Part shown: in pieces, positions 1 to 61,746 of the stretch
How the letters are laid out: the number at the start of each line of letters is the position of its first letter
Numbering within the stretch: the first letter of the stretch is position 1
Source of the DNA: Microgenomates group bacterium Gr01-1014_16
Lineage (GTDB): Bacteria; Patescibacteriota; Microgenomatia; CAZETR01; Amesbacteraceae
Length of the DNA stretch: 61,746 nt
Assembly (NCBI GenBank): GCA_007376345.1
Contig: VMGA01000001.1
Coordinates: 1-61,746, forward strand
Direction of reading: 5' to 3'
The notes under the pieces: generated by a model
Databases searched by the model: none
Told to the model about the DNA's origin: nothing
The model's input: the letters and a program-made list of their open reading frames with translations, nothing else
Translations under genes and position numbers: made by a program

Positions 1-3
1 ATG

Positions 4-76
4 TGGACGATGCTGGTCACGATCCAGCGGCCTTCGCAATGTGAATGCGACGCTCTACCAACTGAGCTAATCGTCC
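4..76 (-). tRNA. tRNA-Val (anticodon CAC)
   Basis: Reverse complement folds as GGACGAT/TA/GCTC-AGTTGGTA-GAGC/G/TCGCA-TTCACAT-TGCGA/AGGCC/GCTGG-ATCGTGA-CCAGC/ATCGTCC/A; anticodon CAC; T-loop is non-canonical (AUCGUGA). Confidence 0.9.
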
Positions 77-348
77 TCGACCTGATTTATTTGGTTTGAT
101 TTTAAATAGTTCGAAAGGACTTTTTTAAGATGGGTTCTGCCCCAGCCTGTTTTGAAAAATTTCTCCCGAGAGGTGGCATCCTGTTGATTAAGATATCCCT
201 CGAGGAAGATTATTTCAAGCGGTCTTCTATACTTGGTGGCCTCGACTTTGCCTTTATTATGATACTCCAACCTTTCTCTTGGATTATTGGAGTACCCTAT
301 ATAAAGTTTGTTGTCTTTTAGACTTTTTAAGGCGTAAACGAAAAACAT
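67..348 (-). CDS. GIY-YIG nuclease superfamily small protein (93 aa)
   Basis: FVYALKSLKDNKLYIGYSNN...RLEYHN is GIY-YIG like; stop codon lies inside the tRNA-Val acceptor/D-arm start. Confidence 0.9.
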   Translation of the reverse strand: MFFVYALKSLKDNKLYIGYSNNPRERLEYHNKGKVEATKYRRPLEIIFLEGYLNQQDATSREKFFKTGWGRTHLKKVLSNYLKSNQINQVEDD

Positions 349-350
349 AG

Positions 351-431
351 GTAAATGCGACGCTCTTCACCCGACTAAATTTTTTGCGAGGCAAAAAACT
401 TTGACGGGTAAACCAACTGAGCTAATCGTCC
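351..431 (-). pseudogene. Truncated tRNA-Val 5' half (anticodon UAC) with 45-nt hairpin insertion in the D-loop
   Basis: GGACGATTAGCTCAGTTGGT + 45 nt + AGAGCGTCGCATTTAC matches the 5' half of the intact tRNA at 4..76, then switches to the GIY-YIG ORF right after the anticodon. Confidence 0.85.
369..409. repeat. 41-nt near-perfect hairpin inserted in tRNA D-loop
   Basis: acccgactaaattttttgc gag gcaaaaaactttgacgggt; 19-position stem with two mismatches and one wobble, 3-nt loop. Confidence 0.85.
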
Positions 432-432
432 G

Positions 433-461
433 TGGACAAATTTTAACATAGCTGTGATAAT
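433..461 (+). promoter_or_regulatory. Sigma70-type promoter for lepB (-35 TGGACA, 17 bp, TGT-GATAAT)
   Basis: -35 433-438, -10 456-461 with extended TG; ATG at 465/468 gives a leaderless or near-leaderless mRNA. Confidence 0.6.
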
Positions 462-464
462 GGA

Positions 465-1034
465 ATGATGTTCAGATTAAGGAGGGGAAATATTGCGATT
501 TTGGACGCACTGGAGCCGGTGGTGCTGGCATTTGCCATCTTTATGATGGTGTATCTGTTTTTGTTCCAGCCGCATAAGGTGGACGGGAATTCGATGTACC
601 CTAATTTTCACGACCGGGAGTATATTTTGACGGATAAAATCAGCTACCAAAAGGGCGAGCCGCAGAGGGGCGATGTGGTCGTATTCCACGCGCCGCCGCC
701 GTACACCAGTGATTTTATTAAACGGATAGTGGGCATGCCGGGCGAAACGGTAATGGTCCAATCCGGATTCATATACGTCAACGGGCAGAAATTGATGGAG
801 GTGTATTTGCCGGAAAATTACGTGACTTCAGAAAAGTCGTTTTTGAGAGAGGGGGTGCCTTATAAGATTCCGGAGGGATATTACATGGTGTTTGGGGATA
901 ACCGGGGGTACAGTTCGGACTCGCGTGAATGGGGTCCTATTTCGAAAAAAGCGATCGTGGGAAAGGCCATGATCCGGTATTGGCCGATGGACCGGGTTGG
1001 ATTGATACAACACCAGGAATACGGAATTAAGTGA
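465..1034 (+). CDS. lepB: Signal peptidase I
   Basis: N-terminal TM, VDGNSMYPNF, GDVVVF, KRIVGMPGE, GDNRGYSSDSREWG motifs. Confidence 0.95.
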   Translation: MMFRLRRGNIAILDALEPVVLAFAIFMMVYLFLFQPHKVDGNSMYPNFHDREYILTDKISYQKGEPQRGDVVVFHAPPPYTSDFIKRIVGMPGETVMVQSGFIYVNGQKLMEVYLPENYVTSEKSFLREGVPYKIPEGYYMVFGDNRGYSSDSREWGPISKKAIVGKAMIRYWPMDRVGLIQHQEYGIK

Positions 1035-1857
1035 TGGAAGTGATGGCCTTGAAGAGTTTTTGCAAACGCTCTTCTGTGTCTTGTAAATTTCCCTTGAGGA
1101 CGATAAGGAGACGGGTTTCGGCTCGGGAACGGGAGAGCTTGACCTGGTTTTTGGGCTGGCCGCCCAGAGCGTCTTCAATTTCCTGGCGCATGCGGTCGAG
1201 CTCTTCCGATACTTCATGAGCAGGGCGAGATTTTTGGCCGACCGGCTTATCCCCAATGGCGGTGCGCATTTTGCGGGCGAGCTCTTCTGCGCGGCGGACT
1301 GAACCTGACTCCCGGAGAATAATTTTGTAAGCTTCGACAATGAGCCGATGATCGTCTATTGCTGCCAGCGCCCGGGCGTGACCCTCGGAAATCAAACCGG
1401 TGAGAAGGCCGTCTTTGAGGGCATCGGGGAGAGTCAAAAGACGAATCGAGTTGCTGACATAAGCCGGGCTTTTGCCGATTCTTTGGGAAATCACAGTCGT
1501 TGCCAGGCCAAACTCGGAAATGAGGCGGTCAAAGGCCTTGGCTCTGTCGATAGCATTGAGGTCGGAGCGTTGGACATTTTCCACAATGGCCATTTCCAAC
1601 ATGCCCTGGGGAGTGGTTTCTTTGATAATGGTTGGAACGGTTTTAAAACCTGCAAGTTTAGCTGCCCGCCAGCGGCGTTCGCCGGCTATGATTTGGTAAC
1701 CGGCCGGAGTTTTGGCAATTACCAGGGGTTCTAAGATGCCGTGCTCTTTGATGGAGTCGACCAGATCTACCAGTGATTCAGGACTGATGACGCCGCGGGG
1801 TTGAAGCGGATTGGCTTGAAGAGCTTCGATTTCCAAATCGATGATCTGCTGATTCAT
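1027..1857 (-). CDS. parB: ParB/RepB/Spo0J family partition protein
   Basis: LQANPLQPR, IIAGERRWRAAKLAG, IVENVQRSDLNAI, HTH region. Confidence 0.93.
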   Translation of the reverse strand: MNQQIIDLEIEALQANPLQPRGVISPESLVDLVDSIKEHGILEPLVIAKTPAGYQIIAGERRWRAAKLAGFKTVPTIIKETTPQGMLEMAIVENVQRSDLNAIDRAKAFDRLISEFGLATTVISQRIGKSPAYVSNSIRLLTLPDALKDGLLTGLISEGHARALAAIDDHRLIVEAYKIILRESGSVRRAEELARKMRTAIGDKPVGQKSRPAHEVSEELDRMRQEIEDALGGQPKNQVKLSRSRAETRLLIVLKGNLQDTEERLQKLFKAITSIT

Positions 1858-1858
1858 G

Positions 1859-2104
1859 CTACTTTATGGCCAATAACTGACGGCCCTGACGTTTTAGAAA
1901 GGTTAATATGCCCTCTTTTACGGCATACAGGGTAAAGTCGTTGCCCATTTTGACTCCAATTCCGGGATGAAAGGTGCTACCGCGCTGACGAACCAAAATA
2001 TTGCCGGGGTAAACTTTTTCCCCGCCAAAAATCTTGACTCCCAGTCTTTTACCTATCCGGTTCCCTTTTTGTCTGGTGGAACCACCAGCTTTCGTGTGGG
2101 CTAT
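1859..2104 (-). CDS. rpmA: Ribosomal protein bL27 with apparent AUA start (not in ORF track)
   Basis: Translated by eye: (M)AHTKAGGSTRQKGNRIGKRLGVKIFGGEKVYPGNILVRQRGSTFHPGIGVKMGNDFTLYAVKEGILTFLKRQGRQLLAIK*; in-frame codons upstream: TAG AAA TTT GTA AAT ATA. Confidence 0.92.
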   Translation of the reverse strand: MAHTKAGGSTRQKGNRIGKRLGVKIFGGEKVYPGNILVRQRGSTFHPGIGVKMGNDFTLYAVKEGILTFLKRQGRQLLAIK

Positions 2105-2115
2105 ATTTACAAATT

Positions 2116-2151
2116 TCTAATTATTCTAATTAACCTAATTATTCTAAAGAA
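2116..2151. repeat. 9-nt tandem microrepeat (TCTAATTAT TCTAATTAA CCTAATTAT TCTAAAGAA)
   Basis: Four consecutive 9-mers in the rplU-rpmA spacer. Confidence 0.7.
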
Positions 2152-2172
2152 TATATTATATTTTCACGAAAA

Positions 2173-2436
2173 TCAAGAGGCGGATTTCACGGGCTTTACT
2201 TCGGTGACCTTGAGGCGGTGAAATACAGTCCGGTGACCGATTGTTTTGTGATACCGGCTTTTGGCCTTGTATTTGGAGGTGCGAATCTTGGGACCTTTGA
2301 CCAGACCCAGATTTTCGACCAATACCTGATAAGCCTCCGGGTAAAGGACCCGATCTACCTGTGGCTTTGGAGCCAAAATTTCGAGACCCGGCTCGACTTG
2401 AAATTGTGAGGACCCGATTTTGATTATTGCCTGCAT
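2173..2436 (-). CDS. rplU: Ribosomal protein bL21
   Basis: IIKIGSSQFQVEPG...YKAKSRYHKTIGHRT; adjacent to bL27. Confidence 0.92.
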   Translation of the reverse strand: MQAIIKIGSSQFQVEPGLEILAPKPQVDRVLYPEAYQVLVENLGLVKGPKIRTSKYKAKSRYHKTIGHRTVFHRLKVTEVKPVKSAS

Positions 2437-2445
2437 GAGGCTTGA

Positions 2446-3471
2446 TTATACCCGAGAAAAGGTGTTTTGGGAAATGGAATTGATGATACCCAGGTGTATT
2501 CCCAGAGACAATAAAGATGAGCCGCCGTAGGACAGAAACGGCAGTGTTATGCCGGTAACCGGAGCCAAGCCCATGTTCATGGCAATGTTAATGAAAGTTT
2601 GAAAAGCCATAAGAGCGAGGGATGACAGACAAAAGTATGAAGCTGTAGGATGACCCAGACTTTGAGAAATTTTGTATATTTTCCAAAATAGAATTGAGAA
2701 TAAAGCTAAGACGGCTACGACCCCGACGAAACCCAGTTCTTCGGCTAAGGAAGCAAAAATAAAATCAGTATGTCTTTCCGGGAGAAACCGGAGTTGGGAC
2801 TGGGTCCCATGGCCAAGACCACGGCCTAACAGTTGGCCCGAGCCCACAGCAATTTTGGACTGGATAACGTGGTAGCCCTGATCCAGGGGATCCCTGTAGG
2901 GATTGATGTAAGTTTGCAACCGCTCCCGTTGATAGGGCCGAAGGAGAAAAATGTAGAAGGGGATGGCGAGGAGGGAAATAAAAATAAGGGACAGAGCCAC
3001 GGATTTGAGAGAGAAGCGGGAGAGGAGAATGACTAACCAGCCGGAAAAAATGACCAAACTGGTACCCAAGTCAGGCTGGAAAAAAATAATCAGCCAGGGG
3101 AGAACAAAAGCGGGAAATAAAAAAACGGGGTTGGCAAAAAAGGTGGAGAAAGTGTTTAACAAAAATGGTTTGACTATCTCTGACGGTTGGAGTGTATATT
3201 GGCCTATCTGAAGCCATCTGTTTGCACCACGAGAATCAATTCCAAACAGATACGGAGAAACTAGAAACAATAAGGAAATAATGAATATGGGAAGATGTAA
3301 TGACTTAAGTATTGAATAATCCAGTTTTGAAAAAAATAAAAAAAACGCAATTGAAATGAAGGTAAATAAAAGTTGGTTTGTAAATAAATCCGGAGTGATG
3401 CTGCGTAAAACTAATAGTCCTATTATTGTGAGCAAGAGTGCCGGGAGGGCTAACCACCAGTCGATTTTCAT
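2446..3471 (-). CDS. rodA: SEDS family RodA/FtsW protein
   Basis: Multi-TM; LQPSEIVKPFLL, FQPDLGTSLVIF, GRGLGHGTQSQLRFLPERHTDFIFA, LPFLSYGGSSL. Confidence 0.9.
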   Translation of the reverse strand: MKIDWWLALPALLLTIIGLLVLRSITPDLFTNQLLFTFISIAFFLFFSKLDYSILKSLHLPIFIISLLFLVSPYLFGIDSRGANRWLQIGQYTLQPSEIVKPFLLNTFSTFFANPVFLFPAFVLPWLIIFFQPDLGTSLVIFSGWLVILLSRFSLKSVALSLIFISLLAIPFYIFLLRPYQRERLQTYINPYRDPLDQGYHVIQSKIAVGSGQLLGRGLGHGTQSQLRFLPERHTDFIFASLAEELGFVGVVAVLALFSILFWKIYKISQSLGHPTASYFCLSSLALMAFQTFINIAMNMGLAPVTGITLPFLSYGGSSLLSLGIHLGIINSISQNTFSRV

Positions 3472-6284
3472 AACAATTCTACTTTGAGCTCCGATCCATA
3501 CTCGATTTTATCTGCCAAAGTATGACGTTTAAGATCTTCAATAGATACCGGGTGTGATGGTAATACTAAATTTATTTTTTGATCAAGCCTGGCCCCTAAT
3601 TCTTTGCGCTTGTCCTGGATTTGGCGAATAAGTTCGCGGGTTTGGCCTTCGGCGATTAATAAATCATCTAACTTTAAATCAAGTTCGACTGATAATTCGT
3701 CTGATTTTTCAAATATAATGTTTTTAATATTAAGTTCGTCGAGAATTAATTTTTCTAATTGGATATTGGATATTGAATTTTGAACATTGACGGTCAGAGA
3801 CCTTAAGGGTTGGCGGACTTTGATGCCGGCGGCTTTGCGCGCGGACAAGCCTAATTCAACAATTTTGCGGACGGTTCGCATTTGCCCGATGAGTTTAAAA
3901 TCGATTTTGCCTACTTTCGGCCAACTGGAAAGGTGGACGGATGTTTCGCCAGTCAGGTTGCGATATATTTCTTCGGATAGATAAGGGGTGAAAGGAGCCA
4001 ATAAAGAACTCAAAGTGCAAAGTGCAAAGTGCAAAACCGAATAACAAGTTTGTTTGTCCGGCCCGTTTGGAGCTGACGGGCCGACGCGGTCGCGGGAACG
4101 GCGGACGTACCAAAGTGACAGGTCATTAACGAAATTTTCGATGGCATGGGAAGCGGTGTAAGCGTCGTATTTATCAAGTGATTTAGTAACGACGGAAATT
4201 GTTTGATTTAAGCGAGAAAGAATCCATTGATCCAAGACTGATTTAGGAGAGGAAATTTTGTTGGGAGAATACTTATCTATATTGGAGTAGGTGACGAAGA
4301 AGTTGTAAATATTCCAGAGCATGAGGTGGAACTGACGACGAGTATCGTTGGCCAGCTCCCAACCGAACAATAAGTTTTGAGTGGGATTTTGGGTAGCAAA
4401 GATCCAACGCATAACGTCTACTCCAGCTTTGTCCGCCCCTTCGTCGAAAGAAATGTAAGTTTTGGGGTTACTTTTGTGCATAATTTCTCCATCCGTCCCG
4501 CAGGCTGATGCAAATCCTAGCACGGTTTTCATTGAGTTGGTTTTGGCCAGGACGGTGCTCATGGCGATGAGGGAATAAAACCAGTTTTTGAACTGACCCG
4601 GAAACGATTCGGTAATAAAATCGGCCGGGAACCAATCGGGCGGGAGTGTAGAAAACGAAACTATGCCAGCGTCCAGCCAGGGGTTGCCGACGTCAGAAAC
4701 CCGGCTAACAACGTTTCCACATTGGGAACATTTGGTTTTTACCTCATCGATCCAAGGGCGGTGAGGAGAATTACCATCGAATTTGTCCCACCCGGTAACA
4801 CATTTGGATTTCAACTCTTCTTTGGAACCAATAACTTCAAAGTGGTGACATGAAGTGCATTCGTAAATCGGCAAGGCCAGGCCCCAATAACGGTTTTTTT
4901 TGGAAATAAGCCAGTCATGCATGTTTTTGAGCCAGTCCAGCTCTCGGTCTAACCCAAAAGCCGGCAGCCATTTGATTTTTTTGGCTATCGCCATCATCTG
5001 TTTCCTGAGAGACTTACCTGTGTCGTCCGGTTTGTCCATACTGATATACCATTCGTCAGCGACTTTCCAAACCAGTTCGGTTTTACAGCGCCAGCAGGCC
5101 GGGTACCTGTGAGTATAATGTTCAGTTTTCAATGTCCAATGTTCAGTTTTGAGATAGTCAAGAATTAGTTCGGGGTGTTTTTTGGCGTTGAGACCGGTGA
5201 GATCACCCAGGCCAGGTAAGTAGTCCGCGTTGTCCGCGATTACGGGAACCATAGGTAGATCAAGCTTTTGACCTAGCTTGAAATCTTCTTCTCCGGCGGA
5301 GACGGCGGTGTGTACTAAGCCGGTACCTTCCTGGCTATTGATAGGCATTATTTTGGAATCGGTGGCAACCACTGTATGAAAAAGCCTATGAGAGGCTGCT
5401 TTTTGAACTGCTTCCAAATTGTCGTATGGACCGGTGTATTTTAGTCCGACTAATTTTTTACCAGAAAGAGTTTTTTGAATAGGAGAAGACGGGAATAACC
5501 TGGATGTAGCATCTGAAGCAACCCAACAGTTTTCCACAAGTGAATAATCAAAGGACGGTTCGACAGCCACGGCAATATTGGCCGGAATCGTCCAGGGAGT
5601 GGTTGTCCAAACCAGTAAAAATTCGCCCGGATTGTTTACAAGGGGAAACTTGAGATATACTGACTCGTGGATTAATTCCTGATAATCTTCGGTGAGAATC
5701 TCGTGTTGTGAAATAGCCGTTTCACAGCGGGGACACCAGGGGACGGAGTCATGGCCTTTGTAAAGCCAACCCCTTTCCCAACAAACTTTGAGGAAATGCC
5801 AGATTGCGTAATTATTGGCATCGGACATGGTGTAATACGAGTTTTCCCAGTCCATGAAGTAGCCCAGTCTTTTGGATTGCTCCGCCTGAATGGCGGAGTA
5901 TTTCATAACCCGGTCTTTGCATTTATTGACGAATTTGTCTACTCCATAGGTTTCAATGTCTTTTTTGGATTTGAAGCCCAAGTCTTTTTCGACTTCGACT
6001 TCTACCCAAAGACCTTGACAGTCAAAGCCATTTTGAAAACGTTGTTTATAGCCTTTGAGATTAAAATACCGCTGCCAGAGGTCTTTGTAAGTCCGGCCCC
6101 AGGCATGGTGGACACCCATGGGGTTGTTGGCGGTTATCGGGCCGTCCAAAAACGAAAACTTCTTTTTGGAGTTGTCGTTTTTGTGCAAATACTTATCCAC
6201 TACACCCGACTCATACCACCACTTGAGAATCTCTTTTTCCAAAGCGGGAAAATCAACCTGCGAAGTGATTGGTTTGAAGGCCAT
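3468..6284 (-). CDS. ileS: Isoleucyl-tRNA synthetase
   Basis: Class I synthetase layout; GPITANNPMGVHHAWGRTYKD, WTTTPWTIPANIAVAV, GEIMHKSNPKTY in KMSKS position. Confidence 0.92.
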   Translation of the reverse strand: MAFKPITSQVDFPALEKEILKWWYESGVVDKYLHKNDNSKKKFSFLDGPITANNPMGVHHAWGRTYKDLWQRYFNLKGYKQRFQNGFDCQGLWVEVEVEKDLGFKSKKDIETYGVDKFVNKCKDRVMKYSAIQAEQSKRLGYFMDWENSYYTMSDANNYAIWHFLKVCWERGWLYKGHDSVPWCPRCETAISQHEILTEDYQELIHESVYLKFPLVNNPGEFLLVWTTTPWTIPANIAVAVEPSFDYSLVENCWVASDATSRLFPSSPIQKTLSGKKLVGLKYTGPYDNLEAVQKAASHRLFHTVVATDSKIMPINSQEGTGLVHTAVSAGEEDFKLGQKLDLPMVPVIADNADYLPGLGDLTGLNAKKHPELILDYLKTEHWTLKTEHYTHRYPACWRCKTELVWKVADEWYISMDKPDDTGKSLRKQMMAIAKKIKWLPAFGLDRELDWLKNMHDWLISKKNRYWGLALPIYECTSCHHFEVIGSKEELKSKCVTGWDKFDGNSPHRPWIDEVKTKCSQCGNVVSRVSDVGNPWLDAGIVSFSTLPPDWFPADFITESFPGQFKNWFYSLIAMSTVLAKTNSMKTVLGFASACGTDGEIMHKSNPKTYISFDEGADKAGVDVMRWIFATQNPTQNLLFGWELANDTRRQFHLMLWNIYNFFVTYSNIDKYSPNKISSPKSVLDQWILSRLNQTISVVTKSLDKYDAYTASHAIENFVNDLSLWYVRRSRDRVGPSAPNGPDKQTCYSVLHFALCTLSSLLAPFTPYLSEEIYRNLTGETSVHLSSWPKVGKIDFKLIGQMRTVRKIVELGLSARKAAGIKVRQPLRSLTVNVQNSISNIQLEKLILDELNIKNIIFEKSDELSVELDLKLDDLLIAEGQTRELIRQIQDKRKELGARLDQKINLVLPSHPVSIEDLKRHTLADKIEYGSELKVELL
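3759..3793. repeat. Heptamer microrepeat TTGGATA TTGGATA TTGAATT TTGAACA TTGACGG
   Basis: Five 7-mers inside ileS. Confidence 0.8.
4007..4041. repeat. Heptamer microrepeat AACTCAA (AGTGCAA)x3 AACCGAA
   Basis: Five 7-mers inside ileS. Confidence 0.8.
5118..5152. repeat. Heptamer microrepeat ATGTTCA GTTTTCA ATGTCCA ATGTTCA GTTTTGA
   Basis: Five 7-mers inside ileS; encodes LKTEHWTLKTEHYT. Confidence 0.8.
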
Positions 6285-6303
6285 TAAATGATTTTACATC
6301 AAA

Positions 6304-7461
6304 TCAACGGCCGTGGCGGAGGAAGGCCGGTATGTCGAAGTCGACGGGGGGTTCTTCGGCGTCGGGGGGGACGAATTGGTCGGGAATCTCGGTAGGTGGT
6401 TCAGGAGGTGGAACGCTTTTTGGTTTTTCGGAGACAATGCCGGTAGTTATGCCGGACGGGGCGACCGGGCGGGTGCGGGTAACCATATTGACCAGGCGGG
6501 AGCGGGTTTCGTCGAAGCCTGTGGCTATAACCGTGATTTTCATCTGGTCGATGAGTTTGCCGTTTAAGGCTGCCCCGAAGATAATGTTGGCATCGGCGTC
6601 GGCGGCTTCGGAGATGATCCGGGCGGCTTCGTCCACTTCGGTCATGGTCATATCCGGACCACCTATGATGTTAAACAAAACTCCTTTGGCTCCATCTATG
6701 GAAACTTCCAAGAGCGGAGAAGAAATGGCGGCCCGGGCGGCCATTTGGGCCCGATTATCCCCTACCCCGGACCCAATACCCATAAGAGCCGAGCCGGCGT
6801 CGCGCATAATGGATTTGACGTCGGCAAAATCGACGTTTATCAGGCCGGGGACGGTAATAATGTCAGAAATGCCCTCGACGCCTTGAGTTAAAACCGAATC
6901 GGCCACCCGGAAGGCTTCGAGAAGGGTCATCTTGCGATCGACGACGTCCAGGAGGCGCTGATTGGGGATGACAATTAATGTATCGACTTTGCTCTTGAGG
7001 TTTTCGATGCCCTCTTCGGCGTTGACCATCCGGCGGGCGCCTTCAAAAGCAAAGGGTTTGGTAACAATGGCGACTGTTAAGGCTCCGACTTCTTTGGCCA
7101 CCTCGGCAATAACCGGAGCGGCCCCCGTGCCCGTACCGCCGCCCATGCCGGCAGTAATAAAAACCATATCCGAGTCTATCAAGTACTCTTTAATTTTTTC
7201 CCGAGATTCTTCAGCCGCCTGCAATCCAATATCAGGATTACCCCCAGAACCTAATCCTTTGGTCAAATTATCGCCGATTTGGATTTTGACGTTGGCAAGA
7301 TTGGTGAGAAGAACCTGGGCATCGGTATTGACGGTAATAAAATCCACGCCGGTTATTGTACCGCTTTGAATCATGGAGTTGAGGGCATTGCCGCCTCCGC
7401 CACCGACACCTATAACTTTTATTTTGGCAAATCTGCCGACGTCCGGTTTAACTAAAGCCAT
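6304..7461 (-). CDS. ftsZ: Cell division protein FtsZ
   Basis: [30 protein letters not shown] tubulin signature; ATG at 7461 preferred over TTG at 7497. Confidence 0.96.
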
Positions 7462-7500
7462 ATAGTAAGGGCAGGAGCTGCGCCGATTGTACCACAAGAC

Positions 7501-8742
7501 CTAGGGCAGTAAAGACCTGAGGAAGGAAACTATTTTGAGTTTGCCGAAATTGGGAAGTGTTGGAAACTTGGATCCCGGCTGATGAACGGGTTCGGAGGAT
7601 TCGGTCAGGGCATATTTGAGCAACCCGACTGGGGCGGCAAAAGCGGGATTTTCTATGTCATCAATGAGACCGGAAATACCTACAGGAGAAGCGACGCGAA
7701 CCGGCATACTTAAGACTCTCTTGGCGGAGTCGGAAATGCCAACGGTGAGAGCGCCGCCACCGGTTAAGACCAGCCCGGCCGGAGTCAGACCACCCAAATT
7801 AGATTTTTTGATTTCGGCGGTAATCAGCTGAAATATTTCATTGAGCCGGGGTCGGATAATGCCGTCGACTAGAGTTTTGTAGGAAACTGTTTTGAGCTCT
7901 TCTGGTAGGTGAAGTGAGGACAGATCAATGTCGTCCTCTTTAGATTTGAGAGTGCTCAAGAAGAGCTTGATTTTTTCGGCACTTTCTAAAGAGATGCGCA
8001 AACCGATAGCTAAATCGTTGGTAACGTTTTTGGCGCCGACGGGCAAAACCGAAGAATATGACAGGGCGCCTTCGGTAAACATGGCGATACCGGTCGTCCC
8101 CCCGCCGATGTCAATTAAGACGACCCCCAGCTCTTTTTCGGTATCAGAAAGAACAGCCAGCCCTGACGCCAGACCAGTGTATACCAAACCGGCGGTATCG
8201 CAACCAACTTCGGAGACACATTTAACCAAATTCTTCAACGAAGTCGACGAGCCGGTAACGATGTGGGTGGTAACTTCAAGCCGGACACCGGTCATGCCGC
8301 TGGGATCTTTGACGCCTTCCTGGCTGTCAACATTGTAAGACCTCGGAACAACATGGATGATTTCGGAGGCGGTGGGCAAGGAAATGGCACGGGCTGCTTC
8401 TAAAACCCGACGGACATCTTCGGAATTGATTTCACCTTTGGGCTCACTGACAGCAACGACGCCGTGGCTGTTTTGGGAAACAATGTGCGAGCCGCCGACT
8501 GAAACCCAGACTTTGGCGATATTAAAGCCGGCCATGCGCTCTGCGGCCTCGACCGATTCGGTAATGGCCACCACGGCTTCTTCGATATTGACTATTTGAC
8601 CTTTGCGGACGCCTTTAGAGGGGACACTGGCAACGCCGACAATGTGAAGTGAATCGGAGTCGGGATCACGAAGTTGGGCAATAAGAGTAGTAATTTTGGA
8701 CGTGCCAATATCGAGGGCGGAGATGAGTTTGCCTTTGGCCAT
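7501..8742 (-). CDS. ftsA: Cell division protein FtsA
   Basis: ALDIGTSKITTLIAQ, LIDIGGGTTGIAMF, LVLTGGGALTVGI; precedes ftsZ. Confidence 0.95.
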   Translation of the reverse strand: MAKGKLISALDIGTSKITTLIAQLRDPDSDSLHIVGVASVPSKGVRKGQIVNIEEAVVAITESVEAAERMAGFNIAKVWVSVGGSHIVSQNSHGVVAVSEPKGEINSEDVRRVLEAARAISLPTASEIIHVVPRSYNVDSQEGVKDPSGMTGVRLEVTTHIVTGSSTSLKNLVKCVSEVGCDTAGLVYTGLASGLAVLSDTEKELGVVLIDIGGGTTGIAMFTEGALSYSSVLPVGAKNVTNDLAIGLRISLESAEKIKLFLSTLKSKEDDIDLSSLHLPEELKTVSYKTLVDGIIRPRLNEIFQLITAEIKKSNLGGLTPAGLVLTGGGALTVGISDSAKRVLSMPVRVASPVGISGLIDDIENPAFAAPVGLLKYALTESSEPVHQPGSKFPTLPNFGKLKIVSFLRSLLP

Positions 8743-8743
8743 G

Positions 8744-9076
8744 CTAATATGTGACTATACTGCGATTAAAGCGCAAGTCAATCCGGCTGGGTGTCCGGCC
8801 GGTGACGCGGCTGCGGTCTAAAATAGCAGTCAGTGAAGAATACCAATTATCGGGCGATTTTTCTATATCTAAAATAACTTCCGACCCTGAGGCGAGATAA
8901 ATTGTTAGAGTTTTGTTATCAAGTTTTGCTGATGATGCCTGGTTTCCCAGCCGGGAAAAAAAGCGCTGGGTCGGATGAGTAGACGGAACAGCAGTGGCAG
9001 CTTGCGAAGGAACAGTGCGATAACGATAGAGCAGGAGAAGGCTAAAGATGGCAATAGGAAGTATGACTTTCCTCAT
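8744..9076 (-). CDS. ftsQ: Short FtsQ/DivIB-like protein (110 aa, no room for a POTRA domain)
   Basis: N-terminal TM; SGSEVILDIEKSPDNWYSSLTAIL...IDLRFNRSIV resembles FtsQ C-terminus; sits between murG and ftsA. Confidence 0.6.
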   Translation of the reverse strand: MRKVILPIAIFSLLLLYRYRTVPSQAATAVPSTHPTQRFFSRLGNQASSAKLDNKTLTIYLASGSEVILDIEKSPDNWYSSLTAILDRSRVTGRTPSRIDLRFNRSIVTY

Positions 9077-10092
9077 GTAAATTGCTCTTTAATTAATTGA
9101 AGTAGGTTTTTTGTTCCGTCGAGCGGTAGGTTTAATGGTACGGGGTGGAGTGCTAATGCCGATTTGATTGAAGAAACGAGGGTTGACGGGGATAATAGGT
9201 TCTGGGGCAAAATTATCGCTTGGGACGAAAGCGCTTGGGCGTTTTTGAGTTGTTCGTTGTGTGAGACCCAGGGAATAGGTATAAGAACACATCTCTTGCT
9301 TAGAACGCCTAACTCGTAAGTGATGTGGGCTCCGGCTCGGCTGATCACAACGGCTGCCTCTTTGATAGAATTTATGGCTTTGGCTGAATCGTAATCAAAT
9401 GTTTCATAGTTAGCATGTTTTATGGATCGGGCAATTTTTATGTCCCTGAATCCGGTTTGGTGAATAACTTGATATTTTTTTAACAATTTCGGAAGCGCCG
9501 AAAAAACGGCTTTATTAATAACATGAGAACCGTTTTTCCCCCCCGTGATGTAAATGAGGTTTCGGGTTTGGGATTTTGAAGCAGTTATAATCTCCGGCCT
9601 AATCGGCAAGCCTGTAACAATCGTTTTGTCTTTGGGATAGTACCGGATACTTTCAGGCCATGATACAGCAATTTTTTTAACAAAATAGGATATGAGTTTA
9701 TTGGCTAGCCCCGCGACTACGGTTTGTTCATGAGTAATGCTGGGAATTCCTAAAAGCCAACCGGAAATTACGGTGGGGACGGCCAGATAGCCCCCGAAGG
9801 AAACGATGCCGTCGGGACGGTGTAGCAGTAACAGTAACAGTGACTGGAGGAAGCCGACGGGGATGAGAATCAATTTCAGTGGATTATAGGTGCGATAGAA
9901 TTTGCCGGCGTAGAGATTACAAAATTTGAAGCCGGCGGCGGTAACTTCACGATATTCGGCCGAATCGGAAGAATCGCCCCACAGGGAATGGCGATGGCCG
10001 AACCAGATAATTTGCCAGTCTTCTTTTTGCAAAGCAATGGCTACTTCCAGGGCGCTAGTGTGATGGCCTCCGGTAAAAACTAGTTTTTTCAT
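9073..10092 (-). CDS. murG: UDP-GlcNAc:undecaprenyl-PP-MurNAc-pentapeptide GlcNAc transferase
   Basis: TGGHHTSALEVA, SFGGYLAVPTVISGWLLGIPSITHEQ, SRAGAHITYEL. Confidence 0.9.
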   Translation of the reverse strand: MKKLVFTGGHHTSALEVAIALQKEDWQIIWFGHRHSLWGDSSDSAEYREVTAAGFKFCNLYAGKFYRTYNPLKLILIPVGFLQSLLLLLLHRPDGIVSFGGYLAVPTVISGWLLGIPSITHEQTVVAGLANKLISYFVKKIAVSWPESIRYYPKDKTIVTGLPIRPEIITASKSQTRNLIYITGGKNGSHVINKAVFSALPKLLKKYQVIHQTGFRDIKIARSIKHANYETFDYDSAKAINSIKEAAVVISRAGAHITYELGVLSKRCVLIPIPWVSHNEQLKNAQALSSQAIILPQNLLSPSTLVSSIKSALALHPVPLNLPLDGTKNLLQLIKEQFT

Positions 10093-11146
10093 GGCGGGAA
10101 ATACTGATGAGGATACCTGAAGCTAGCAAAAGGACGACCAGGGAAGAACCGCCATATGAAACAAGGGGGAGCGGGACGCCGGTTAAGGGGGTGAGGGCAA
10201 CTTGGGAGGAAAGGTTGAGAAATGTTTGGATACCGAGCCAAGAGGAGATACCGGCAGCCAGATTGCGGGTAAACGGCGACGGAGCGGCGGCGGAAGCTTG
10301 AAACCCGAGATGGATAAGCAGCCAAAAAGCGGATAACACCAGCAGGGTGCCGAGCAAGCCAAATTCTTCCCCGATGACGGCAAAAATCGAGTCGGTGGTG
10401 ACTTCGGGCAAAAATTCGTATTTTTGACGAGACTGACCCAGCCCGCGGCCGAACAAGCCCCCTGAACCCAAACTAATGAGGGCCTGTCGAACCTGATAGG
10501 AAGAACCTAAGGGATCGTGACTGGAATCAAAATAAGTTCTCAAGCGGGCTAATCTATAAGGTGAGATGATTATAAACAGGGTTAGACAGGCAATAGCAAG
10601 GGGGACTAGGCCGAAAAAATGGAGCCACCGGCCACCGGCTACGAAATAAACCGCCAGGCCAATGCCAGCGAGAATGAGGGCCGTTCCCAAATCGGGCTGG
10701 AACAAAATGAGCCCGACTGGAAGAGCGAGGAGAACAAGAAATTGGAGAAACCGGGAGGCGGGCGGTGCCTTAAGAAAAGCTGACAAATACATGATGAGAG
10801 AGAGTTTGGCCAGCTCTGCCGGTTGAAAGGAAAACAAACCAAGATCCAACCAGCGACGGGCACCTAAAAGCTTGAGTCCTATGCCAGGAATGAGAACCAC
10901 CAGAAGTAGAATTAAACTGGTTATATAAAGGAAAGGAGCCGGTTTTTCCCAATACGATGGGTTGATCTTGGAAACAATGACCAGTCCCACCAGACCGAGC
11001 GCGGTCCAGACAGATTGGAGCTTGAGATAAAACCAACGGTCGGAAAAGTCGCGTTGAGCGGTGACGACCGAGGAACTAGCGACCATAATCAGGCCAAAAA
11101 TGGCTAAGCTGACGATCAGGACTACCAGAAGTCTTACGCTAGCCAT
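10055..11146 (-). CDS. ftsW: SEDS family FtsW
   Basis: FQPAELAKLSLIMYLSAF, FQPDLGTALILAG, GLFGRGLGQSRQKYEFLPEVTTDSIFAVIGEE; position in dcw cluster. Confidence 0.92.
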   Translation of the reverse strand: MASVRLLVVLIVSLAIFGLIMVASSSVVTAQRDFSDRWFYLKLQSVWTALGLVGLVIVSKINPSYWEKPAPFLYITSLILLLVVLIPGIGLKLLGARRWLDLGLFSFQPAELAKLSLIMYLSAFLKAPPASRFLQFLVLLALPVGLILFQPDLGTALILAGIGLAVYFVAGGRWLHFFGLVPLAIACLTLFIIISPYRLARLRTYFDSSHDPLGSSYQVRQALISLGSGGLFGRGLGQSRQKYEFLPEVTTDSIFAVIGEEFGLLGTLLVLSAFWLLIHLGFQASAAAPSPFTRNLAAGISSWLGIQTFLNLSSQVALTPLTGVPLPLVSYGGSSLVVLLLASGILISISRHEKTSFYRRPSH

Positions 11147-12165
11147 AAACCTAATATTGAGAGAATAACTCCGATAAGCCAGGCCCGTTGGACTATTTTT
11201 GGTTCCGGCCAACCGCGTATCTGAAGCAGGTGATGCAGCGGCGCAATGTGGAATAACCGACGGTGGAGAAGCCTAAGAGAAAGCGATTGCAGAAGCGAGG
11301 ATGACAGATCCAGAACAAAAAGTCCGCCGATGACAAAAAGTACGACTGGTTTGCCTAAAAGCAATGAAATAACAGCGAGAGTGGAACCAAAGGAGATGGC
11401 CCCGGCGTTACCTAGCCACAAACGGGCGGGAAAAATGTTGAAGTATAAGAAGGCTAATAGCGAGCCAAGCCAAAGGGCAATAAACACCGAAAGCGGAGTA
11501 TCCAGGGAGGCAACGGAAATGACCCAGAACGCAAGCAGGCAAATAAGCAATAAACCGGAGGCGAGGCCATCCAGGCCATCCGTATAATCAAAGGCGGTCG
11601 TAAAAAAAAATATGATGAGCGCGGAGACCGGGACATACCACCAACCAAGATGCCAAATCCCGACCACGGGCAAATTGAGGGCGGTGATGTGTAAGTTTTG
11701 GAACAACAACAGACCACAAAATAAAGACAGGATAAATTTCAGAAGCTGTTTGGAAGACTTCGGAATTATGGGGATTGAATCTTGGGACGAGGGAAAAATT
11801 TTGCGCAGATCGTCGTAAAGGCCGATTAAACCAAAAGAAATAAAGGTAAAAAAAACGATGTTCAGCTCTTCTTTGAGGGGAAAATTGCTGGAAATGTATA
11901 CGCCGCTTTTCGAGAGAAGAGGAAATAATAATAAATAGAGTAGGCTGACTAAAAAAATCATTAATATTCCTCCCCCAACCGGAGTGCCGGCTTTCCAAAT
12001 GTGGAGAGAGTGCAAGGCTGTGGAAGCCGGAGAAGATTCACGGGTTAGTCCGGAAGTATCAGAACGATGGGTGATACGAAGCCGGTAAAGCAGATCAATA
12101 AAAGGCACAATGGCCAAAGCGGTGATTATGAATGAAAAGAGAAGAAGTCCGAGATACAAGGCCAT
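11134..12165 (-). CDS. mraY: Phospho-MurNAc-pentapeptide transferase
   Basis: TPVGGGILM, FDYTDGLDGLASG, RLWLGNAGAISFGSTLA; ATG at 12165 preferred. Confidence 0.9.
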   Translation of the reverse strand: MALYLGLLLFSFIITALAIVPFIDLLYRLRITHRSDTSGLTRESSPASTALHSLHIWKAGTPVGGGILMIFLVSLLYLLLFPLLSKSGVYISSNFPLKEELNIVFFTFISFGLIGLYDDLRKIFPSSQDSIPIIPKSSKQLLKFILSLFCGLLLFQNLHITALNLPVVGIWHLGWWYVPVSALIIFFFTTAFDYTDGLDGLASGLLLICLLAFWVISVASLDTPLSVFIALWLGSLLAFLYFNIFPARLWLGNAGAISFGSTLAVISLLLGKPVVLFVIGGLFVLDLSSSLLQSLSLRLLHRRLFHIAPLHHLLQIRGWPEPKIVQRAWLIGVILSILGLWLA

Positions 12166-12166
12166 A

Positions 12167-12194
12167 ATATTCAATGTTCAATATTCAATGTTCA
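12167..12194. repeat. Heptamer microrepeat (ATATTCA ATGTTCA)x2
   Basis: Four 7-mers spanning the dgkA stop/mraY start junction. Confidence 0.8.
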
Positions 12195-12540
12195 ATAACT
12201 TGGGAATAAATATTATCAGGGCGATGATAACGGCGCCGATGGCGTAGACCAACATGGCAGCAGCGGATACATCTTTGGCTATTTTGGCTTTAGAGTGGAA
12301 TTGGTCAGTAATTAGATCAACGGTTGACTCTATGGCCGTGTTGATTAACTCAATTACTAACCCAAAACTAATTGTGACGGCTAAAATCAGCCACTCGGGA
12401 GTGGAAATTTGATAAGAGTATCCAGCTACAATAGCGACAGCGGAAAGAAGCAAGTGAATGGCGAAGTTGGGTTGGGTAGTTAAAGCATAAAACAGTCCGG
12501 CGAGGGCGTGATAGAAAGAAACAGTGTGGCGGCGAAGCAT
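12178..12540 (-). CDS. dgkA: Diacylglycerol kinase family (DgkA/undecaprenol kinase-like)
   Basis: NFAIHLLLSAVAIVAGY, EWLILAVTISFGLVIELINTAIESTVDLIT, AKDVSAAAMLV. Confidence 0.9.
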   Translation of the reverse strand: MLRRHTVSFYHALAGLFYALTTQPNFAIHLLLSAVAIVAGYSYQISTPEWLILAVTISFGLVIELINTAIESTVDLITDQFHSKAKIAKDVSAAAMLVYAIGAVIIALIIFIPKLLNIEY

Positions 12541-12555
12541 GAGATGATTATATCC

Positions 12556-14223
12556 CTAGTTTGTCGGGGGAATCCCGTAGTAAGCAAATAACTGACGGGC
12601 GATTGAAAACCAGATAGGGGCGGCCGTGGTACTGCCCCATTGAGACGGCGTAGGATCGTCAAGGGTGACTAACATAACGAATTTGGGATTATCGGCCGGA
12701 GCAAAGCCAATAAACGAGGAAATGACTTTGGTGGGATCGTAATGACCGGAGATGGGAACCTGAGCTGTCCCGGTTTTTCCGGCAATTTGAAAACCCGGGG
12801 GCTTGTAATACCGAACTTCGCCACGATTGACACCGTTGACCATCATTTGCGTGACAAGGGCTGCAGATTTGGCAGAAATTATCCTGGTAGGCGGGGTGGG
12901 AGAAAATGGCTCGATTCGGCCATTAATTAATTGGCCGGATCCAATTCTGGGGGAGACTAATTTTCCGCCGTTGGCAATTACCGATACCGCCCGCAAGAGT
13001 TGAAGGCGAGTAATAGCAATGCCCTGGCCAAAGCCCAGGGTGGCCCAATCGATTTCACGCCACTGATCATCGGGGCGGAGCGGAGGGCTGGATTCTTCCT
13101 GCAAGTCTATTCCCGTCGGGCTACCGAATCCAAAACGGCGAATATAGTCTAACAACTGAGACCTGCCTAACTTGCGGCTGACAAAGACCATGCCGACGTT
13201 GTCGGAGTGGAGAATGACATCGAACATATCCGATCCGGGGTAATACTTGTCATTGTAACTTCTGACGGTGGCATCGCCGATAGTTACCGGACCGGAGCAG
13301 GTCGCGCAAATCGTCTGTGGAGTCACGACCCCTGAATCCAACGCGGCTGCCATGACGATGGCTTTGAAAGTGCTGCCCGGCTCGTAACTGTCGGCAACCA
13401 AGGGGTTGGGATAGTCGCTTTGAGAATATTTGGAAAAGGCGGCTGGATCATAGCCGGGGATGGAAACCAGACCCAAAACTTGGCCAGTAAAAGGTTCTAA
13501 TACGGCAATACTTCCGCCCCGGGCATTATATTTGGCAAGCCCATCGCTAAGTGCTTGATAGATAATATGTTGAACTGTCCGGTCAATAGAGGTTTTGATG
13601 CTATGCCCTGATTGGGGAAGAATGCGAAAATTTTTTCCAAAGATGATCGGACGGTTAAAAGCGTCGTGTTCCTGGAGGAGTCGGCCGGGCCGTCCGGAAA
13701 GAAGCCGGTCGTAAAAACCTTCCAGACCAAAATACCCCTGTGGCAAGCCGGATTGATTTTGGGCGACGAAACCCAGAAGATACGCGCTGGCGGTTCCTTC
13801 GGGATAAGTCCGGCCGGGTTCCGGCTCAAAACCCAAACCGGAAATGTGCCTGGACTCAATTTCTTCTTTAACCGACTGGGGCACTTGGTGGGAGAGTACG
13901 TACCAGGATAAGCTGGAATCCAGGGCCGTCTGTAACCGGGCTTTAGCGCTGTCGGAGGAAGGCAGGGAAGCAAGAAAATCGGTGGACGAAAGTTTTTGCG
14001 GGTCGATATAGAGAAGATAATTTTCTACGCTGGTGGCGAGAGGGAACAGGTCCGAGGCCAGGATATCTCCCCGAGGACTAGGAATATCAAACCAGGTGAG
14101 TTGCTGTTGGTCGGCCTGGGCCTTGAGGGAAGAGGCTTGAAACACTTGCCAATAAATTAACCTGCAGGCTATACCCAGACCGCCCAACCAGAAAACAAAT
14201 TTAAGAAGGCGGATCCGGCTCAT
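12556..14223 (-). CDS. ftsI: Penicillin-binding protein, transpeptidase (FtsI/PBP2-like)
   Basis: SYEPGSTFKAIVMAAAL (SxxK), SDN, AGKTGTAQVP (KTG). Confidence 0.93.
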   Translation of the reverse strand: MSRIRLLKFVFWLGGLGIACRLIYWQVFQASSLKAQADQQQLTWFDIPSPRGDILASDLFPLATSVENYLLYIDPQKLSSTDFLASLPSSDSAKARLQTALDSSLSWYVLSHQVPQSVKEEIESRHISGLGFEPEPGRTYPEGTASAYLLGFVAQNQSGLPQGYFGLEGFYDRLLSGRPGRLLQEHDAFNRPIIFGKNFRILPQSGHSIKTSIDRTVQHIIYQALSDGLAKYNARGGSIAVLEPFTGQVLGLVSIPGYDPAAFSKYSQSDYPNPLVADSYEPGSTFKAIVMAAALDSGVVTPQTICATCSGPVTIGDATVRSYNDKYYPGSDMFDVILHSDNVGMVFVSRKLGRSQLLDYIRRFGFGSPTGIDLQEESSPPLRPDDQWREIDWATLGFGQGIAITRLQLLRAVSVIANGGKLVSPRIGSGQLINGRIEPFSPTPPTRIISAKSAALVTQMMVNGVNRGEVRYYKPPGFQIAGKTGTAQVPISGHYDPTKVISSFIGFAPADNPKFVMLVTLDDPTPSQWGSTTAAPIWFSIARQLFAYYGIPPTN

Positions 14224-14489
14224 GGCGCCATGGCGGTGGACAGGGGAGACAGAACGGTGGCGTTTGTGTGAATAAAATTAAGTCCGGCTGCCGAAGCTTG
14301 AATCGAGGCCAAAGACGATTTGCCCCAAATTGCCAATTGCAGCTGGGAGTTTTGAGATTTGATTTCGGAAACTTGCGAGGAAACACCACTTATTTCCCGA
14401 CCGGCGGCAGAATAAGCCGAGGTGAGCAAAAACTGGGCGCCCAAAAGGGCAAGATTTATAAAAATGATGGCAAGTTTAAGTTTTGACAT
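14220..14489 (-). CDS. FtsL-like small membrane protein
   Basis: Single TM plus coiled coil; between rsmH and ftsI. Confidence 0.55.
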   Translation of the reverse strand: MSKLKLAIIFINLALLGAQFLLTSAYSAAGREISGVSSQVSEIKSQNSQLQLAIWGKSSLASIQASAAGLNFIHTNATVLSPLSTAMAP

Positions 14490-15273
14490 ATACACGAAGC
14501 TTGGCGTTTTTTTCACCTGACAAATATTTAATTAATTTATCTTTGGAAAATTGTTGTTTGACGAGACGATCTTCTAATGAGTGAAAGCTAATGACGACTA
14601 ATCTACCGCCTGGCTCAAGCAGATCATAGGCTTGGGGCAAAACCGATTTGAGAGCTCCCAGCTCGTCATTTACGGCAATGCGCAAGGCCTGGAAAGCTTG
14701 TTGAGACCATTTGCCAGTTGTTCTGGCAAACTCAAATGTGGTGCTAAACGGCCGGTTTTCAACAATTTTGCGGGCTAGATACTTTGAGACCGGTATTTCA
14801 CCGTACGATTTGAGTAAATGGTTTAATTGTTGAATTGTTAATTTGTTAACTAAATCCGCGGCGGTGTTAGATAGAGAAGGATCCATGCGCATGTCCAGAG
14901 GTCCGTCTTTTTGAAAAGAGAAGCCCCGGGAATCTGTGAAAATCTGATGTTCGGACACTCCCAGATCGATGAGCACGCCTGAAACTGGGTTAAATCCGTA
15001 TTGATTTGCAACTTCGGTTAGGTGGATGAAATTTGAATGGACTATAACAAGATCAGGCCCCCCTTCGCCTAAAGGCTTCGGAGGGGCAAGGCAGGCAAGT
15101 GATTCTGTTATAGCGTCAGGGTCTTGGTCCATGGCCAGGACATTTCCACCTTGTTTGAGAATTTCGAGTGTATGGCCGCCACCACCTAAAGTACAATCAA
15201 TATATTTTTTGCCGGGGCAAACGGCTAAAAACGCGACAGCTTCTTGTAAAAGTACAGGGTTATGATATGTCAA
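14476..15273 (-). CDS. rsmH: 16S rRNA (cytosine1402-N4)-methyltransferase RsmH
   Basis: YHNPVLLQEAV, DCTLGGGGHTLEIL, DLGVSEHQIFTDSRGFSFQKDGPLDMRMD, FHSLEDRLVKQQF. Confidence 0.95.
   Translation of the reverse strand: MTYHNPVLLQEAVAFLAVCPGKKYIDCTLGGGGHTLEILKQGGNVLAMDQDPDAITESLACLAPPKPLGEGGPDLVIVHSNFIHLTEVANQYGFNPVSGVLIDLGVSEHQIFTDSRGFSFQKDGPLDMRMDPSLSNTAADLVNKLTIQQLNHLLKSYGEIPVSKYLARKIVENRPFSTTFEFARTTGKWSQQAFQALRIAVNDELGALKSVLPQAYDLLEPGGRLVVISFHSLEDRLVKQQFSKDKLIKYLSGEKNAKLRVYVKT
14821..14852. repeat. 8-nt tandem microrepeat GTTTAATT GTTGAATT GTTAATTT GTTAACTA
   Basis: Four 8-mers inside rsmH (LVNKLTIQQLN). Confidence 0.7.
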
Positions 15274-15685
15274 GTTTTTCGGCTATAGCCTCTCTTTTGG
15301 CATTAACTTGCGAGGTATAGCTGGCAAACTTGGTTTTGTCCCAGATTTCGATTCTGTCTATGGCCCCAGCGACAACGCAGATTTCGCTGATGCCAGCAAA
15401 ATTGCGCAGAAAGTCCGGAACCAGTATTCGGCCAAGAGAATCGATTTCGACCTCTGTAGCCCCGTAGGACAGGGCGCGGGTGAATCCCCGGGCGTCCGTC
15501 CTGGTTAGAGGCAGTTGGGACAATTTGTAAATGAGCTGTTCCCAGGCGGCTTTAGGATAGAGAAATATACATCCGTCCAAGCCTTGGGCTAGGACGGCTC
15601 CATCGTCAAGTTGGGAACGGAATTTTTTCGGTATTGAGAGACGACCCTTGGCTTCGAGTGAGTGTTCATATTGGCCGATAAACAT
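15260..15685 (-). CDS. mraZ: Transcriptional regulator MraZ
   Basis: FIGQYEHSLEAKGRLSIPKKFR, DSLGRILVPDFLRNFAGI. Confidence 0.95.
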   Translation of the reverse strand: MFIGQYEHSLEAKGRLSIPKKFRSQLDDGAVLAQGLDGCIFLYPKAAWEQLIYKLSQLPLTRTDARGFTRALSYGATEVEIDSLGRILVPDFLRNFAGISEICVVAGAIDRIEIWDKTKFASYTSQVNAKREAIAEKLDIS

Positions 15686-15696
15686 AAGTCATAATT

Positions 15697-15723
15697 TACC
15701 ACTTTTTACCACTTGATGCCACT
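15697..15723 (-). promoter_or_regulatory. Putative MraZ operator: three AGTGG boxes at 10-nt spacing
   Basis: Minus strand AGTGGcatcaAGTGGtaaaaAGTGGtaaa; CCACT at 15699, 15709, 15719. Confidence 0.75.
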
Positions 15724-15749
15724 ATAGACGCGTTGACATACTTTGTCAA
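15721..15749 (-). promoter_or_regulatory. mraZ/dcw promoter TTGACA-17-TATAGT
   Basis: -35 TGTCAA on + at 15744-15749, -10 ACTATA on + at 15721-15726; 17-bp spacer; -10 overlaps distal operator box. Confidence 0.8.
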
Positions 15750-15753
15750 CGCG
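15729..15753. repeat. Perfect inverted repeat CGCGTTGACA-TACTT-TGTCAACGCG covering the -35
   Basis: 10-bp perfect arms, 5-nt centre. Confidence 0.85.
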
Positions 15754-15756
15754 AAT

Positions 15757-15804
15757 ATATGCCGAAACCGGCTCGATCCTCGAGCCGAAAAAGTTTTGGC
15801 ATAT
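15757..15804. repeat. Nested hairpin repeat (copy 1)
   Basis: ATATGCCGAAAC|CGGCTCGA-TCC-TCGAGCCG|AAAAA|GTTTTGGCATAT. Confidence 0.8.
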
Positions 15805-15874
15805 GATATGTTTTCACGAAGATGTCAAGCCCCCTTCGCTGAAGCTTCGGCGGGCCAAAGGACAATAAGGTAGA

Positions 15875-16357
15875 TTAGAGGTTGATGGAAGTTCCGGGGG
15901 AGACTGTGAAGGGAAGAGTGGCGTTGTAGACGCTGCGGCCGGCGGAGTCACGCAAAGCTAGTTCCATGACGGCGTTGTCTATTTTGGTGTGATAGGTGAA
16001 CTTGCCGGAAGATTCGGAGCCTAGAAGTTGTTTATAGGAATAATCGGTCTGGCCGTCGAGTTTGGCGGAGGCATTCACACCGGTTTGGATTTTATTGCCT
16101 TTGACTGTGGCATCGTAAATGAGATTGTACTCCAATTGGTCAGATTTGATATTGGTGATATTGACTGTGACGTAATGAGCGTCGGAGCTGAAGTCCAGAC
16201 GAGCTTTGGGGTATTGGTCGGGGGTGAGTTGTTCGGCGATGCCGGGGATAGGAGTAGTTGTTGGTTGTTGGTTGTTGGTTGTTGGTTTGCGAAATAGAAA
16301 AAACCCGCCAAGAATTAAAACAAGAACAACAGTACCAACGATTATTTTTTTCTGCAC
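15875..16357 (-). CDS. Membrane-anchored hypothetical protein
   Basis: N-terminal TM then PTTNNQQPTTT linker and beta-rich domain. Confidence 0.7.
   Translation of the reverse strand: MQKKIIVGTVVLVLILGGFFLFRKPTTNNQQPTTTPIPGIAEQLTPDQYPKARLDFSSDAHYVTVNITNIKSDQLEYNLIYDATVKGNKIQTGVNASAKLDGQTDYSYKQLLGSESSGKFTYHTKIDNAVMELALRDSAGRSVYNATLPFTVSPGTSINL
16255..16289. repeat. Heptamer microrepeat TAGTTGT (TGGTTGT)x3 TGGTTTG
   Basis: Five 7-mers in the linker of the preceding ORF. Confidence 0.85.
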
Positions 16358-16360
16358 GAC

Positions 16361-17620
16361 TTAGTTTAACTTCGAAGCAAAGAAAGAGTCAAGTTGGGAG
16401 ACGGAAACACGCTCCTGCTGAGCTGTATCTCGATCACGGACGGTCACTGTATCGTCCTCTAATGTCTGATAATCAACAGTGACGCACCAGGGGGTGCCGA
16501 TTTCATCCTGGGCATAATATCTTTTGCCGATGTTGCCGCGATCATCGAAAGTAACAGTAAGTGTAACTGTAACAGATTTAAGATTTTTATAAATTTCCTT
16601 AGCCTTATTTACTAAGTTTTCTTTATTGGCGACCAAGGGAAATACGGCAACTTTGTATGGGGCGAGTTTGGGGTGGAGCTTCAAAACCACCCTGTCTCCC
16701 ACTTCGGAATAGGAGTCAAGTAAAAAGAATAGTGTTGCCCGATCTACTCCGCCCGAAGTTTCAATAACCCAGGGCGTGTAATCTTTGTATGTTAGTTTGT
16801 GCCGGGACAGATCCCAGTCGCCGCGATGATGAATACCTTCAAATTCTTTCCAGCCGAAAGGCGAATTGTACTCAATGTCCTCTGCTTTTCTAGCATAGTG
16901 AGCTCGCTCATCTAAAGAGTGCTCTCGAAAACGCAAATTTTCTTTTTTAATACCTAATTTCTCATACCATTCAATACGCATTTGACGCCAATAGAGAAAC
17001 CATCGTTCGGCTTCGTTTTCGTCTGGTTTCACAAAAAATTCCAATTCCATTTGTTCAAACTCGCGACTTCTGAATGTGAAATTGCCCGGAGTAATTTCGT
17101 TTCTAAATGCTTTGCCGATTTGGGCTATGCCGAAGGGGATTTCTACACGAGAAGAGTCAACAACATTTTTAAAGTTTACAAATACGCCTTGGGTAATTTC
17201 GCCACGCAAATAGGTTTTTGTTTTAGGTTCGGTTGAGCCCAGATAAACCTCGGTCAAGAGATTAAAAATTTTTGGTTCTGTAAGCTGCCCATCACAATCG
17301 GGGCATTGACTGCCGACTAGTTGATCGGCACGGAAGCGATGATGACAAGATTTACATTCGACGAGGGGGTCGGTAAAGGCTTGGGTGTGGCCGGAGGCTT
17401 CCCAAACAGTTGGGTTCATGATGATGGCGGCGTCCAGACCTACCACGTCATTCCTTTGGTAAACCATCGATTTCCACCATTCTTTTTTGATATTGTTTTT
17501 AAGCTCTACTCCTAGTGGACCATAATCCCAAAACCCCTGCAATCCTCCATAAATTTCGGAGCCGGGGTAGATAAATCCTCTTCTTTTACACAAACTGACA
17601 ATCTTTTCCATTAGATCCAT
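16361..17620 (-). CDS. glyS: Glycyl-tRNA synthetase (homodimeric type)
   Basis: CKRRGFIYPGSEIYGG, GIAQIGKAFRNEITPGNFTFRSREFEQMELEFF, class II motifs. Confidence 0.95.
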   Translation of the reverse strand: MDLMEKIVSLCKRRGFIYPGSEIYGGLQGFWDYGPLGVELKNNIKKEWWKSMVYQRNDVVGLDAAIIMNPTVWEASGHTQAFTDPLVECKSCHHRFRADQLVGSQCPDCDGQLTEPKIFNLLTEVYLGSTEPKTKTYLRGEITQGVFVNFKNVVDSSRVEIPFGIAQIGKAFRNEITPGNFTFRSREFEQMELEFFVKPDENEAERWFLYWRQMRIEWYEKLGIKKENLRFREHSLDERAHYARKAEDIEYNSPFGWKEFEGIHHRGDWDLSRHKLTYKDYTPWVIETSGGVDRATLFFLLDSYSEVGDRVVLKLHPKLAPYKVAVFPLVANKENLVNKAKEIYKNLKSVTVTLTVTFDDRGNIGKRYYAQDEIGTPWCVTVDYQTLEDDTVTVRDRDTAQQERVSVSQLDSFFASKLN

Positions 17621-17624
17621 GTTG

Positions 17625-18170
17625 TTATTTTAACTTATTTAAGAGTTTTGGGGAATGGAGGGGGCGGTTAACTATACTTTCAACATACTTCCAAATATTT
17701 CCTGTAAATTGTTTAGCTTTGGGCCAGTAACCTAGTTCGATTAAAATATTCAAGATCCAAGATTCAAGACTCAATTTCCAGTCGTTTTTGAGAAGTGAGA
17801 TGTGAGATAGAGAGTCTGATAGAATTTCAAAGATTTCGGGGTGGGGTTGGTGGTCGGGAGTGAGTTTGTCGATGACTTCGGCCAGTTGGTAAGCCAGGGT
17901 GACACGGCCGAGGTGTTTGCGCCAAGAAGAATATGATTCTATTAATATAACTTCGGTTATAGTATCGATTTCTCCCCTACCCTGGACGGCGTGGAATTTG
18001 ACGAGATTAAACAATTCCAGAAGCCCCGCCCGCTTTGAAGTGGGTTTGCGCAGACCTTTGGCGATAGCGGTAATTTTTCCATGGGTTTTGGAAAAAATGG
18101 TGATCAGCTTGCCGGCCTCGCCAATATTGCTGCGTTTGATAACGATACCTTCATCGGTGTAAGAATACAT
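17625..18170 (-). CDS. recO: DNA repair protein RecO
   Basis: YTDEGIVIKRSNIGEAGKLITIFSKTHGKITAIAKGLRKPTSKR. Confidence 0.9.
   Translation of the reverse strand: MYSYTDEGIVIKRSNIGEAGKLITIFSKTHGKITAIAKGLRKPTSKRAGLLELFNLVKFHAVQGRGEIDTITEVILIESYSSWRKHLGRVTLAYQLAEVIDKLTPDHQPHPEIFEILSDSLSHISLLKNDWKLSLESWILNILIELGYWPKAKQFTGNIWKYVESIVNRPLHSPKLLNKLK
17746..17780. repeat. Heptamer microrepeat ATATTCA AGATCCA AGATTCA AGACTCA ATTTCCA
   Basis: Five 7-mers inside recO. Confidence 0.8.
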
Positions 18171-18171
18171 A

Positions 18172-18447
18172 TTATTCTAATGTTCTTAAGAACTTGAGAA
18201 TAGCAATGCCGCGGGGAGTGAGTTTGTGACGGACGGATTGACGAGCCGACCGTTTTAACACCAGACCTGAAATCGCCATTCTGCGAATGTGTTCGGAGGC
18301 GGTCTTGAAGTTAATGTTAACTTTATTGGAAATTTCAATGACGGAAAGTTCAGGAATTTTTTCCAGAAGTTCAAGAATAGAAATCCGGCGGTGATTGGCG
18401 AAGCCTTTGACAATTCTTTCCAGTTCCCTGTATGTTTTATCCATCAA
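18172..18447 (-). CDS. Winged-helix (ArsR-like) transcriptional regulator
   Basis: RRISILELLEKIPELSVIEISNKVNINFKTASEHIRRMAISGLV. Confidence 0.75.
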   Translation of the reverse strand: MMDKTYRELERIVKGFANHRRISILELLEKIPELSVIEISNKVNINFKTASEHIRRMAISGLVLKRSARQSVRHKLTPRGIAILKFLRTLE

Positions 18448-18506
18448 ATCCAGTATACGCTATAGCCAACAAACCCGAGTCCGCCGACGGACGAGAGTTT
18501 TTGGAT

Positions 18507-18553
18507 ATATGCCCAACGCGGTTTGCTTGCAAACCGGAACACGTTGGGGATAT
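18507..18553. repeat. Nested hairpin repeat (copy 2)
   Basis: ATATGCCCAACG|CGGTTTGC-TT-GCAAACCG|GAACA|CGTTGGGGATAT. Confidence 0.8.
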
Positions 18554-18581
18554 TCCAATGTTCTTGAGAATTTGAGAATAG

Positions 18582-19007
18582 TTATCTCCAGAGGGAAAAC
18601 TTCTTTGTGAGTTGATTAATGGTCTCCTTTTCGCCAAACATACATATTCCATAGTATTCCAGCTGATCTTCCGGAGTGTTGCGAGTCCGCTCTTGCTGCT
18701 CGAGGTAAGTTCCAGTTGTCATAGTGTTAGAAAAATCCACAAAGTGTATAGCTTTTTCGACCAATTGTTGACGAAGGGTTCGAATTTGATTGAAATTATC
18801 CGCCTGTAAAATTATGAAAGGATTATCCGAAATGTTTTTGTGATCGTTGCCATCTTTATCAACATAGCTATCGAAGCGCATTTCGCTTAAGTTAGGATAA
18901 CTCCCTGCAAGTCCGGCGGCCATGTGTCCTAAAGCGTTCATGAGGGCACCGACGGGAATTTTCTTATTGAGGATAGCTACAAATTTGTGAGTCAAACTTA
19001 CATCCAT
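18582..19007 (-). CDS. DUF2000-like protein
   Basis: HKFVAILNKKIPVGALMNALGHMAAGLAGSY resembles DUF2000/PTH2-like fold. Confidence 0.6.
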   Translation of the reverse strand: MDVSLTHKFVAILNKKIPVGALMNALGHMAAGLAGSYPNLSEMRFDSYVDKDGNDHKNISDNPFIILQADNFNQIRTLRQQLVEKAIHFVDFSNTMTTGTYLEQQERTRNTPEDQLEYYGICMFGEKETINQLTKKFSLWR

Positions 19008-19010
19008 ATT

Positions 19011-20915
19011 TTAATAGGGCAACGATAATTCTTTATCGGAAGAGAGGAGGAGTTCGGGGTGGGAGCGGCCGTTAACCTTGATATTGTAGGGGAAGGGTTT
19101 GGAGCCGGCTTGTTTTTGAATCAGGATTTTATAGGGGGATTTGATTTTGTCCGGCAATTCATATTTTAACGTAATTGTTTTGACATTTTGGGGAGTGAGA
19201 GTAAAGAAGCCTTCGAAGACTGTTTTTCCCAGATCCTCGGAGGTTTTGTCGCCGGTTTCAAAGCCTTTCGATTCTAATAATTTACTTCCCTTGGGGACAT
19301 AAATGCGAAGCCAATCACGGAAAATGCCGTTTAGTTTAAGATTGGTGCCTTTTTCGGAGAAATATTGCTGGGGATTTTTGTAGGTGAGTGTCAAAGTTTT
19401 GGTTACCTTGCCATCACCGGAAACTTCGATCTTTTGATCCGCGGTATAAGTCACCCAGGCGTTGGTTTTGGCACCGGCGAAATTGGTATCGATAATCATA
19501 AGATAATCACCGGAAAAGTCGCGGACGCGGCCAGCCAGGTTGAAACTTTCGGCGGCTTGCTGAACCTCCGGATCGATGAAATAAAACTGGACGTGTTTGG
19601 CGTTTATTGAGGAAAAAACCGTGTTGAATAAGTCCCCCATCCTGGCTTTGGGCTGGGCCATGACATTGGCCAAAACCGAATGCATCATAGGACCGATAAA
19701 AGACTTGCGGTTGCCGTAATTTCGGGGGGCAAAAACGATGTTGCCGGAAATAGAATCCCAAACGACCGGACCTTCCTGGTCGGCAAATTTTTCCAATTCA
19801 TAAAATACTTGTGGACAGTTGCAGCGTTTGTCTATCTCGGCGCTGTAGTTGCCAAACCCGGGAACGCCAATCGGCCCGGTGACTTTGAGCAGGTCAACTA
19901 ACAGCTGGGTATCAACCGCAATGATACCGTCAATTTTAGGCGATTTGGTAAGGAGATAATTGGGGTGGAAGGTGTCCATTGAGACTTTGAAGTCGGGAGA
20001 GAGATTTTGGTCACGCAGGTTCCAGTAGGCCACCTTTGGTAAGTATTTTTTGATAGGTTCAGGAGCGGGGATTTTTTTGGGGAATTTCTCGTCTAAGGTA
20101 TAAATGTCGTTGGATTGAATAAGACTGATTTTGCCCTTCTCGACCTGGATAATGGCGTAGGCGGTAATAAAGCCGCCGGTGGGGCGAAGTTCGGCATCGT
20201 TTTGGAAAAGAACCAGGTATTTTCTGGCGGAGTCGATACCCAACATAAACGGAGCCGATTCCAGAAGGGGCTGGGCATCGTTGACCAAAAGAGCGGCCTG
20301 GTTCAAAAGTGAAATGGCGGAAACTAACTTGGGCCGGATTTTTTGGGGGTAACGGTTGGGGTTGACCTGGTCAATTTCTTTGCGGGCTGTGTCCAGGCGG
20401 GAACCAATCTGGGACAATTGCGGCTTTATTTTGTCGAGAGTATTGATAATGAAATTGATCCGATCTTCGGCTGTCTTGGCCCCGTCACCCGTACCGGTCA
20501 ACCCTTTGAGACCGATAACATCGGCGTAGGGGGCAATGGCGTCAATAGTAAGATTGCCGGCAGTCAACAATTCATCGGCGGCGACAAAGACGTGATTGCC
20601 GTCGCGATAGTAGTTATTGGCAAACGGAATAAAACCGAGCCAGGAAAACGCAGAAAAGTCGCGTTTAACTTTGTCCAGCTGAACTTTAACCTGCTCCAAT
20701 TGGCTTTTTGTCCCGGGTAAGTCCTGATTTTTTACCTGGTCAGAAACCCCATTGGCTACAGTTTCCAATTGGGAAAGAGAAGCGATGAGTTTTTTGCCGG
20801 GGAGGAAAATTCCGAAAAAAGCAAAGGCGCTTAAAGCTATGAGAATGGCTCCAGCGACAGCTAGCCATTTGGGAAATTTTTTGGGTTCGAGTGAGTGAAG
20901 TAGTTCTTCAGGCAT
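19011..20915 (-). CDS. DUF4012 domain-containing protein
   Basis: TM anchor; ARKYLVLFQNDAELRPTGGFITAYAIIQVEKGKI. Confidence 0.85.
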   Translation of the reverse strand: MPEELLHSLEPKKFPKWLAVAGAILIALSAFAFFGIFLPGKKLIASLSQLETVANGVSDQVKNQDLPGTKSQLEQVKVQLDKVKRDFSAFSWLGFIPFANNYYRDGNHVFVAADELLTAGNLTIDAIAPYADVIGLKGLTGTGDGAKTAEDRINFIINTLDKIKPQLSQIGSRLDTARKEIDQVNPNRYPQKIRPKLVSAISLLNQAALLVNDAQPLLESAPFMLGIDSARKYLVLFQNDAELRPTGGFITAYAIIQVEKGKISLIQSNDIYTLDEKFPKKIPAPEPIKKYLPKVAYWNLRDQNLSPDFKVSMDTFHPNYLLTKSPKIDGIIAVDTQLLVDLLKVTGPIGVPGFGNYSAEIDKRCNCPQVFYELEKFADQEGPVVWDSISGNIVFAPRNYGNRKSFIGPMMHSVLANVMAQPKARMGDLFNTVFSSINAKHVQFYFIDPEVQQAAESFNLAGRVRDFSGDYLMIIDTNFAGAKTNAWVTYTADQKIEVSGDGKVTKTLTLTYKNPQQYFSEKGTNLKLNGIFRDWLRIYVPKGSKLLESKGFETGDKTSEDLGKTVFEGFFTLTPQNVKTITLKYELPDKIKSPYKILIQKQAGSKPFPYNIKVNGRSHPELLLSSDKELSLPY

Positions 20916-20919
20916 GGGT

Positions 20920-21582
20920 TTATACGGCGCCTTTGGCAGATAACATGGCAAAGGGGGTTTGGAAAAGAATCTTTAGATCATACCACACGGCTTTGCCGAA
21001 AGAATTGGATATGATCTGGGCGTAATGAGCGTCAAGCTCCACTCTTTTATCAAAGTTAACCTGGCTGCGTCCGGTAACTTGCCAAAGGCCGGTAATTCCC
21101 GGTTTAACAGATAAAGCCAACTCTATAGATTTTTTGGTATGAGGGTATTCTTTTCTCTGGCGTTCGATTTCATCGGGATAGTAAGGCCGAGGGCCGATGA
21201 GGCTCATGTCACCCCTGATCACATTAATAAACTGGGGAACTTCGTCTATTGAATACTTGCGGATAAATTTTCCTACTTTTGTTACCCTGGGATCGTTCAT
21301 GATTTTATAATTTCCACCCTTTTGCTGTTCTTCGTAGGCTTTTTTGAACCTCGGATCCGTTTTTAGAAGCTGATAGGCGTTGGGGATCATGGATCGGAAT
21401 TTGTAGGGGTAAAACGGCTTGCCGTTTTTACCTACCCGTTTGGGGGTATCGGCGAAGACAGGACCGTCGGGAGATTCCAGTTTGATGGCAATGGCTGTGA
21501 TTATGCAGACCGGAAAAAACAAAACTCCCAATATTGTTGCCAAAATTAAATCTAATACCCGTTTAAATTCCAGATAGGACAT
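20920..21582 (-). CDS. Undecaprenyl-phosphate sugar phosphotransferase (bacterial sugar transferase)
   Basis: KRVLDLILATILGVLFFPV, YKFRSMIPNA, FINVIRGDMSLIGPRPYYPDE, KPGITGLWQVTGRSQ. Confidence 0.93.
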   Translation of the reverse strand: MSYLEFKRVLDLILATILGVLFFPVCIITAIAIKLESPDGPVFADTPKRVGKNGKPFYPYKFRSMIPNAYQLLKTDPRFKKAYEEQQKGGNYKIMNDPRVTKVGKFIRKYSIDEVPQFINVIRGDMSLIGPRPYYPDEIERQRKEYPHTKKSIELALSVKPGITGLWQVTGRSQVNFDKRVELDAHYAQIISNSFGKAVWYDLKILFQTPFAMLSAKGAV

Positions 21583-21592
21583 GATTGTGTAG

Positions 21593-22651
21593 TTATAAGG
21601 CATTAAGGCCTTTGGATTCAATAATTTTAACAATTTCATTAACCCTGCCGCTTTGGTCAAGCGGGCAAACCAGCAATCCGCCGGGGGTATCGATCACCGC
21701 TAAATTATTGACTCCAACCAGAGCTACAACTTTATTTTTATCAGCAACTTCGACAAAATTATCTTTTCCGTCCAGGTCAATGATGTTTCCTGGAGGGTGA
21801 TAGAGATCATTAGCTATGGAGAATTCACTTAGGGATTTCCAAGTACCAATGTCTACCCATTTAAATGGCAGCTCGACTACCAACGATTCGCCCCGGGCGT
21901 GAACCTGCTCGGTTACTTCTTCAATCGGACCGGGAGCCATTTTGGCATATTCTGTTTTTACATCCGAGCCGTTGATAATATTCGTTAAGGGTTCGTACCA
22001 GTCTGGCCGATAGGTTTTGAGCATAGTTATGAAGTTTTTGGGGGTCATACAAGAGTGGTTAGCGTGGACCAGCAATAACCCATCCTTTATATGGGCTTCG
22101 ATTTCCTCAACCGATTTTCTCCAGAGATATTTAGCGACCTTGAAAACCCCAATCTCCCCGTCCTGGCTAATTTTTTCTCCTTTAACCAAGTAGTCTACGC
22201 CCTGAACAAGACTGTCGGGCTTAAACCCCCCGGTAATGTACTTTGTCTCCATCCTGGCAAGCTGGTCGCAAACATCCAGCATCCTAAGAAATTCTTCCAC
22301 TGGTTCGCGAAGATCATCCACTTGGACGACCATGAAGGGTTCATCCGCAAAGCCTAATTTCAGAAGCGTTGCTGCGATTAAGCCCGTAGCCGGACCCTGG
22401 TTCCTCATTTCCGGCTCCAGAATGTAGTTTTCAAAGGGAAGTTCCGGTATTTGTTCTTTGACGATTTTCGCCTGTTCTTCGTTAACGGAGATGTAAATAC
22501 CTTGAGGCTCGAATTTGGTTCGTAAGGTCTCGTAATTTATTTGAAGCAAAGACCTACCTTTAACCAGAGGTAGAAATTGTTTGGGCATGTGTCGGCGGCT
22601 GATCGGCCAGAGCTTGGTGCCGAACCCGCCGCAAATTATTACAGGAATCAT
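21593..22651 (-). CDS. manC: Mannose-1-phosphate guanylyltransferase-like
   Basis: IICGGFGTKLWPISRRHMPKQFLPL; FKWVDIGTWKSL. Confidence 0.88.
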   Translation of the reverse strand: MIPVIICGGFGTKLWPISRRHMPKQFLPLVKGRSLLQINYETLRTKFEPQGIYISVNEEQAKIVKEQIPELPFENYILEPEMRNQGPATGLIAATLLKLGFADEPFMVVQVDDLREPVEEFLRMLDVCDQLARMETKYITGGFKPDSLVQGVDYLVKGEKISQDGEIGVFKVAKYLWRKSVEEIEAHIKDGLLLVHANHSCMTPKNFITMLKTYRPDWYEPLTNIINGSDVKTEYAKMAPGPIEEVTEQVHARGESLVVELPFKWVDIGTWKSLSEFSIANDLYHPPGNIIDLDGKDNFVEVADKNKVVALVGVNNLAVIDTPGGLLVCPLDQSGRVNEIVKIIESKGLNAL

Positions 22652-23763
22652 GTGTATGCTTTACGGTAATTAGACCATTGAGCTGTAAATACTTTAACAA
22701 ATTCCGCTTTGAATCTCTCCTGAGAGAATTTTGAGGCATGAGATTTGATGAAGCGTGGGTCAAAACGGGTATGATCGAAAGAGGAAACAGCAGCAGCCAA
22801 TGAATTGGGTGAATCATCGTCTAACAGTATGCCTGTTCGATTGTGTAGGACAATTTCAGAGGCGCCTCCCCGGTTTAAGGCAATGACGGGCTTGCCGGCT
22901 GCATGGGCTTCGACGGGAACTAATCCAAAATCTTCTTCATGAAAGAAAATTACCGCTTTAGAATGTTGATAATAAGCTATGAGAGACTCGTCGGATACAA
23001 GACCGGCAAAATAAATGTGAGGTTTGGCAATTTTCTTTAACTTTTTTTCTTCTGATCCAGTACCGATAATAACCAAGGGTAAATCAATTTGGTTAAAAGC
23101 CTCTATGACCACCTGGGGCTGTTTGTGAAAAACCAAGCGGCCGACGTAAAGAAAAAAATCTTTGATAGATGGGGGGGGTTGGGGGGTTGAATAAACATCG
23201 ACATCTACTGGGGGGTAAATTAATGACGACGTCTGGTGATAATAGGTGGAAATTCGACTCTGGACAGTTTTTGAAATTGCGGCATAAGAATCGGGACGAT
23301 GACTGGCGACTTGATCCCAATACTTTAAATAATTAAACATGGGATGGTAGATTGAAGGTACTTGTTTTTTATAAAGAAGTTCGTGACTCCATAGATAGCG
23401 AGTAGGTGTAAGACAATAACAAAAATGAAAAGTTCCCGGTTTGGTAATTATTCCTTTGGCGTCGGCCGAAGTTACGGAAATGACGGCGTCATATTGGTCA
23501 AGATTCAATGATTCAAAAGCAAGAGGAGTAAGCCAAGGATAAAGTTCGTGATTGGATTTGGCGAAAAGCAGACGTTGTAAAAAAGTGGGGATGACTTTCG
23601 GAAATACTTTAGCCCACTCGGCAGTGGCAGGATTGTATACCGCAGTGTAGAGTGGCGCTTGGGGAAAAAGATCGTGCAAGACCAAGAGAACTCTTTCCGC
23701 CCCGCCCCATTTGTTTACTCGATCATAAACCAGGGCAATTTTTTGTTTTGACAAATCGGTCAT
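22648..23763 (-). CDS. GT4 family glycosyltransferase
   Basis: VYDRVNKWGGAERVLLVLHDLFP; EEDFGLVPVEAHAAGKPVIALNRGGASEIV. Confidence 0.9.
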   Translation of the reverse strand: MTDLSKQKIALVYDRVNKWGGAERVLLVLHDLFPQAPLYTAVYNPATAEWAKVFPKVIPTFLQRLLFAKSNHELYPWLTPLAFESLNLDQYDAVISVTSADAKGIITKPGTFHFCYCLTPTRYLWSHELLYKKQVPSIYHPMFNYLKYWDQVASHRPDSYAAISKTVQSRISTYYHQTSSLIYPPVDVDVYSTPQPPPSIKDFFLYVGRLVFHKQPQVVIEAFNQIDLPLVIIGTGSEEKKLKKIAKPHIYFAGLVSDESLIAYYQHSKAVIFFHEEDFGLVPVEAHAAGKPVIALNRGGASEIVLHNRTGILLDDDSPNSLAAAVSSFDHTRFDPRFIKSHASKFSQERFKAEFVKVFTAQWSNYRKAYT

Positions 23764-23831
23764 ATTGTGATAGTGTTTGGGTACTAGATCGGGTGGCTTA
23801 GGGACCTCCCTGAATATCACTGGGGGCTGAA

Positions 23832-24362
23832 CTAAGATTTCCTCCGCAAGGAGTCCCCGGTCTTTTTTGGTGTAGTTCGAAAGGTGATGATGATGTCTTC
23901 AAAACTTATTTTTTTGTCTGGTTTTATTTTTCCCCTGTATACGCCAATAGCTAGGAGGTGGGCGTTTGATTTTTTACCAATTAAGATAAACTCTATTTTA
24001 TCTTTATCTATTTTTTTACCTACGCCAAGGAATAAATTTATAAGATGCTCTTTAATCTTGGCATTGTGTCCTTGATATTCTATGTCTATTTTTACCGTTC
24101 CAACGTTGTCAATGTGATCTTTGAGCAGTAAAAACAAACATGACGAAAACAGTTCGAGGTAAAGGGTGGTACCAGATTTTCCATTTTGACGAAGTGTTTC
24201 TAGGCACTTTCTTTTTACTTGAGATGTAACTTCGATTGAATATTTATTAGAGTTTGAAAAAGCTAGGACGGTATTTACTCGAGTGTCTCCAATTTTTCCA
24301 CTCTGATCAACTTCGACTGAGTATGTTGAATGGTTTCTGTTTTTTTTATTAAATTTTTTCAT
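23832..24362 (-). CDS. Hypothetical protein (possible RNase H-like fold)
   Basis: VDQSGKIGDTRVNTVLAFSN...FILIGKKSNAH; family uncertain. Confidence 0.5.
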   Translation of the reverse strand: MKKFNKKNRNHSTYSVEVDQSGKIGDTRVNTVLAFSNSNKYSIEVTSQVKRKCLETLRQNGKSGTTLYLELFSSCLFLLLKDHIDNVGTVKIDIEYQGHNAKIKEHLINLFLGVGKKIDKDKIEFILIGKKSNAHLLAIGVYRGKIKPDKKISFEDIIITFRTTPKKTGDSLRRKS

Positions 24363-24370
24363 TTATTTCT

Positions 24371-24386
24371 AATACTAGGTAGTATT
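24371..24386. repeat. ATACT-NNGT-AGTAT hairpin, copy 1b
   Basis: AATACT-AGGT-AGTATT. Confidence 0.7.
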
Positions 24387-24400
24387 GGAGTAACGATCGT

Positions 24401-24430
24401 TAATTACCATACTCTGTAGTATGGTAATTA
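24401..24430. repeat. ATACT-NNGT-AGTAT hairpin, copy 1a
   Basis: TAATTACCATACT-CTGT-AGTATGGTAATTA, 13-bp perfect stem. Confidence 0.9.
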
Positions 24431-25434
24431 TGAGGACAAAACGTTTTGGTAAATTTGCCATGTTTGTGCGGCCATTTTACGCCAGGAGTATTTTTTCACC
24501 TGTTGTTTGCCTTGGATAATATACTCCTTTCGGAGTTTGGGGTTATTTAAGATCGATTGGATTTTGTGGCGGCAATAACCGGTGTGCCGCAAGCCATGGC
24601 TTCCAAGCCGGGAAGTCCAAAACCTTCAATTAGGGAAGGGAATATAAACGCCATTGATTTTTGGTAAAGATTGATCAGGTCGTCATCTGAAACACGTCCT
24701 AAATATTTGACATGCGGACTTGGCGGAAGATAATTTTCAAAAACAGATCGGGCACAGACAATTACCAGTATTACTTTACCTGACAAACGGTTGATAGCAT
24801 CGATCAGGATCGGTACGTTTTTGTGGGGATAAAGATTGCCCGTATAAATGACGTAAGGACGAGCGGGAATGATATTTCTGGTGGGTAAGGGGTTTTGTAA
24901 AAACGCATTAGAAACGCCTTCGTAGGTGACAGAAACTTTACTTTCAGGGATATGGTATCTTCTCACTAATTCATCTTTCCAATATTGCGACGGGGTGATG
25001 ATGTGGCTGGAGCGATGAACCGCCATCCAAACAACATACAGATAACCAAAATATTTCAACCAATAAAAGAGTGGGTCGCGGGTGGTGGTATTGCTGCCGC
25101 GGGAGTAGTGTTTGATCAGATCATGAATGGTGACTACTATTTTGCCGTGCCAAAAAACTGGGATGGTGAAGTGGGTGGAATGTAAAAGATCGGGTTTGAT
25201 TTTCCACATAAGCATGAGCATTTCTTGCTGGGAAAGGATGCTATATGGGTGAAGATGGGCGACAAACTTATCGAACTTGGCTAATTTTGGATCTGAATAT
25301 GTATCCGGGGATACGATAAGGACAATTTTGTAATTGGGATCGTCGGGAAGGTTGGCGATAAGATTTTCCGTATACCGGCCCGGGCCGGTGTCCTTGATTC
25401 CGTAAAGCCTGGCATCAATGCAAATTTTTTGCAT
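24428..25434 (-). pseudogene. GT4 glycosyltransferase with internal deletion/frameshift
   Basis: ORF stops at ...ACGTPVIAATKSNRS*; a typical GT4 C-terminus HKIQSILNNPKLRKEYIIQGKQQVKKYSWRKMAAQTWQIYQNVLSS* is readable in another frame just downstream. Confidence 0.75.
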
Positions 25435-26218
25435 ATCTAAATTGTTTTAAAATAATAATTCCTAAATAAGTAAACCAGTTTATAAAAAACGGATATTTTT
25501 GGGACAGGTGTTTGCGGTAAAAGATATGCATGGCGTCGGTGGAGTTATTTGCCCATCGGAGACTGGTGTCTTTGGTAGCTTTGGCGGAGGAGCCTTTGAA
25601 ATGGGTAATTTTGACATCGGGAATATACATGATTTTCCAGCCTTTTTCTTTTAATTTGTAACAAAAATCAAGGTCTTCGCCGTTCCAGAAGTAATCTTCA
25701 TCCAACCAACCAACTTGGTCTCCGGCTGTCTTTCTTATCAGGGCAAAAGCCCCGGTGAGAGCGTCAATCTCGTGGATGGCATTGGGAACGTTTTTTGTAG
25801 AATAAGATGAGCGAATATTTAGGAAGTGCGCGAGAGAATTCCATGGATTCGGGAAGCCGCGATGGCAGGAATAATCGAGTGAGCCACCCGGTAACTCCAC
25901 CCGGCAAGTGGCGGCTCCAACTTCGGGGTGGGATTGCATATACTTTAAAATAGTTTCGATTGTTTCGGGATATACCATAGTATCGGGGTTTAATAAAAGA
26001 ACGAAAGAAGATGAAGAATTCTGGATTCCAATATTGTTTCCCGCAGCGAAACCGAGATTTTTTTTATTTTTGATTGTGGCAAGTTTTGCGCTGCCGTCGG
26101 TGGAAGCATTATCAACAACAATTATTTCCCATTCTTTGTGTTTGGGAATAGAAGCCAAGCAGGCTGTAAGCAGCTTTTTGACGTTGTAGCTAAGAATGAC
26201 TATGGATAAGGTTTTCAT
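25415..26218 (-). CDS. GT2 family glycosyltransferase (rhamnosyltransferase-like)
   Basis: LSIVILSYNVKKLLTACLAS, VVDNASTDGSA, NKKNLGFAAGNNIGI. Confidence 0.92.
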   Translation of the reverse strand: MKTLSIVILSYNVKKLLTACLASIPKHKEWEIIVVDNASTDGSAKLATIKNKKNLGFAAGNNIGIQNSSSSFVLLLNPDTMVYPETIETILKYMQSHPEVGAATCRVELPGGSLDYSCHRGFPNPWNSLAHFLNIRSSYSTKNVPNAIHEIDALTGAFALIRKTAGDQVGWLDEDYFWNGEDLDFCYKLKEKGWKIMYIPDVKITHFKGSSAKATKDTSLRWANNSTDAMHIFYRKHLSQKYPFFINWFTYLGIIILKQFRYAKNLH

Positions 26219-27411
26219 AAATTAGCCACTTTGCGATAAATGCCGTCAAGTTTTTGGGATATTGTTTTCCAGTCATACTTTTGGGCCACGAATTCTTTAC
26301 CAGCTTTGGCAAGCTTTTTTTGAAGTTTGACATCAGATACAACCTTGTAAACTGAATTTGCCATTTCTTGAGCCGTATTGGCCACTATGGCCTGTTTTCC
26401 GGGTATGATGTCCAGTCCCTCTAAGGCAATTTTTGTACCGATAGCTGGAGTACCTGTCGCCATAGCTTCCAGAATCTTGTAACGAGTGCCTTTCCCGCTA
26501 AAAACCGGAGCCAAAAGGACGTGAGCCTTAGCGTAGGCATCACGAATATCTGGAATGCCTCCGGTAACAATAATAGACGGATCCGATTGTTGATAAGAGA
26601 GGGCTTTTGTGGTGGGACTATTGCCAACAATTAAAAGAGAGGCCAGGGGCATTTTTTTCTTAATCAACGGCCAGACTTCATTTACCAAAAAATCAACAGC
26701 TTCTGAATTTGGTAACCATTTAAAAGTTCCAACGAATAGTATGGTTGGATTTTCGGGTAATTTTTTTCTGGTTTGATTAAACCAACTGACGTCCACACCG
26801 TTGGCTACTACATCTATGTTTTTGACGTTGGAAGCAACTGATTTGATGAATTGTTTATCGTCTTCACTCATGGTGATAAGAAAGTTGCAGCTTTCCCAAT
26901 AGTGTTTCTCCCAAAGCTTAATTTTTAGAATGTCTATCGCAAAAAAAGGTTTGAGAAAGGGTAAGCTGCTTTTGTCCGCATAACTTTGGTAACCCAAATA
27001 CTCAATCGTTTGTTCAACCAAAATAACCGGAATGGGATTTTTGGGGATGTTGGGCATCATATAAAAAGTCTCGGCGTGTATGAGATCGTAGTGGTTTTCT
27101 CTAATTTCCTTTTCGACAGTTTCTTTGGTCCCACTTACCAGATTCCTGGTCACCAGAAAAGGATAAAGACTGAAGCCGGCCCGGAGAATGTTTTTAGGAT
27201 GCCAGGGAGAAAAGGTGCGTTTAAAGACTTCTATTTTCCTACAATATTTTGATAGTTCAGGAAGATATTTTTTTTCAGACTCATCTTTAATTAAGGCAAA
27301 CAACGTAATATCGTGTTTGGAACTTAAGCTTTTAATAAGATTGTAGGAACGGATTTGTCCACCTGAAAGCAGCGGGAAAGGCAGATAGGGGGTGAGCATT
27401 AGAATGTTCAT
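26215..27411 (-). CDS. GT4 family glycosyltransferase
   Basis: MLTPYLPFPLLSGGQIRSYNLIKSL; VFSGKGTRYKILEAMATGTPAIGTKIALEGLD. Confidence 0.9.
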   Translation of the reverse strand: MNILMLTPYLPFPLLSGGQIRSYNLIKSLSSKHDITLFALIKDESEKKYLPELSKYCRKIEVFKRTFSPWHPKNILRAGFSLYPFLVTRNLVSGTKETVEKEIRENHYDLIHAETFYMMPNIPKNPIPVILVEQTIEYLGYQSYADKSSLPFLKPFFAIDILKIKLWEKHYWESCNFLITMSEDDKQFIKSVASNVKNIDVVANGVDVSWFNQTRKKLPENPTILFVGTFKWLPNSEAVDFLVNEVWPLIKKKMPLASLLIVGNSPTTKALSYQQSDPSIIVTGGIPDIRDAYAKAHVLLAPVFSGKGTRYKILEAMATGTPAIGTKIALEGLDIIPGKQAIVANTAQEMANSVYKVVSDVKLQKKLAKAGKEFVAQKYDWKTISQKLDGIYRKVANL

Positions 27412-28766
27412 GGGAGCGGTTCAACGAGCTTGATGATGGCGTATTCAGGTTTTTCGACCAAAACGGTGTACTTATCCATAATGGCCCGGGTGTCTCGGTC
27501 GTAAGTGACCGAAACGTAGTATTGGATGTTGTATCTGTCTATAAGATCTTTTATGGGCAAGGGTAAGTGGGTAAAACCACGGCGTTTGGTGGCATAAAGA
27601 AAGGCGGTGTCGCCATTGTACGGAGCTACAATAAGAGCGTCTTTGGGCAATAGTTTATCAACCGCTTCACCGGCCGCGAGAATCGAGCCGTTGTTAACCT
27701 GAAATAGCCCTTTTATGTCGTACCAGGACAGGCCGAACATTATTACCAAAGAAAATATTAAGACAATCCGATTGAGCCAAGTGCGGGTTGTAATATGCCA
27801 TAAGTGCCAAGTGCCAAGCGATAACAAAATGGCGATTACTGGAATAATAGGGATTTGATAATAGTCGTGGTGGACGTTTCCGGAGGCGAAGGTAAATAAA
27901 TAAAGCAGGGCAGAAATTACCCAGGGACCGAAGTTGCCCAAGGTGGAAAAAACACCATGGAGAAACGGCCAGAGACCCCATTTACCTAAAATGAGGATCG
28001 CTATGCGCTCTCCAAAAATCCAACGGAAAAAGGCTGGGCGGAAACGAATGTGATTGCCGTTTAAAAGCCACAGACTGGCGGGAATACCTTCGGGAAAGCG
28101 ATGTGACCATAATCGCCAGAGACCAAAGGGGAGCAACATAACAACTCCCAACCAGAAATTATTAATAAATACGGGCAATAAAAAGAAAATAGCGATTGGT
28201 TTAACTAAAATTGCCAGTGAACCAAAAAGAAGAGTTAAATTCTTGCGTTTTAGGTCGTTAAAATTGAGGGCGGCAAGAAATAGAGTGACCATTAGGGGAT
28301 CTGGAAGTATGACACGGGTGAAGTAGATGTTGAACGGTAATAATAGGTAAAAGAAGGACGATAACAAACCAATTGTCGGATTTGTGCGGCGGCGGACGAT
28401 GAAAAAAAGTATTATTCCCGATGTTAGCGCGGCAAATACTGAAGTTAATCTACCCCAGACTTCTAGGGAATAGGGACTAGGGACTAGGGTATAGAGGAGA
28501 TAATGAATCAAATTAAATATGGGAAATTCAACGAAGCGATAGCCCTGAGGATTAAACAGGCCGTGGCCGGAGGTGTCGGAAAAATCGTCAAAGCGGGGAT
28601 GCAAAATGTCGATTCCCAGTTTGACAAAATTTCTGGTAACCATGGCCGTGTCCGCCTGGCGCCAGGAGTGCCAGTCGGCAACCGGGTTTTGGATTTTATA
28701 TAGTCTGACCGTAAATCCTAATACCAAAATCAGGATCAGAATTAAGTATTGAATTTTTGGTTTCAT
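27408..28766 (-). CDS. GT-C family (PMT/ArnT-like) glycosyltransferase
   Basis: Multi-TM; NPVADWHSWRQADTAMVTRNF. Confidence 0.82.
   Translation of the reverse strand: MKPKIQYLILILILVLGFTVRLYKIQNPVADWHSWRQADTAMVTRNFVKLGIDILHPRFDDFSDTSGHGLFNPQGYRFVEFPIFNLIHYLLYTLVPSPYSLEVWGRLTSVFAALTSGIILFFIVRRRTNPTIGLLSSFFYLLLPFNIYFTRVILPDPLMVTLFLAALNFNDLKRKNLTLLFGSLAILVKPIAIFFLLPVFINNFWLGVVMLLPFGLWRLWSHRFPEGIPASLWLLNGNHIRFRPAFFRWIFGERIAILILGKWGLWPFLHGVFSTLGNFGPWVISALLYLFTFASGNVHHDYYQIPIIPVIAILLSLGTWHLWHITTRTWLNRIVLIFSLVIMFGLSWYDIKGLFQVNNGSILAAGEAVDKLLPKDALIVAPYNGDTAFLYATKRRGFTHLPLPIKDLIDRYNIQYYVSVTYDRDTRAIMDKYTVLVEKPEYAIIKLVEPLP
27796..27823. repeat. Heptamer microrepeat TGCCATA AGTGCCA AGTGCCA AGCGATA
   Basis: 7-mers inside GT-C gene. 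Confidence 0.6.
28464..28498. repeat. Heptamer microrepeat TAGGGAA TAGGGAC TAGGGAC TAGGGTA TAGAGGA
   Basis: Five 7-mers inside GT-C gene. Confidence 0.85.
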
Positions 28767-28828
28767 GGTGATACAATCATTTTAACAAGCTGGCAGGGAT
28801 AAAGGACGGTGATCCGCCGATTTTGCCC

Positions 28829-28882
28829 AAAAGCGAATACCCTGTGTCAGTTGACCCCGGCAAGAGCCGGGGTTTCGCTTTT
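28829..28882. repeat. Nested intergenic hairpin
   Basis: AAAAGCGAA...ACCCCGGC-AAGA-GCCGGGGT..TTCGCTTTT: 9-bp outer and 8-bp inner stem. Confidence 0.8.
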
Positions 28883-29435
28883 AATCGAGCAAGAATTCAT
28901 ATAACAACTTACCTGTCCTTCTAAACTGGTTTAACCAAGTAGCAGCTGAACAGTCAGGGTTGTCGTAGCCATGTCTAACTAAACCGGCTAGACAGTCCGC
29001 AACTCTCAATCCCGGATATGATGACTCCTTCTTTGCGGCAACTATTTTTTCTACCGATATTTCTTTTTGTCTAAGAGTGGTTTTCAAACCCATAGTATAC
29101 CAACGGGGTTTTTCTCCGTCGATAACAATCTTTTTTATTTCATCGTCGATTAACAAGTGGGAAAGAATATCAGGAAATCTTTTGACGAATTTGTGAGGAT
29201 CGTGTGAAATGGCCACTTTAAAACTAAAATTTTGTTTGAACAAAAAGTTTACAAATTTTTTCCTGGTTTCCCACTTTTCATCTTTCCAATGAAAATTTGA
29301 TATTTTTAGCTTGGATTCTTTTTCAATTACTTTTTTGTCAAAGATTTCAGCATTGTCAACTTTTATATACGCTAGGGCTAGCGTCGAATGCTTTGCCCCC
29401 AGGTGAGTTCCTGATTCATCGATGTAAATAATCAT
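28881..29435 (-). CDS. DUF3800 domain protein
   Basis: MIIYIDESGTHLG...; typical DUF3800 N-terminus and DCLAGLVRHGY. Confidence 0.8.
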   Translation of the reverse strand: MIIYIDESGTHLGAKHSTLALAYIKVDNAEIFDKKVIEKESKLKISNFHWKDEKWETRKKFVNFLFKQNFSFKVAISHDPHKFVKRFPDILSHLLIDDEIKKIVIDGEKPRWYTMGLKTTLRQKEISVEKIVAAKKESSYPGLRVADCLAGLVRHGYDNPDCSAATWLNQFRRTGKLLYEFLLD

Positions 29436-29899
29436 AATTGTGACAGTTCAGAAAATAATTGAGGATTGTCATGGTATTGGATTCCGCGGATCCCAAAAGA
29501 CTGTGCTGTCTGGATATTTTCCCACTGATCATCTATATACGCTATTTCACTTGGGATCCTGTTTAAGTCCGAAGTAATAAATTTGTAAGCTTCCGGGTCG
29601 GTTTTGGAATAACCCATTTTTTCTGCCGAATAAATCTTCGTAAATAATTCGTCAACAGTTTTTTTCAGTTCCGGGGCTTCCTGAATTGTTCCTGATGTAA
29701 ACAAGTAAAGCGAAAATTTATCTTTTAAGATCTTGAGATAATCAACCAGTTCGGAATTTAATTCAAAATAGTCCCAAAAGCTAAAAGGTTTTCCCGAGGA
29801 AAGCGATTCCCGATACAAACCATTTAAGGTTCCTGAATAATTGGGGTCTTTAAGAAATAAAATAACTTTTGAAAAGTCAAAAAGAAGTGTATCAATCAT
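29432..29899 (-). CDS. HAD family hydrolase
   Basis: LLFDFSKVILFL; LFTSGTIQEAPE; AEKMGYSKTDPEAYKFI; YIDDQWENIQTAQSFG. Confidence 0.82.
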   Translation of the reverse strand: MIDTLLFDFSKVILFLKDPNYSGTLNGLYRESLSSGKPFSFWDYFELNSELVDYLKILKDKFSLYLFTSGTIQEAPELKKTVDELFTKIYSAEKMGYSKTDPEAYKFITSDLNRIPSEIAYIDDQWENIQTAQSFGIRGIQYHDNPQLFSELSQL

Positions 29900-29901
29900 G
29901 T

Positions 29902-30492
29902 TTAATCAAGGTGGGCTGTTGAATTTTCAGTAATTGAGATAAATTTACCATTCTGATACTCGAAAATAGTAATTGATGCGTTTTTGAAGTCGTATTTGAA
30001 ACTGTATTCCCTAGGCTCATTTTTTAAGATTGGCATTAATCCCCTCAATGTCCCGGCATGGGTAACAATAACAGAATCTTTATTATTGTTTATGATTGAT
30101 TGCAAGCCGCTTTGAATTCGATTCTCCATTTGTTCCCATGATTCTCCTCCCGGTGGGATGAAGGTGAATCTTTCTTTGAGGGTCATGGGGTCTAGAATCT
30201 TTTTAATTTCTTCCCATGGTTTCCCTTCCCAATCACCCCAGTTTCTTTCTTTGAATTCGTCTAAAAGATCGAGTTTAATTTTGAAGGCTTGGGCTATTGT
30301 TCCAGCAGATTGAATTGTTCTTTTTTCTGGTGATGAATAAACTGACTTTGGATTGAATTTAGCTAAGTATTTGGCGGTTATTTTTATTTGGTCGATCCCT
30401 ATGTCGTTAAGTTGGGTTGGATCTCCAGTGTAATGAGTAATATTTCCAATGTTTTTGTTTGTTTCTCCATGTCTAATGAATATGAGTTTCAT
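29902..30492 (-). CDS. Histidine phosphatase family protein
   Basis: LIFIRHGETNKN; VYSSPEKRTIQSA; VTHAGTLRGLM. Confidence 0.92.
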   Translation of the reverse strand: MKLIFIRHGETNKNIGNITHYTGDPTQLNDIGIDQIKITAKYLAKFNPKSVYSSPEKRTIQSAGTIAQAFKIKLDLLDEFKERNWGDWEGKPWEEIKKILDPMTLKERFTFIPPGGESWEQMENRIQSGLQSIINNNKDSVIVTHAGTLRGLMPILKNEPREYSFKYDFKNASITIFEYQNGKFISITENSTAHLD

Positions 30493-31733
30493 GATTTAAT
30501 TAATACCTTGGTTTTTTCAGCTAATCCCAGGAGGAGCCAGGTAGTGAGGGCGATTTTGGAGGCTTCGAAGACGTCGATAAATAAAGCGTTGATCAACAGA
30601 CTGACAAGTGACAAAGTAACAGAGAGGATAAAAATTCCTTCAAGAGATGGACGGAACGGAAGCGGGGTCTTGAAAAAGCGGACAATAATGAGCAGAAATG
30701 CCAAAAGACCGAGAATGCCGGTTTCGGCCAGAGCGCGTAAGTAATCGTTGTCGACGGCTAGTCCGACTGAAGAATAGCCGGTGCCAAGAATCGGGTTTTT
30801 GAGAAATGCCCTAATGGCCCGGGGCCATTCCGCTTTGAGTCTAATATTGAATGAGCGATCTTCGGCTACGGGCACCAGAGCATCGGCAGTTTGCTCGTCT
30901 ACGGGAACTTGAGCACTAGCCAAGGGAAAAATCAGCTGGCGGTAACGGCCGGCTAATTGGGGCGAAACCAGGACACTAAAAAAGGCTAAAATTATAAGGA
31001 GGGGTATCCAGACTTTTTTGCCGATGAGCCAGACAAAAGCGAAGGCTACCAGATAAAAGGCAGCAAAAGTAACACGCGATGCCGATAGAAGTAAGGTCCA
31101 ATAAACCAATGTACCAAGAAACAAAAGAACTGGTTTATAGCGAATGGAGGGGAGGGAAACAAGGCCAAGGATCAGAAGTAGTGGAAAGACGGTGTAGGCG
31201 GCTAGGTCGTAGTGGCCGGCAAAAGTGGAATTGATGCGGGCATTTTGACCCAAAGTCAGAGCTAAACCTTTGGAGAATTCACTATTGGTCGTGGTAATTA
31301 TGGGAAAACCTAAAAACTGCTGTCCCAACCCATAAAGAGCTACTAGAAGAGACGTAATCAGAATAGTGCGAATAAGAAACGGAATTTGAGACAGCGATTT
31401 GAGAAAAGAGAAGCCCACGAAGAATAAAGACATATATTCCACACGACGTAATAAGTGTATGACACCTAAATTTAAGGAAACTGATTTAGTTAAAACTATA
31501 GCCGAAAAGGTGGAGACTAGGCCGATAAATAAATACAGCAGAAGTGATTTGTGAAGTGGAGACGGAAAGGTCGGTTTGCGCAGGAGATAAATAAGAAAAA
31601 CGGCAGCAATGAGAAAGTCTTCGAGGCGGACGGAAACGAATGTGCCGGAGACGCCCAGAATGGGAAACTTGGGATAGAGTGGGATAACCAGTAAGATCAG
31701 GCCGATGAGCTTAACCAACATATTCACGGGCAA
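30489..31733 (-). CDS. O-antigen ligase/polymerase (Wzy/WaaL-like)
   Basis: Multi-TM; KNPILGTGYSSVGLAVDNDYLRALAETGILG. Confidence 0.82.
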   Translation of the reverse strand: MPVNMLVKLIGLILLVIPLYPKFPILGVSGTFVSVRLEDFLIAAVFLIYLLRKPTFPSPLHKSLLLYLFIGLVSTFSAIVLTKSVSLNLGVIHLLRRVEYMSLFFVGFSFLKSLSQIPFLIRTILITSLLVALYGLGQQFLGFPIITTTNSEFSKGLALTLGQNARINSTFAGHYDLAAYTVFPLLLILGLVSLPSIRYKPVLLFLGTLVYWTLLLSASRVTFAAFYLVAFAFVWLIGKKVWIPLLIILAFFSVLVSPQLAGRYRQLIFPLASAQVPVDEQTADALVPVAEDRSFNIRLKAEWPRAIRAFLKNPILGTGYSSVGLAVDNDYLRALAETGILGLLAFLLIIVRFFKTPLPFRPSLEGIFILSVTLSLVSLLINALFIDVFEASKIALTTWLLLGLAEKTKVLIKS

Positions 31734-32196
31734 GTAAGTAAATACAGAGGGTAGTCAGAGCCAAGACGGTAAGACGGGTGCCAGGAAAAGAAGGGAAGTA
31801 ATGGAGGGTGACCTTGCCAATGTAATGAACACCGGCATGATTGAACTGTTCTTGGGGTGAGGTGGGGTAATAGCCGTTGATATACAACGAATCTTTCCAG
31901 GGATGAATGAGCTCTTCCAGCCAATTGCTGCGGGTTTGGTCACGGATGTATTCGAATGAGAATTCCGGCGGATGGTTGAGGCGGATAAAATGCCAGCGCC
32001 ATCGGCCTTTGTAATAATTTAGGATTTCAGCCCGGGAGAGGTTGGTGTAAAACGCGGTGCGGTAAATACTTTCAGTGTCCGCGGGCTCGGTGGAGATGAA
32101 TGAGTCGGGTGGGGGCAAGGGAAATCCGGGAACCGGAAATATAAGATATGAGATAGCAGAGATGAGAAAGACGGAGATTAATATTTTTTTGGTCAT
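31711..32196 (-). CDS. Membrane-anchored hypothetical protein
   Basis: N- and C-terminal hydrophobic segments; overlaps neighbours as in an operon. Confidence 0.6.
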
Positions 32197-32789
32197 TGAA
32201 AGAGACGGGCGCGGCCGAGCTTGTAGTGAAGATCTTTGTTTTGCCGCTCGCCGATGACTTTGGCCGGGACACCGCCGACGATGGCGAAATCAGGGACGTC
32301 CTTGGTGATAACCGCCCCGGCAGCGATAATAGCCCCTTTGCCGACTTTAATTCCCGGAAGGATGATGGCCCGGGGACCGATAAAGACGTAGTCACTGATG
32401 GTCACTGGAGCACTTGTGGCATGAAAGTCGTCGGAGTTGATGTCATGTTCGGAGTTGTAAATCATGACCTCGGAAGCCATATCCACATGGTTGCCGATTG
32501 TCAGCTTAGCCCGGCCATCCAAAAAACATCTATCGCCGATGATCGTCCCTTCTCCGATTGAAATTCCGGAAGGATCAAAAAACCTGCAACCGATGTGTAA
32601 TGTGCTTTTGGGACCAATTTTCATGCCTACAGCGCGATAAAAAAATAGTCGGAAAGTATGTGAGGGAAAGTAAGTAACAAGCGATAGTTTCCAAAGAATG
32701 AGGTCCAGCCAGTAGCTTTTGAAACGATTAATTATCTTTGGCCAGGCTTGGCTCCAAGTTAGCGATTTGTCATTGCGGTCTCTAAACAT
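32193..32789 (-). CDS. Hexapeptide-repeat acyltransferase
   Basis: [71 protein letters not shown]. Confidence 0.93.
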
Positions 32790-33859
32790 TTGAGAGTAAG
32801 TTTGGCTGTATTAACCCAGCTAAATGATTTTACTCTTTCTAATCCCTTATCTACAAATTCTTTCCGTTTTGGACCGATAGCCGTGGACAGGCCTGAAGCT
32901 ATAGAATCAATGTTGTGCGGATTGACGTAGATGCCTGCATCGCCGGCGACTTCGGGCAAACTGGCGACTTTAGAGATGACTACTGGTGTGCTGCAGGCCA
33001 TGGCTTCCAGAACCGGAATGCCAAAGCCTTCGAAAAAGCTGGGCATAACAAAGGCCGCGGCGTGGGTCATAAGTACTGGAACGTCCGGTTCGTCAATAAA
33101 ACCGGTGAAGATAACCCTGTCTTCAAGCTTGAGATCTTTGACTGTTTTGAATATATCTTCGAATAACCAACCTTTTTTGCCGGCGATTACTAGATGGTAG
33201 ATGTTAGATCCTAGATCTTTGAAGGCATTGATTAGCCCCTCGATGTTTTTGCTGGGTTTGAGACTACTTAAGAATAAAAAATATGGCTCGGTTATTCTGT
33301 ATTTCTTGAGAACTTGAGAATTGCGAGTGGGTTTAAATAATTTTTGATCATAGCCTGGATAGGTGACCGTAATGAATGCGGGGTCGATATGACAGGCCGA
33401 AATGATGTCGTTTTTAGAGTGTTCGGAAATGGTGATAATACGCGTGGCTTGTTTGACGGAATACTGCGTCCAAGACTTTAATTGATTGAAGTCCTTGGCG
33501 GTGAATTGGTCGGGGGACTGCAAAAAACCCAGGTCCATAATGGCGACTACCGTGGGAACCGGCGACCAGCGGGGAGCGTAGTGGGTCATACTGAAGAAAA
33601 CGTCCGGCCGCGGTGAATGGGTATACAGATCAAACGGCAGCCTGGTTTGGGTCCATAACTTCGGAAAAGGAATTACCCGGTATGACCAGTTTTTTCTTTC
33701 TTTCGGCAAGTCTTCCAACAGAGGTGTTTTGAGATAGATAACAAACGCGTGGGGAGTTGGGAGCTGGTAAATAGCATGAAGAAGGCCGAAAGCATACTGA
33801 TTAATGCCCACACGATTGCGGGTCAAATTAGCCTCATTAGCATCAATTCCGATTAGCAT
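32759..33859 (-). CDS. GT4 family glycosyltransferase
   Basis: [42 protein letters not shown]. Confidence 0.93.
33191..33218. repeat. Heptamer microrepeat TAGATGG TAGATGT TAGATCC TAGATCT
   Basis: Four 7-mers inside GT4 gene. Confidence 0.8.
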
Positions 33860-34857
33860 AGCGATTTGTAAACTTTCATTGTTTCTTCTGCGGTTTGGGA
33901 CCAGGAGAATTTGGCAAGTTGTTTGGTGCCGGAGGCGATGAGGAATTTTTTGTTTTTGATTGCATCTAAAATGCCGGTAGCGATACTTTCTTCATCTAGA
34001 GGGTCGAAATAAGCGGCGGCAGGGCCGGCGGTTTCGTGAAAGACAGCAATGTCTGAACAGGCGATGGGGACTTTATGATGAAAAGCGCCTAAAATGGGCA
34101 AGCCGAAGCCTTCGTATAAAGATGGATAGACAAAAGCTTGAGCTCCGGCAAGATAATTTACTAATTGTTGATCTGATATATGACCGGTAAATATCACAGA
34201 CTGGTCTGGGCTAGTTTGGTTTGATTCTCCAATGATGACCAGTTTTTTTGAGAGAAGCGAGCAGGCGGAAATTAGACGATTGATGTTTTTGCGGGGCTGG
34301 CGAGCGCCGATCGTTACAATATAAGATTCAAGATTCAAGAGTTCAGGGTTCAATAGAAAACGCGACGGAATGGCTTCGGGAATGACGATGAGGCGAGATT
34401 TGGTTTCTGGAAAGAGTTTGGATATGTCGTTGGCGGATTTTTGGGAAACGCAAATAATAGCGTCGCATTCTTTGACTACCCATTTCACGCGGGCAGTATG
34501 GACTCTGACAATGCTATTCTCGTGTTCTTGAGAATATAGGAATGGGGCGAGGTCGTGGACGGTGGTGACTTTTTTGGCATCGGAGGGCCCTTGTATCCAG
34601 TCTGATGAATGGTATATATCAATTTTTCCAACAAAAGTTTCGACATTGATTATGTGAAGCTTGTTCCATAAATAGTGCATCAGGGTGGGGGGAAATGGCA
34701 GGGACACTCCTTTAAGGACTAACCTTTTTAGTTCGGAGTAGCGACGAAGAGAGTAGCCGAAAGGCAGAACACCTTCCAGGTGTTTTACCAATTCAATAGT
34801 GTAGTCGGAGACGCCGGTGCCGTAGATTGATTGAGAAACGTCAAGGGCGATTTTCAT
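33853..34857 (-). CDS. GT4 family glycosyltransferase
   Basis: YPSLYEGFGLPILGAFHHKVPIACSDIAVFHETAGPAAAYFDP. Confidence 0.92.
   Translation of the reverse strand: MKIALDVSQSIYGTGVSDYTIELVKHLEGVLPFGYSLRRYSELKRLVLKGVSLPFPPTLMHYLWNKLHIINVETFVGKIDIYHSSDWIQGPSDAKKVTTVHDLAPFLYSQEHENSIVRVHTARVKWVVKECDAIICVSQKSANDISKLFPETKSRLIVIPEAIPSRFLLNPELLNLESYIVTIGARQPRKNINRLISACSLLSKKLVIIGESNQTSPDQSVIFTGHISDQQLVNYLAGAQAFVYPSLYEGFGLPILGAFHHKVPIACSDIAVFHETAGPAAAYFDPLDEESIATGILDAIKNKKFLIASGTKQLAKFSWSQTAEETMKVYKSLC
34324..34351. repeat. Heptamer microrepeat AGATTCA AGATTCA AGAGTTC AGGGTTC
   Basis: Four 7-mers inside GT4 gene. Confidence 0.75.
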
Positions 34858-36115
34858 ATATCAGATACGGCCCGATTTGGGAAGAAAGCATATAGTTGCT
34901 TTGGATATATTCTACCAAGCGGGAGCCGTAGTCGCGTAGGTACTGGTTATCAATGTTGCTTACGGGATTGTAAACGACTAATTGCGGCGGGTCAGAACGG
35001 AGACCGTTTAGGATGCGGTCACCGGCGGTGTTTATAAACCAGGGGAATTGAAAGACGAAAGTCCGGGCCGGAGGCAGAGTCCAAGTCAAAGGATAGAGGT
35101 GGGGATTGACGCCCAGTAAAAAAATCCGGTCGCCCGGTTGGACGCGACGGGAAATTTGGGCGGCAAGTTCGGTGGAGTAAGAATCAAAATACTTTGTTTG
35201 GAACAAATTGTTTTGATGAGTGTAAAAATATCCCAGCCAAGCGGTGGTGAGAGCAAGACAGAAAATGAACCGAGGCTTGGAAGTACGACTTAAAGCACTT
35301 AGAGCCAGAGCAAAAAACGGGACGGCCGGCTGGAGATGAATTAAACCAAAGCGAGCGATACCACCAATAATTGTGAAAAGAAGCCAAAACATGTATTTGC
35401 GAGAGTTTGAGGACTTGATAAAAGCCAGGGCAATAAAGGCTATCGGCAGGGAAAGTTTTATCCAATCCTGAAGGCGGGGCGCCAATGAACCGGACGCGGC
35501 AAAGTCAGACAGGTTAAATTTTATTGTCCAATACCAAAAATCTGAAAGGACGCCAATTTTTTGCAAATAGACCAGCATTAAAAATGACGGCAGGAGGGCG
35601 GCAAACGAAAATTTGGCTAGGGCGGAGAATTTGCGGCGAAAAAGGAGAATGAGACCGACAAAAGCCACGAGGGGGACGAGAGTTTGTTTGAAAACCACGC
35701 CCAGGCCCAGAAACAGGCCGGTGAGAAACCATTTTTGCAATTGAAAAAAATAAAATGCCGGGAGGGTAAAAATGGGCAAAAAGACATCCAGCCAGAGCTG
35801 GTTGCCCTCGAAAAATGGCTGCCAGAGGACATAGAAAAAGACGCTTAAGCGGGAACGGCTGATTTTGTAGATCCAGACCGAGGTGAGAGTGACAACGAGA
35901 ATAAGAAGGAGCTTGAAAGCGATGGGGTCACGAAAACCCAGAGAATAAAAATTGAGAGGGAAAAACATTAGACCCGGAAAGTGTTGGTCTAAAATATCCC
36001 GATAGGGAAGAAAACCAGAGAAGGTGAGATAAGGGTAGATGAAAAGTTCAGGATATGGGGCGAATTCCAGAACCCAAAGAATAACCGCGTGAAGGAGCTG
36101 AAGGATGATAATCAC
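34841..36115 (-). CDS. Multi-TM protein, probable GT-C glycosyltransferase
   Basis: YPYLTFSGFLPYRDILDQHFPGLMF plus many TMs. Confidence 0.7.
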   Translation of the reverse strand: MIIILQLLHAVILWVLEFAPYPELFIYPYLTFSGFLPYRDILDQHFPGLMFFPLNFYSLGFRDPIAFKLLLILVVTLTSVWIYKISRSRLSVFFYVLWQPFFEGNQLWLDVFLPIFTLPAFYFFQLQKWFLTGLFLGLGVVFKQTLVPLVAFVGLILLFRRKFSALAKFSFAALLPSFLMLVYLQKIGVLSDFWYWTIKFNLSDFAASGSLAPRLQDWIKLSLPIAFIALAFIKSSNSRKYMFWLLFTIIGGIARFGLIHLQPAVPFFALALSALSRTSKPRFIFCLALTTAWLGYFYTHQNNLFQTKYFDSYSTELAAQISRRVQPGDRIFLLGVNPHLYPLTWTLPPARTFVFQFPWFINTAGDRILNGLRSDPPQLVVYNPVSNIDNQYLRDYGSRLVEYIQSNYMLSSQIGPYLIYENRP

Positions 36116-37470
36116 GGAATTTTTTGGTATTCTTCAATAAATCCAACGCCTTCAAAGTCGTAGGTTCGATTGTTGGTATAACCTGAATTCCGAAGTGACT
36201 GGTCAATCTGTCTTTTCGGGTCTGTCAGGTCGGTGAGATATTGCAGAAGAAACAATTTGGGGGTGGAATAAGGAGGTTTGGCCGGAGTTACCGGTAAGTC
36301 CGGAGCATACCAGTAAAAGGGGGCGAATTTGTCCGGAAATTTAACCAGCACGGGTGCGTTCTGTTGGCGCAGGAAGGAGATGGCCTGGCGCCACTGCTCT
36401 CGCTGCAACCGGGGTCGGGTAAAATAAAGGGTATCTCCGAAAATAAATATATATAAAATGAACGTCAGAAATATTTTGGGGTATCGGGAAACTGCTAGGG
36501 ACAAAAGGAATATTAACGGGGGGAGGACGTAAATCATACGAAAGGGTTGAGTTTGGGGAAAATAGAAAGAGACGGCCATCATGGTAAAAATGGGGACAAA
36601 GATCCAGATAAACAGGAAGCGTTTATGCTCGCTCTTGGCTAAGAAGAGGGCAGCGAAGGTGACGGCGAAGACAAACGAAATATAAACTCCGTAAATAACT
36701 CTGGAAAGAAGGGTGTTCCGACCGGCGACGAGTTTGAAAATCAGAACCGGGAGGGCTTTGAGGGGAGAGATGCTCAAAACGTCCCGCCAGCCGGGAAGAT
36801 ATGAGTCGATGTTGATTCCAGATTGCAATTGTTTGAAAAAATGGGGAAGCCAAGGAAGATAGAGAAGCATGAATAAGGAATTAGGAATTATGAACTTTAA
36901 GATTAATTTTCTTTCGTAAATGACCAGGTAGGCAACTTGGGACAAAATTAAAAACACGGATGAATAATGGGTGTAAAGAAGAAGGAGGTTGGTTATGGCT
37001 AAGAAAGTAAATTTTTTGGATATGAGAAAATACATGGCCATGGTGCCGAGAAGACAGAGAAGGGAATAGGAGCGGAATTCCTGGGAGTAATAAATGTGGA
37101 ACGGGGCTATCGCGAGCATGAAGCTCGCTAAATGTTCAATATTCAATGTCCAATATTCAATAACTTTTTGACTCTTGAATATATTTTTTGCAAACAGATA
37201 AACCACATAAATATTGATAACTCCAAATGAAACGGGCAGGAGGCGGAGCCAGGTTTCCGAACGACCGAATTGCAGCCAGAAGTGGGCCAGGAAATAAAAT
37301 AGAGGAGGGTGGAAGTCCGCAGAACGGTTAAACCAGATTTGGGATAGAGACAGAGATGAGAGTTGAGCTTGGGAAGCTTCGTCCAGCCAAAAACTTTGGT
37401 TTAAATTAACCAATCTTAATCCAAGCCCCAGCAACAAAATGAGTGTTAAGACAATTTTCTCTTTACCCAT
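36112..37470 (-). CDS. GT-C (PMT-like) glycosyltransferase
   Basis: LRLVNLNQSFWLDEASQAQLSS; HPPLFYFLAHFW. Confidence 0.82.
   Translation of the reverse strand: MGKEKIVLTLILLLGLGLRLVNLNQSFWLDEASQAQLSSLSLSQIWFNRSADFHPPLFYFLAHFWLQFGRSETWLRLLPVSFGVINIYVVYLFAKNIFKSQKVIEYWTLNIEHLASFMLAIAPFHIYYSQEFRSYSLLCLLGTMAMYFLISKKFTFLAITNLLLLYTHYSSVFLILSQVAYLVIYERKLILKFIIPNSLFMLLYLPWLPHFFKQLQSGINIDSYLPGWRDVLSISPLKALPVLIFKLVAGRNTLLSRVIYGVYISFVFAVTFAALFLAKSEHKRFLFIWIFVPIFTMMAVSFYFPQTQPFRMIYVLPPLIFLLSLAVSRYPKIFLTFILYIFIFGDTLYFTRPRLQREQWRQAISFLRQQNAPVLVKFPDKFAPFYWYAPDLPVTPAKPPYSTPKLFLLQYLTDLTDPKRQIDQSLRNSGYTNNRTYDFEGVGFIEEYQKIP
37132..37166. repeat. Heptamer microrepeat ATGTTCA ATATTCA ATGTCCA ATATTCA ATAACTT
   Basis: Five 7-mers inside GT-C gene (EYWTLNIEHL). 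Confidence 0.85.
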
Positions 37471-38087
37471 GTGACTGTGTGGTAAACCATCATTAAATAA
37501 CTCAAAAAAAGCCCGTGCTTGCCGTCGAGAAAACCTTTATGCCATAAATAACGGCGGAGAAAATCATAAAAAGGGTTTGTTGTTTTTGACTCTAAGGACG
37601 TGTATGTGTTCATCTTGGCAATAAACTCTTCTACTGTTCTGTAATTTTGATGAATTTTGTAATTAGTTAGTTTGCCAACTTTGCCATTAACTTTAACTTC
37701 TTCGTGGACATTGTTGGACCAGTGAGATTTGTTTTTGTTGAATAACCAAATATGTGTATCACTTGAAGGTTCCCAGTTTGAGTGATAAATAGGTTTGCCA
37801 AAAATATAGTTCAGCCTTGGCATTAAATAGGCATCGTAAGAAAAGTCTAGATTCTTTATTTCTTCAATTAACTGTGGAGATAGCCATTCGTCAGCGTCGA
37901 GAGAGAAAACCCAGTCGTGTTTGCATTTGGAGACTGCGTAATTTTTTTGGTCAGAGTAATTTATAAACTTGTGATCGGCATTGGTAATAATAACCACGTC
38001 ATCAGAAATTTTATTGGCGCTTTCGAGACACTGGGGTAAAATAAGCGCCCGGTCTTTAGCGATGATGGCCACGGATAAGTTGGTCAT
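37446..38087 (-). CDS. GT2 family glycosyltransferase
   Basis: LSVAIIAKDRALILPQCLES; HDWVFSLDADEWLS. Confidence 0.88.
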   Translation of the reverse strand: MTNLSVAIIAKDRALILPQCLESANKISDDVVIITNADHKFINYSDQKNYAVSKCKHDWVFSLDADEWLSPQLIEEIKNLDFSYDAYLMPRLNYIFGKPIYHSNWEPSSDTHIWLFNKNKSHWSNNVHEEVKVNGKVGKLTNYKIHQNYRTVEEFIAKMNTYTSLESKTTNPFYDFLRRYLWHKGFLDGKHGLFLSYLMMVYHTVTWVKRKLS

Positions 38088-38928
38088 ATTTTTGAGTAAT
38101 TTTGTCCCAGGAAAATTTTTCGGCTTGTGACCTAGGCAAGTTACCCCAGTCCCGGGATAGGGCAGTACGGATGACCGCGGCTAATTCGGCCGGATTTTCG
38201 GGATGGGAGACAAACTTGCCGGCATTGCCAATTATTTCACGGCGGATCGGGTCGTTGGAAGTGACGACCGGCAAATTGGAGGCCATGGCTTCCAGAAATA
38301 CCAGGCCAAAAGCTTCCCAAGGTTGGGGGACAAAACAGAATACATTAGCGTTTTTATAAATTTCCGGCATTTTTTCAAAGGGGACTTGTTCCGGTTGTCC
38401 AGGGCCGACAATCCTCAATTTGACACCAGGAAGTAATTTGATAGCACTGGATACTAATTTAACGCGTTTCGCAGGATGGTTGGCGGCAACGCATAAGACA
38501 ACCGGTTTTTTTGGCTTGGTACCCGGAGTAAAAGTGTTTATATCGACGGCGTGGGGAACAACTTCGATCTTGGTCCAGGGAAGCTTGAATCTAGCAGCCC
38601 AAACCGCCTGGGCTCTGGTAAAACAGACAAATGTGTTCGGACAGCATAAAAGATTCCATTTATCGTCTGCTCCCGGGCCGGAGTGGCTAAAAATGACTAG
38701 GGGCTTTCGCAGTGTCCAGCTCAATAAGCGAGCCAGAACGGATTGAAACCTGCCGTTTGTCGGTATAATCAAGTCATACTTGATCCAGTAAAATGGATTA
38801 AGAGCAAGTGACCCATTTAATATGTCTATTTGATAACCCTTGACGTGATCCTGAACGTTTTTTGACCACGACTCTACTCCTCTATTGTTAACTCCAGAAT
38901 AATAAGAAAGTATGGCTATTTTTTTCAT
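38056..38928 (-). CDS. GT4 family glycosyltransferase
   Basis: FVPQPWEAFGLVFLEAMASNLPVVTSNDPIRREIIGNAG. Confidence 0.92.
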   Translation of the reverse strand: MKKIAILSYYSGVNNRGVESWSKNVQDHVKGYQIDILNGSLALNPFYWIKYDLIIPTNGRFQSVLARLLSWTLRKPLVIFSHSGPGADDKWNLLCCPNTFVCFTRAQAVWAARFKLPWTKIEVVPHAVDINTFTPGTKPKKPVVLCVAANHPAKRVKLVSSAIKLLPGVKLRIVGPGQPEQVPFEKMPEIYKNANVFCFVPQPWEAFGLVFLEAMASNLPVVTSNDPIRREIIGNAGKFVSHPENPAELAAVIRTALSRDWGNLPRSQAEKFSWDKITQKYDQLIRGHHR

Positions 38929-39630
38929 TTAGTCAACGAATTTGTATTTAATTAGGGTCCAGACGGCAATAAGGCCGTCGCGCCAGCCGATTTTTTTGCC
39001 CTGCGCATAACTTCTAGGGTTAACTTTGATGGGTACTTCAATTATTTTGATACCACGTTGCAAAATCTTGGCCGTTATTTCGGGCTCGATGTCAAAGCGA
39101 TTGGACTTGAGACGCAAAGACAAAAAAACGTCACGCCTGATGGCTTTATAACATGTTTCCATGTCAGTTACCGACCGGTTAAATAATAAATTTGTCAAAA
39201 GGGTGAGAAAATGATTGGCGAGCCAGTGAACCGGCATGGGGGTTTTTTGAGGACCATAAAACCTAAGAGGATAGTTTATTAAACGACTGCCATAAACGAC
39301 GCGGGTATCCACATTTTTGAAAGGCGTTAATAATTTGAGATAGTCACGGGGATCGTATTCGAGATCGGCGTCCTGGATTAAAACCACATCGCCCGTGGCA
39401 TGATTGAGGCCGGTTCTGATGGCAGCCCCCTTACCTAAATTTTGGGGGTGAGAAATTAAAATGCAACTTGATTTGGGAATAAACGCAAGAGTGCGGTCGG
39501 TCGAGGCATCGTTGACCACGATTATTTCTTTGATAAATCCCGAAGGAATCCGGGCGGCAAAAACCCGTTTGAGAATTTGGGCAATAGTTTTTTGTTCGTT
39601 GAAAACGGGTATTATTATCGAGACCTTCAT
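38929..39630 (-). CDS. GT2 family, dolichol-phosphate mannosyltransferase-like
   Basis: MKVSIIIPVFNEQKTIAQIL; VLIQDADLEYDP; start corrected from ORF track. Confidence 0.92.
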   Translation of the reverse strand: MKVSIIIPVFNEQKTIAQILKRVFAARIPSGFIKEIIVVNDASTDRTLAFIPKSSCILISHPQNLGKGAAIRTGLNHATGDVVLIQDADLEYDPRDYLKLLTPFKNVDTRVVYGSRLINYPLRFYGPQKTPMPVHWLANHFLTLLTNLLFNRSVTDMETCYKAIRRDVFLSLRLKSNRFDIEPEITAKILQRGIKIIEVPIKVNPRSYAQGKKIGWRDGLIAVWTLIKYKFVD

Positions 39631-40325
39631 GGTTTTTGGACAATAATTATAAGTGACAGGCCAATCGGAAAATGAACGCGTCTTTCGAGCCAAAGGATTG
39701 GACGAAAGGCTATGTCAAAAAACTTGACAGACATTAGAGGGATTGATCCCTTTTTCAAAATTTTTCCAATAATAAACCATCCGATTAAGCCTGCTGGATT
39801 AATATAAAAGGATTTTATTTCCTGAAAGCCTTCTCTCCTTGTTAGACCGTTTATTTGACCAATTGAATATCTTTTGACGTGACCTAGGTTTTTGTCTAAA
39901 GATGAATAAGCGAAATTAAAAGCCGGAACTAAAATAATTGCCTTGCCACCTGGCTTTAACATGGCGTAAATGTTTTTTATAGCCTGTGATATCTTTGGAA
40001 CATGCTCTAAGACGTTCAAGGTGACAACCGTATCAAACTTGCTACGGAGCCGGGCGGGGAGTATGGAACTTTGAAGGTCGAATTGAAAGATATCTTCCTT
40101 TGGATGTGTACGGGCGATTTGGTGAAGGTATGAAGGGTTGATATCGATAGCCGTGATTGAAATGTTGTCTCTCTTAAAAAAATTTAGGAAGTTGCCGGTT
40201 CCGACACCCGCTTCCGCGACTTTGCCTGAAATCCAGGGACGAATCAGCGAATAAAGCCACTGATTATAATATTCGGCCTGGTTCATGATTTCCAATGTTT
40301 GCTCGCCTACAGGATCGGATGGCAT
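39627..40325 (-). CDS. Class I SAM-dependent methyltransferase
   Basis: VAEAGVGTGNFLNFF; TLNVLEHVPKISQAIKNIYAMLKPGG. Confidence 0.9.
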   Translation of the reverse strand: MPSDPVGEQTLEIMNQAEYYNQWLYSLIRPWISGKVAEAGVGTGNFLNFFKRDNISITAIDINPSYLHQIARTHPKEDIFQFDLQSSILPARLRSKFDTVVTLNVLEHVPKISQAIKNIYAMLKPGGKAIILVPAFNFAYSSLDKNLGHVKRYSIGQINGLTRREGFQEIKSFYINPAGLIGWFIIGKILKKGSIPLMSVKFFDIAFRPILWLERRVHFPIGLSLIIIVQKP

Positions 40326-40366
40326 GTAAACGATTTTATCAGTTTTTTGAGTGTATACTTCTCACA

Positions 40367-42124
40367 ATGTGCGGAATAGCCGGAAAGATATGTTTTGGCG
40401 GAAGAACTATCAGAGAAGAGGAACTTTTGGATATGTCTGGCAAGATAATCCATCGCGGCCCTGATGATGAAGGAATATTTATTTCAAAGGACAAACGGGT
40501 GGGGTTGGTCAGCCGGAGGTTGGCAATAGTAGATTTGTCTAATAAGGGACACCAACCAATGGAATATAAAAATCGATATTGGATTGTATTTAACGGTGAA
40601 ATTTATAACTTCCAACAGGAGGCGAAGCGTCTTGAAAAAATGGGGTATAAATTCCACTCGCAATCGGACACGGAGGTGATTTTGGCACTGTATGATGAAT
40701 ATGGAACAGGTTGCTTGGAATACTTGAGAGGAATGTTTGCTTTTGCCATCTATGACGCAAAGAACAAAACAGTCTTTTTGGCCAGAGATAGAATGGGGGT
40801 GAAACCGTTGAAATATTACTGGGACGGGAAAACATTTATATTCGCTTCCGAACTGAAAGCAATACTTACACAGCGGGAGGTGAAGAGACATCCCGATTGG
40901 CTGGCAATACATTACTATTTGACCTTGGGATATTGTCCGGCTCCAATGACGGGTTTTGAAAAAATATACAAGTTGGAACCGGCAAGTTATTTACTCATTA
41001 ATTTGAGATCCTGCCAAATCGAGAAGAAAAAATACTGGCATTTGGATTTTAATAAAAAGTTGAATTTATCTGAAGGAGAATGGAAAGAAAGAATTTTGAC
41101 TGAATTGGAGACCGCTACCAAATTGAGAATGATTTCAGATGTGCCAGTCGGCGCGTTTTTGTCGGGAGGAGTGGATTCGAGCGCGGTGGTGGCTCTGATG
41201 GCAAAAAACTCATCCAGACCTATTAAAACCTTTACCATAGGCTTTGAGGATCCAGACGACGACGAGAGACAATACGCTAAAACAATTGCCAAAAAATTTG
41301 GGACAGACCACTTGGAGTTGGTGGCCAGCCCGCAATCGCTGGAGTTACTACCCGAAGTTGTCAGACAATACGAGGAACCTTTTGCTGATGGCAGCGCGAT
41401 AATTGCATTTATGATTAGTCGATTGGCGGGAAAATTTGTCAAAGTAATACTGAATGGAGACGGAAGCGATGAGAGTTTTTGCGGGTATTTGCGGCACAAT
41501 AAATTGCAAAGGGACTATTGGCTGGGTAAATTCAACAAATTTATGCCCATAGCCGGGATGGCCGGTATGGGGTGGCCGAGGATGAAAAGATTAATAGACA
41601 GGCAAGACACTGACATCAGAGAAAGGTACTTGGAATATAACTGCTACTTCACCAAATCGGAAAAATTGAAAATATATGACCAGGAATCGGATAACGGCGT
41701 GTATGAGCTGTGGAAGGCGCGGTGCGATGAAGCCCGGGTTGATGATGTACGAGATCAGCTGTTGTATGCCGATTTGACTTATTATTTTCCGGATAGCCAA
41801 TTGACTAAAGTTGACATTGCTAGCATGGCAGCCAGCCTCGAGGCCAGATCTCCATTTACCGATTACAAAATGATGGAATTAGCCGCTAGTATCCCCTACA
41901 ACTTAAAGGTTAGGAACGGGGTAAATAAGTATATCCTCAAAAAATCACTCGAGGGACTGGTACCGAAAGAAAACTTGTACCGGAAAAAAATGGGTTTTTC
42001 CATACCATTGGTCAAATGGTTCGGCGGGGAATTGAATGGATATACTTTTTCGCAAATAAACCCCAAACTCTGGAATCTATTGACTCTGGACTTGTGGTAT
42101 GGAGAGTATTTTGGAAGTCAGTAG
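40367..42124 (+). CDS. asnB: Asparagine synthase (glutamine-hydrolyzing)
   Basis: MCGIAGK (Cys2 nucleophile) sets start; AFLSGGVDSSAVVALM; start corrected from 40295. Confidence 0.95.
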   Translation: MCGIAGKICFGGRTIREEELLDMSGKIIHRGPDDEGIFISKDKRVGLVSRRLAIVDLSNKGHQPMEYKNRYWIVFNGEIYNFQQEAKRLEKMGYKFHSQSDTEVILALYDEYGTGCLEYLRGMFAFAIYDAKNKTVFLARDRMGVKPLKYYWDGKTFIFASELKAILTQREVKRHPDWLAIHYYLTLGYCPAPMTGFEKIYKLEPASYLLINLRSCQIEKKKYWHLDFNKKLNLSEGEWKERILTELETATKLRMISDVPVGAFLSGGVDSSAVVALMAKNSSRPIKTFTIGFEDPDDDERQYAKTIAKKFGTDHLELVASPQSLELLPEVVRQYEEPFADGSAIIAFMISRLAGKFVKVILNGDGSDESFCGYLRHNKLQRDYWLGKFNKFMPIAGMAGMGWPRMKRLIDRQDTDIRERYLEYNCYFTKSEKLKIYDQESDNGVYELWKARCDEARVDDVRDQLLYADLTYYFPDSQLTKVDIASMAASLEARSPFTDYKMMELAASIPYNLKVRNGVNKYILKKSLEGLVPKENLYRKKMGFSIPLVKWFGGELNGYTFSQINPKLWNLLTLDLWYGEYFGSQ

Positions 42125-42145
42125 CCGCTATGTTAAAATAAAGCC

Positions 42146-42460
42146 GTGAGTCCACATCTTCAGTCAGAAGTCACCAGCATCACTAGGCAGCTTATTAGCA
42201 AGTATCGCCCGGTCAAAATTATCCTTTTTGGCTCCGGCGCAAGAAACGATCCCCACGCTAACGACTTGGATTTTTTAATCATCAAAAACGACGTACCCAA
42301 CCGCAGTCTTGACCGGATGCGCCAGGTTCGCTCCCTCGTTCAAAAAAAGGCCGCCGCAGATTTTCTGATCATGACTGAGTTCGAACTTCAGGAACGGATC
42401 AGTTTGCAGGATCCATTTGCCCTGCAAATAACTCAGCACGGCCAGCTTCTTTATGGCTAA
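42146..42460 (+). CDS. MNT-family minimal nucleotidyltransferase (MntA-like)
   Basis: KIILFGSGARNDPHANDLDFLII (GSx9DxD). Confidence 0.85.
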   Translation: MSPHLQSEVTSITRQLISKYRPVKIILFGSGARNDPHANDLDFLIIKNDVPNRSLDRMRQVRSLVQKKAAADFLIMTEFELQERISLQDPFALQITQHGQLLYG

Positions 42461-43259
42461 ACCAAAAATTGTCAACGAATGGATTAAGTTGGCTGACGAA
42501 GATTACGGCTTTGCCTGTTCCAATTTGTCAGACCCCGATGCAATCTACTTCGGTTTTATTTGTTTCCACTTCCAGCAGTCGGCCGAAAAGTATTTCAAAG
42601 CGTATATCGTTGCCAAAAGCCTAGAATTCACCAAAATCCACGATCTGGACTCTCTGTGTCAGATTTGCCTGGCGGACAATCCCAAATTCGATGAACTTAA
42701 AGACGAATGTCTTTTCCTCAACGACTTCTACGTCGCCACCCGTTACCCGGTCACAGTCCCTCCGTCCTTTTCTCGCGTGGAGGCGCAGCAAGCAAAAACA
42801 GCCGTGGAAAAAATATCCAAATTGGTAAAAACTTTCCTTGTAGACCCTAAAAATTCCGATATCAGTAAAGCCGCGGGGATAATTATTGTGGATCGAAAAT
42901 TACTGGTCGAAAAAGATTTCGATAAAGAATTTTACATCGCCCCTGGTGGTAAGTTAGATCCCGGTGAAACTCCAAAACAGGCCCTCGTCAGAGAGCTCAA
43001 AGAAGAATTTCTAATTGACGTCAGCGAGAATGATCTGGAAGAATTTGGTTCTTTCTCCGCACCGTCTTCCGGTCAGGAACACCGGACTATTCATATGTAC
43101 TGTTTTATAGTCAAAAAGTGTTGGGGAGAAATCTCCCTTGGCCATAAAGTGGAAAAGCTTCTTTGGCTCACTTCACAGATTCCCGACGGCATAAAAGTAG
43201 GGTCGATTTTTGAGCACGAAGTCATCCCCCGCCTCAAAGCCCAAAATCTAATAGACTGA
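42453..43259 (+). CDS. HEPN domain - NUDIX hydrolase fusion protein
   Basis: HEPN: FICFHFQQSAEKYFKAYIVAKSLEFTKIHDLDSLC; NUDIX box GKLDPGETPKQALVRELKEEF; overlaps MNT gene by 8 nt. Confidence 0.85.
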   Translation: MAKPKIVNEWIKLADEDYGFACSNLSDPDAIYFGFICFHFQQSAEKYFKAYIVAKSLEFTKIHDLDSLCQICLADNPKFDELKDECLFLNDFYVATRYPVTVPPSFSRVEAQQAKTAVEKISKLVKTFLVDPKNSDISKAAGIIIVDRKLLVEKDFDKEFYIAPGGKLDPGETPKQALVRELKEEFLIDVSENDLEEFGSFSAPSSGQEHRTIHMYCFIVKKCWGEISLGHKVEKLLWLTSQIPDGIKVGSIFEHEVIPRLKAQNLID

Positions 43260-43269
43260 TTTTCAACAG

Positions 43270-44097
43270 TCAGTAGCCGTTGGTTGATGAGTGAAATAAC
43301 TTTCTTTTAACCAATTTGAAAGGGGATTGGATCAAGGTAGCCAGCAGATATCCCGGACTTCTCGGCTTCCAAGGCGAAGGAATTATGTGGGGGTGCGGTA
43401 AATAAAATGGCTTGGGATAAATGAAATCCCGGGAAAAGGGAATGCCCAAATCAAACTTGCGCTTGAATGAACGTTTCATAACGCCACCGTCATGAGAAGA
43501 GCGGATGAGATGGGTAGCATGCAAATACGGCAGATCTAAAAAGTGCCCTCGAAACGGTTTGCGATCTTGGATGAGAGTATTTGCATCATCGAATAACCCT
43601 TGTTGGCCGTGGGGTTTGCTGAAGTGGAGTTTTGGTAACAATTTTAAGTTTACAAATCTGATAGTTATGTGGCCGGAATACTCATCAATTTTGTATCTTC
43701 CGGCTGATTTATCCTGGTAGTGAAACACGTCCCCTACCAGGTTGTAATAGGGGTGGATGAGATATTCATAAGGGTTCGCTGATTTGTTTATGAAACTTAT
43801 GGTTTGGCGAATTGATGCTTCCGGCCAGATTTCGTCACCGTCTAATATTAATAGCCAGTCCGATTTTGTGGCCTCCAACATTTCCTGACGGATGGTAGTA
43901 AGTGCATCGGGGTCAATGTGGGTGGAGTGAAGAAATTTGATTTTGGGACTGGAAATTGTCTTTATAATTTTAATTGTATTGTCGGTGGATCCGGTATCCC
44001 AAACTATGATTTCGTCAACGAAACTCAAAACCGAATTTAGGGAATGCCAGATCCAGTTCTGTTCATTTTTAACTATGGAATGGGCGGTTATTTTCAT
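43270..44097 (-). CDS. GT2 family glycosyltransferase
   Basis: MKITAHSIVKNEQNWIWHSLNSVLSFVDEIIVWDTGSTDNT. Confidence 0.9.
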   Translation of the reverse strand: MKITAHSIVKNEQNWIWHSLNSVLSFVDEIIVWDTGSTDNTIKIIKTISSPKIKFLHSTHIDPDALTTIRQEMLEATKSDWLLILDGDEIWPEASIRQTISFINKSANPYEYLIHPYYNLVGDVFHYQDKSAGRYKIDEYSGHITIRFVNLKLLPKLHFSKPHGQQGLFDDANTLIQDRKPFRGHFLDLPYLHATHLIRSSHDGGVMKRSFKRKFDLGIPFSRDFIYPKPFYLPHPHIIPSPWKPRSPGYLLATLIQSPFKLVKRKLFHSSTNGY

Positions 44098-44099
44098 AT

Positions 44100-44191
44100 T
44101 AATACCCACGACCTTACGGTCGGGGTATTATATCGCTGTCGGACTTCGTCCGATTTTTGGCAACCCCCGATTTAACGATCGGGGTTTTGCC
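44100..44191. repeat. Three consecutive hairpins
   Basis: 44100-44130 TAATACCCaCGACC-TTAC-GGTCGGGGTATTA; 44139-44153 TCGGAC-TTC-GTCCGA; 44159-44191 GGCAA..CCCCGAT..ATCGGGG..TTGCC. Confidence 0.8.
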
Positions 44192-45436
44192 GCGATGGAA
44201 ATACCTCAAGCAAATAAGGGCTAAAACGATGTGACTGCCTAGAACCGAAAGAGCGGTGCCAACAACGCCAAGCGAGGGAGTCAGGAGCCGAATGAGAATC
44301 ACTAAAGCTATTCCCTGGGCAAGATTGGCCCAAAAGAAAAAGCGGGGACGATGGAGAAAATAGAGCAGATAATCTCTTAACGGATTGCCTGCCATGAATA
44401 TTATCAACGAAAGCAAGAGAACCAGAAAGGGAGTGAAGGCGGGACCAAAGTCTTTACCCGCTACCCAAATGACCAGAACCGCCACCGGAACCATAACCAG
44501 AGCTACGGCCAATCCGATTCCGGTAGTAAATAGAGTAGTTTTTTTTAAGTAAATGTCCGCTTGGGACTGATGTTTGAAACCGGCGAATTTAGCCGAAGTA
44601 ACGGCGCCAATGCTGCTGGAAATTTGGGGAAGAAAGGAAACCATAGTGACGGCCAGGGAGTAGGCTCCTATTGATGACAAATCCATGTACCTGCCGGAGA
44701 GGAGCACGTCCAGACGGGAAATGAGGGAGGACAAAACCATGAAGGCCGCTGTCCATTTGCTAAAATTCCAGAATTTATGGAAGTGGGCCAGACCTACGGG
44801 AGTGGTAATTATGCGCCGGTCCAACCAAAGCCAGGAAACGGCGAAGCCAGCGGTTGATGAGATAGAAAAAATAAGCAGAGATGTGAGGGGGTTAACAAGA
44901 CGCATGGAAAATAACAGACCCAAAAGCAACAATCTGAACAAATTCGGGCCTACTTGCAGACCACCCCAAACAAAAAATTTCTGCTGGGCTTGGGAAATTG
45001 AAACTGAAAACGATATCAACAAGTAAGAGAAAATTCCAAACCCCACAGCAGGGAGAAGGGGTTGCAATCCCGGTTGACGAAAAACCATGACGGCTATCGG
45101 TTTGGCAAAAAGCCACAAGGCCAGCCAACAAAGGCAACCGGCGACGAGTTTTGTGCGCAGTGCTAAGGAGGCGTATGGCAGATAGGCATCGCTACCGCGG
45201 TTTTGTCCGACAAACCTGACCAGCGCCGGCCCCATGCCGATGTCAGCCACGGTAACAATGAGAATCAGGGTGTATAAACTAAGGGAAAACAGTCCATAAC
45301 TGCCGGCTCCCATAACCCGGGCTAAAGCCAGATAAAAGACCGCACCGAGGGCGGCCGAAAGAAAAGTGGAAACTGAAGTAACGGCCGATTGGCGAAATGT
45401 ATGGGTATTTAAGACAAGTTTAATTCGCTCGCGCAT
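44114..45436 (-). CDS. Polysaccharide flippase (Wzx/MATE-like)
   Basis: Multi-[53 protein letters not shown]. Confidence 0.88.
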
Positions 45437-46632
45437 AATTTGGCTACCTTACTCCCTAATTCTACGGCATAATTGGTGCCCCTGTCCCAGGGATATACCT
45501 GCTGGATGTTGGCGAGGTAGAGATTTGGGATAGAAGTGATGAGAGGGGGAATGAAGTGATTGAGAAGTACAATCGGTTGGGCAAAGGGGGCGGTCCAGAG
45601 CCAGGATTTCCTAATCCATGATTTGTTGAAATCAGGGTTGATTTGCTGTAAAAAGGGGAGAAATTCCGTGAGTAACTGAGCTTGTGAATAGCTGTAATAT
45701 TTGTGCCCGGCCGGAAGATAATTGCCAACATAAACCAGGTGATCGCCGCCGTAGTGGGACTGGTCAATAAAATTGGTGTGTTCGGTAACACATACAAAAG
45801 GCATTTTCCGATCGTTGATATTGAGCCAATATGTGCCGTCTGTTAAGAATTGTTTTTTGAGGGCGAGTACCAGGTTAACAGCTCCAAGCCCGGGCAGGGA
45901 TGGATACCGCAGACCCGAAATTTTGGAAAACAGGTGGGTGGGGAGAGTGCAAATAATTTTGTCGAATTTTTTCAGCTCGGATAGGCTCGTTATCTGTTTG
46001 TGGTAAATGAATTTGGCGCCGTATTTTTTGGCGGCAGATTCAATGGATTGAGCCAGCGAGAGAAAACCTCCGCGGGGGTAGCCCAGAGAGGCGGAGCGTG
46101 GGCGGATGCGGCCGTAAAACCAAACGGCTGCTATTTGACCGGCATAATCGTGGAATTTTCCCCGAAACAGCGGTTCCCAAAGTTTATTCCAGGATTTTTC
46201 ACCCATGAGAGTAGTGATATATTTTTTGGCAGTGAACAATTCAAATGGCTTATAAATAGGATTAAAGCGCATGAGGGATAAACCGAAAGCGGTGCGCAGG
46301 CGGTCAAGAATTGACAGGTGGGAAAATTTAAGCAGACTGCCCGGTGAGTCCAGTTGGGTAATCATATTGTCTATCCAGGTGGAAGTTTTGGGTCGGTAAA
46401 AATCAATGGGGTGGCCTATTTTGTCAGCCAGTTCTTTTATTATGGTATCGGTAGTAAACAAGTGATGATAATGCTTTTCTAAGGGCCAATCCCACTTGGG
46501 GTCTTTAAAACCGACAGCTAAACCGCCGGGCTGGTCATCTTTTTCAAAAACCGTGACATCGTGTCCGGCTTTGGACAAATAATACGCCGCACCTAATCCA
46601 GCAAACCCCGCGCCGATAATTGCAACTTTCAT
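45409..46632 (-). CDS. FAD-dependent oxidoreductase (protoporphyrinogen oxidase/UGM-like)
   Basis: [37 protein letters not shown]. Confidence 0.9.
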
Positions 46633-46634
46633 AA

Positions 46635-47108
46635 TTAGTTTATTGCAGAGCTGACTTTCTCGTTAATTGAAATTAATTTAGGATAATCTAAAAATACACT
46701 GACATTTCTGAAAAAGCCCATGGAACCAAGAATACCTGTTTGTTGAGGAAGGGATATGGGAAAACCTGACTTTGTGAACCCCATGATATCCTTATACTCT
46801 ATTGGTTCATGTTTGTTTTCGGGATCTTCGACTTTAATTCCTACCCTGTGATAATAAATTTTGATTGAACTGCCACCAATTCCATAGGTAAGGAATGGTT
46901 TTCCGATTGCAATATCGTAACCCAAATATTCGCCAATTTCGCTGGTAAAAAATGTCGTGTCCGATCCTGAATCTATTAGGCAGTACGCATCAATTGTTCT
47001 CGACTCGTTCTTTGGATTGAAGATGGAGATATTTATCCAGGGAACTATCCTGTTTATTTTCTGGTGTTTGGCATTAAACCCAAACGCCAGTATATATTCG
47101 AAGTCCAT
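46635..47108 (-). CDS. Retropepsin-like aspartic protease
   Basis: [13 protein letters not shown] (DSG) and GILGSMGFF (ILG). Confidence 0.75.
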
Positions 47109-47110
47109 AC

Positions 47111-47296
47111 TTAACCCGCAAAGTTGACATCAAATCGCCCTACCTTGAAAACAATTGGGTTGGATATTTTTTCTTTCCTGGCCTTGGACATCGCAATTTC
47201 AAGTGTTTTTCCGCTTCCAACTAGTGACTTGTCTTTGGGTGAAAGAGCGACCCATCCACTTTTTACTTTTGTTAATATCTTAGTTAAATCTGTCAC
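47111..47296 (-). CDS. DUF5678-like small protein
   Basis: SGWVALSPKDKSLVGSGKTLEIAMSKARKEKISNPIVFKV; GTG start. Confidence 0.65.
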   Translation of the reverse strand: MTDLTKILTKVKSGWVALSPKDKSLVGSGKTLEIAMSKARKEKISNPIVFKVGRFDVNFAG

Positions 47297-47301
47297 TTGT
47301 T

Positions 47302-47310
47302 TATTATACT
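47302..47310. promoter_or_regulatory. Symmetric bidirectional -10 (TATTATACT/AGTATAATA)
   Basis: 17-bp gap between divergent starts 47296 (GTG) and 47314 (ATG). Confidence 0.6.
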
Positions 47311-47313
47311 ACA

Positions 47314-47799
47314 ATGAAACGGGCAATTTTCATTGGGCAGGCGATGCCCAGGTTTAAAAAGGATCCGCACGACTGGCCGACGTTAAACACTTGGCTGTAT
47401 TCAATCGGAATCTGCCATGAGGAAATCGTCAGAAATTTTTTTTATTCGGCTCTGGTCGATTATTTTCCGGGTTCCAAAAATGGATCGCATCTGGTGCCAA
47501 CCGCTGAAGAAATTACAAAAGAGCGAATCAGATTGATTAAGACGATCGAAAATTTTTCTCCGGATATTGTTGTACCGATCGGTAAACTGTCTATTTCGCA
47601 CTGTTTGAGTCAACAAATTGGGTTGGCGGAAGTGATTGGAAAAAAGTTTGTGGCTGATCCTTACGGCGCTTTGGGCTATGGCTTGAACATTATCCCTCTC
47701 CCCCACCCTTCCGGCGCCAGCACGTGGCACAGAAAGCCAAAAAATAAAATATTATTAAATCGGGCATTGGATGTTTTGAAATCAAATCTTAATCTCTAA
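47314..47799 (+). CDS. Uracil-DNA glycosylase superfamily protein
   Basis: FIGQAMPRFKKDP; IIPLPHPSGASTWHR. Confidence 0.8.
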   Translation: MKRAIFIGQAMPRFKKDPHDWPTLNTWLYSIGICHEEIVRNFFYSALVDYFPGSKNGSHLVPTAEEITKERIRLIKTIENFSPDIVVPIGKLSISHCLSQQIGLAEVIGKKFVADPYGALGYGLNIIPLPHPSGASTWHRKPKNKILLNRALDVLKSNLNL

Positions 47800-47804
47800 A
47801 TCCA

Positions 47805-47834
47805 TAACTCCCATACTCTGTAGTATGGGAGTTA
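47805..47834. repeat. ATACT-NNGT-AGTAT hairpin, copy 2a
   Basis: TAACTCCCATACT-CTGT-AGTATGGGAGTTA, 13-bp perfect stem. Confidence 0.9.
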
Positions 47835-47841
47835 GTTATAT

Positions 47842-47865
47842 TTACAATACTTGGTAGTATTGTAA
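47842..47865. repeat. ATACT-NNGT-AGTAT hairpin, copy 2b
   Basis: TTACAATACT-TGGT-AGTATTGTAA. Confidence 0.85.
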
Positions 47866-47868
47866 TTG

Positions 47869-47891
47869 TTTGCAAGAGGTCCTCTTGCAAA
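47869..47891. repeat. Perfect palindrome TTTGCAAGAGG-T-CCTCTTGCAAA
   Basis: 11-bp arms, 1-nt centre, between convergent genes. Confidence 0.85.
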
Positions 47892-47895
47892 GGGC

Positions 47896-50388
47896 CTAGT
47901 GAACGCGTTTCCATGAAAGAAATGAAATTACGCTGAAAGTGATCAACGTAAGTGATGATATTATCAGACCCGGGAGAACGTAGCGCTGGGGGGAGAAAGA
48001 GATGATATATTCTCCCGATCCGGGAATGGAAAACCCATTAATGAAACTGTAAAGAGGAACCGGCGCCTTGTTGTCCAGTCTCCAGAATGAATCGTAGTTT
48101 TGGGAGAATGCCAGCGTGGCTGGTGCTGATAGTTTTTTAACGTTTACCGTATAACTGGTGGGGTTGTGTTTGACATAACTTATTTCGGGCTGGGTTGAAG
48201 AAGGGGGAGGGGGAAGGTAATTTATGAGCCGGTCGGCCTGGGATTGGAACTGTTGCCATAAAGAAATGGGAATAACGGCTAAGGCGTTGACCACGTTGAT
48301 GTGACCCTCGGTGGCAATAGTAATAGAGGTTGGGGAGGAAACTTGGCCGATTTCAAACCATAAAAATTCCGCCCGGTCAGAAGTTGTGGCTATGGTTTTT
48401 TGAGCGGAACCGGAAAATTCGATTTTTCCTCCTTGGGGACTAACCATAAACCTTGCTAGAACGACGCAATCCCCACCACAACTGTTCAAATTAACCGTAA
48501 GTGAATTATTTCCCTCGGATACTGCCCACCCGCCGCCAAAATCAAAATCTAGGTTATCCAGGCTATATTTTTGCTGCAGAAAATCCCGCCAACTTATTAA
48601 GTCCGAAGTTTCTCTTTTCCACCATCCGGTGTGATCGGGGTCGAAATTTAATTGTTGGGCGGGAAAAATAAAATCTTTCGGAGATATGAGAGCGGCCGCG
48701 ACGTCTATTTGCCGTTTGCGATTAAGAAGTAATTTGGATTGGGGAAATTGGGATATTTGAGATAGTATCCCCGGTTTTTCTTCCGCGAAGACCAGGGCAG
48801 TTTTGGTGAGATCGATATCAGACTGATAGATATCATCGGAGCCGATGATAAAAGAGGTGGAGGCTGGGACGAAAAAGAGGTTTTGATGTGTTTTTGTCTC
48901 AAGCAGGGTCACCGGACCGAAATCTAACCGGCTTTTAACCCACGGAAGCCGACTAAGCTGGTTGGTAAAAACCTGACGATATTTAACGTCCTGGGGTTTT
49001 AAGCTATCTCGGAGGGGGTCTATGGCAGCAAATCCCAGATACTTTACTGACGCAATGTCAAGCAGTTGGCCGGAGTAGCTGGCTTCGCGCAAAAAATTAA
49101 GAAGATCATAACTACCGACTACTCCGGTGGAAAACGGCCGCTTGTTAAGCAAGGTGAGGGCGTCCGTGGAAGGATGGGTGGGGCTGGAATAACCCAAGGG
49201 AGGCTTTGAGGGTATCCAGACTATGCCGCCTGGGTTGGGATCCGATTCTAGAAACCTGGCAAGCTGCAGGTAAGAATCGGGGTTTCGGACCTTGGAAAAC
49301 AAACCCGTGGCTTGGCCCCTTAAAATGGGGGTAATTAAAAAGAGTAAATAAATGACGATTAAGCCGGGCAGCAGACGATTTTTTTGAAAAAGATACTGGC
49401 TAGAAAAGGCGATGAGAACAGAGTAAGACAAAGCCAGGAGGGTAAAAAACTTGACAGGATCACGAAAGAGGGAAAACCCCGGTATATGGGAAAACAACCA
49501 GGGATAAACTTGGGGAAACGGGGGCTGGCTGCCCTTGACTAGAAACAACGATAACAGTGCTATACCCGTCCAATAAAATATCCGATTGTTTCTGGGGAAT
49601 ACAACCAGAGGTAAAAAAGCCAAAATCGGCAGCAAAAAAAAGTAAGGTGAGGGTGAGGAGATATGGCCAAAAATGTTTTTGGGCCAATGGGGTTGGATTA
49701 AGAATATGGCGTGGGTGAGACTGGCAAAGCTCAAAGAAGAGACCTGTGACTGCCGGGTGTAACCTGTGGGAAGTGAAGGGGCTTTGGTAAATAGTGAGGG
49801 CAACATCCAATAGCTATGTGCGCCCACAAGAACTAAGCCCGTGATCAGACCAGTGATCAAATAATATTTGAACTGACGGAGGTTTAAAATTGTGTGAAAA
49901 GACGCAAGAATCACCAGAAGATATAAGAATCGGATATCTAAAAAGGATATTGTCAGAGTTACCAGAATGAATCTGGATCTGGCGGAAATGTAATAAATTG
50001 CCAAGGGTATGAGCGAATATGCAATCGCCAAACTCAACTGGCCACCATCTATGAGCATCAGAATGAATGTGTTGGTCGCAAATAATGATTGCCCTATGAG
50101 TCTGGCCGAAGTTGAAAGTGAATAACTTTTGAGTAATTTACCCATCGCAAACCAACTGATTATGAAAGCCGGGAGAATACCTAACAAAAAAATTGAAAGA
50201 GTAAAATCCAAACCGATTTTGGCGCCCAGACCGTATAAAAGTCCGTACGGCCAGTCCCACAGGGTGGATGTGGTAAACACCCCCAGGGCGTCATGACTGG
50301 CGGGAGACCAGGTGTAGGGTAAACTAAAATTACTCGCGGCAAGGGCTGGAAAAAGGTAGGGAAAGTCGTGGGCAGCTATCGGAAACAT
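47896..50388 (-). CDS. Large multi-TM protein (GT-C/arabinofuranosyltransferase- or YfhO-like)
   Basis: Many TMs and soluble C-terminal domain; N-terminus starts abruptly (possible upstream frameshift). Confidence 0.7.
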   Translation of the reverse strand: MFPIAAHDFPYLFPALAASNFSLPYTWSPASHDALGVFTTSTLWDWPYGLLYGLGAKIGLDFTLSIFLLGILPAFIISWFAMGKLLKSYSLSTSARLIGQSLFATNTFILMLIDGGQLSLAIAYSLIPLAIYYISARSRFILVTLTISFLDIRFLYLLVILASFHTILNLRQFKYYLITGLITGLVLVGAHSYWMLPSLFTKAPSLPTGYTRQSQVSSLSFASLTHAIFLIQPHWPKNIFGHISSPSPYFFLLPILAFLPLVVFPRNNRIFYWTGIALLSLFLVKGSQPPFPQVYPWLFSHIPGFSLFRDPVKFFTLLALSYSVLIAFSSQYLFQKNRLLPGLIVIYLLFLITPILRGQATGLFSKVRNPDSYLQLARFLESDPNPGGIVWIPSKPPLGYSSPTHPSTDALTLLNKRPFSTGVVGSYDLLNFLREASYSGQLLDIASVKYLGFAAIDPLRDSLKPQDVKYRQVFTNQLSRLPWVKSRLDFGPVTLLETKTHQNLFFVPASTSFIIGSDDIYQSDIDLTKTALVFAEEKPGILSQISQFPQSKLLLNRKRQIDVAAALISPKDFIFPAQQLNFDPDHTGWWKRETSDLISWRDFLQQKYSLDNLDFDFGGGWAVSEGNNSLTVNLNSCGGDCVVLARFMVSPQGGKIEFSGSAQKTIATTSDRAEFLWFEIGQVSSPTSITIATEGHINVVNALAVIPISLWQQFQSQADRLINYLPPPPSSTQPEISYVKHNPTSYTVNVKKLSAPATLAFSQNYDSFWRLDNKAPVPLYSFINGFSIPGSGEYIISFSPQRYVLPGLIISSLTLITFSVISFLSWKRVH

Positions 50389-50517
50389 CGGATAATGAAT
50401 ATAAGAAATAAAAGAAAGTAGGCAATTTGTGATAATGATTGGACCTGTGAAGTCCGATGGATAAACAGCAGTAAAGATGATGCTGTAAGCGTCAGGACAG
50501 AAAGCATGTAAAGTGTT

Positions 50518-50805
50518 TTAACCGTGTTTGGCATGGGCGAGCCGCAAGGCACCAATGATGAGATAAATATATGACCAGTCGGACAATTTACGGACAACGG
50601 TTTCATCGACAACTCCGCTGCCAATAAAATAAAACAAGACTGCCAAGGTGATAAATACCAAAGACAAAATAAACCAGCTTTTGTAATCGCGAATTTTCCA
50701 GACTCCCAATCCGGTGAATACGACAAAGATGACGCTTGATAAAAGTCCTTTGACCGGGAGAACTACAGCATCAAACAAAGCCAATAAAGCAATTAGGATA
50801 GTCAT
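50518..50805 (-). CDS. Small multi-TM hypothetical protein
   Basis: 95 aa, about four hydrophobic segments; ATG overlaps the stop of the next gene. Confidence 0.6.
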   Translation of the reverse strand: MTILIALLALFDAVVLPVKGLLSSVIFVVFTGLGVWKIRDYKSWFILSLVFITLAVLFYFIGSGVVDETVVRKLSDWSYIYLIIGALRLAHAKHG

Positions 50806-53800
50806 TGGTGTCTGGGGCGCAATAAAGATTTTAAAACAAAAATTATGCCTAATAAATACGCTCCGGCTGAAATAGTATTAACGGTTGCAAAATAGTCATA
50901 CGGCTGAAAATATAATTTTAACTTTAAGCGCAGACTACCGTCAGGCATTATTTGATAATCAGACACCGGAAAATCAGACTTGATTACTCGCGGGTCAATT
51001 TCCCACATGTTGGCATAATCGAATACTACGTGATGGATATTGAAGGCTAACTGCTTGCCACTTTGGGTAATTAACTGCCACTTTTTAAGATGGGGATCCA
51101 GAAAAATCAACGAATGCTGACCAGTAAGATCGGAAATTTCAATGTCATAACTATGGGCGGCGTTTTTTTTGAAAGATAATTTAGCTCCGTGATTTGCAAA
51201 CGTGGCTGGACTGTCTGAAATGTAGATTTTTTCACTGCGATATTTTGGATTTATCTCATATAAACTATACCTCGATCCAAAATCTTTTATTTTATTCCCG
51301 ATTAGACTGGCGATAAATTTTGGGGGCTGAAGGGCAAATAAACCATCGGAAAACATAAAAGTGTTTTGTAAGTCTTCCGGTGTGGAGTTGCTGACTATCA
51401 CATATCTGACGTTGTATTGCCGCAGGAGACGGCCGATAGCGCCGTAGTCCATGTTCTCTAACCAATGAAACACATCTTTCGCTTTATCAGCAAAACTAAT
51501 TAGTCCGGACATATCGTTTTTGCCGGCTAATAACAATAATGGCGATACTCCGGCGTAATAATGATCTTTACGAAATTCATCCGGCACAATCACGCTGTTG
51601 CCGGACAATAGAGGTAGAGACAAGTAGCGACCGGCACTGTTCTGATTCTTAACGAATTTCAACATGTCTTGATAATCTCTATTAAAAGCCCGAATTCCGT
51701 CATAACTGTGAAGGCTGGTCCAGTAAGGCAGGTTTTCGAACTCTCCCAGGATGAAGGGCTTGGCGTTAAGTACGCTGATTAAAAAGACGGCAAACAATAA
51801 ATAAGCTTTGTGTTTTTCCGATTTAATAGATTTGACGACTATGGCTAAACTAACAGAAATAACCAACGCCCATTGAAATGCCAGGCCGTAAGCAAATTTG
51901 TCATACATGTTGCGAAAAATTACAAATCCCGGAATGTGATTGGAAAGCCACAAAAAGATTGATATTCCCCACGGTCCAATATTGACAGTAAAAAAATAAA
52001 TCGCCAAAGTAAAGCTAAACATCGCGGCTACATACAAACTCGTTCTGGTTTTGTCTTTTTCGATCACCAATCCTGCTATAATAATGACGGCTATAAGTAA
52101 ATAGCCGGAAATTAAGATCTTTGAGTACCAGGAAAAATAAATCGGCAGTTGGGGCCAGTGGTTTGCAAGCTGAATTTTTTGATGATATGAGTTTAGCAGC
52201 GGGAAAAAACTGTTATTAATCTCGGTAACCGCCCTGATTCCAGCTTCGTTCTGTTTGCGAAATTCGACGGATGTGATACTGGGCGTATATGAACCTGGCA
52301 AAGCTTGGGCGAAATTGGTGTAAGGGACGTATGCAAACCAGTGTAAATTGAGAATTACAAACAACAAACCTGCCAATGCTAAGTAAGCTGCTAGCCTGAC
52401 TTTATGCTTCCAAGTCGCGAAAACAAGCAATGGTAAACTGGTGATTAAGGCCGCGGCCGACAGAGGGAAGGTAACCGAGATAAAGTTGAAGGCTGACCAG
52501 ATAAGTACCGCTGCAACCAGAAAATAAAACTTCCCTTCACGGACTGCTTTGATGCCCAAATGCAGGGACAGCGGAAATAAACTAATCAGATATTCCGCCA
52601 TGAGTCGGGAATTGAACAGGGTATAGAAGTTGAAGATGGAAAAAACATACATGAACGAGGCTATGATGCAAATTACACGTTCATGTTTACCTTGCGGCCG
52701 CAACAAATAACCGATTAAGTAGTAAAAGGCAAAAAATCCTCCCATGATATTGGCCGAGTAGAGTAGCGCTTGAAGGTTAAAAATCGGCAAAATCTTTTTT
52801 AGACCAACAAGAATTATCAAGAAGGCGGACAGAGAGGAGGGAGGAATTGAATTGGTTAACTGGCTTAATCCTGTATCAGATACTATCTTTGACGCGTAAT
52901 TATTTAGAAATTCTTGAGGATATAAATAAAATATTCGCGTGTCGTCGCCGCCTAAATAATAGGTGGTGGATAATCCGGAGACAAAAACGAACAATATTCC
53001 CAGCAATAACAGAGCCCTTTTAGTCATCAAGTCGTCTAAGGTTGACAACATGTTGACACTGATCTTGTTAAAAAGTTTACCCATCCTGGCCAGCCTGTTT
53101 AAGACGGTGACCTGGAGAATATAAAAAATTACACTGCCAAAAAGCGTTATCCATAAATACACCGCCATCCGTTGGGCCAGCAAAAAATTACCGGAAATAA
53201 ATGCCAGTGACAGAATTATCAGCACTCCCGCGGGGACAAAGAACGGATTGATTTTATGAACATAATTTTGCAGGTCTTTTTGTCGAGTTACTATTTCGGA
53301 CTTAATCCCTGAATCCTTTCGGTAAATAGCTAAGGTGGAAAGAAGAGCAATTACAAACGAGATAGTACCAACTTTGACGTAATCCATACCGGCAATTACA
53401 GACGCAGACCTGTTTACGAGAATAGTCATTAATTTTCCGGGGGATTTGTAGGGCGTGTCACGGGGAAACACATATTTAGCCGTCAAAATTGGTACTGCCC
53501 TTAAGTCCAGAATGTTTTGTTTTTGTGTCAAGTTTGGGGTAACTATCTCAAACTCAATGACGAATTCTTTGTTTTTCGAGTCGGCTATTGTAGGAAAACC
53601 AAATTGATAGTCATCGTCATTATTAAAATAAGAAAAATCATACCGATTTTCCGCGTACCACTTGTTTTGACGCGCTTCTTTTATTCTGAATATCACCTGC
53701 CCCGGATTGCCTTTCAGCCGGAAGTAGTTAAACGAAATCGAGCCCAGATAACTATCGTGAGAGACGGCGTTGAAAGTGTACTTGAGAGTGGTATTGGGTT

Positions 53801-53960
53801 CATATTCCGGCTTAACTTTAACTTCAGAGGAAGCATAGGTGTCGGTGTAGTTAAACAGTTTATTTTCTTTGATCTCCTGATAAACGGAAAACAGCGCAAA
53901 TGCTGCCAGAAGTGCCGCCCAAACCACACCCAGCCTCACCAAAAACTTAAGCTTTCGCAT
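50802..53960 (-). CDS. Large multi-TM protein, paralogue of 53947..56172
   Basis: YYLGGDDTRIFYLYPQEFL; IKDFGSRYSLYEINPKY. Confidence 0.8.
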   Translation of the reverse strand: MRKLKFLVRLGVVWAALLAAFALFSVYQEIKENKLFNYTDTYASSEVKVKPEYEPNTTLKYTFNAVSHDSYLGSISFNYFRLKGNPGQVIFRIKEARQNKWYAENRYDFSYFNNDDDYQFGFPTIADSKNKEFVIEFEIVTPNLTQKQNILDLRAVPILTAKYVFPRDTPYKSPGKLMTILVNRSASVIAGMDYVKVGTISFVIALLSTLAIYRKDSGIKSEIVTRQKDLQNYVHKINPFFVPAGVLIILSLAFISGNFLLAQRMAVYLWITLFGSVIFYILQVTVLNRLARMGKLFNKISVNMLSTLDDLMTKRALLLLGILFVFVSGLSTTYYLGGDDTRIFYLYPQEFLNNYASKIVSDTGLSQLTNSIPPSSLSAFLIILVGLKKILPIFNLQALLYSANIMGGFFAFYYLIGYLLRPQGKHERVICIIASFMYVFSIFNFYTLFNSRLMAEYLISLFPLSLHLGIKAVREGKFYFLVAAVLIWSAFNFISVTFPLSAAALITSLPLLVFATWKHKVRLAAYLALAGLLFVILNLHWFAYVPYTNFAQALPGSYTPSITSVEFRKQNEAGIRAVTEINNSFFPLLNSYHQKIQLANHWPQLPIYFSWYSKILISGYLLIAVIIIAGLVIEKDKTRTSLYVAAMFSFTLAIYFFTVNIGPWGISIFLWLSNHIPGFVIFRNMYDKFAYGLAFQWALVISVSLAIVVKSIKSEKHKAYLLFAVFLISVLNAKPFILGEFENLPYWTSLHSYDGIRAFNRDYQDMLKFVKNQNSAGRYLSLPLLSGNSVIVPDEFRKDHYYAGVSPLLLLAGKNDMSGLISFADKAKDVFHWLENMDYGAIGRLLRQYNVRYVIVSNSTPEDLQNTFMFSDGLFALQPPKFIASLIGNKIKDFGSRYSLYEINPKYRSEKIYISDSPATFANHGAKLSFKKNAAHSYDIEISDLTGQHSLIFLDPHLKKWQLITQSGKQLAFNIHHVVFDYANMWEIDPRVIKSDFPVSDYQIMPDGSLRLKLKLYFQPYDYFATVNTISAGAYLLGIIFVLKSLLRPRHQ

Positions 53961-56172
53961 GATTCTTTTTCACCAGAAAGAATAATTGAGAGCACGCCAA
54001 CACCAAAAATGACCCGAGGCTGATGTTACGAATAGGCCGGTTGTATTTCGCGGGTTCAAAATACAGCGACATCTTCAAATTAAGTGACCCATCGGGATTG
54101 GTGGTATAGTACGCCTCGGGAAAATTATTTTTTATCTCACCGGGGTCAATTTCCCAACCATTGGCAAAATTTTGAACCGGAACATTTTGGCCCTTGTGAT
54201 ACGCCCGGGGTTCAGGCCCCTCTATGTACAGCGTCCAATCCCGATAATAGGAATCCAAAAATACGATTTTTTGCGGTTTTTTGATATTTGATAAGCTCAC
54301 TTTATATAAAGAATCAGAGATTTTTTCGTAGTCCGCATTGGGTAATGCCCGGGGAAAGACATCGTAGTCATCAGTCAGATAAATACGATCGTTATTGTAT
54401 TTGGGGTTAATCTCGTAAAGCGTATAGCGAGTGCCAAAATCTTGAAGTTTTTTACCAAGTAACCCGTTTATAAACTCGGCGGTTTGCCATTTTAGGACAA
54501 CTCTGTTATCACCCCCGTATAAATAAGACGTCATACTCTCCGGTAGACTCTGTTTATCCAGGATCACATACCGGGCATTTAAAAGCTGAACCATGCGCCC
54601 GAATTCGATATATTTTCTGTCCCGCAGACCCGGAAAAATACTATCTCCGATGGCAATATTGGTTGAGGTGATAAAGCTATATTGACCGGCGTAGTCCTGA
54701 CGGTTGCTTAAGAAACGCAAAGGAGACGGACCAGAGTAGAAATGCCCGGGATGATATTTATCTTCGATATTAGTAAACGAGGGATAGTTAAGAGGCAGCC
54801 ATAAAATCCGGGAGGGGTTCTTTAAGTCCGAAAGATATGCCGCAAGATTATTAAAGTCATCATTGAAAGTGCCTGACATTTTGGCTTGCACTCCTACATG
54901 TTCAACTCTGGCTTGAAACAACGGATAGGCATTTACCAAAATAGTTATTATTAAACCTGCTCCGATTACCAAACGCACAATTTTATTCGTAAACCGATTT
55001 GCCAAAATAGATAGTCCAATTCCGAGTGTCAACGCGTAATAAAGGGCCGTCGTCAAGGCAAACTTGTCAAACATGTTTCTAAACATTGTGAAAAATGGCA
55101 CCCGTAGAGACAACCAAATAAACAAGTCAGGACCCCAATGCTGAAAATTCGGCGTCATCAAGAACCAGGAAATCAACAACCCTAATAACCCTAAAATAAA
55201 CCCCATAGTCAATACGTTGTTCTTTTCGCGATGGATAAACACCCCTGCCAAGACAATCAGGGAGATAAAAAGTAGATTGGTATAAGAAACAACGGTTAAC
55301 TTATCGACCAGGCCGATTTCCAATTGATTAATTACTCCGTTTAACGGGCTAAACATTGTGGTCGTACCCCTGATACCGGCAATATTAGCCTCAATAAAAC
55401 CTTCGGACGTGTAAGTATCCACAGTATTGGCAAGTCCTGTCTTGTGAAAATTCAAGTAAAACAAATGGAAAATCCAAGAAAAGTTAATTAACACATAACT
55501 AGTCCCGAACAGCAGACCATTTAGTAAAAATACTTTTTTTGACCTTAAAAATTCCCATAACAAAAGAGGGGCGCTGGTAATAAGTATGGGAATAGTCCAT
55601 GGTAGAGAACTTAAATTAGTACTTAAAAAGGTCAGGATTAAGCAAGCCGTGAATACATACAGGAAATTACGCTGGCGGACGCTTTTAATGAAGAAATACA
55701 ACGTCGCCGGGGCAGCGGCAATTAGATAAATGACAATCATTTGGTGCTTGTAAAAAGTCCGAAACAAAAATGGAGAAAATATGTAGAACAAACTTGCCGC
55801 TATCCTGATAAAAAAAATGGTTTTTGATTGATTAGATATCCAAAGACCCAAAAGCAAATATAAAAAAATAAAGGCCAATGCCCAGTTTAGGCCGTACATC
55901 ACAAATTGAGTATTTAAGAAAGGCAGTAAAGTTTTAACAACCAGCATCAAAGCTACGAGCGGAATCGGATGAGTAGCCGGATAATATCCCGTGTTGCCAC
56001 CTCCGATAGTATTGTCCGTAACGATATTTAGAAGAAGATTCTGAATATACTCCTTAGGGTATACATAATATAAGCGCATGTCATCACCTCCCACGAAATA
56101 TAAATTACCTTGTGTTAACAAAGGAGTAATACCCAGCACCAAGGCGATAAGAATAATTACAACTTTTCTCAT
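53947..56172 (-). CDS. Large multi-TM protein, paralogue of 50802..53960
   Basis: YFVGGDDMRLYYVYPKEYI; LQDFGTRYTLYEINPKY. Confidence 0.8.
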   Translation of the reverse strand: MRKVVIILIALVLGITPLLTQGNLYFVGGDDMRLYYVYPKEYIQNLLLNIVTDNTIGGGNTGYYPATHPIPLVALMLVVKTLLPFLNTQFVMYGLNWALAFIFLYLLLGLWISNQSKTIFFIRIAASLFYIFSPFLFRTFYKHQMIVIYLIAAAPATLYFFIKSVRQRNFLYVFTACLILTFLSTNLSSLPWTIPILITSAPLLLWEFLRSKKVFLLNGLLFGTSYVLINFSWIFHLFYLNFHKTGLANTVDTYTSEGFIEANIAGIRGTTTMFSPLNGVINQLEIGLVDKLTVVSYTNLLFISLIVLAGVFIHREKNNVLTMGFILGLLGLLISWFLMTPNFQHWGPDLFIWLSLRVPFFTMFRNMFDKFALTTALYYALTLGIGLSILANRFTNKIVRLVIGAGLIITILVNAYPLFQARVEHVGVQAKMSGTFNDDFNNLAAYLSDLKNPSRILWLPLNYPSFTNIEDKYHPGHFYSGPSPLRFLSNRQDYAGQYSFITSTNIAIGDSIFPGLRDRKYIEFGRMVQLLNARYVILDKQSLPESMTSYLYGGDNRVVLKWQTAEFINGLLGKKLQDFGTRYTLYEINPKYNNDRIYLTDDYDVFPRALPNADYEKISDSLYKVSLSNIKKPQKIVFLDSYYRDWTLYIEGPEPRAYHKGQNVPVQNFANGWEIDPGEIKNNFPEAYYTTNPDGSLNLKMSLYFEPAKYNRPIRNISLGSFLVLACSQLFFLVKKNHAKA

Positions 56173-56173
56173 G

Positions 56174-56189
56174 CTAAAATCCTATTATA
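56174..56189. promoter_or_regulatory. Overlapping divergent promoters in a 16-bp gap
   Basis: + strand TGCTAAAAT (56175-56180 -10), - strand TATAAT (56189-56184). Confidence 0.6.
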
Positions 56190-57253
56190 TGCGAATCGGC
56201 GTGGATTATCGCCTGGCTAACCGGCATTTGGGCGGAATGGCTGTGTATCTAAGGAATCTCATACCACTACTCAAGAAGATTGATAGCCAAAATGAATATT
56301 TACTGTTTAGTGACAATCCGTCTGGACGTCCGGGATTTAAGAGACACGCATGGACTATTATTTGGGAGCACATTTGGCTGCAACTGTGTTTGCCTTTTTT
56401 ATTCTGGAAAGAAAAAATAAATGTTGCCTATTTTCCTAATCCGCCTGTATCGTTTTTTTTAACTATTCCTATGGTTCTGACCATTCCGGATGTGTCGTTT
56501 ATGTATGACCTGTCAATGCCAGGATGGACCAAGGGGTATTTATGGATCATGTATTTTTTGTCCGCTCATAAAGCCCGGACAATTACTACTTTCTCTCAAA
56601 ATTCGAGTAATGACATTGTGAAATTTTTTAAAGTTGAGTTAGATAAGATTTATGTCACACCGCTCGCTCCATCCAATGCTTTGTCTCTACAAAAAACAAA
56701 GCGAGAACCGCAGAAAGAATATATTCTTACGGTACCAGGCACATTTATCTCTCGAAAAAATATTGAGGAGACTATTCTGGCATTTAAACATCTGCCGGCT
56801 ATTTTGAAGAATACTTATCGGCTTATTGTGGTAGGTGACCCCCACGGCGAGGGATACGAAAAAATAAAAGACTTTGTGGAGGTGGAAAATATGACCGAGA
56901 AAGTTATTTTAGCGGGACGAGTCAGTGATCATGAGTTATCTGCTTTGTATTCCAGATCTAAATTATTTGTATGTTCATCGCTTTATGAGGGGTTTGGTCT
57001 GCCTATACTGGAAGCGATGAAATGCGGCGTCCCGGTGATCTCCTATGATAACTCTTCGCTACCTGAAGTAGTCGGTGACGTGGGAATTTTAGTAAAGAAC
57101 GTTGATGAACTTAGCCGCGCGATGGAAGAAGTCTTGATCAATGAGAAATTACAAGTAAAACTGAAAAGTCGGGGGTTAAAGCGCGCTTCGCTTTACGGTT
57201 GGGACAAAACAGCAATTTCCTTTTTAACAAGCTTGCCAAAAAATGCTTACTAA
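56189..57253 (+). CDS. GT4 family glycosyltransferase
   Basis: MRIGVDYRLANRHLGGMAVYLRNLIP; CSSLYEGFGLPILEAMKCGVPVISYDNSSLPEVVGDVG; start corrected from 56078. Confidence 0.93.
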   Translation: MRIGVDYRLANRHLGGMAVYLRNLIPLLKKIDSQNEYLLFSDNPSGRPGFKRHAWTIIWEHIWLQLCLPFLFWKEKINVAYFPNPPVSFFLTIPMVLTIPDVSFMYDLSMPGWTKGYLWIMYFLSAHKARTITTFSQNSSNDIVKFFKVELDKIYVTPLAPSNALSLQKTKREPQKEYILTVPGTFISRKNIEETILAFKHLPAILKNTYRLIVVGDPHGEGYEKIKDFVEVENMTEKVILAGRVSDHELSALYSRSKLFVCSSLYEGFGLPILEAMKCGVPVISYDNSSLPEVVGDVGILVKNVDELSRAMEEVLINEKLQVKLKSRGLKRASLYGWDKTAISFLTSLPKNAY

Positions 57254-58451
57254 AGAGTCATCTGTATTATTTGCTACGTTTTCCATGTGGACAAACGGAC
57301 AGCGTATGCCTACTAACGGGAATCTTGAACCATTGAGAGATTTTTTGATCTCCAGAGTTAGTAAATTGGTTTTGATTGACCAGCCTCATCCGGGAAGTGG
57401 GATTGTGATGCCTAAGATAGAAGAGTACACGGAAAATAAAAAGGCAATGAACTACTCATCTTCGTGGTGGGTGTACTTGATGGAGCCTTTTTTAAAATTG
57501 GTAAATAAAAATGAGACCAATGTACTTTTTAAGATGAGGGATTTTTTGTCGGTAATTGACTGGGGAATAAGGGATAAAACTTATTATGACTACTTTATTG
57601 GCATGGAGAGCATCAACACTCTGGCTGGTGTTATATTGAAAAAATTAGGCAAGATCAACAAGGTAATTTACTATGTTTTAGACTATTCTCCCAACCGATA
57701 TCCTTTAATTTTAAACAAAATATATCTGGCTTTAGACCGGTTTTGTACGATTCACGCTGACTTTGTCTGGGATGTTTCGAAGGCAATACAGCCCGCCAGA
57801 ATTTCAGCTGGTTTGGACCCGAAAAAATCGGCTCCGGTAATCCACGTTCCGATCGGGGTATATCCGCAACAGTTAATATTTACGCGCGTTGATAAACGGC
57901 GGCCTTTTTCCATGTGTTATATGGGAACGCTAACTGAGGAACAGGGACCAGATTTAGCAATTGAAATGATGCCAATAATTCTTAAAAAGTATCCCGACGC
58001 AACTTTGCATATAGTCGGAGGTGGTGAAAAAAATCTTGACCGGCTTAAAAAACTTACAAAGTCTCTGGGGTTAAAAACCTGTGTAATTTTTCATGGATTT
58101 GTGGTCGGAAGCTCTGATATGGCCAATATTCTAAGCCGGTGCTATATCGCGGTCGCTCCGTATCGCGCAATCCCCGGATCCATTAGGCAGTACGGAGACG
58201 CTTCAAAGTTGAGATCTTATGCGGCGGCAGGGTTGCCGATTGTTACGACGAATGTACCACCTCTGGGTAGAGAGCTGCAAAAGTTGGGTGGGGCAATTAT
58301 TGCGCCTGACAATAAGAAAGGCTTTGCTCAAGTAATTATGACTATATTTTCCGATCGGAAGTTGTATACTTCTATGCGAAAACAGTTAACTGAATTTGCC
58401 AAAAGTAATACTTGGGATGATGAATTTTCTCACGCTTTCTCCAAATCATAA
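57243..58451 (+). CDS. GT4-like glycosyltransferase
   Basis: MCYMGTLTEEQGPDLAIEMMPIILKKYPDATLHIVGGGE; YGDASKLRSYAAAGLPIVTT. Confidence 0.85.
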   Translation: MLTKESSVLFATFSMWTNGQRMPTNGNLEPLRDFLISRVSKLVLIDQPHPGSGIVMPKIEEYTENKKAMNYSSSWWVYLMEPFLKLVNKNETNVLFKMRDFLSVIDWGIRDKTYYDYFIGMESINTLAGVILKKLGKINKVIYYVLDYSPNRYPLILNKIYLALDRFCTIHADFVWDVSKAIQPARISAGLDPKKSAPVIHVPIGVYPQQLIFTRVDKRRPFSMCYMGTLTEEQGPDLAIEMMPIILKKYPDATLHIVGGGEKNLDRLKKLTKSLGLKTCVIFHGFVVGSSDMANILSRCYIAVAPYRAIPGSIRQYGDASKLRSYAAAGLPIVTTNVPPLGRELQKLGGAIIAPDNKKGFAQVIMTIFSDRKLYTSMRKQLTEFAKSNTWDDEFSHAFSKS

Positions 58452-59121
58452 TAAAAAAGAAAAATTAAAGAACTTTTTTCGGCAATTTGAAAATATTTTT
58501 TTCTTTTCCAAGCTACAGAAAGAAATCGAAGATTCTAAGAGTGTATTAGATGTGGGCTGTGGCAATGACTCTCCGATGGGACACTTAAAAAGGACATTTC
58601 GGAGTGAGGGCATCGACATTTATCCTAAGTGCGTTCAAGTAAGCCGTAAAAACCGTTACCACGATTCGTATCGTTTGGGAGACGTGAGGAAGTTAAGTAA
58701 GTATTATAAAAACAAAAGTTGGGACACTCTAGTGTCAATTGATGTGATCGAGCATTTAAATAAACAAGAATCTTTGAAAATGATTTCACAAATGGAAAAG
58801 ATAGCCCGCAAGAAAGTAATTTTGATGACACCTAAAGGATATATTGATCAAGGCGCTTATGACGGCAATCCTTATCAAGTCCACCACAGCGGCTGGACAA
58901 AAAAAGACCTGGAAAACCTGGGCTATAAAGTGTACGGCTTGCGGGGATTTAAGTACCTGCGGAATGACGCCGCAACTATTAGATTCTCGCCTTGGATCTT
59001 TTGGGGGTTTCTTTCATTTATTACTGAAGTGTTACTCTACCCATTTCCTGATTTGTCTTTTCAACTATTTGCCGTAAAATCTGTGACGAGCGATGGTCCC
59101 AGGAATAAGATTGCCGAATAA
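58417..59121 (+). CDS. Class I SAM-dependent methyltransferase
   Basis: SVLDVGCGNDSPMGHL; LVSIDVIEHLNKQESLKMI. Confidence 0.85.
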   Translation: MMNFLTLSPNHNKKEKLKNFFRQFENIFFFSKLQKEIEDSKSVLDVGCGNDSPMGHLKRTFRSEGIDIYPKCVQVSRKNRYHDSYRLGDVRKLSKYYKNKSWDTLVSIDVIEHLNKQESLKMISQMEKIARKKVILMTPKGYIDQGAYDGNPYQVHHSGWTKKDLENLGYKVYGLRGFKYLRNDAATIRFSPWIFWGFLSFITEVLLYPFPDLSFQLFAVKSVTSDGPRNKIAE

Positions 59122-60211
59122 ATTTTTTGGCTTTACTGCCCAGGCGGTTTCGAAGTTGAGAATTTTTAAGTAAATCTATTATGGCGTCGGCAAATGCGTT
59201 CAGGTTTCCTATGGACACTTTTATCATACCTTCTGGGTAATAAGTGCTGAAAGCCGGTAAATTAAAGCCGACTGCAGGAATCCCAAAAGCCATGGCTTCC
59301 GCAGCGGCCATGCCTCCGCTGTCAAAAAATGCCGGGTGGACAACAATTTTGCTTTGGGCGAATATCCGATATTTTTCTTGGCCGTCAAAAACGAAGCCGA
59401 AAAGTTTGACATTATTTTGCAATTTATTATTTGATATTTGCAATTTGACTTTGTTCATAAGCGGCCCGTCACCGATCATCGCCAGTTTGGCGCGCGGGAT
59501 TTTTTCAACAACTTTTTTCCAAATATCGATAAGTTCGACTACCCCTTTTTGGGGGTGAAAGCGGCCTTGAAAAACAGCGGCGTATTTTTTGGACACTTTG
59601 GGATTTTTGGCAAGCCAATTGTCGATGCGGGTAGTATCGACTGCCCCTAAAACTACTATGGCTTTGTTTTGTGGAAACACTTTTTTTTCCAAGTCATTGT
59701 TGACCAAAACACAATCCGCAAAATTGGTTATGAGCGGTTTGATAGGTAACTGTGATAACCAAAGCCACAGGGCAGAGAGCCGGTGACGCCCTGGTCCGAA
59801 GCCAGTGAGAGGAGAAGGGGCAGTCTGATACCAGGTGGCAACCCATTTGAGATGAGGGTAGCGAAGTTTGAGAATGAAGCAGGGTAAAGAATCCATCCAA
59901 AATTCTGAGGCTGAGTAGAGATAGGTTTCGTTTGGTGAGTCGATCTTAAAAATTAGTGAGTGATATAATCCTATAAATATTCTGGTTATGTATTGCAGAA
60001 AAAAACTAGCGTGTGGAATAAGTATAGATAAAAATGAAATGTTGGAGTTGGGGCGAAGATTGTTTCTACGCATCATATCTATCCCCTCCTCCCAGGTAAC
60101 TATGATGAGTGGATGGTCCTTACTCCAGCGCCTGGCGAACTCGATATAAATCCGATCGCCACCGGATAGGCCTGATCCGTGCGACGCCATGGACCAAAAA
60201 ATAAACTTCAT
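59021..60211 (-). CDS. GT4 family glycosyltransferase
   Basis: AVFQGRFHPQKGVVELIDIW; FFDSGGMAAAEAMAFGIPAVGFNLPA. Confidence 0.92.
   Translation of the reverse strand: MKFIFWSMASHGSGLSGGDRIYIEFARRWSKDHPLIIVTWEEGIDMMRRNNLRPNSNISFLSILIPHASFFLQYITRIFIGLYHSLIFKIDSPNETYLYSASEFWMDSLPCFILKLRYPHLKWVATWYQTAPSPLTGFGPGRHRLSALWLWLSQLPIKPLITNFADCVLVNNDLEKKVFPQNKAIVVLGAVDTTRIDNWLAKNPKVSKKYAAVFQGRFHPQKGVVELIDIWKKVVEKIPRAKLAMIGDGPLMNKVKLQISNNKLQNNVKLFGFVFDGQEKYRIFAQSKIVVHPAFFDSGGMAAAEAMAFGIPAVGFNLPAFSTYYPEGMIKVSIGNLNAFADAIIDLLKNSQLRNRLGSKAKKFIRQSYSWDHRSSQILRQIVEKTNQEMGRVTLQ
59415..59449. repeat. Heptamer microrepeat TTTTGCA ATTTATT ATTTGAT ATTTGCA ATTTGAC
   Basis: Five 7-mers inside GT4 gene (KLQISNNKLQN). 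Confidence 0.8.
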
Positions 60212-61029
60212 ATCTTTTTAGCTTTGACAAAAACTGATACACCAGTGTTTTTTGGTTGCCAAATGTCATTCAGGTGGTCCAACAGATTTACTCCAAAAAA
60301 AGCGAGGTTGGTCAGAAATGGCCGGCTGGGCGAGGTGGTAAATTTGTTGAGAGAGGCGTTTGGGGTACCTAAGATAAATTGGTTATGAAGATAGCGGGCG
60401 ACTAGGTTGACCAAATAGTGATTAAACGGTAAACACCAAAAAGTTAGTGATTCTACCTTTTCGATTCTAAATCCAGCTTGTTGAACAACTTGTTTTATTT
60501 GTTCCGGGTTATAAAGGCGGATGTGTTGATTCCACAACCCAGCAAAAAATCCTGACTTAATATGAACTCCGAATAAACGCTCCAAAAACCAGTTTAGTGG
60601 ATCCCAAAGCATGGGGTAATTAGCATTCGGAACGGTTAGACACAAAACTCCGCCCGGCTTTAATATACGAAAAACTTCTTTTAGACCCTTGACGTCATCG
60701 GGCAAGTGTTCGGCTACTTCGGACATAACAGCTTTGTTGAATTCACTTTTTTTGAAAGGAAGTTTGTGCATCAAGTTTCCTCGATAAATAGGAATTTTTT
60801 TGCCATGTAAATTTAGTTTGGCCTTTTCTAAACCCTTAATATCATAATCAGTCCCTGATAAATGTAAGTTTTTTATACCTAAATTTGAGAGTAAATGCAG
60901 ATAGTATCCATCACCGCAACCAATATCAATTATTTTTTCGCCCGGCCTGGGGTTTAATTCGGTAATAATTCTTTTGGCCCGGCGCTTGAGGGCCATATCA
61001 CCAGTATTGGCCAGTAATTCTTCCAGCAT
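60208..61029 (-). CDS. Class I SAM-dependent methyltransferase
   Basis: GEKIIDIGCGDGYYLHLL; MSEVAEHLPDDVKGLKEVFRILKPGGVLCLTVPN. Confidence 0.92.
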   Translation of the reverse strand: MLEELLANTGDMALKRRAKRIITELNPRPGEKIIDIGCGDGYYLHLLSNLGIKNLHLSGTDYDIKGLEKAKLNLHGKKIPIYRGNLMHKLPFKKSEFNKAVMSEVAEHLPDDVKGLKEVFRILKPGGVLCLTVPNANYPMLWDPLNWFLERLFGVHIKSGFFAGLWNQHIRLYNPEQIKQVVQQAGFRIEKVESLTFWCLPFNHYLVNLVARYLHNQFILGTPNASLNKFTTSPSRPFLTNLAFFGVNLLDHLNDIWQPKNTGVSVFVKAKKI

Positions 61030-61039
61030 CCTGGTTATT

Positions 61040-61746
61040 TTAACCCAAAATCATTCCCACTGCTTCATCCATGTTTTTTACATAATGATTTGGTTCTAGT
61101 TTTAGTTCTTTGGGCATATGGGCTCCTAATTTGATTGTTTTAACATTGGCATTTCTTCCTGCAATGACATCTCTGTCATCATCACCAATAAACCAGCTGT
61201 CGTTTAAGCTAATCCCGAAGTCTTTGACGGCTTGAAGCAACATACCAATTTTTGGCTTTCTACATTCGCAGCCTGCTTCCGGATGGTGAGGACAGTAATA
61301 GACCTTGTCAATTCTAACTCCATTCTTTTTAAATTCTTTTAGCATATAGGTTGTGAGGGTTTTGTACTGTTTGTTTGTAAACTTACCCCGTCCGATGCCA
61401 GATTGATTGGTAACTATGACAATTTTGTAATTTGTTTTTGTCAGTTTTTGCAACGACGCAACCACCCCGGGAAGAAATTCAAAGTCTTCTTCTTTGTGAA
61501 TATAGCCGTCTTTGTTATTGTTTATAGTTCCGTCTCGATCTAAAAAAACAGCTTTCACGACTGGAGTTGAGTAAACATTAATTATCTTCTGAATAAGTTT
61601 TGAGGTAGAAAAACCTTTTTCCCAACCCAGGACATGAATTCTACCTCCATTTTTCTCTACTATATCTCGCTCTATACAATTTACTCCCCAGTCAGATCCG
61701 TTGCAGTGAATGTGAGGTTTTATTTTATCTAAAATCTCAACTGGGG
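61040..61746 (-). CDS. Nucleotidyltransferase (RfaE2/HldE-C-like) fused to HAD phosphatase (GmhB-like), 5'-partial
   Basis: Frame stays open through window end: PVEILDKIKPHIHCNGSDWGVNCIERDIVEKNGGRIHVLGWEKGFSTSKLIQKIINVYSTPVVKAVFLDRDGTINNN... Confidence 0.85.
   Translation of the reverse strand, partial: PVEILDKIKPHIHCNGSDWGVNCIERDIVEKNGGRIHVLGWEKGFSTSKLIQKIINVYSTPVVKAVFLDRDGTINNNKDGYIHKEEDFEFLPGVVASLQKLTKTNYKIVIVTNQSGIGRGKFTNKQYKTLTTYMLKEFKKNGVRIDKVYYCPHHPEAGCECRKPKIGMLLQAVKDFGISLNDSWFIGDDDRDVIAGRNANVKTIKLGAHMPKELKLEPNHYVKNMDEAVGMILG

Follow-up and report, generated by a model that had tools for sequence, protein, structure and literature searches.

A two-gene module, in which a minimal nucleotidyltransferase (MNT) is followed by a HEPN domain fused to a NUDIX hydrolase domain, has been inserted into the genome of Microgenomates group bacterium Gr01-1014_16 as one piece, NUDIX domain included, since a direct repeat brackets the NUDIX domain together with the MNT and HEPN and the same site is empty in related genomes. 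The parts of this module are ordinary; their combination is new. It lies in a window of 61,746 nt (the whole stretch of DNA that was analysed), drawn from a genome of 1.03 Mb in 69 contigs, and its motifs place it among the class II HEPN/MNT modules, a group that is very common and biochemically blank.

Organization of the locus

The features of the locus are collected in Table 1. Mapping of reading frames and Pfam domains confirmed the position of the module as given in a first-pass annotation of this DNA (made from the letters alone), as well as the order of its genes, MNT and then HEPN-NUDIX, and the 8-nt overlap between them. The same annotation had described the pair as a plus-strand module in a mostly minus-strand locus; the strand is correct, but the module is not isolated on it, for asnB is also on the plus strand and ends 21 nt before the MNT start. 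Read-through from asnB into the module may therefore occur.

Table 1. Coordinates of the module, its flanking genes and associated sites within the window
Feature	Position	Strand	Details
MNT, minimal nucleotidyltransferase	42146..42460	+	104 aa, GTG start; PF18765 and PF01909 matches
HEPN-NUDIX fusion protein	42453..43259	+	268 aa, one unbroken ORF; two Pfam domains; AlphaFold pLDDT 83.7
HEPN domain (class II, HEPN-T)	42453..42842	+	PF05168, alignment A1, fold matches
NUDIX hydrolase domain, Nudix box intact	42843..43256	+	PF00293, fold matches, alignment A3
asnB-like asparagine synthase, upstream flank	40364..42124	+	PF00733 2.1e-83; start codon uncertain
Glycosyltransferase-like gene, convergent downstream flank	43270..44109	-	ORF; directly convergent with asnB, module absent, in L254, L255, L260, L270, L271
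Promoter-like site TTGGAA, 17 nt, extended -10 TG-n-TAAAAT	42111..42139	+	6 nt before MNT GTG
Direct repeat copy 1 (AGTCAGTAGCCG)	42116..42127	+	Contains asnB stop codon; repeat search, 12/12 perfect, spacing 1152
Direct repeat copy 2 (AGTCAGTAGCCG)	43268..43279	+	Contains stop codon of minus-strand glycosyltransferase

Elsewhere in the window, on the minus strand, an ORF at 46635-47108 contains a DSGS motif, matches no Pfam family, and looks like a retropepsin-type protease; it adjoins a DUF5678-like ORF (47111-47296, also minus) that falls just under the Pfam cut-off.

Domains and active sites

The profile searches proposed as a check in the earlier annotation all returned matches above their curated cut-offs: Polbeta PF18765 (3.2e-7) and NTP_transf_2 PF01909 (2.7e-5) for the MNT, PF05168 for residues 8-126 of the fusion protein (E 2.6e-19 to 1.3e-18; 67.7 bits versus a cut-off of 22), and PF00293 for residues 139-222 (E 8e-12 to 3.6e-11). 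Structure prediction, proposed there for the same purpose, gave both folds: AlphaFold models the HEPN half as a five-helix bundle and the NUDIX half as a Nudix alpha/beta fold, with a linker of about 6 residues between them. A model of the HEPN half by itself (pLDDT 79.9) matches the folds of 1ufb, 1wol, the HEPN domain of human sacsin, 1o3u and 2hsb, and matches the HepT toxin SO_3166 more weakly.

The MNT displays the motif G29-S30-x9-D40-x-D42, together with D72 (alignment A2), and thus provides the GSx10DxD-type neighbour of a class II module, with a spacing of 9 rather than 10. In the HEPN half, conservation was read from an alignment (A1) of 17 MNT-linked homologues, across which W10, A14, D17, Q42, E45, K46, K49, H63, L65, Y98 and P99 are invariant and Y93 and R97 are kept in at least 90%; the fused HEPN retains every one of these residues. 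The RX4-6H motif is present in none of the 17, and in the fused protein R97 is followed by YPVTVP, which holds no histidine. The first-pass annotation was therefore correct in finding this canonical RNase motif missing after YVATRYP. The gap does not mark a special toxin: the absence is family-wide, and class II HEPN domains are known for it (PMC7641770, PMC3710099).

Class II modules have been described as carrying a PF05168 HEPN domain that lacks RX4HXY and has a conserved tyrosine, beside an MNT in which GSX10DXD is kept, with no biochemistry reported (PMC7641770, Yao et al. 2020); experiments on such modules were likewise not found in the literature searched. The protein described here agrees with that description, having no RX4HXY and, in Y98 and Y93, conserved tyrosines. 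HEPN-T proteins conserve an alternative histidine, located between helices 2 and 3, that may restore an active site (PMC3710099, Anantharaman et al. 2013), and H63 is, to judge from its position, probably that histidine.

The NUDIX half contains an intact Nudix box of the Gx5Ex7REUxEE form (G166-x5-E172-x7-R180-E181-x2-E184-E185), with all of the catalytic glutamates present; the residue that follows the final EE is Leu instead of the usual Gly, at a position that also deviates in standalone relatives (alignment A3). Foldseek matched this half to MutT, Orf135 and BdRppH (target TM approximately 0.7-0.8). Its nearest relatives are standalone proteins with unrelated gene neighbours, apart from any HEPN/MNT genes (L004, L005 and L011; 52-62% identical over aligned columns), with another in Vibrio campbellii (41%), and the C-terminal motif VGSIFEHEVIPRLK is common to the fused domain and the standalone relatives. 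Relative to L004 and L005 (about 57% identical), dN is 0.35-0.37 and dS is saturated; with dN at that level and both the reading frame and the Nudix box intact, the comparison suggests that the fused NUDIX has been maintained. None of the NCBIfam equivalog cut-offs is reached by the NUDIX domain. PADLOC assigns it to the phage-defence-candidate model PDC-S07, and the MNT to PDC-S09, assignments that are suggestive only.

Insertion between two convergent genes

The 12-bp repeat that brackets the module (AGTCAGTAGCCG) is perfect and lies at the junction of asnB and the glycosyltransferase gene; none of 4000 placements drawn at random within the window, with the geometry kept, produced such a repeat. 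When the flanks are rejoined at a single repeat copy, asnB and the glycosyltransferase gene become convergent, with overlapping stop codons, and the two genes are found directly convergent, with nothing between them, at loci from the same family (L254 and L255) and the same class (L260, L270 and L271). At another locus (L264) a methyltransferase-like gene lies between them.

This geometry bears directly on a neutral account of the fusion, according to which a class II HEPN/MNT module, once inserted, came to run on into a generic house-cleaning NUDIX gene through loss of its stop codon, leaving two independent halves whose union has no special meaning. The repeat encloses the NUDIX domain with the MNT and HEPN, rather than stopping at the end of the HEPN, which places the NUDIX domain in the unit at the time of insertion; the retention of both active sites also argues against neutrality. 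The points in favour of that account are taken up below.

Flanking repeats are a recurrent property of such modules. Exact flank-to-flank repeats of at least 12 bp were found in 22 of the 77 related modules with enough flanking sequence (two or three of these modules share one contig, G040), compared with 9 of 462 same-locus controls (Fisher 1e-13) and 2 of 600 controls from long regions (Fisher 2e-20), or 0.3-2%; errors in the assembly of metagenome-derived genomes are possible for single cases. The repeats of different modules are unrelated in sequence, are 12-48 bp long where exact, and extend up to 121 bp at 83-100% identity (repeat-flanked loci include L110, L102, L018, L112, L155, L061, L147 and L089). 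For ParE/RelE pairs used as a control, repeats of at least 18 bp flanked 2 of 30, versus 19 of the 77 MNT/HEPN modules; there is some excess in ParE/RelE as well, so that the effect may not be exclusive to MNT/HEPN. Inspection by eye of 23 units revealed neither shared ends nor terminal inverted repeats.

Considered as an insertion sequence or transposon, the unit shows a target duplication (the perfect 12-bp repeat, with an empty site in relatives), and neither a transposase nor terminal inverted repeats, the interval between the repeats holding only the MNT and HEPN-NUDIX genes. Taken together, the repeat-flanked MNT/HEPN modules point to cassette insertion that is free of a transposase. A broader and rather improbable proposition is that the HEPN/MNT modules of this host and its small-genome kin are discrete mobile cassettes, each with its own leaderless promoter and no transposase or shared ends, that insert by a hitherto undescribed route, directly duplicating 12 to approximately 120 bp of target sequence, and that this particular one has captured a NUDIX domain acting on the HEPN nucleotidylation cycle.

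Several other loci are worth recording in this context. At L061, an MNT-HEPN pair is flanked by two copies of the pyrG 3' end (1095-1141 and 1853-1899; 47 bp, 85% identical), and the module separates pyrG from a 308-aa gene that contains a NUDIX domain. A second MNT-HEPN pair in the host's own genome (L047, contig C36, approximately 9900-12400) has degenerate copies of MNT and HEPN after it, together with a 22-bp repeat, AAATCCTAACCCCTCCCCACAC, and looks like repeated insertion and decay. A viral contig carries a class II MNT-HEPN pair (L158:2664-3363) with phage tail genes on one side and the tape measure gene on the other, in the manner of a phage moron.

Promoter-like site and predicted leaderless first genes

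The first-pass annotation had proposed that the module possesses its own -10 element (TAAAAT, 42134-42139) 6 nt before the GTG of the MNT, and comparison across related modules bears this out: among modules that begin with the MNT gene, 16 of 55 have a -10 exactly 6 nt upstream of the first gene, as do 9 of 26 that begin with HEPN, against a background of about 1.4 for each other offset (P ~4e-12). Shine-Dalgarno-like sites are rare in these first genes (4 of 55 and 2 of 26, respectively), versus 40 of 56 second genes, only 2 of which have a -10 at 6 nt. The MNT-HEPN-NUDIX transcript is accordingly predicted to be leaderless. The same -10 spacing is seen elsewhere in the host genome, with examples in the window near 3471-6293, 12181-12555 and 16364-17629, and because it recurs in other host genes, leaderless first genes look like a habit of the lineage.

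Distribution of the fusion

A survey for other HEPN-NUDIX fusions next to MNT genes, also proposed at the outset, uncovered no second example in 113 distinct HEPN genes (taken from 374 genomes within the class and 380 within the phylum), nor any in plasmids, phages, IMG/VR or, as far as close relatives are concerned, 84,980 species genomes, and the fusion is absent from the papers searched. An MNT adjoins 104 of the 113 sampled HEPN relatives. A separate NUDIX gene lies directly downstream of the HEPN in 2 of 111 cases (G010, locus L090/L044; and G437, locus L061, where the NUDIX is outside the flanking repeat). With roughly 10 NUDIX domains per 1-Mb genome, or about 1% of genes, this is the rate of adjacency given by chance; these being the only two candidates, a regular MNT-HEPN-NUDIX operon was rejected, and recurrence lends no support to a functional link of NUDIX with HEPN/MNT. 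Long HEPN frames at L058, L069, L071 and L072 were also considered as candidate fusions and proved to be upstream extensions of the frame or HEPN-MNT fusions, with no NUDIX domain.

In G010 (L044:5515-6764) the MNT, HEPN and NUDIX are three adjacent, co-directional genes, in which the NUDIX is of another subfamily and follows a gap of about 46 nt; an A-rich 12-mer, AAAAAAGCAGAA, upstream of the MNT and at the NUDIX end is possibly a flanking repeat, although a weak one. In L069:1120-1923, L071:1108-1920 and L072:1135-1929 (minus strand), HEPN and MNT share one ORF of approximately 265-271 aa, with the HEPN domain N-terminal.

Several points favour the neutral account: no second fusion exists among the 113 HEPN genes, NUDIX adjacency is not enriched, relatives of the NUDIX domain stand alone (for example L042, between gatA and a contig end), and a linker of about 6 residues fits the simple loss of a stop codon. 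Weighed against the position of the repeat and the two preserved active sites, the account is possible, if on the doubtful side.

A proposed mechanism and its alternatives

The preferred reading, which commands belief and doubt in about equal measure, is that the module encodes a HEPN toxin under the control of nucleotidylation, with a MutT-like pyrophosphohydrolase tethered to it; its toxicity, the modification of its tyrosine, and the substrate and role of its NUDIX domain are all put forward as parts of a model. The MNT would use an NTP to nucleotidylate a conserved HEPN tyrosine, with Y98 in the RYP motif as the likeliest target and Y93 as the other candidate, and the nucleotidylated HEPN would stay silent. 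Unmodified HEPN would be the toxic component, probably an RNase that uses R97 and, as its alternative histidine, H63. Beside the MNT/HEPN site, the tethered NUDIX would hydrolyse nucleoside di- or triphosphate compounds; by reducing or cleaning up the nucleotide donor nearby, or by breaking down a nucleotide signal, it might shift the ratio of modified to active HEPN. The NUDIX step is the weakest of this scheme.

The first-pass annotation had envisaged a three-activity system, and three active sites do appear intact; its further idea that the NUDIX domain removes or senses the nucleotidyl modification gained no support. As an eraser, the fused NUDIX would take the nucleotide added by the MNT off the HEPN and so re-arm the toxin. 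Nudix enzymes normally cleave pyrophosphate bonds, and hydrolysis of a Tyr-O-AMP phosphodiester would be atypical; nearly all related modules manage without a NUDIX, and the fused domain is closest to standalone enzymes. The known HEPN modification is just such a tyrosine phosphodiester, removed by snake venom phosphodiesterase, and the phosphodiesterases that remove AMP are yet to be identified (PMC7641770). Even with this vacancy and the physical fusion of the enzyme to the modified partner in its favour, the eraser role is improbable.

Marginally better placed, though still unlikely, is a two-step attack on RNA, in which the HEPN would act as an endonuclease and the NUDIX would strip 5' pyrophosphates or caps, hastening decay of the cut RNA. 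The NUDIX model matches the RNA pyrophosphohydrolase BdRppH, and its profile matches Dcp2 chains; MutT and CTP pyrophosphohydrolases, however, match equally or better, and RNase activity of the HEPN is itself only putative. Least probable of all is a part in the local sugar or polysaccharide pathway, in which the MNT and NUDIX would handle small molecules such as NDP-sugars. Glycosyltransferases abound in the window, and MNT and HEPN were originally regarded as a pair that might bind substrates (PMC3710099), but the unit is an insertion in a conserved asnB/glycosyltransferase junction that is empty in relatives, and related modules reside elsewhere, such as behind pyrG (L061) or in a phage tail region (L158).

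The natural fusion offers a single protein in which one catalytic mutant would probe the nucleotide economy of the module, including how nucleotidylation of the toxin is reversed. The spread of transposase-free modules, in turn, becomes testable through the empty site and the flanking repeats, and the most reusable result is that direct repeats frequently flank HEPN/MNT modules and that an empty site can be demonstrated in this case.

Comparison with known systems

The nucleotidyltransferase resembles HalB of the Hailong system in its polymerase-beta-type fold, with weak profile similarity (15.6 bits for the HalB equivalog NF051895, versus a cut-off of 190); unlike in Hailong, the partner is not of the HalA kind. 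The NUDIX half shares its Nudix box and fold with MutT-like hydrolases (MutT, the CTP pyrophosphohydrolase Orf135, and BdRppH), scores 44 bits versus 97.9 for the MutT 8-oxo-dGTP diphosphatase equivalog TIGR00586, and differs from those enzymes in being fused to a HEPN domain. With the type VII toxin-antitoxin system HepT/MntA (class I; PF01934/PF08780; SO_3166/SO_3165), from which the nucleotidylation model is borrowed, the module has in common its gene order, MNT motif and HEPN fold, whereas its HEPN lacks RX4HXY and its MNT scores 19.4 bits against a cut-off of 60 for the MntA equivalog NF047752. It is like the class II HEPN/MNT modules (PMC3710099, PMC7641770) in its PF05168 domain without RX4HXY, the tyrosine of the RYP motif, the alternative histidine and the upstream, overlapping MNT with GSx(n)DxD, and it differs from them in the C-terminal NUDIX hydrolase that its HEPN carries.
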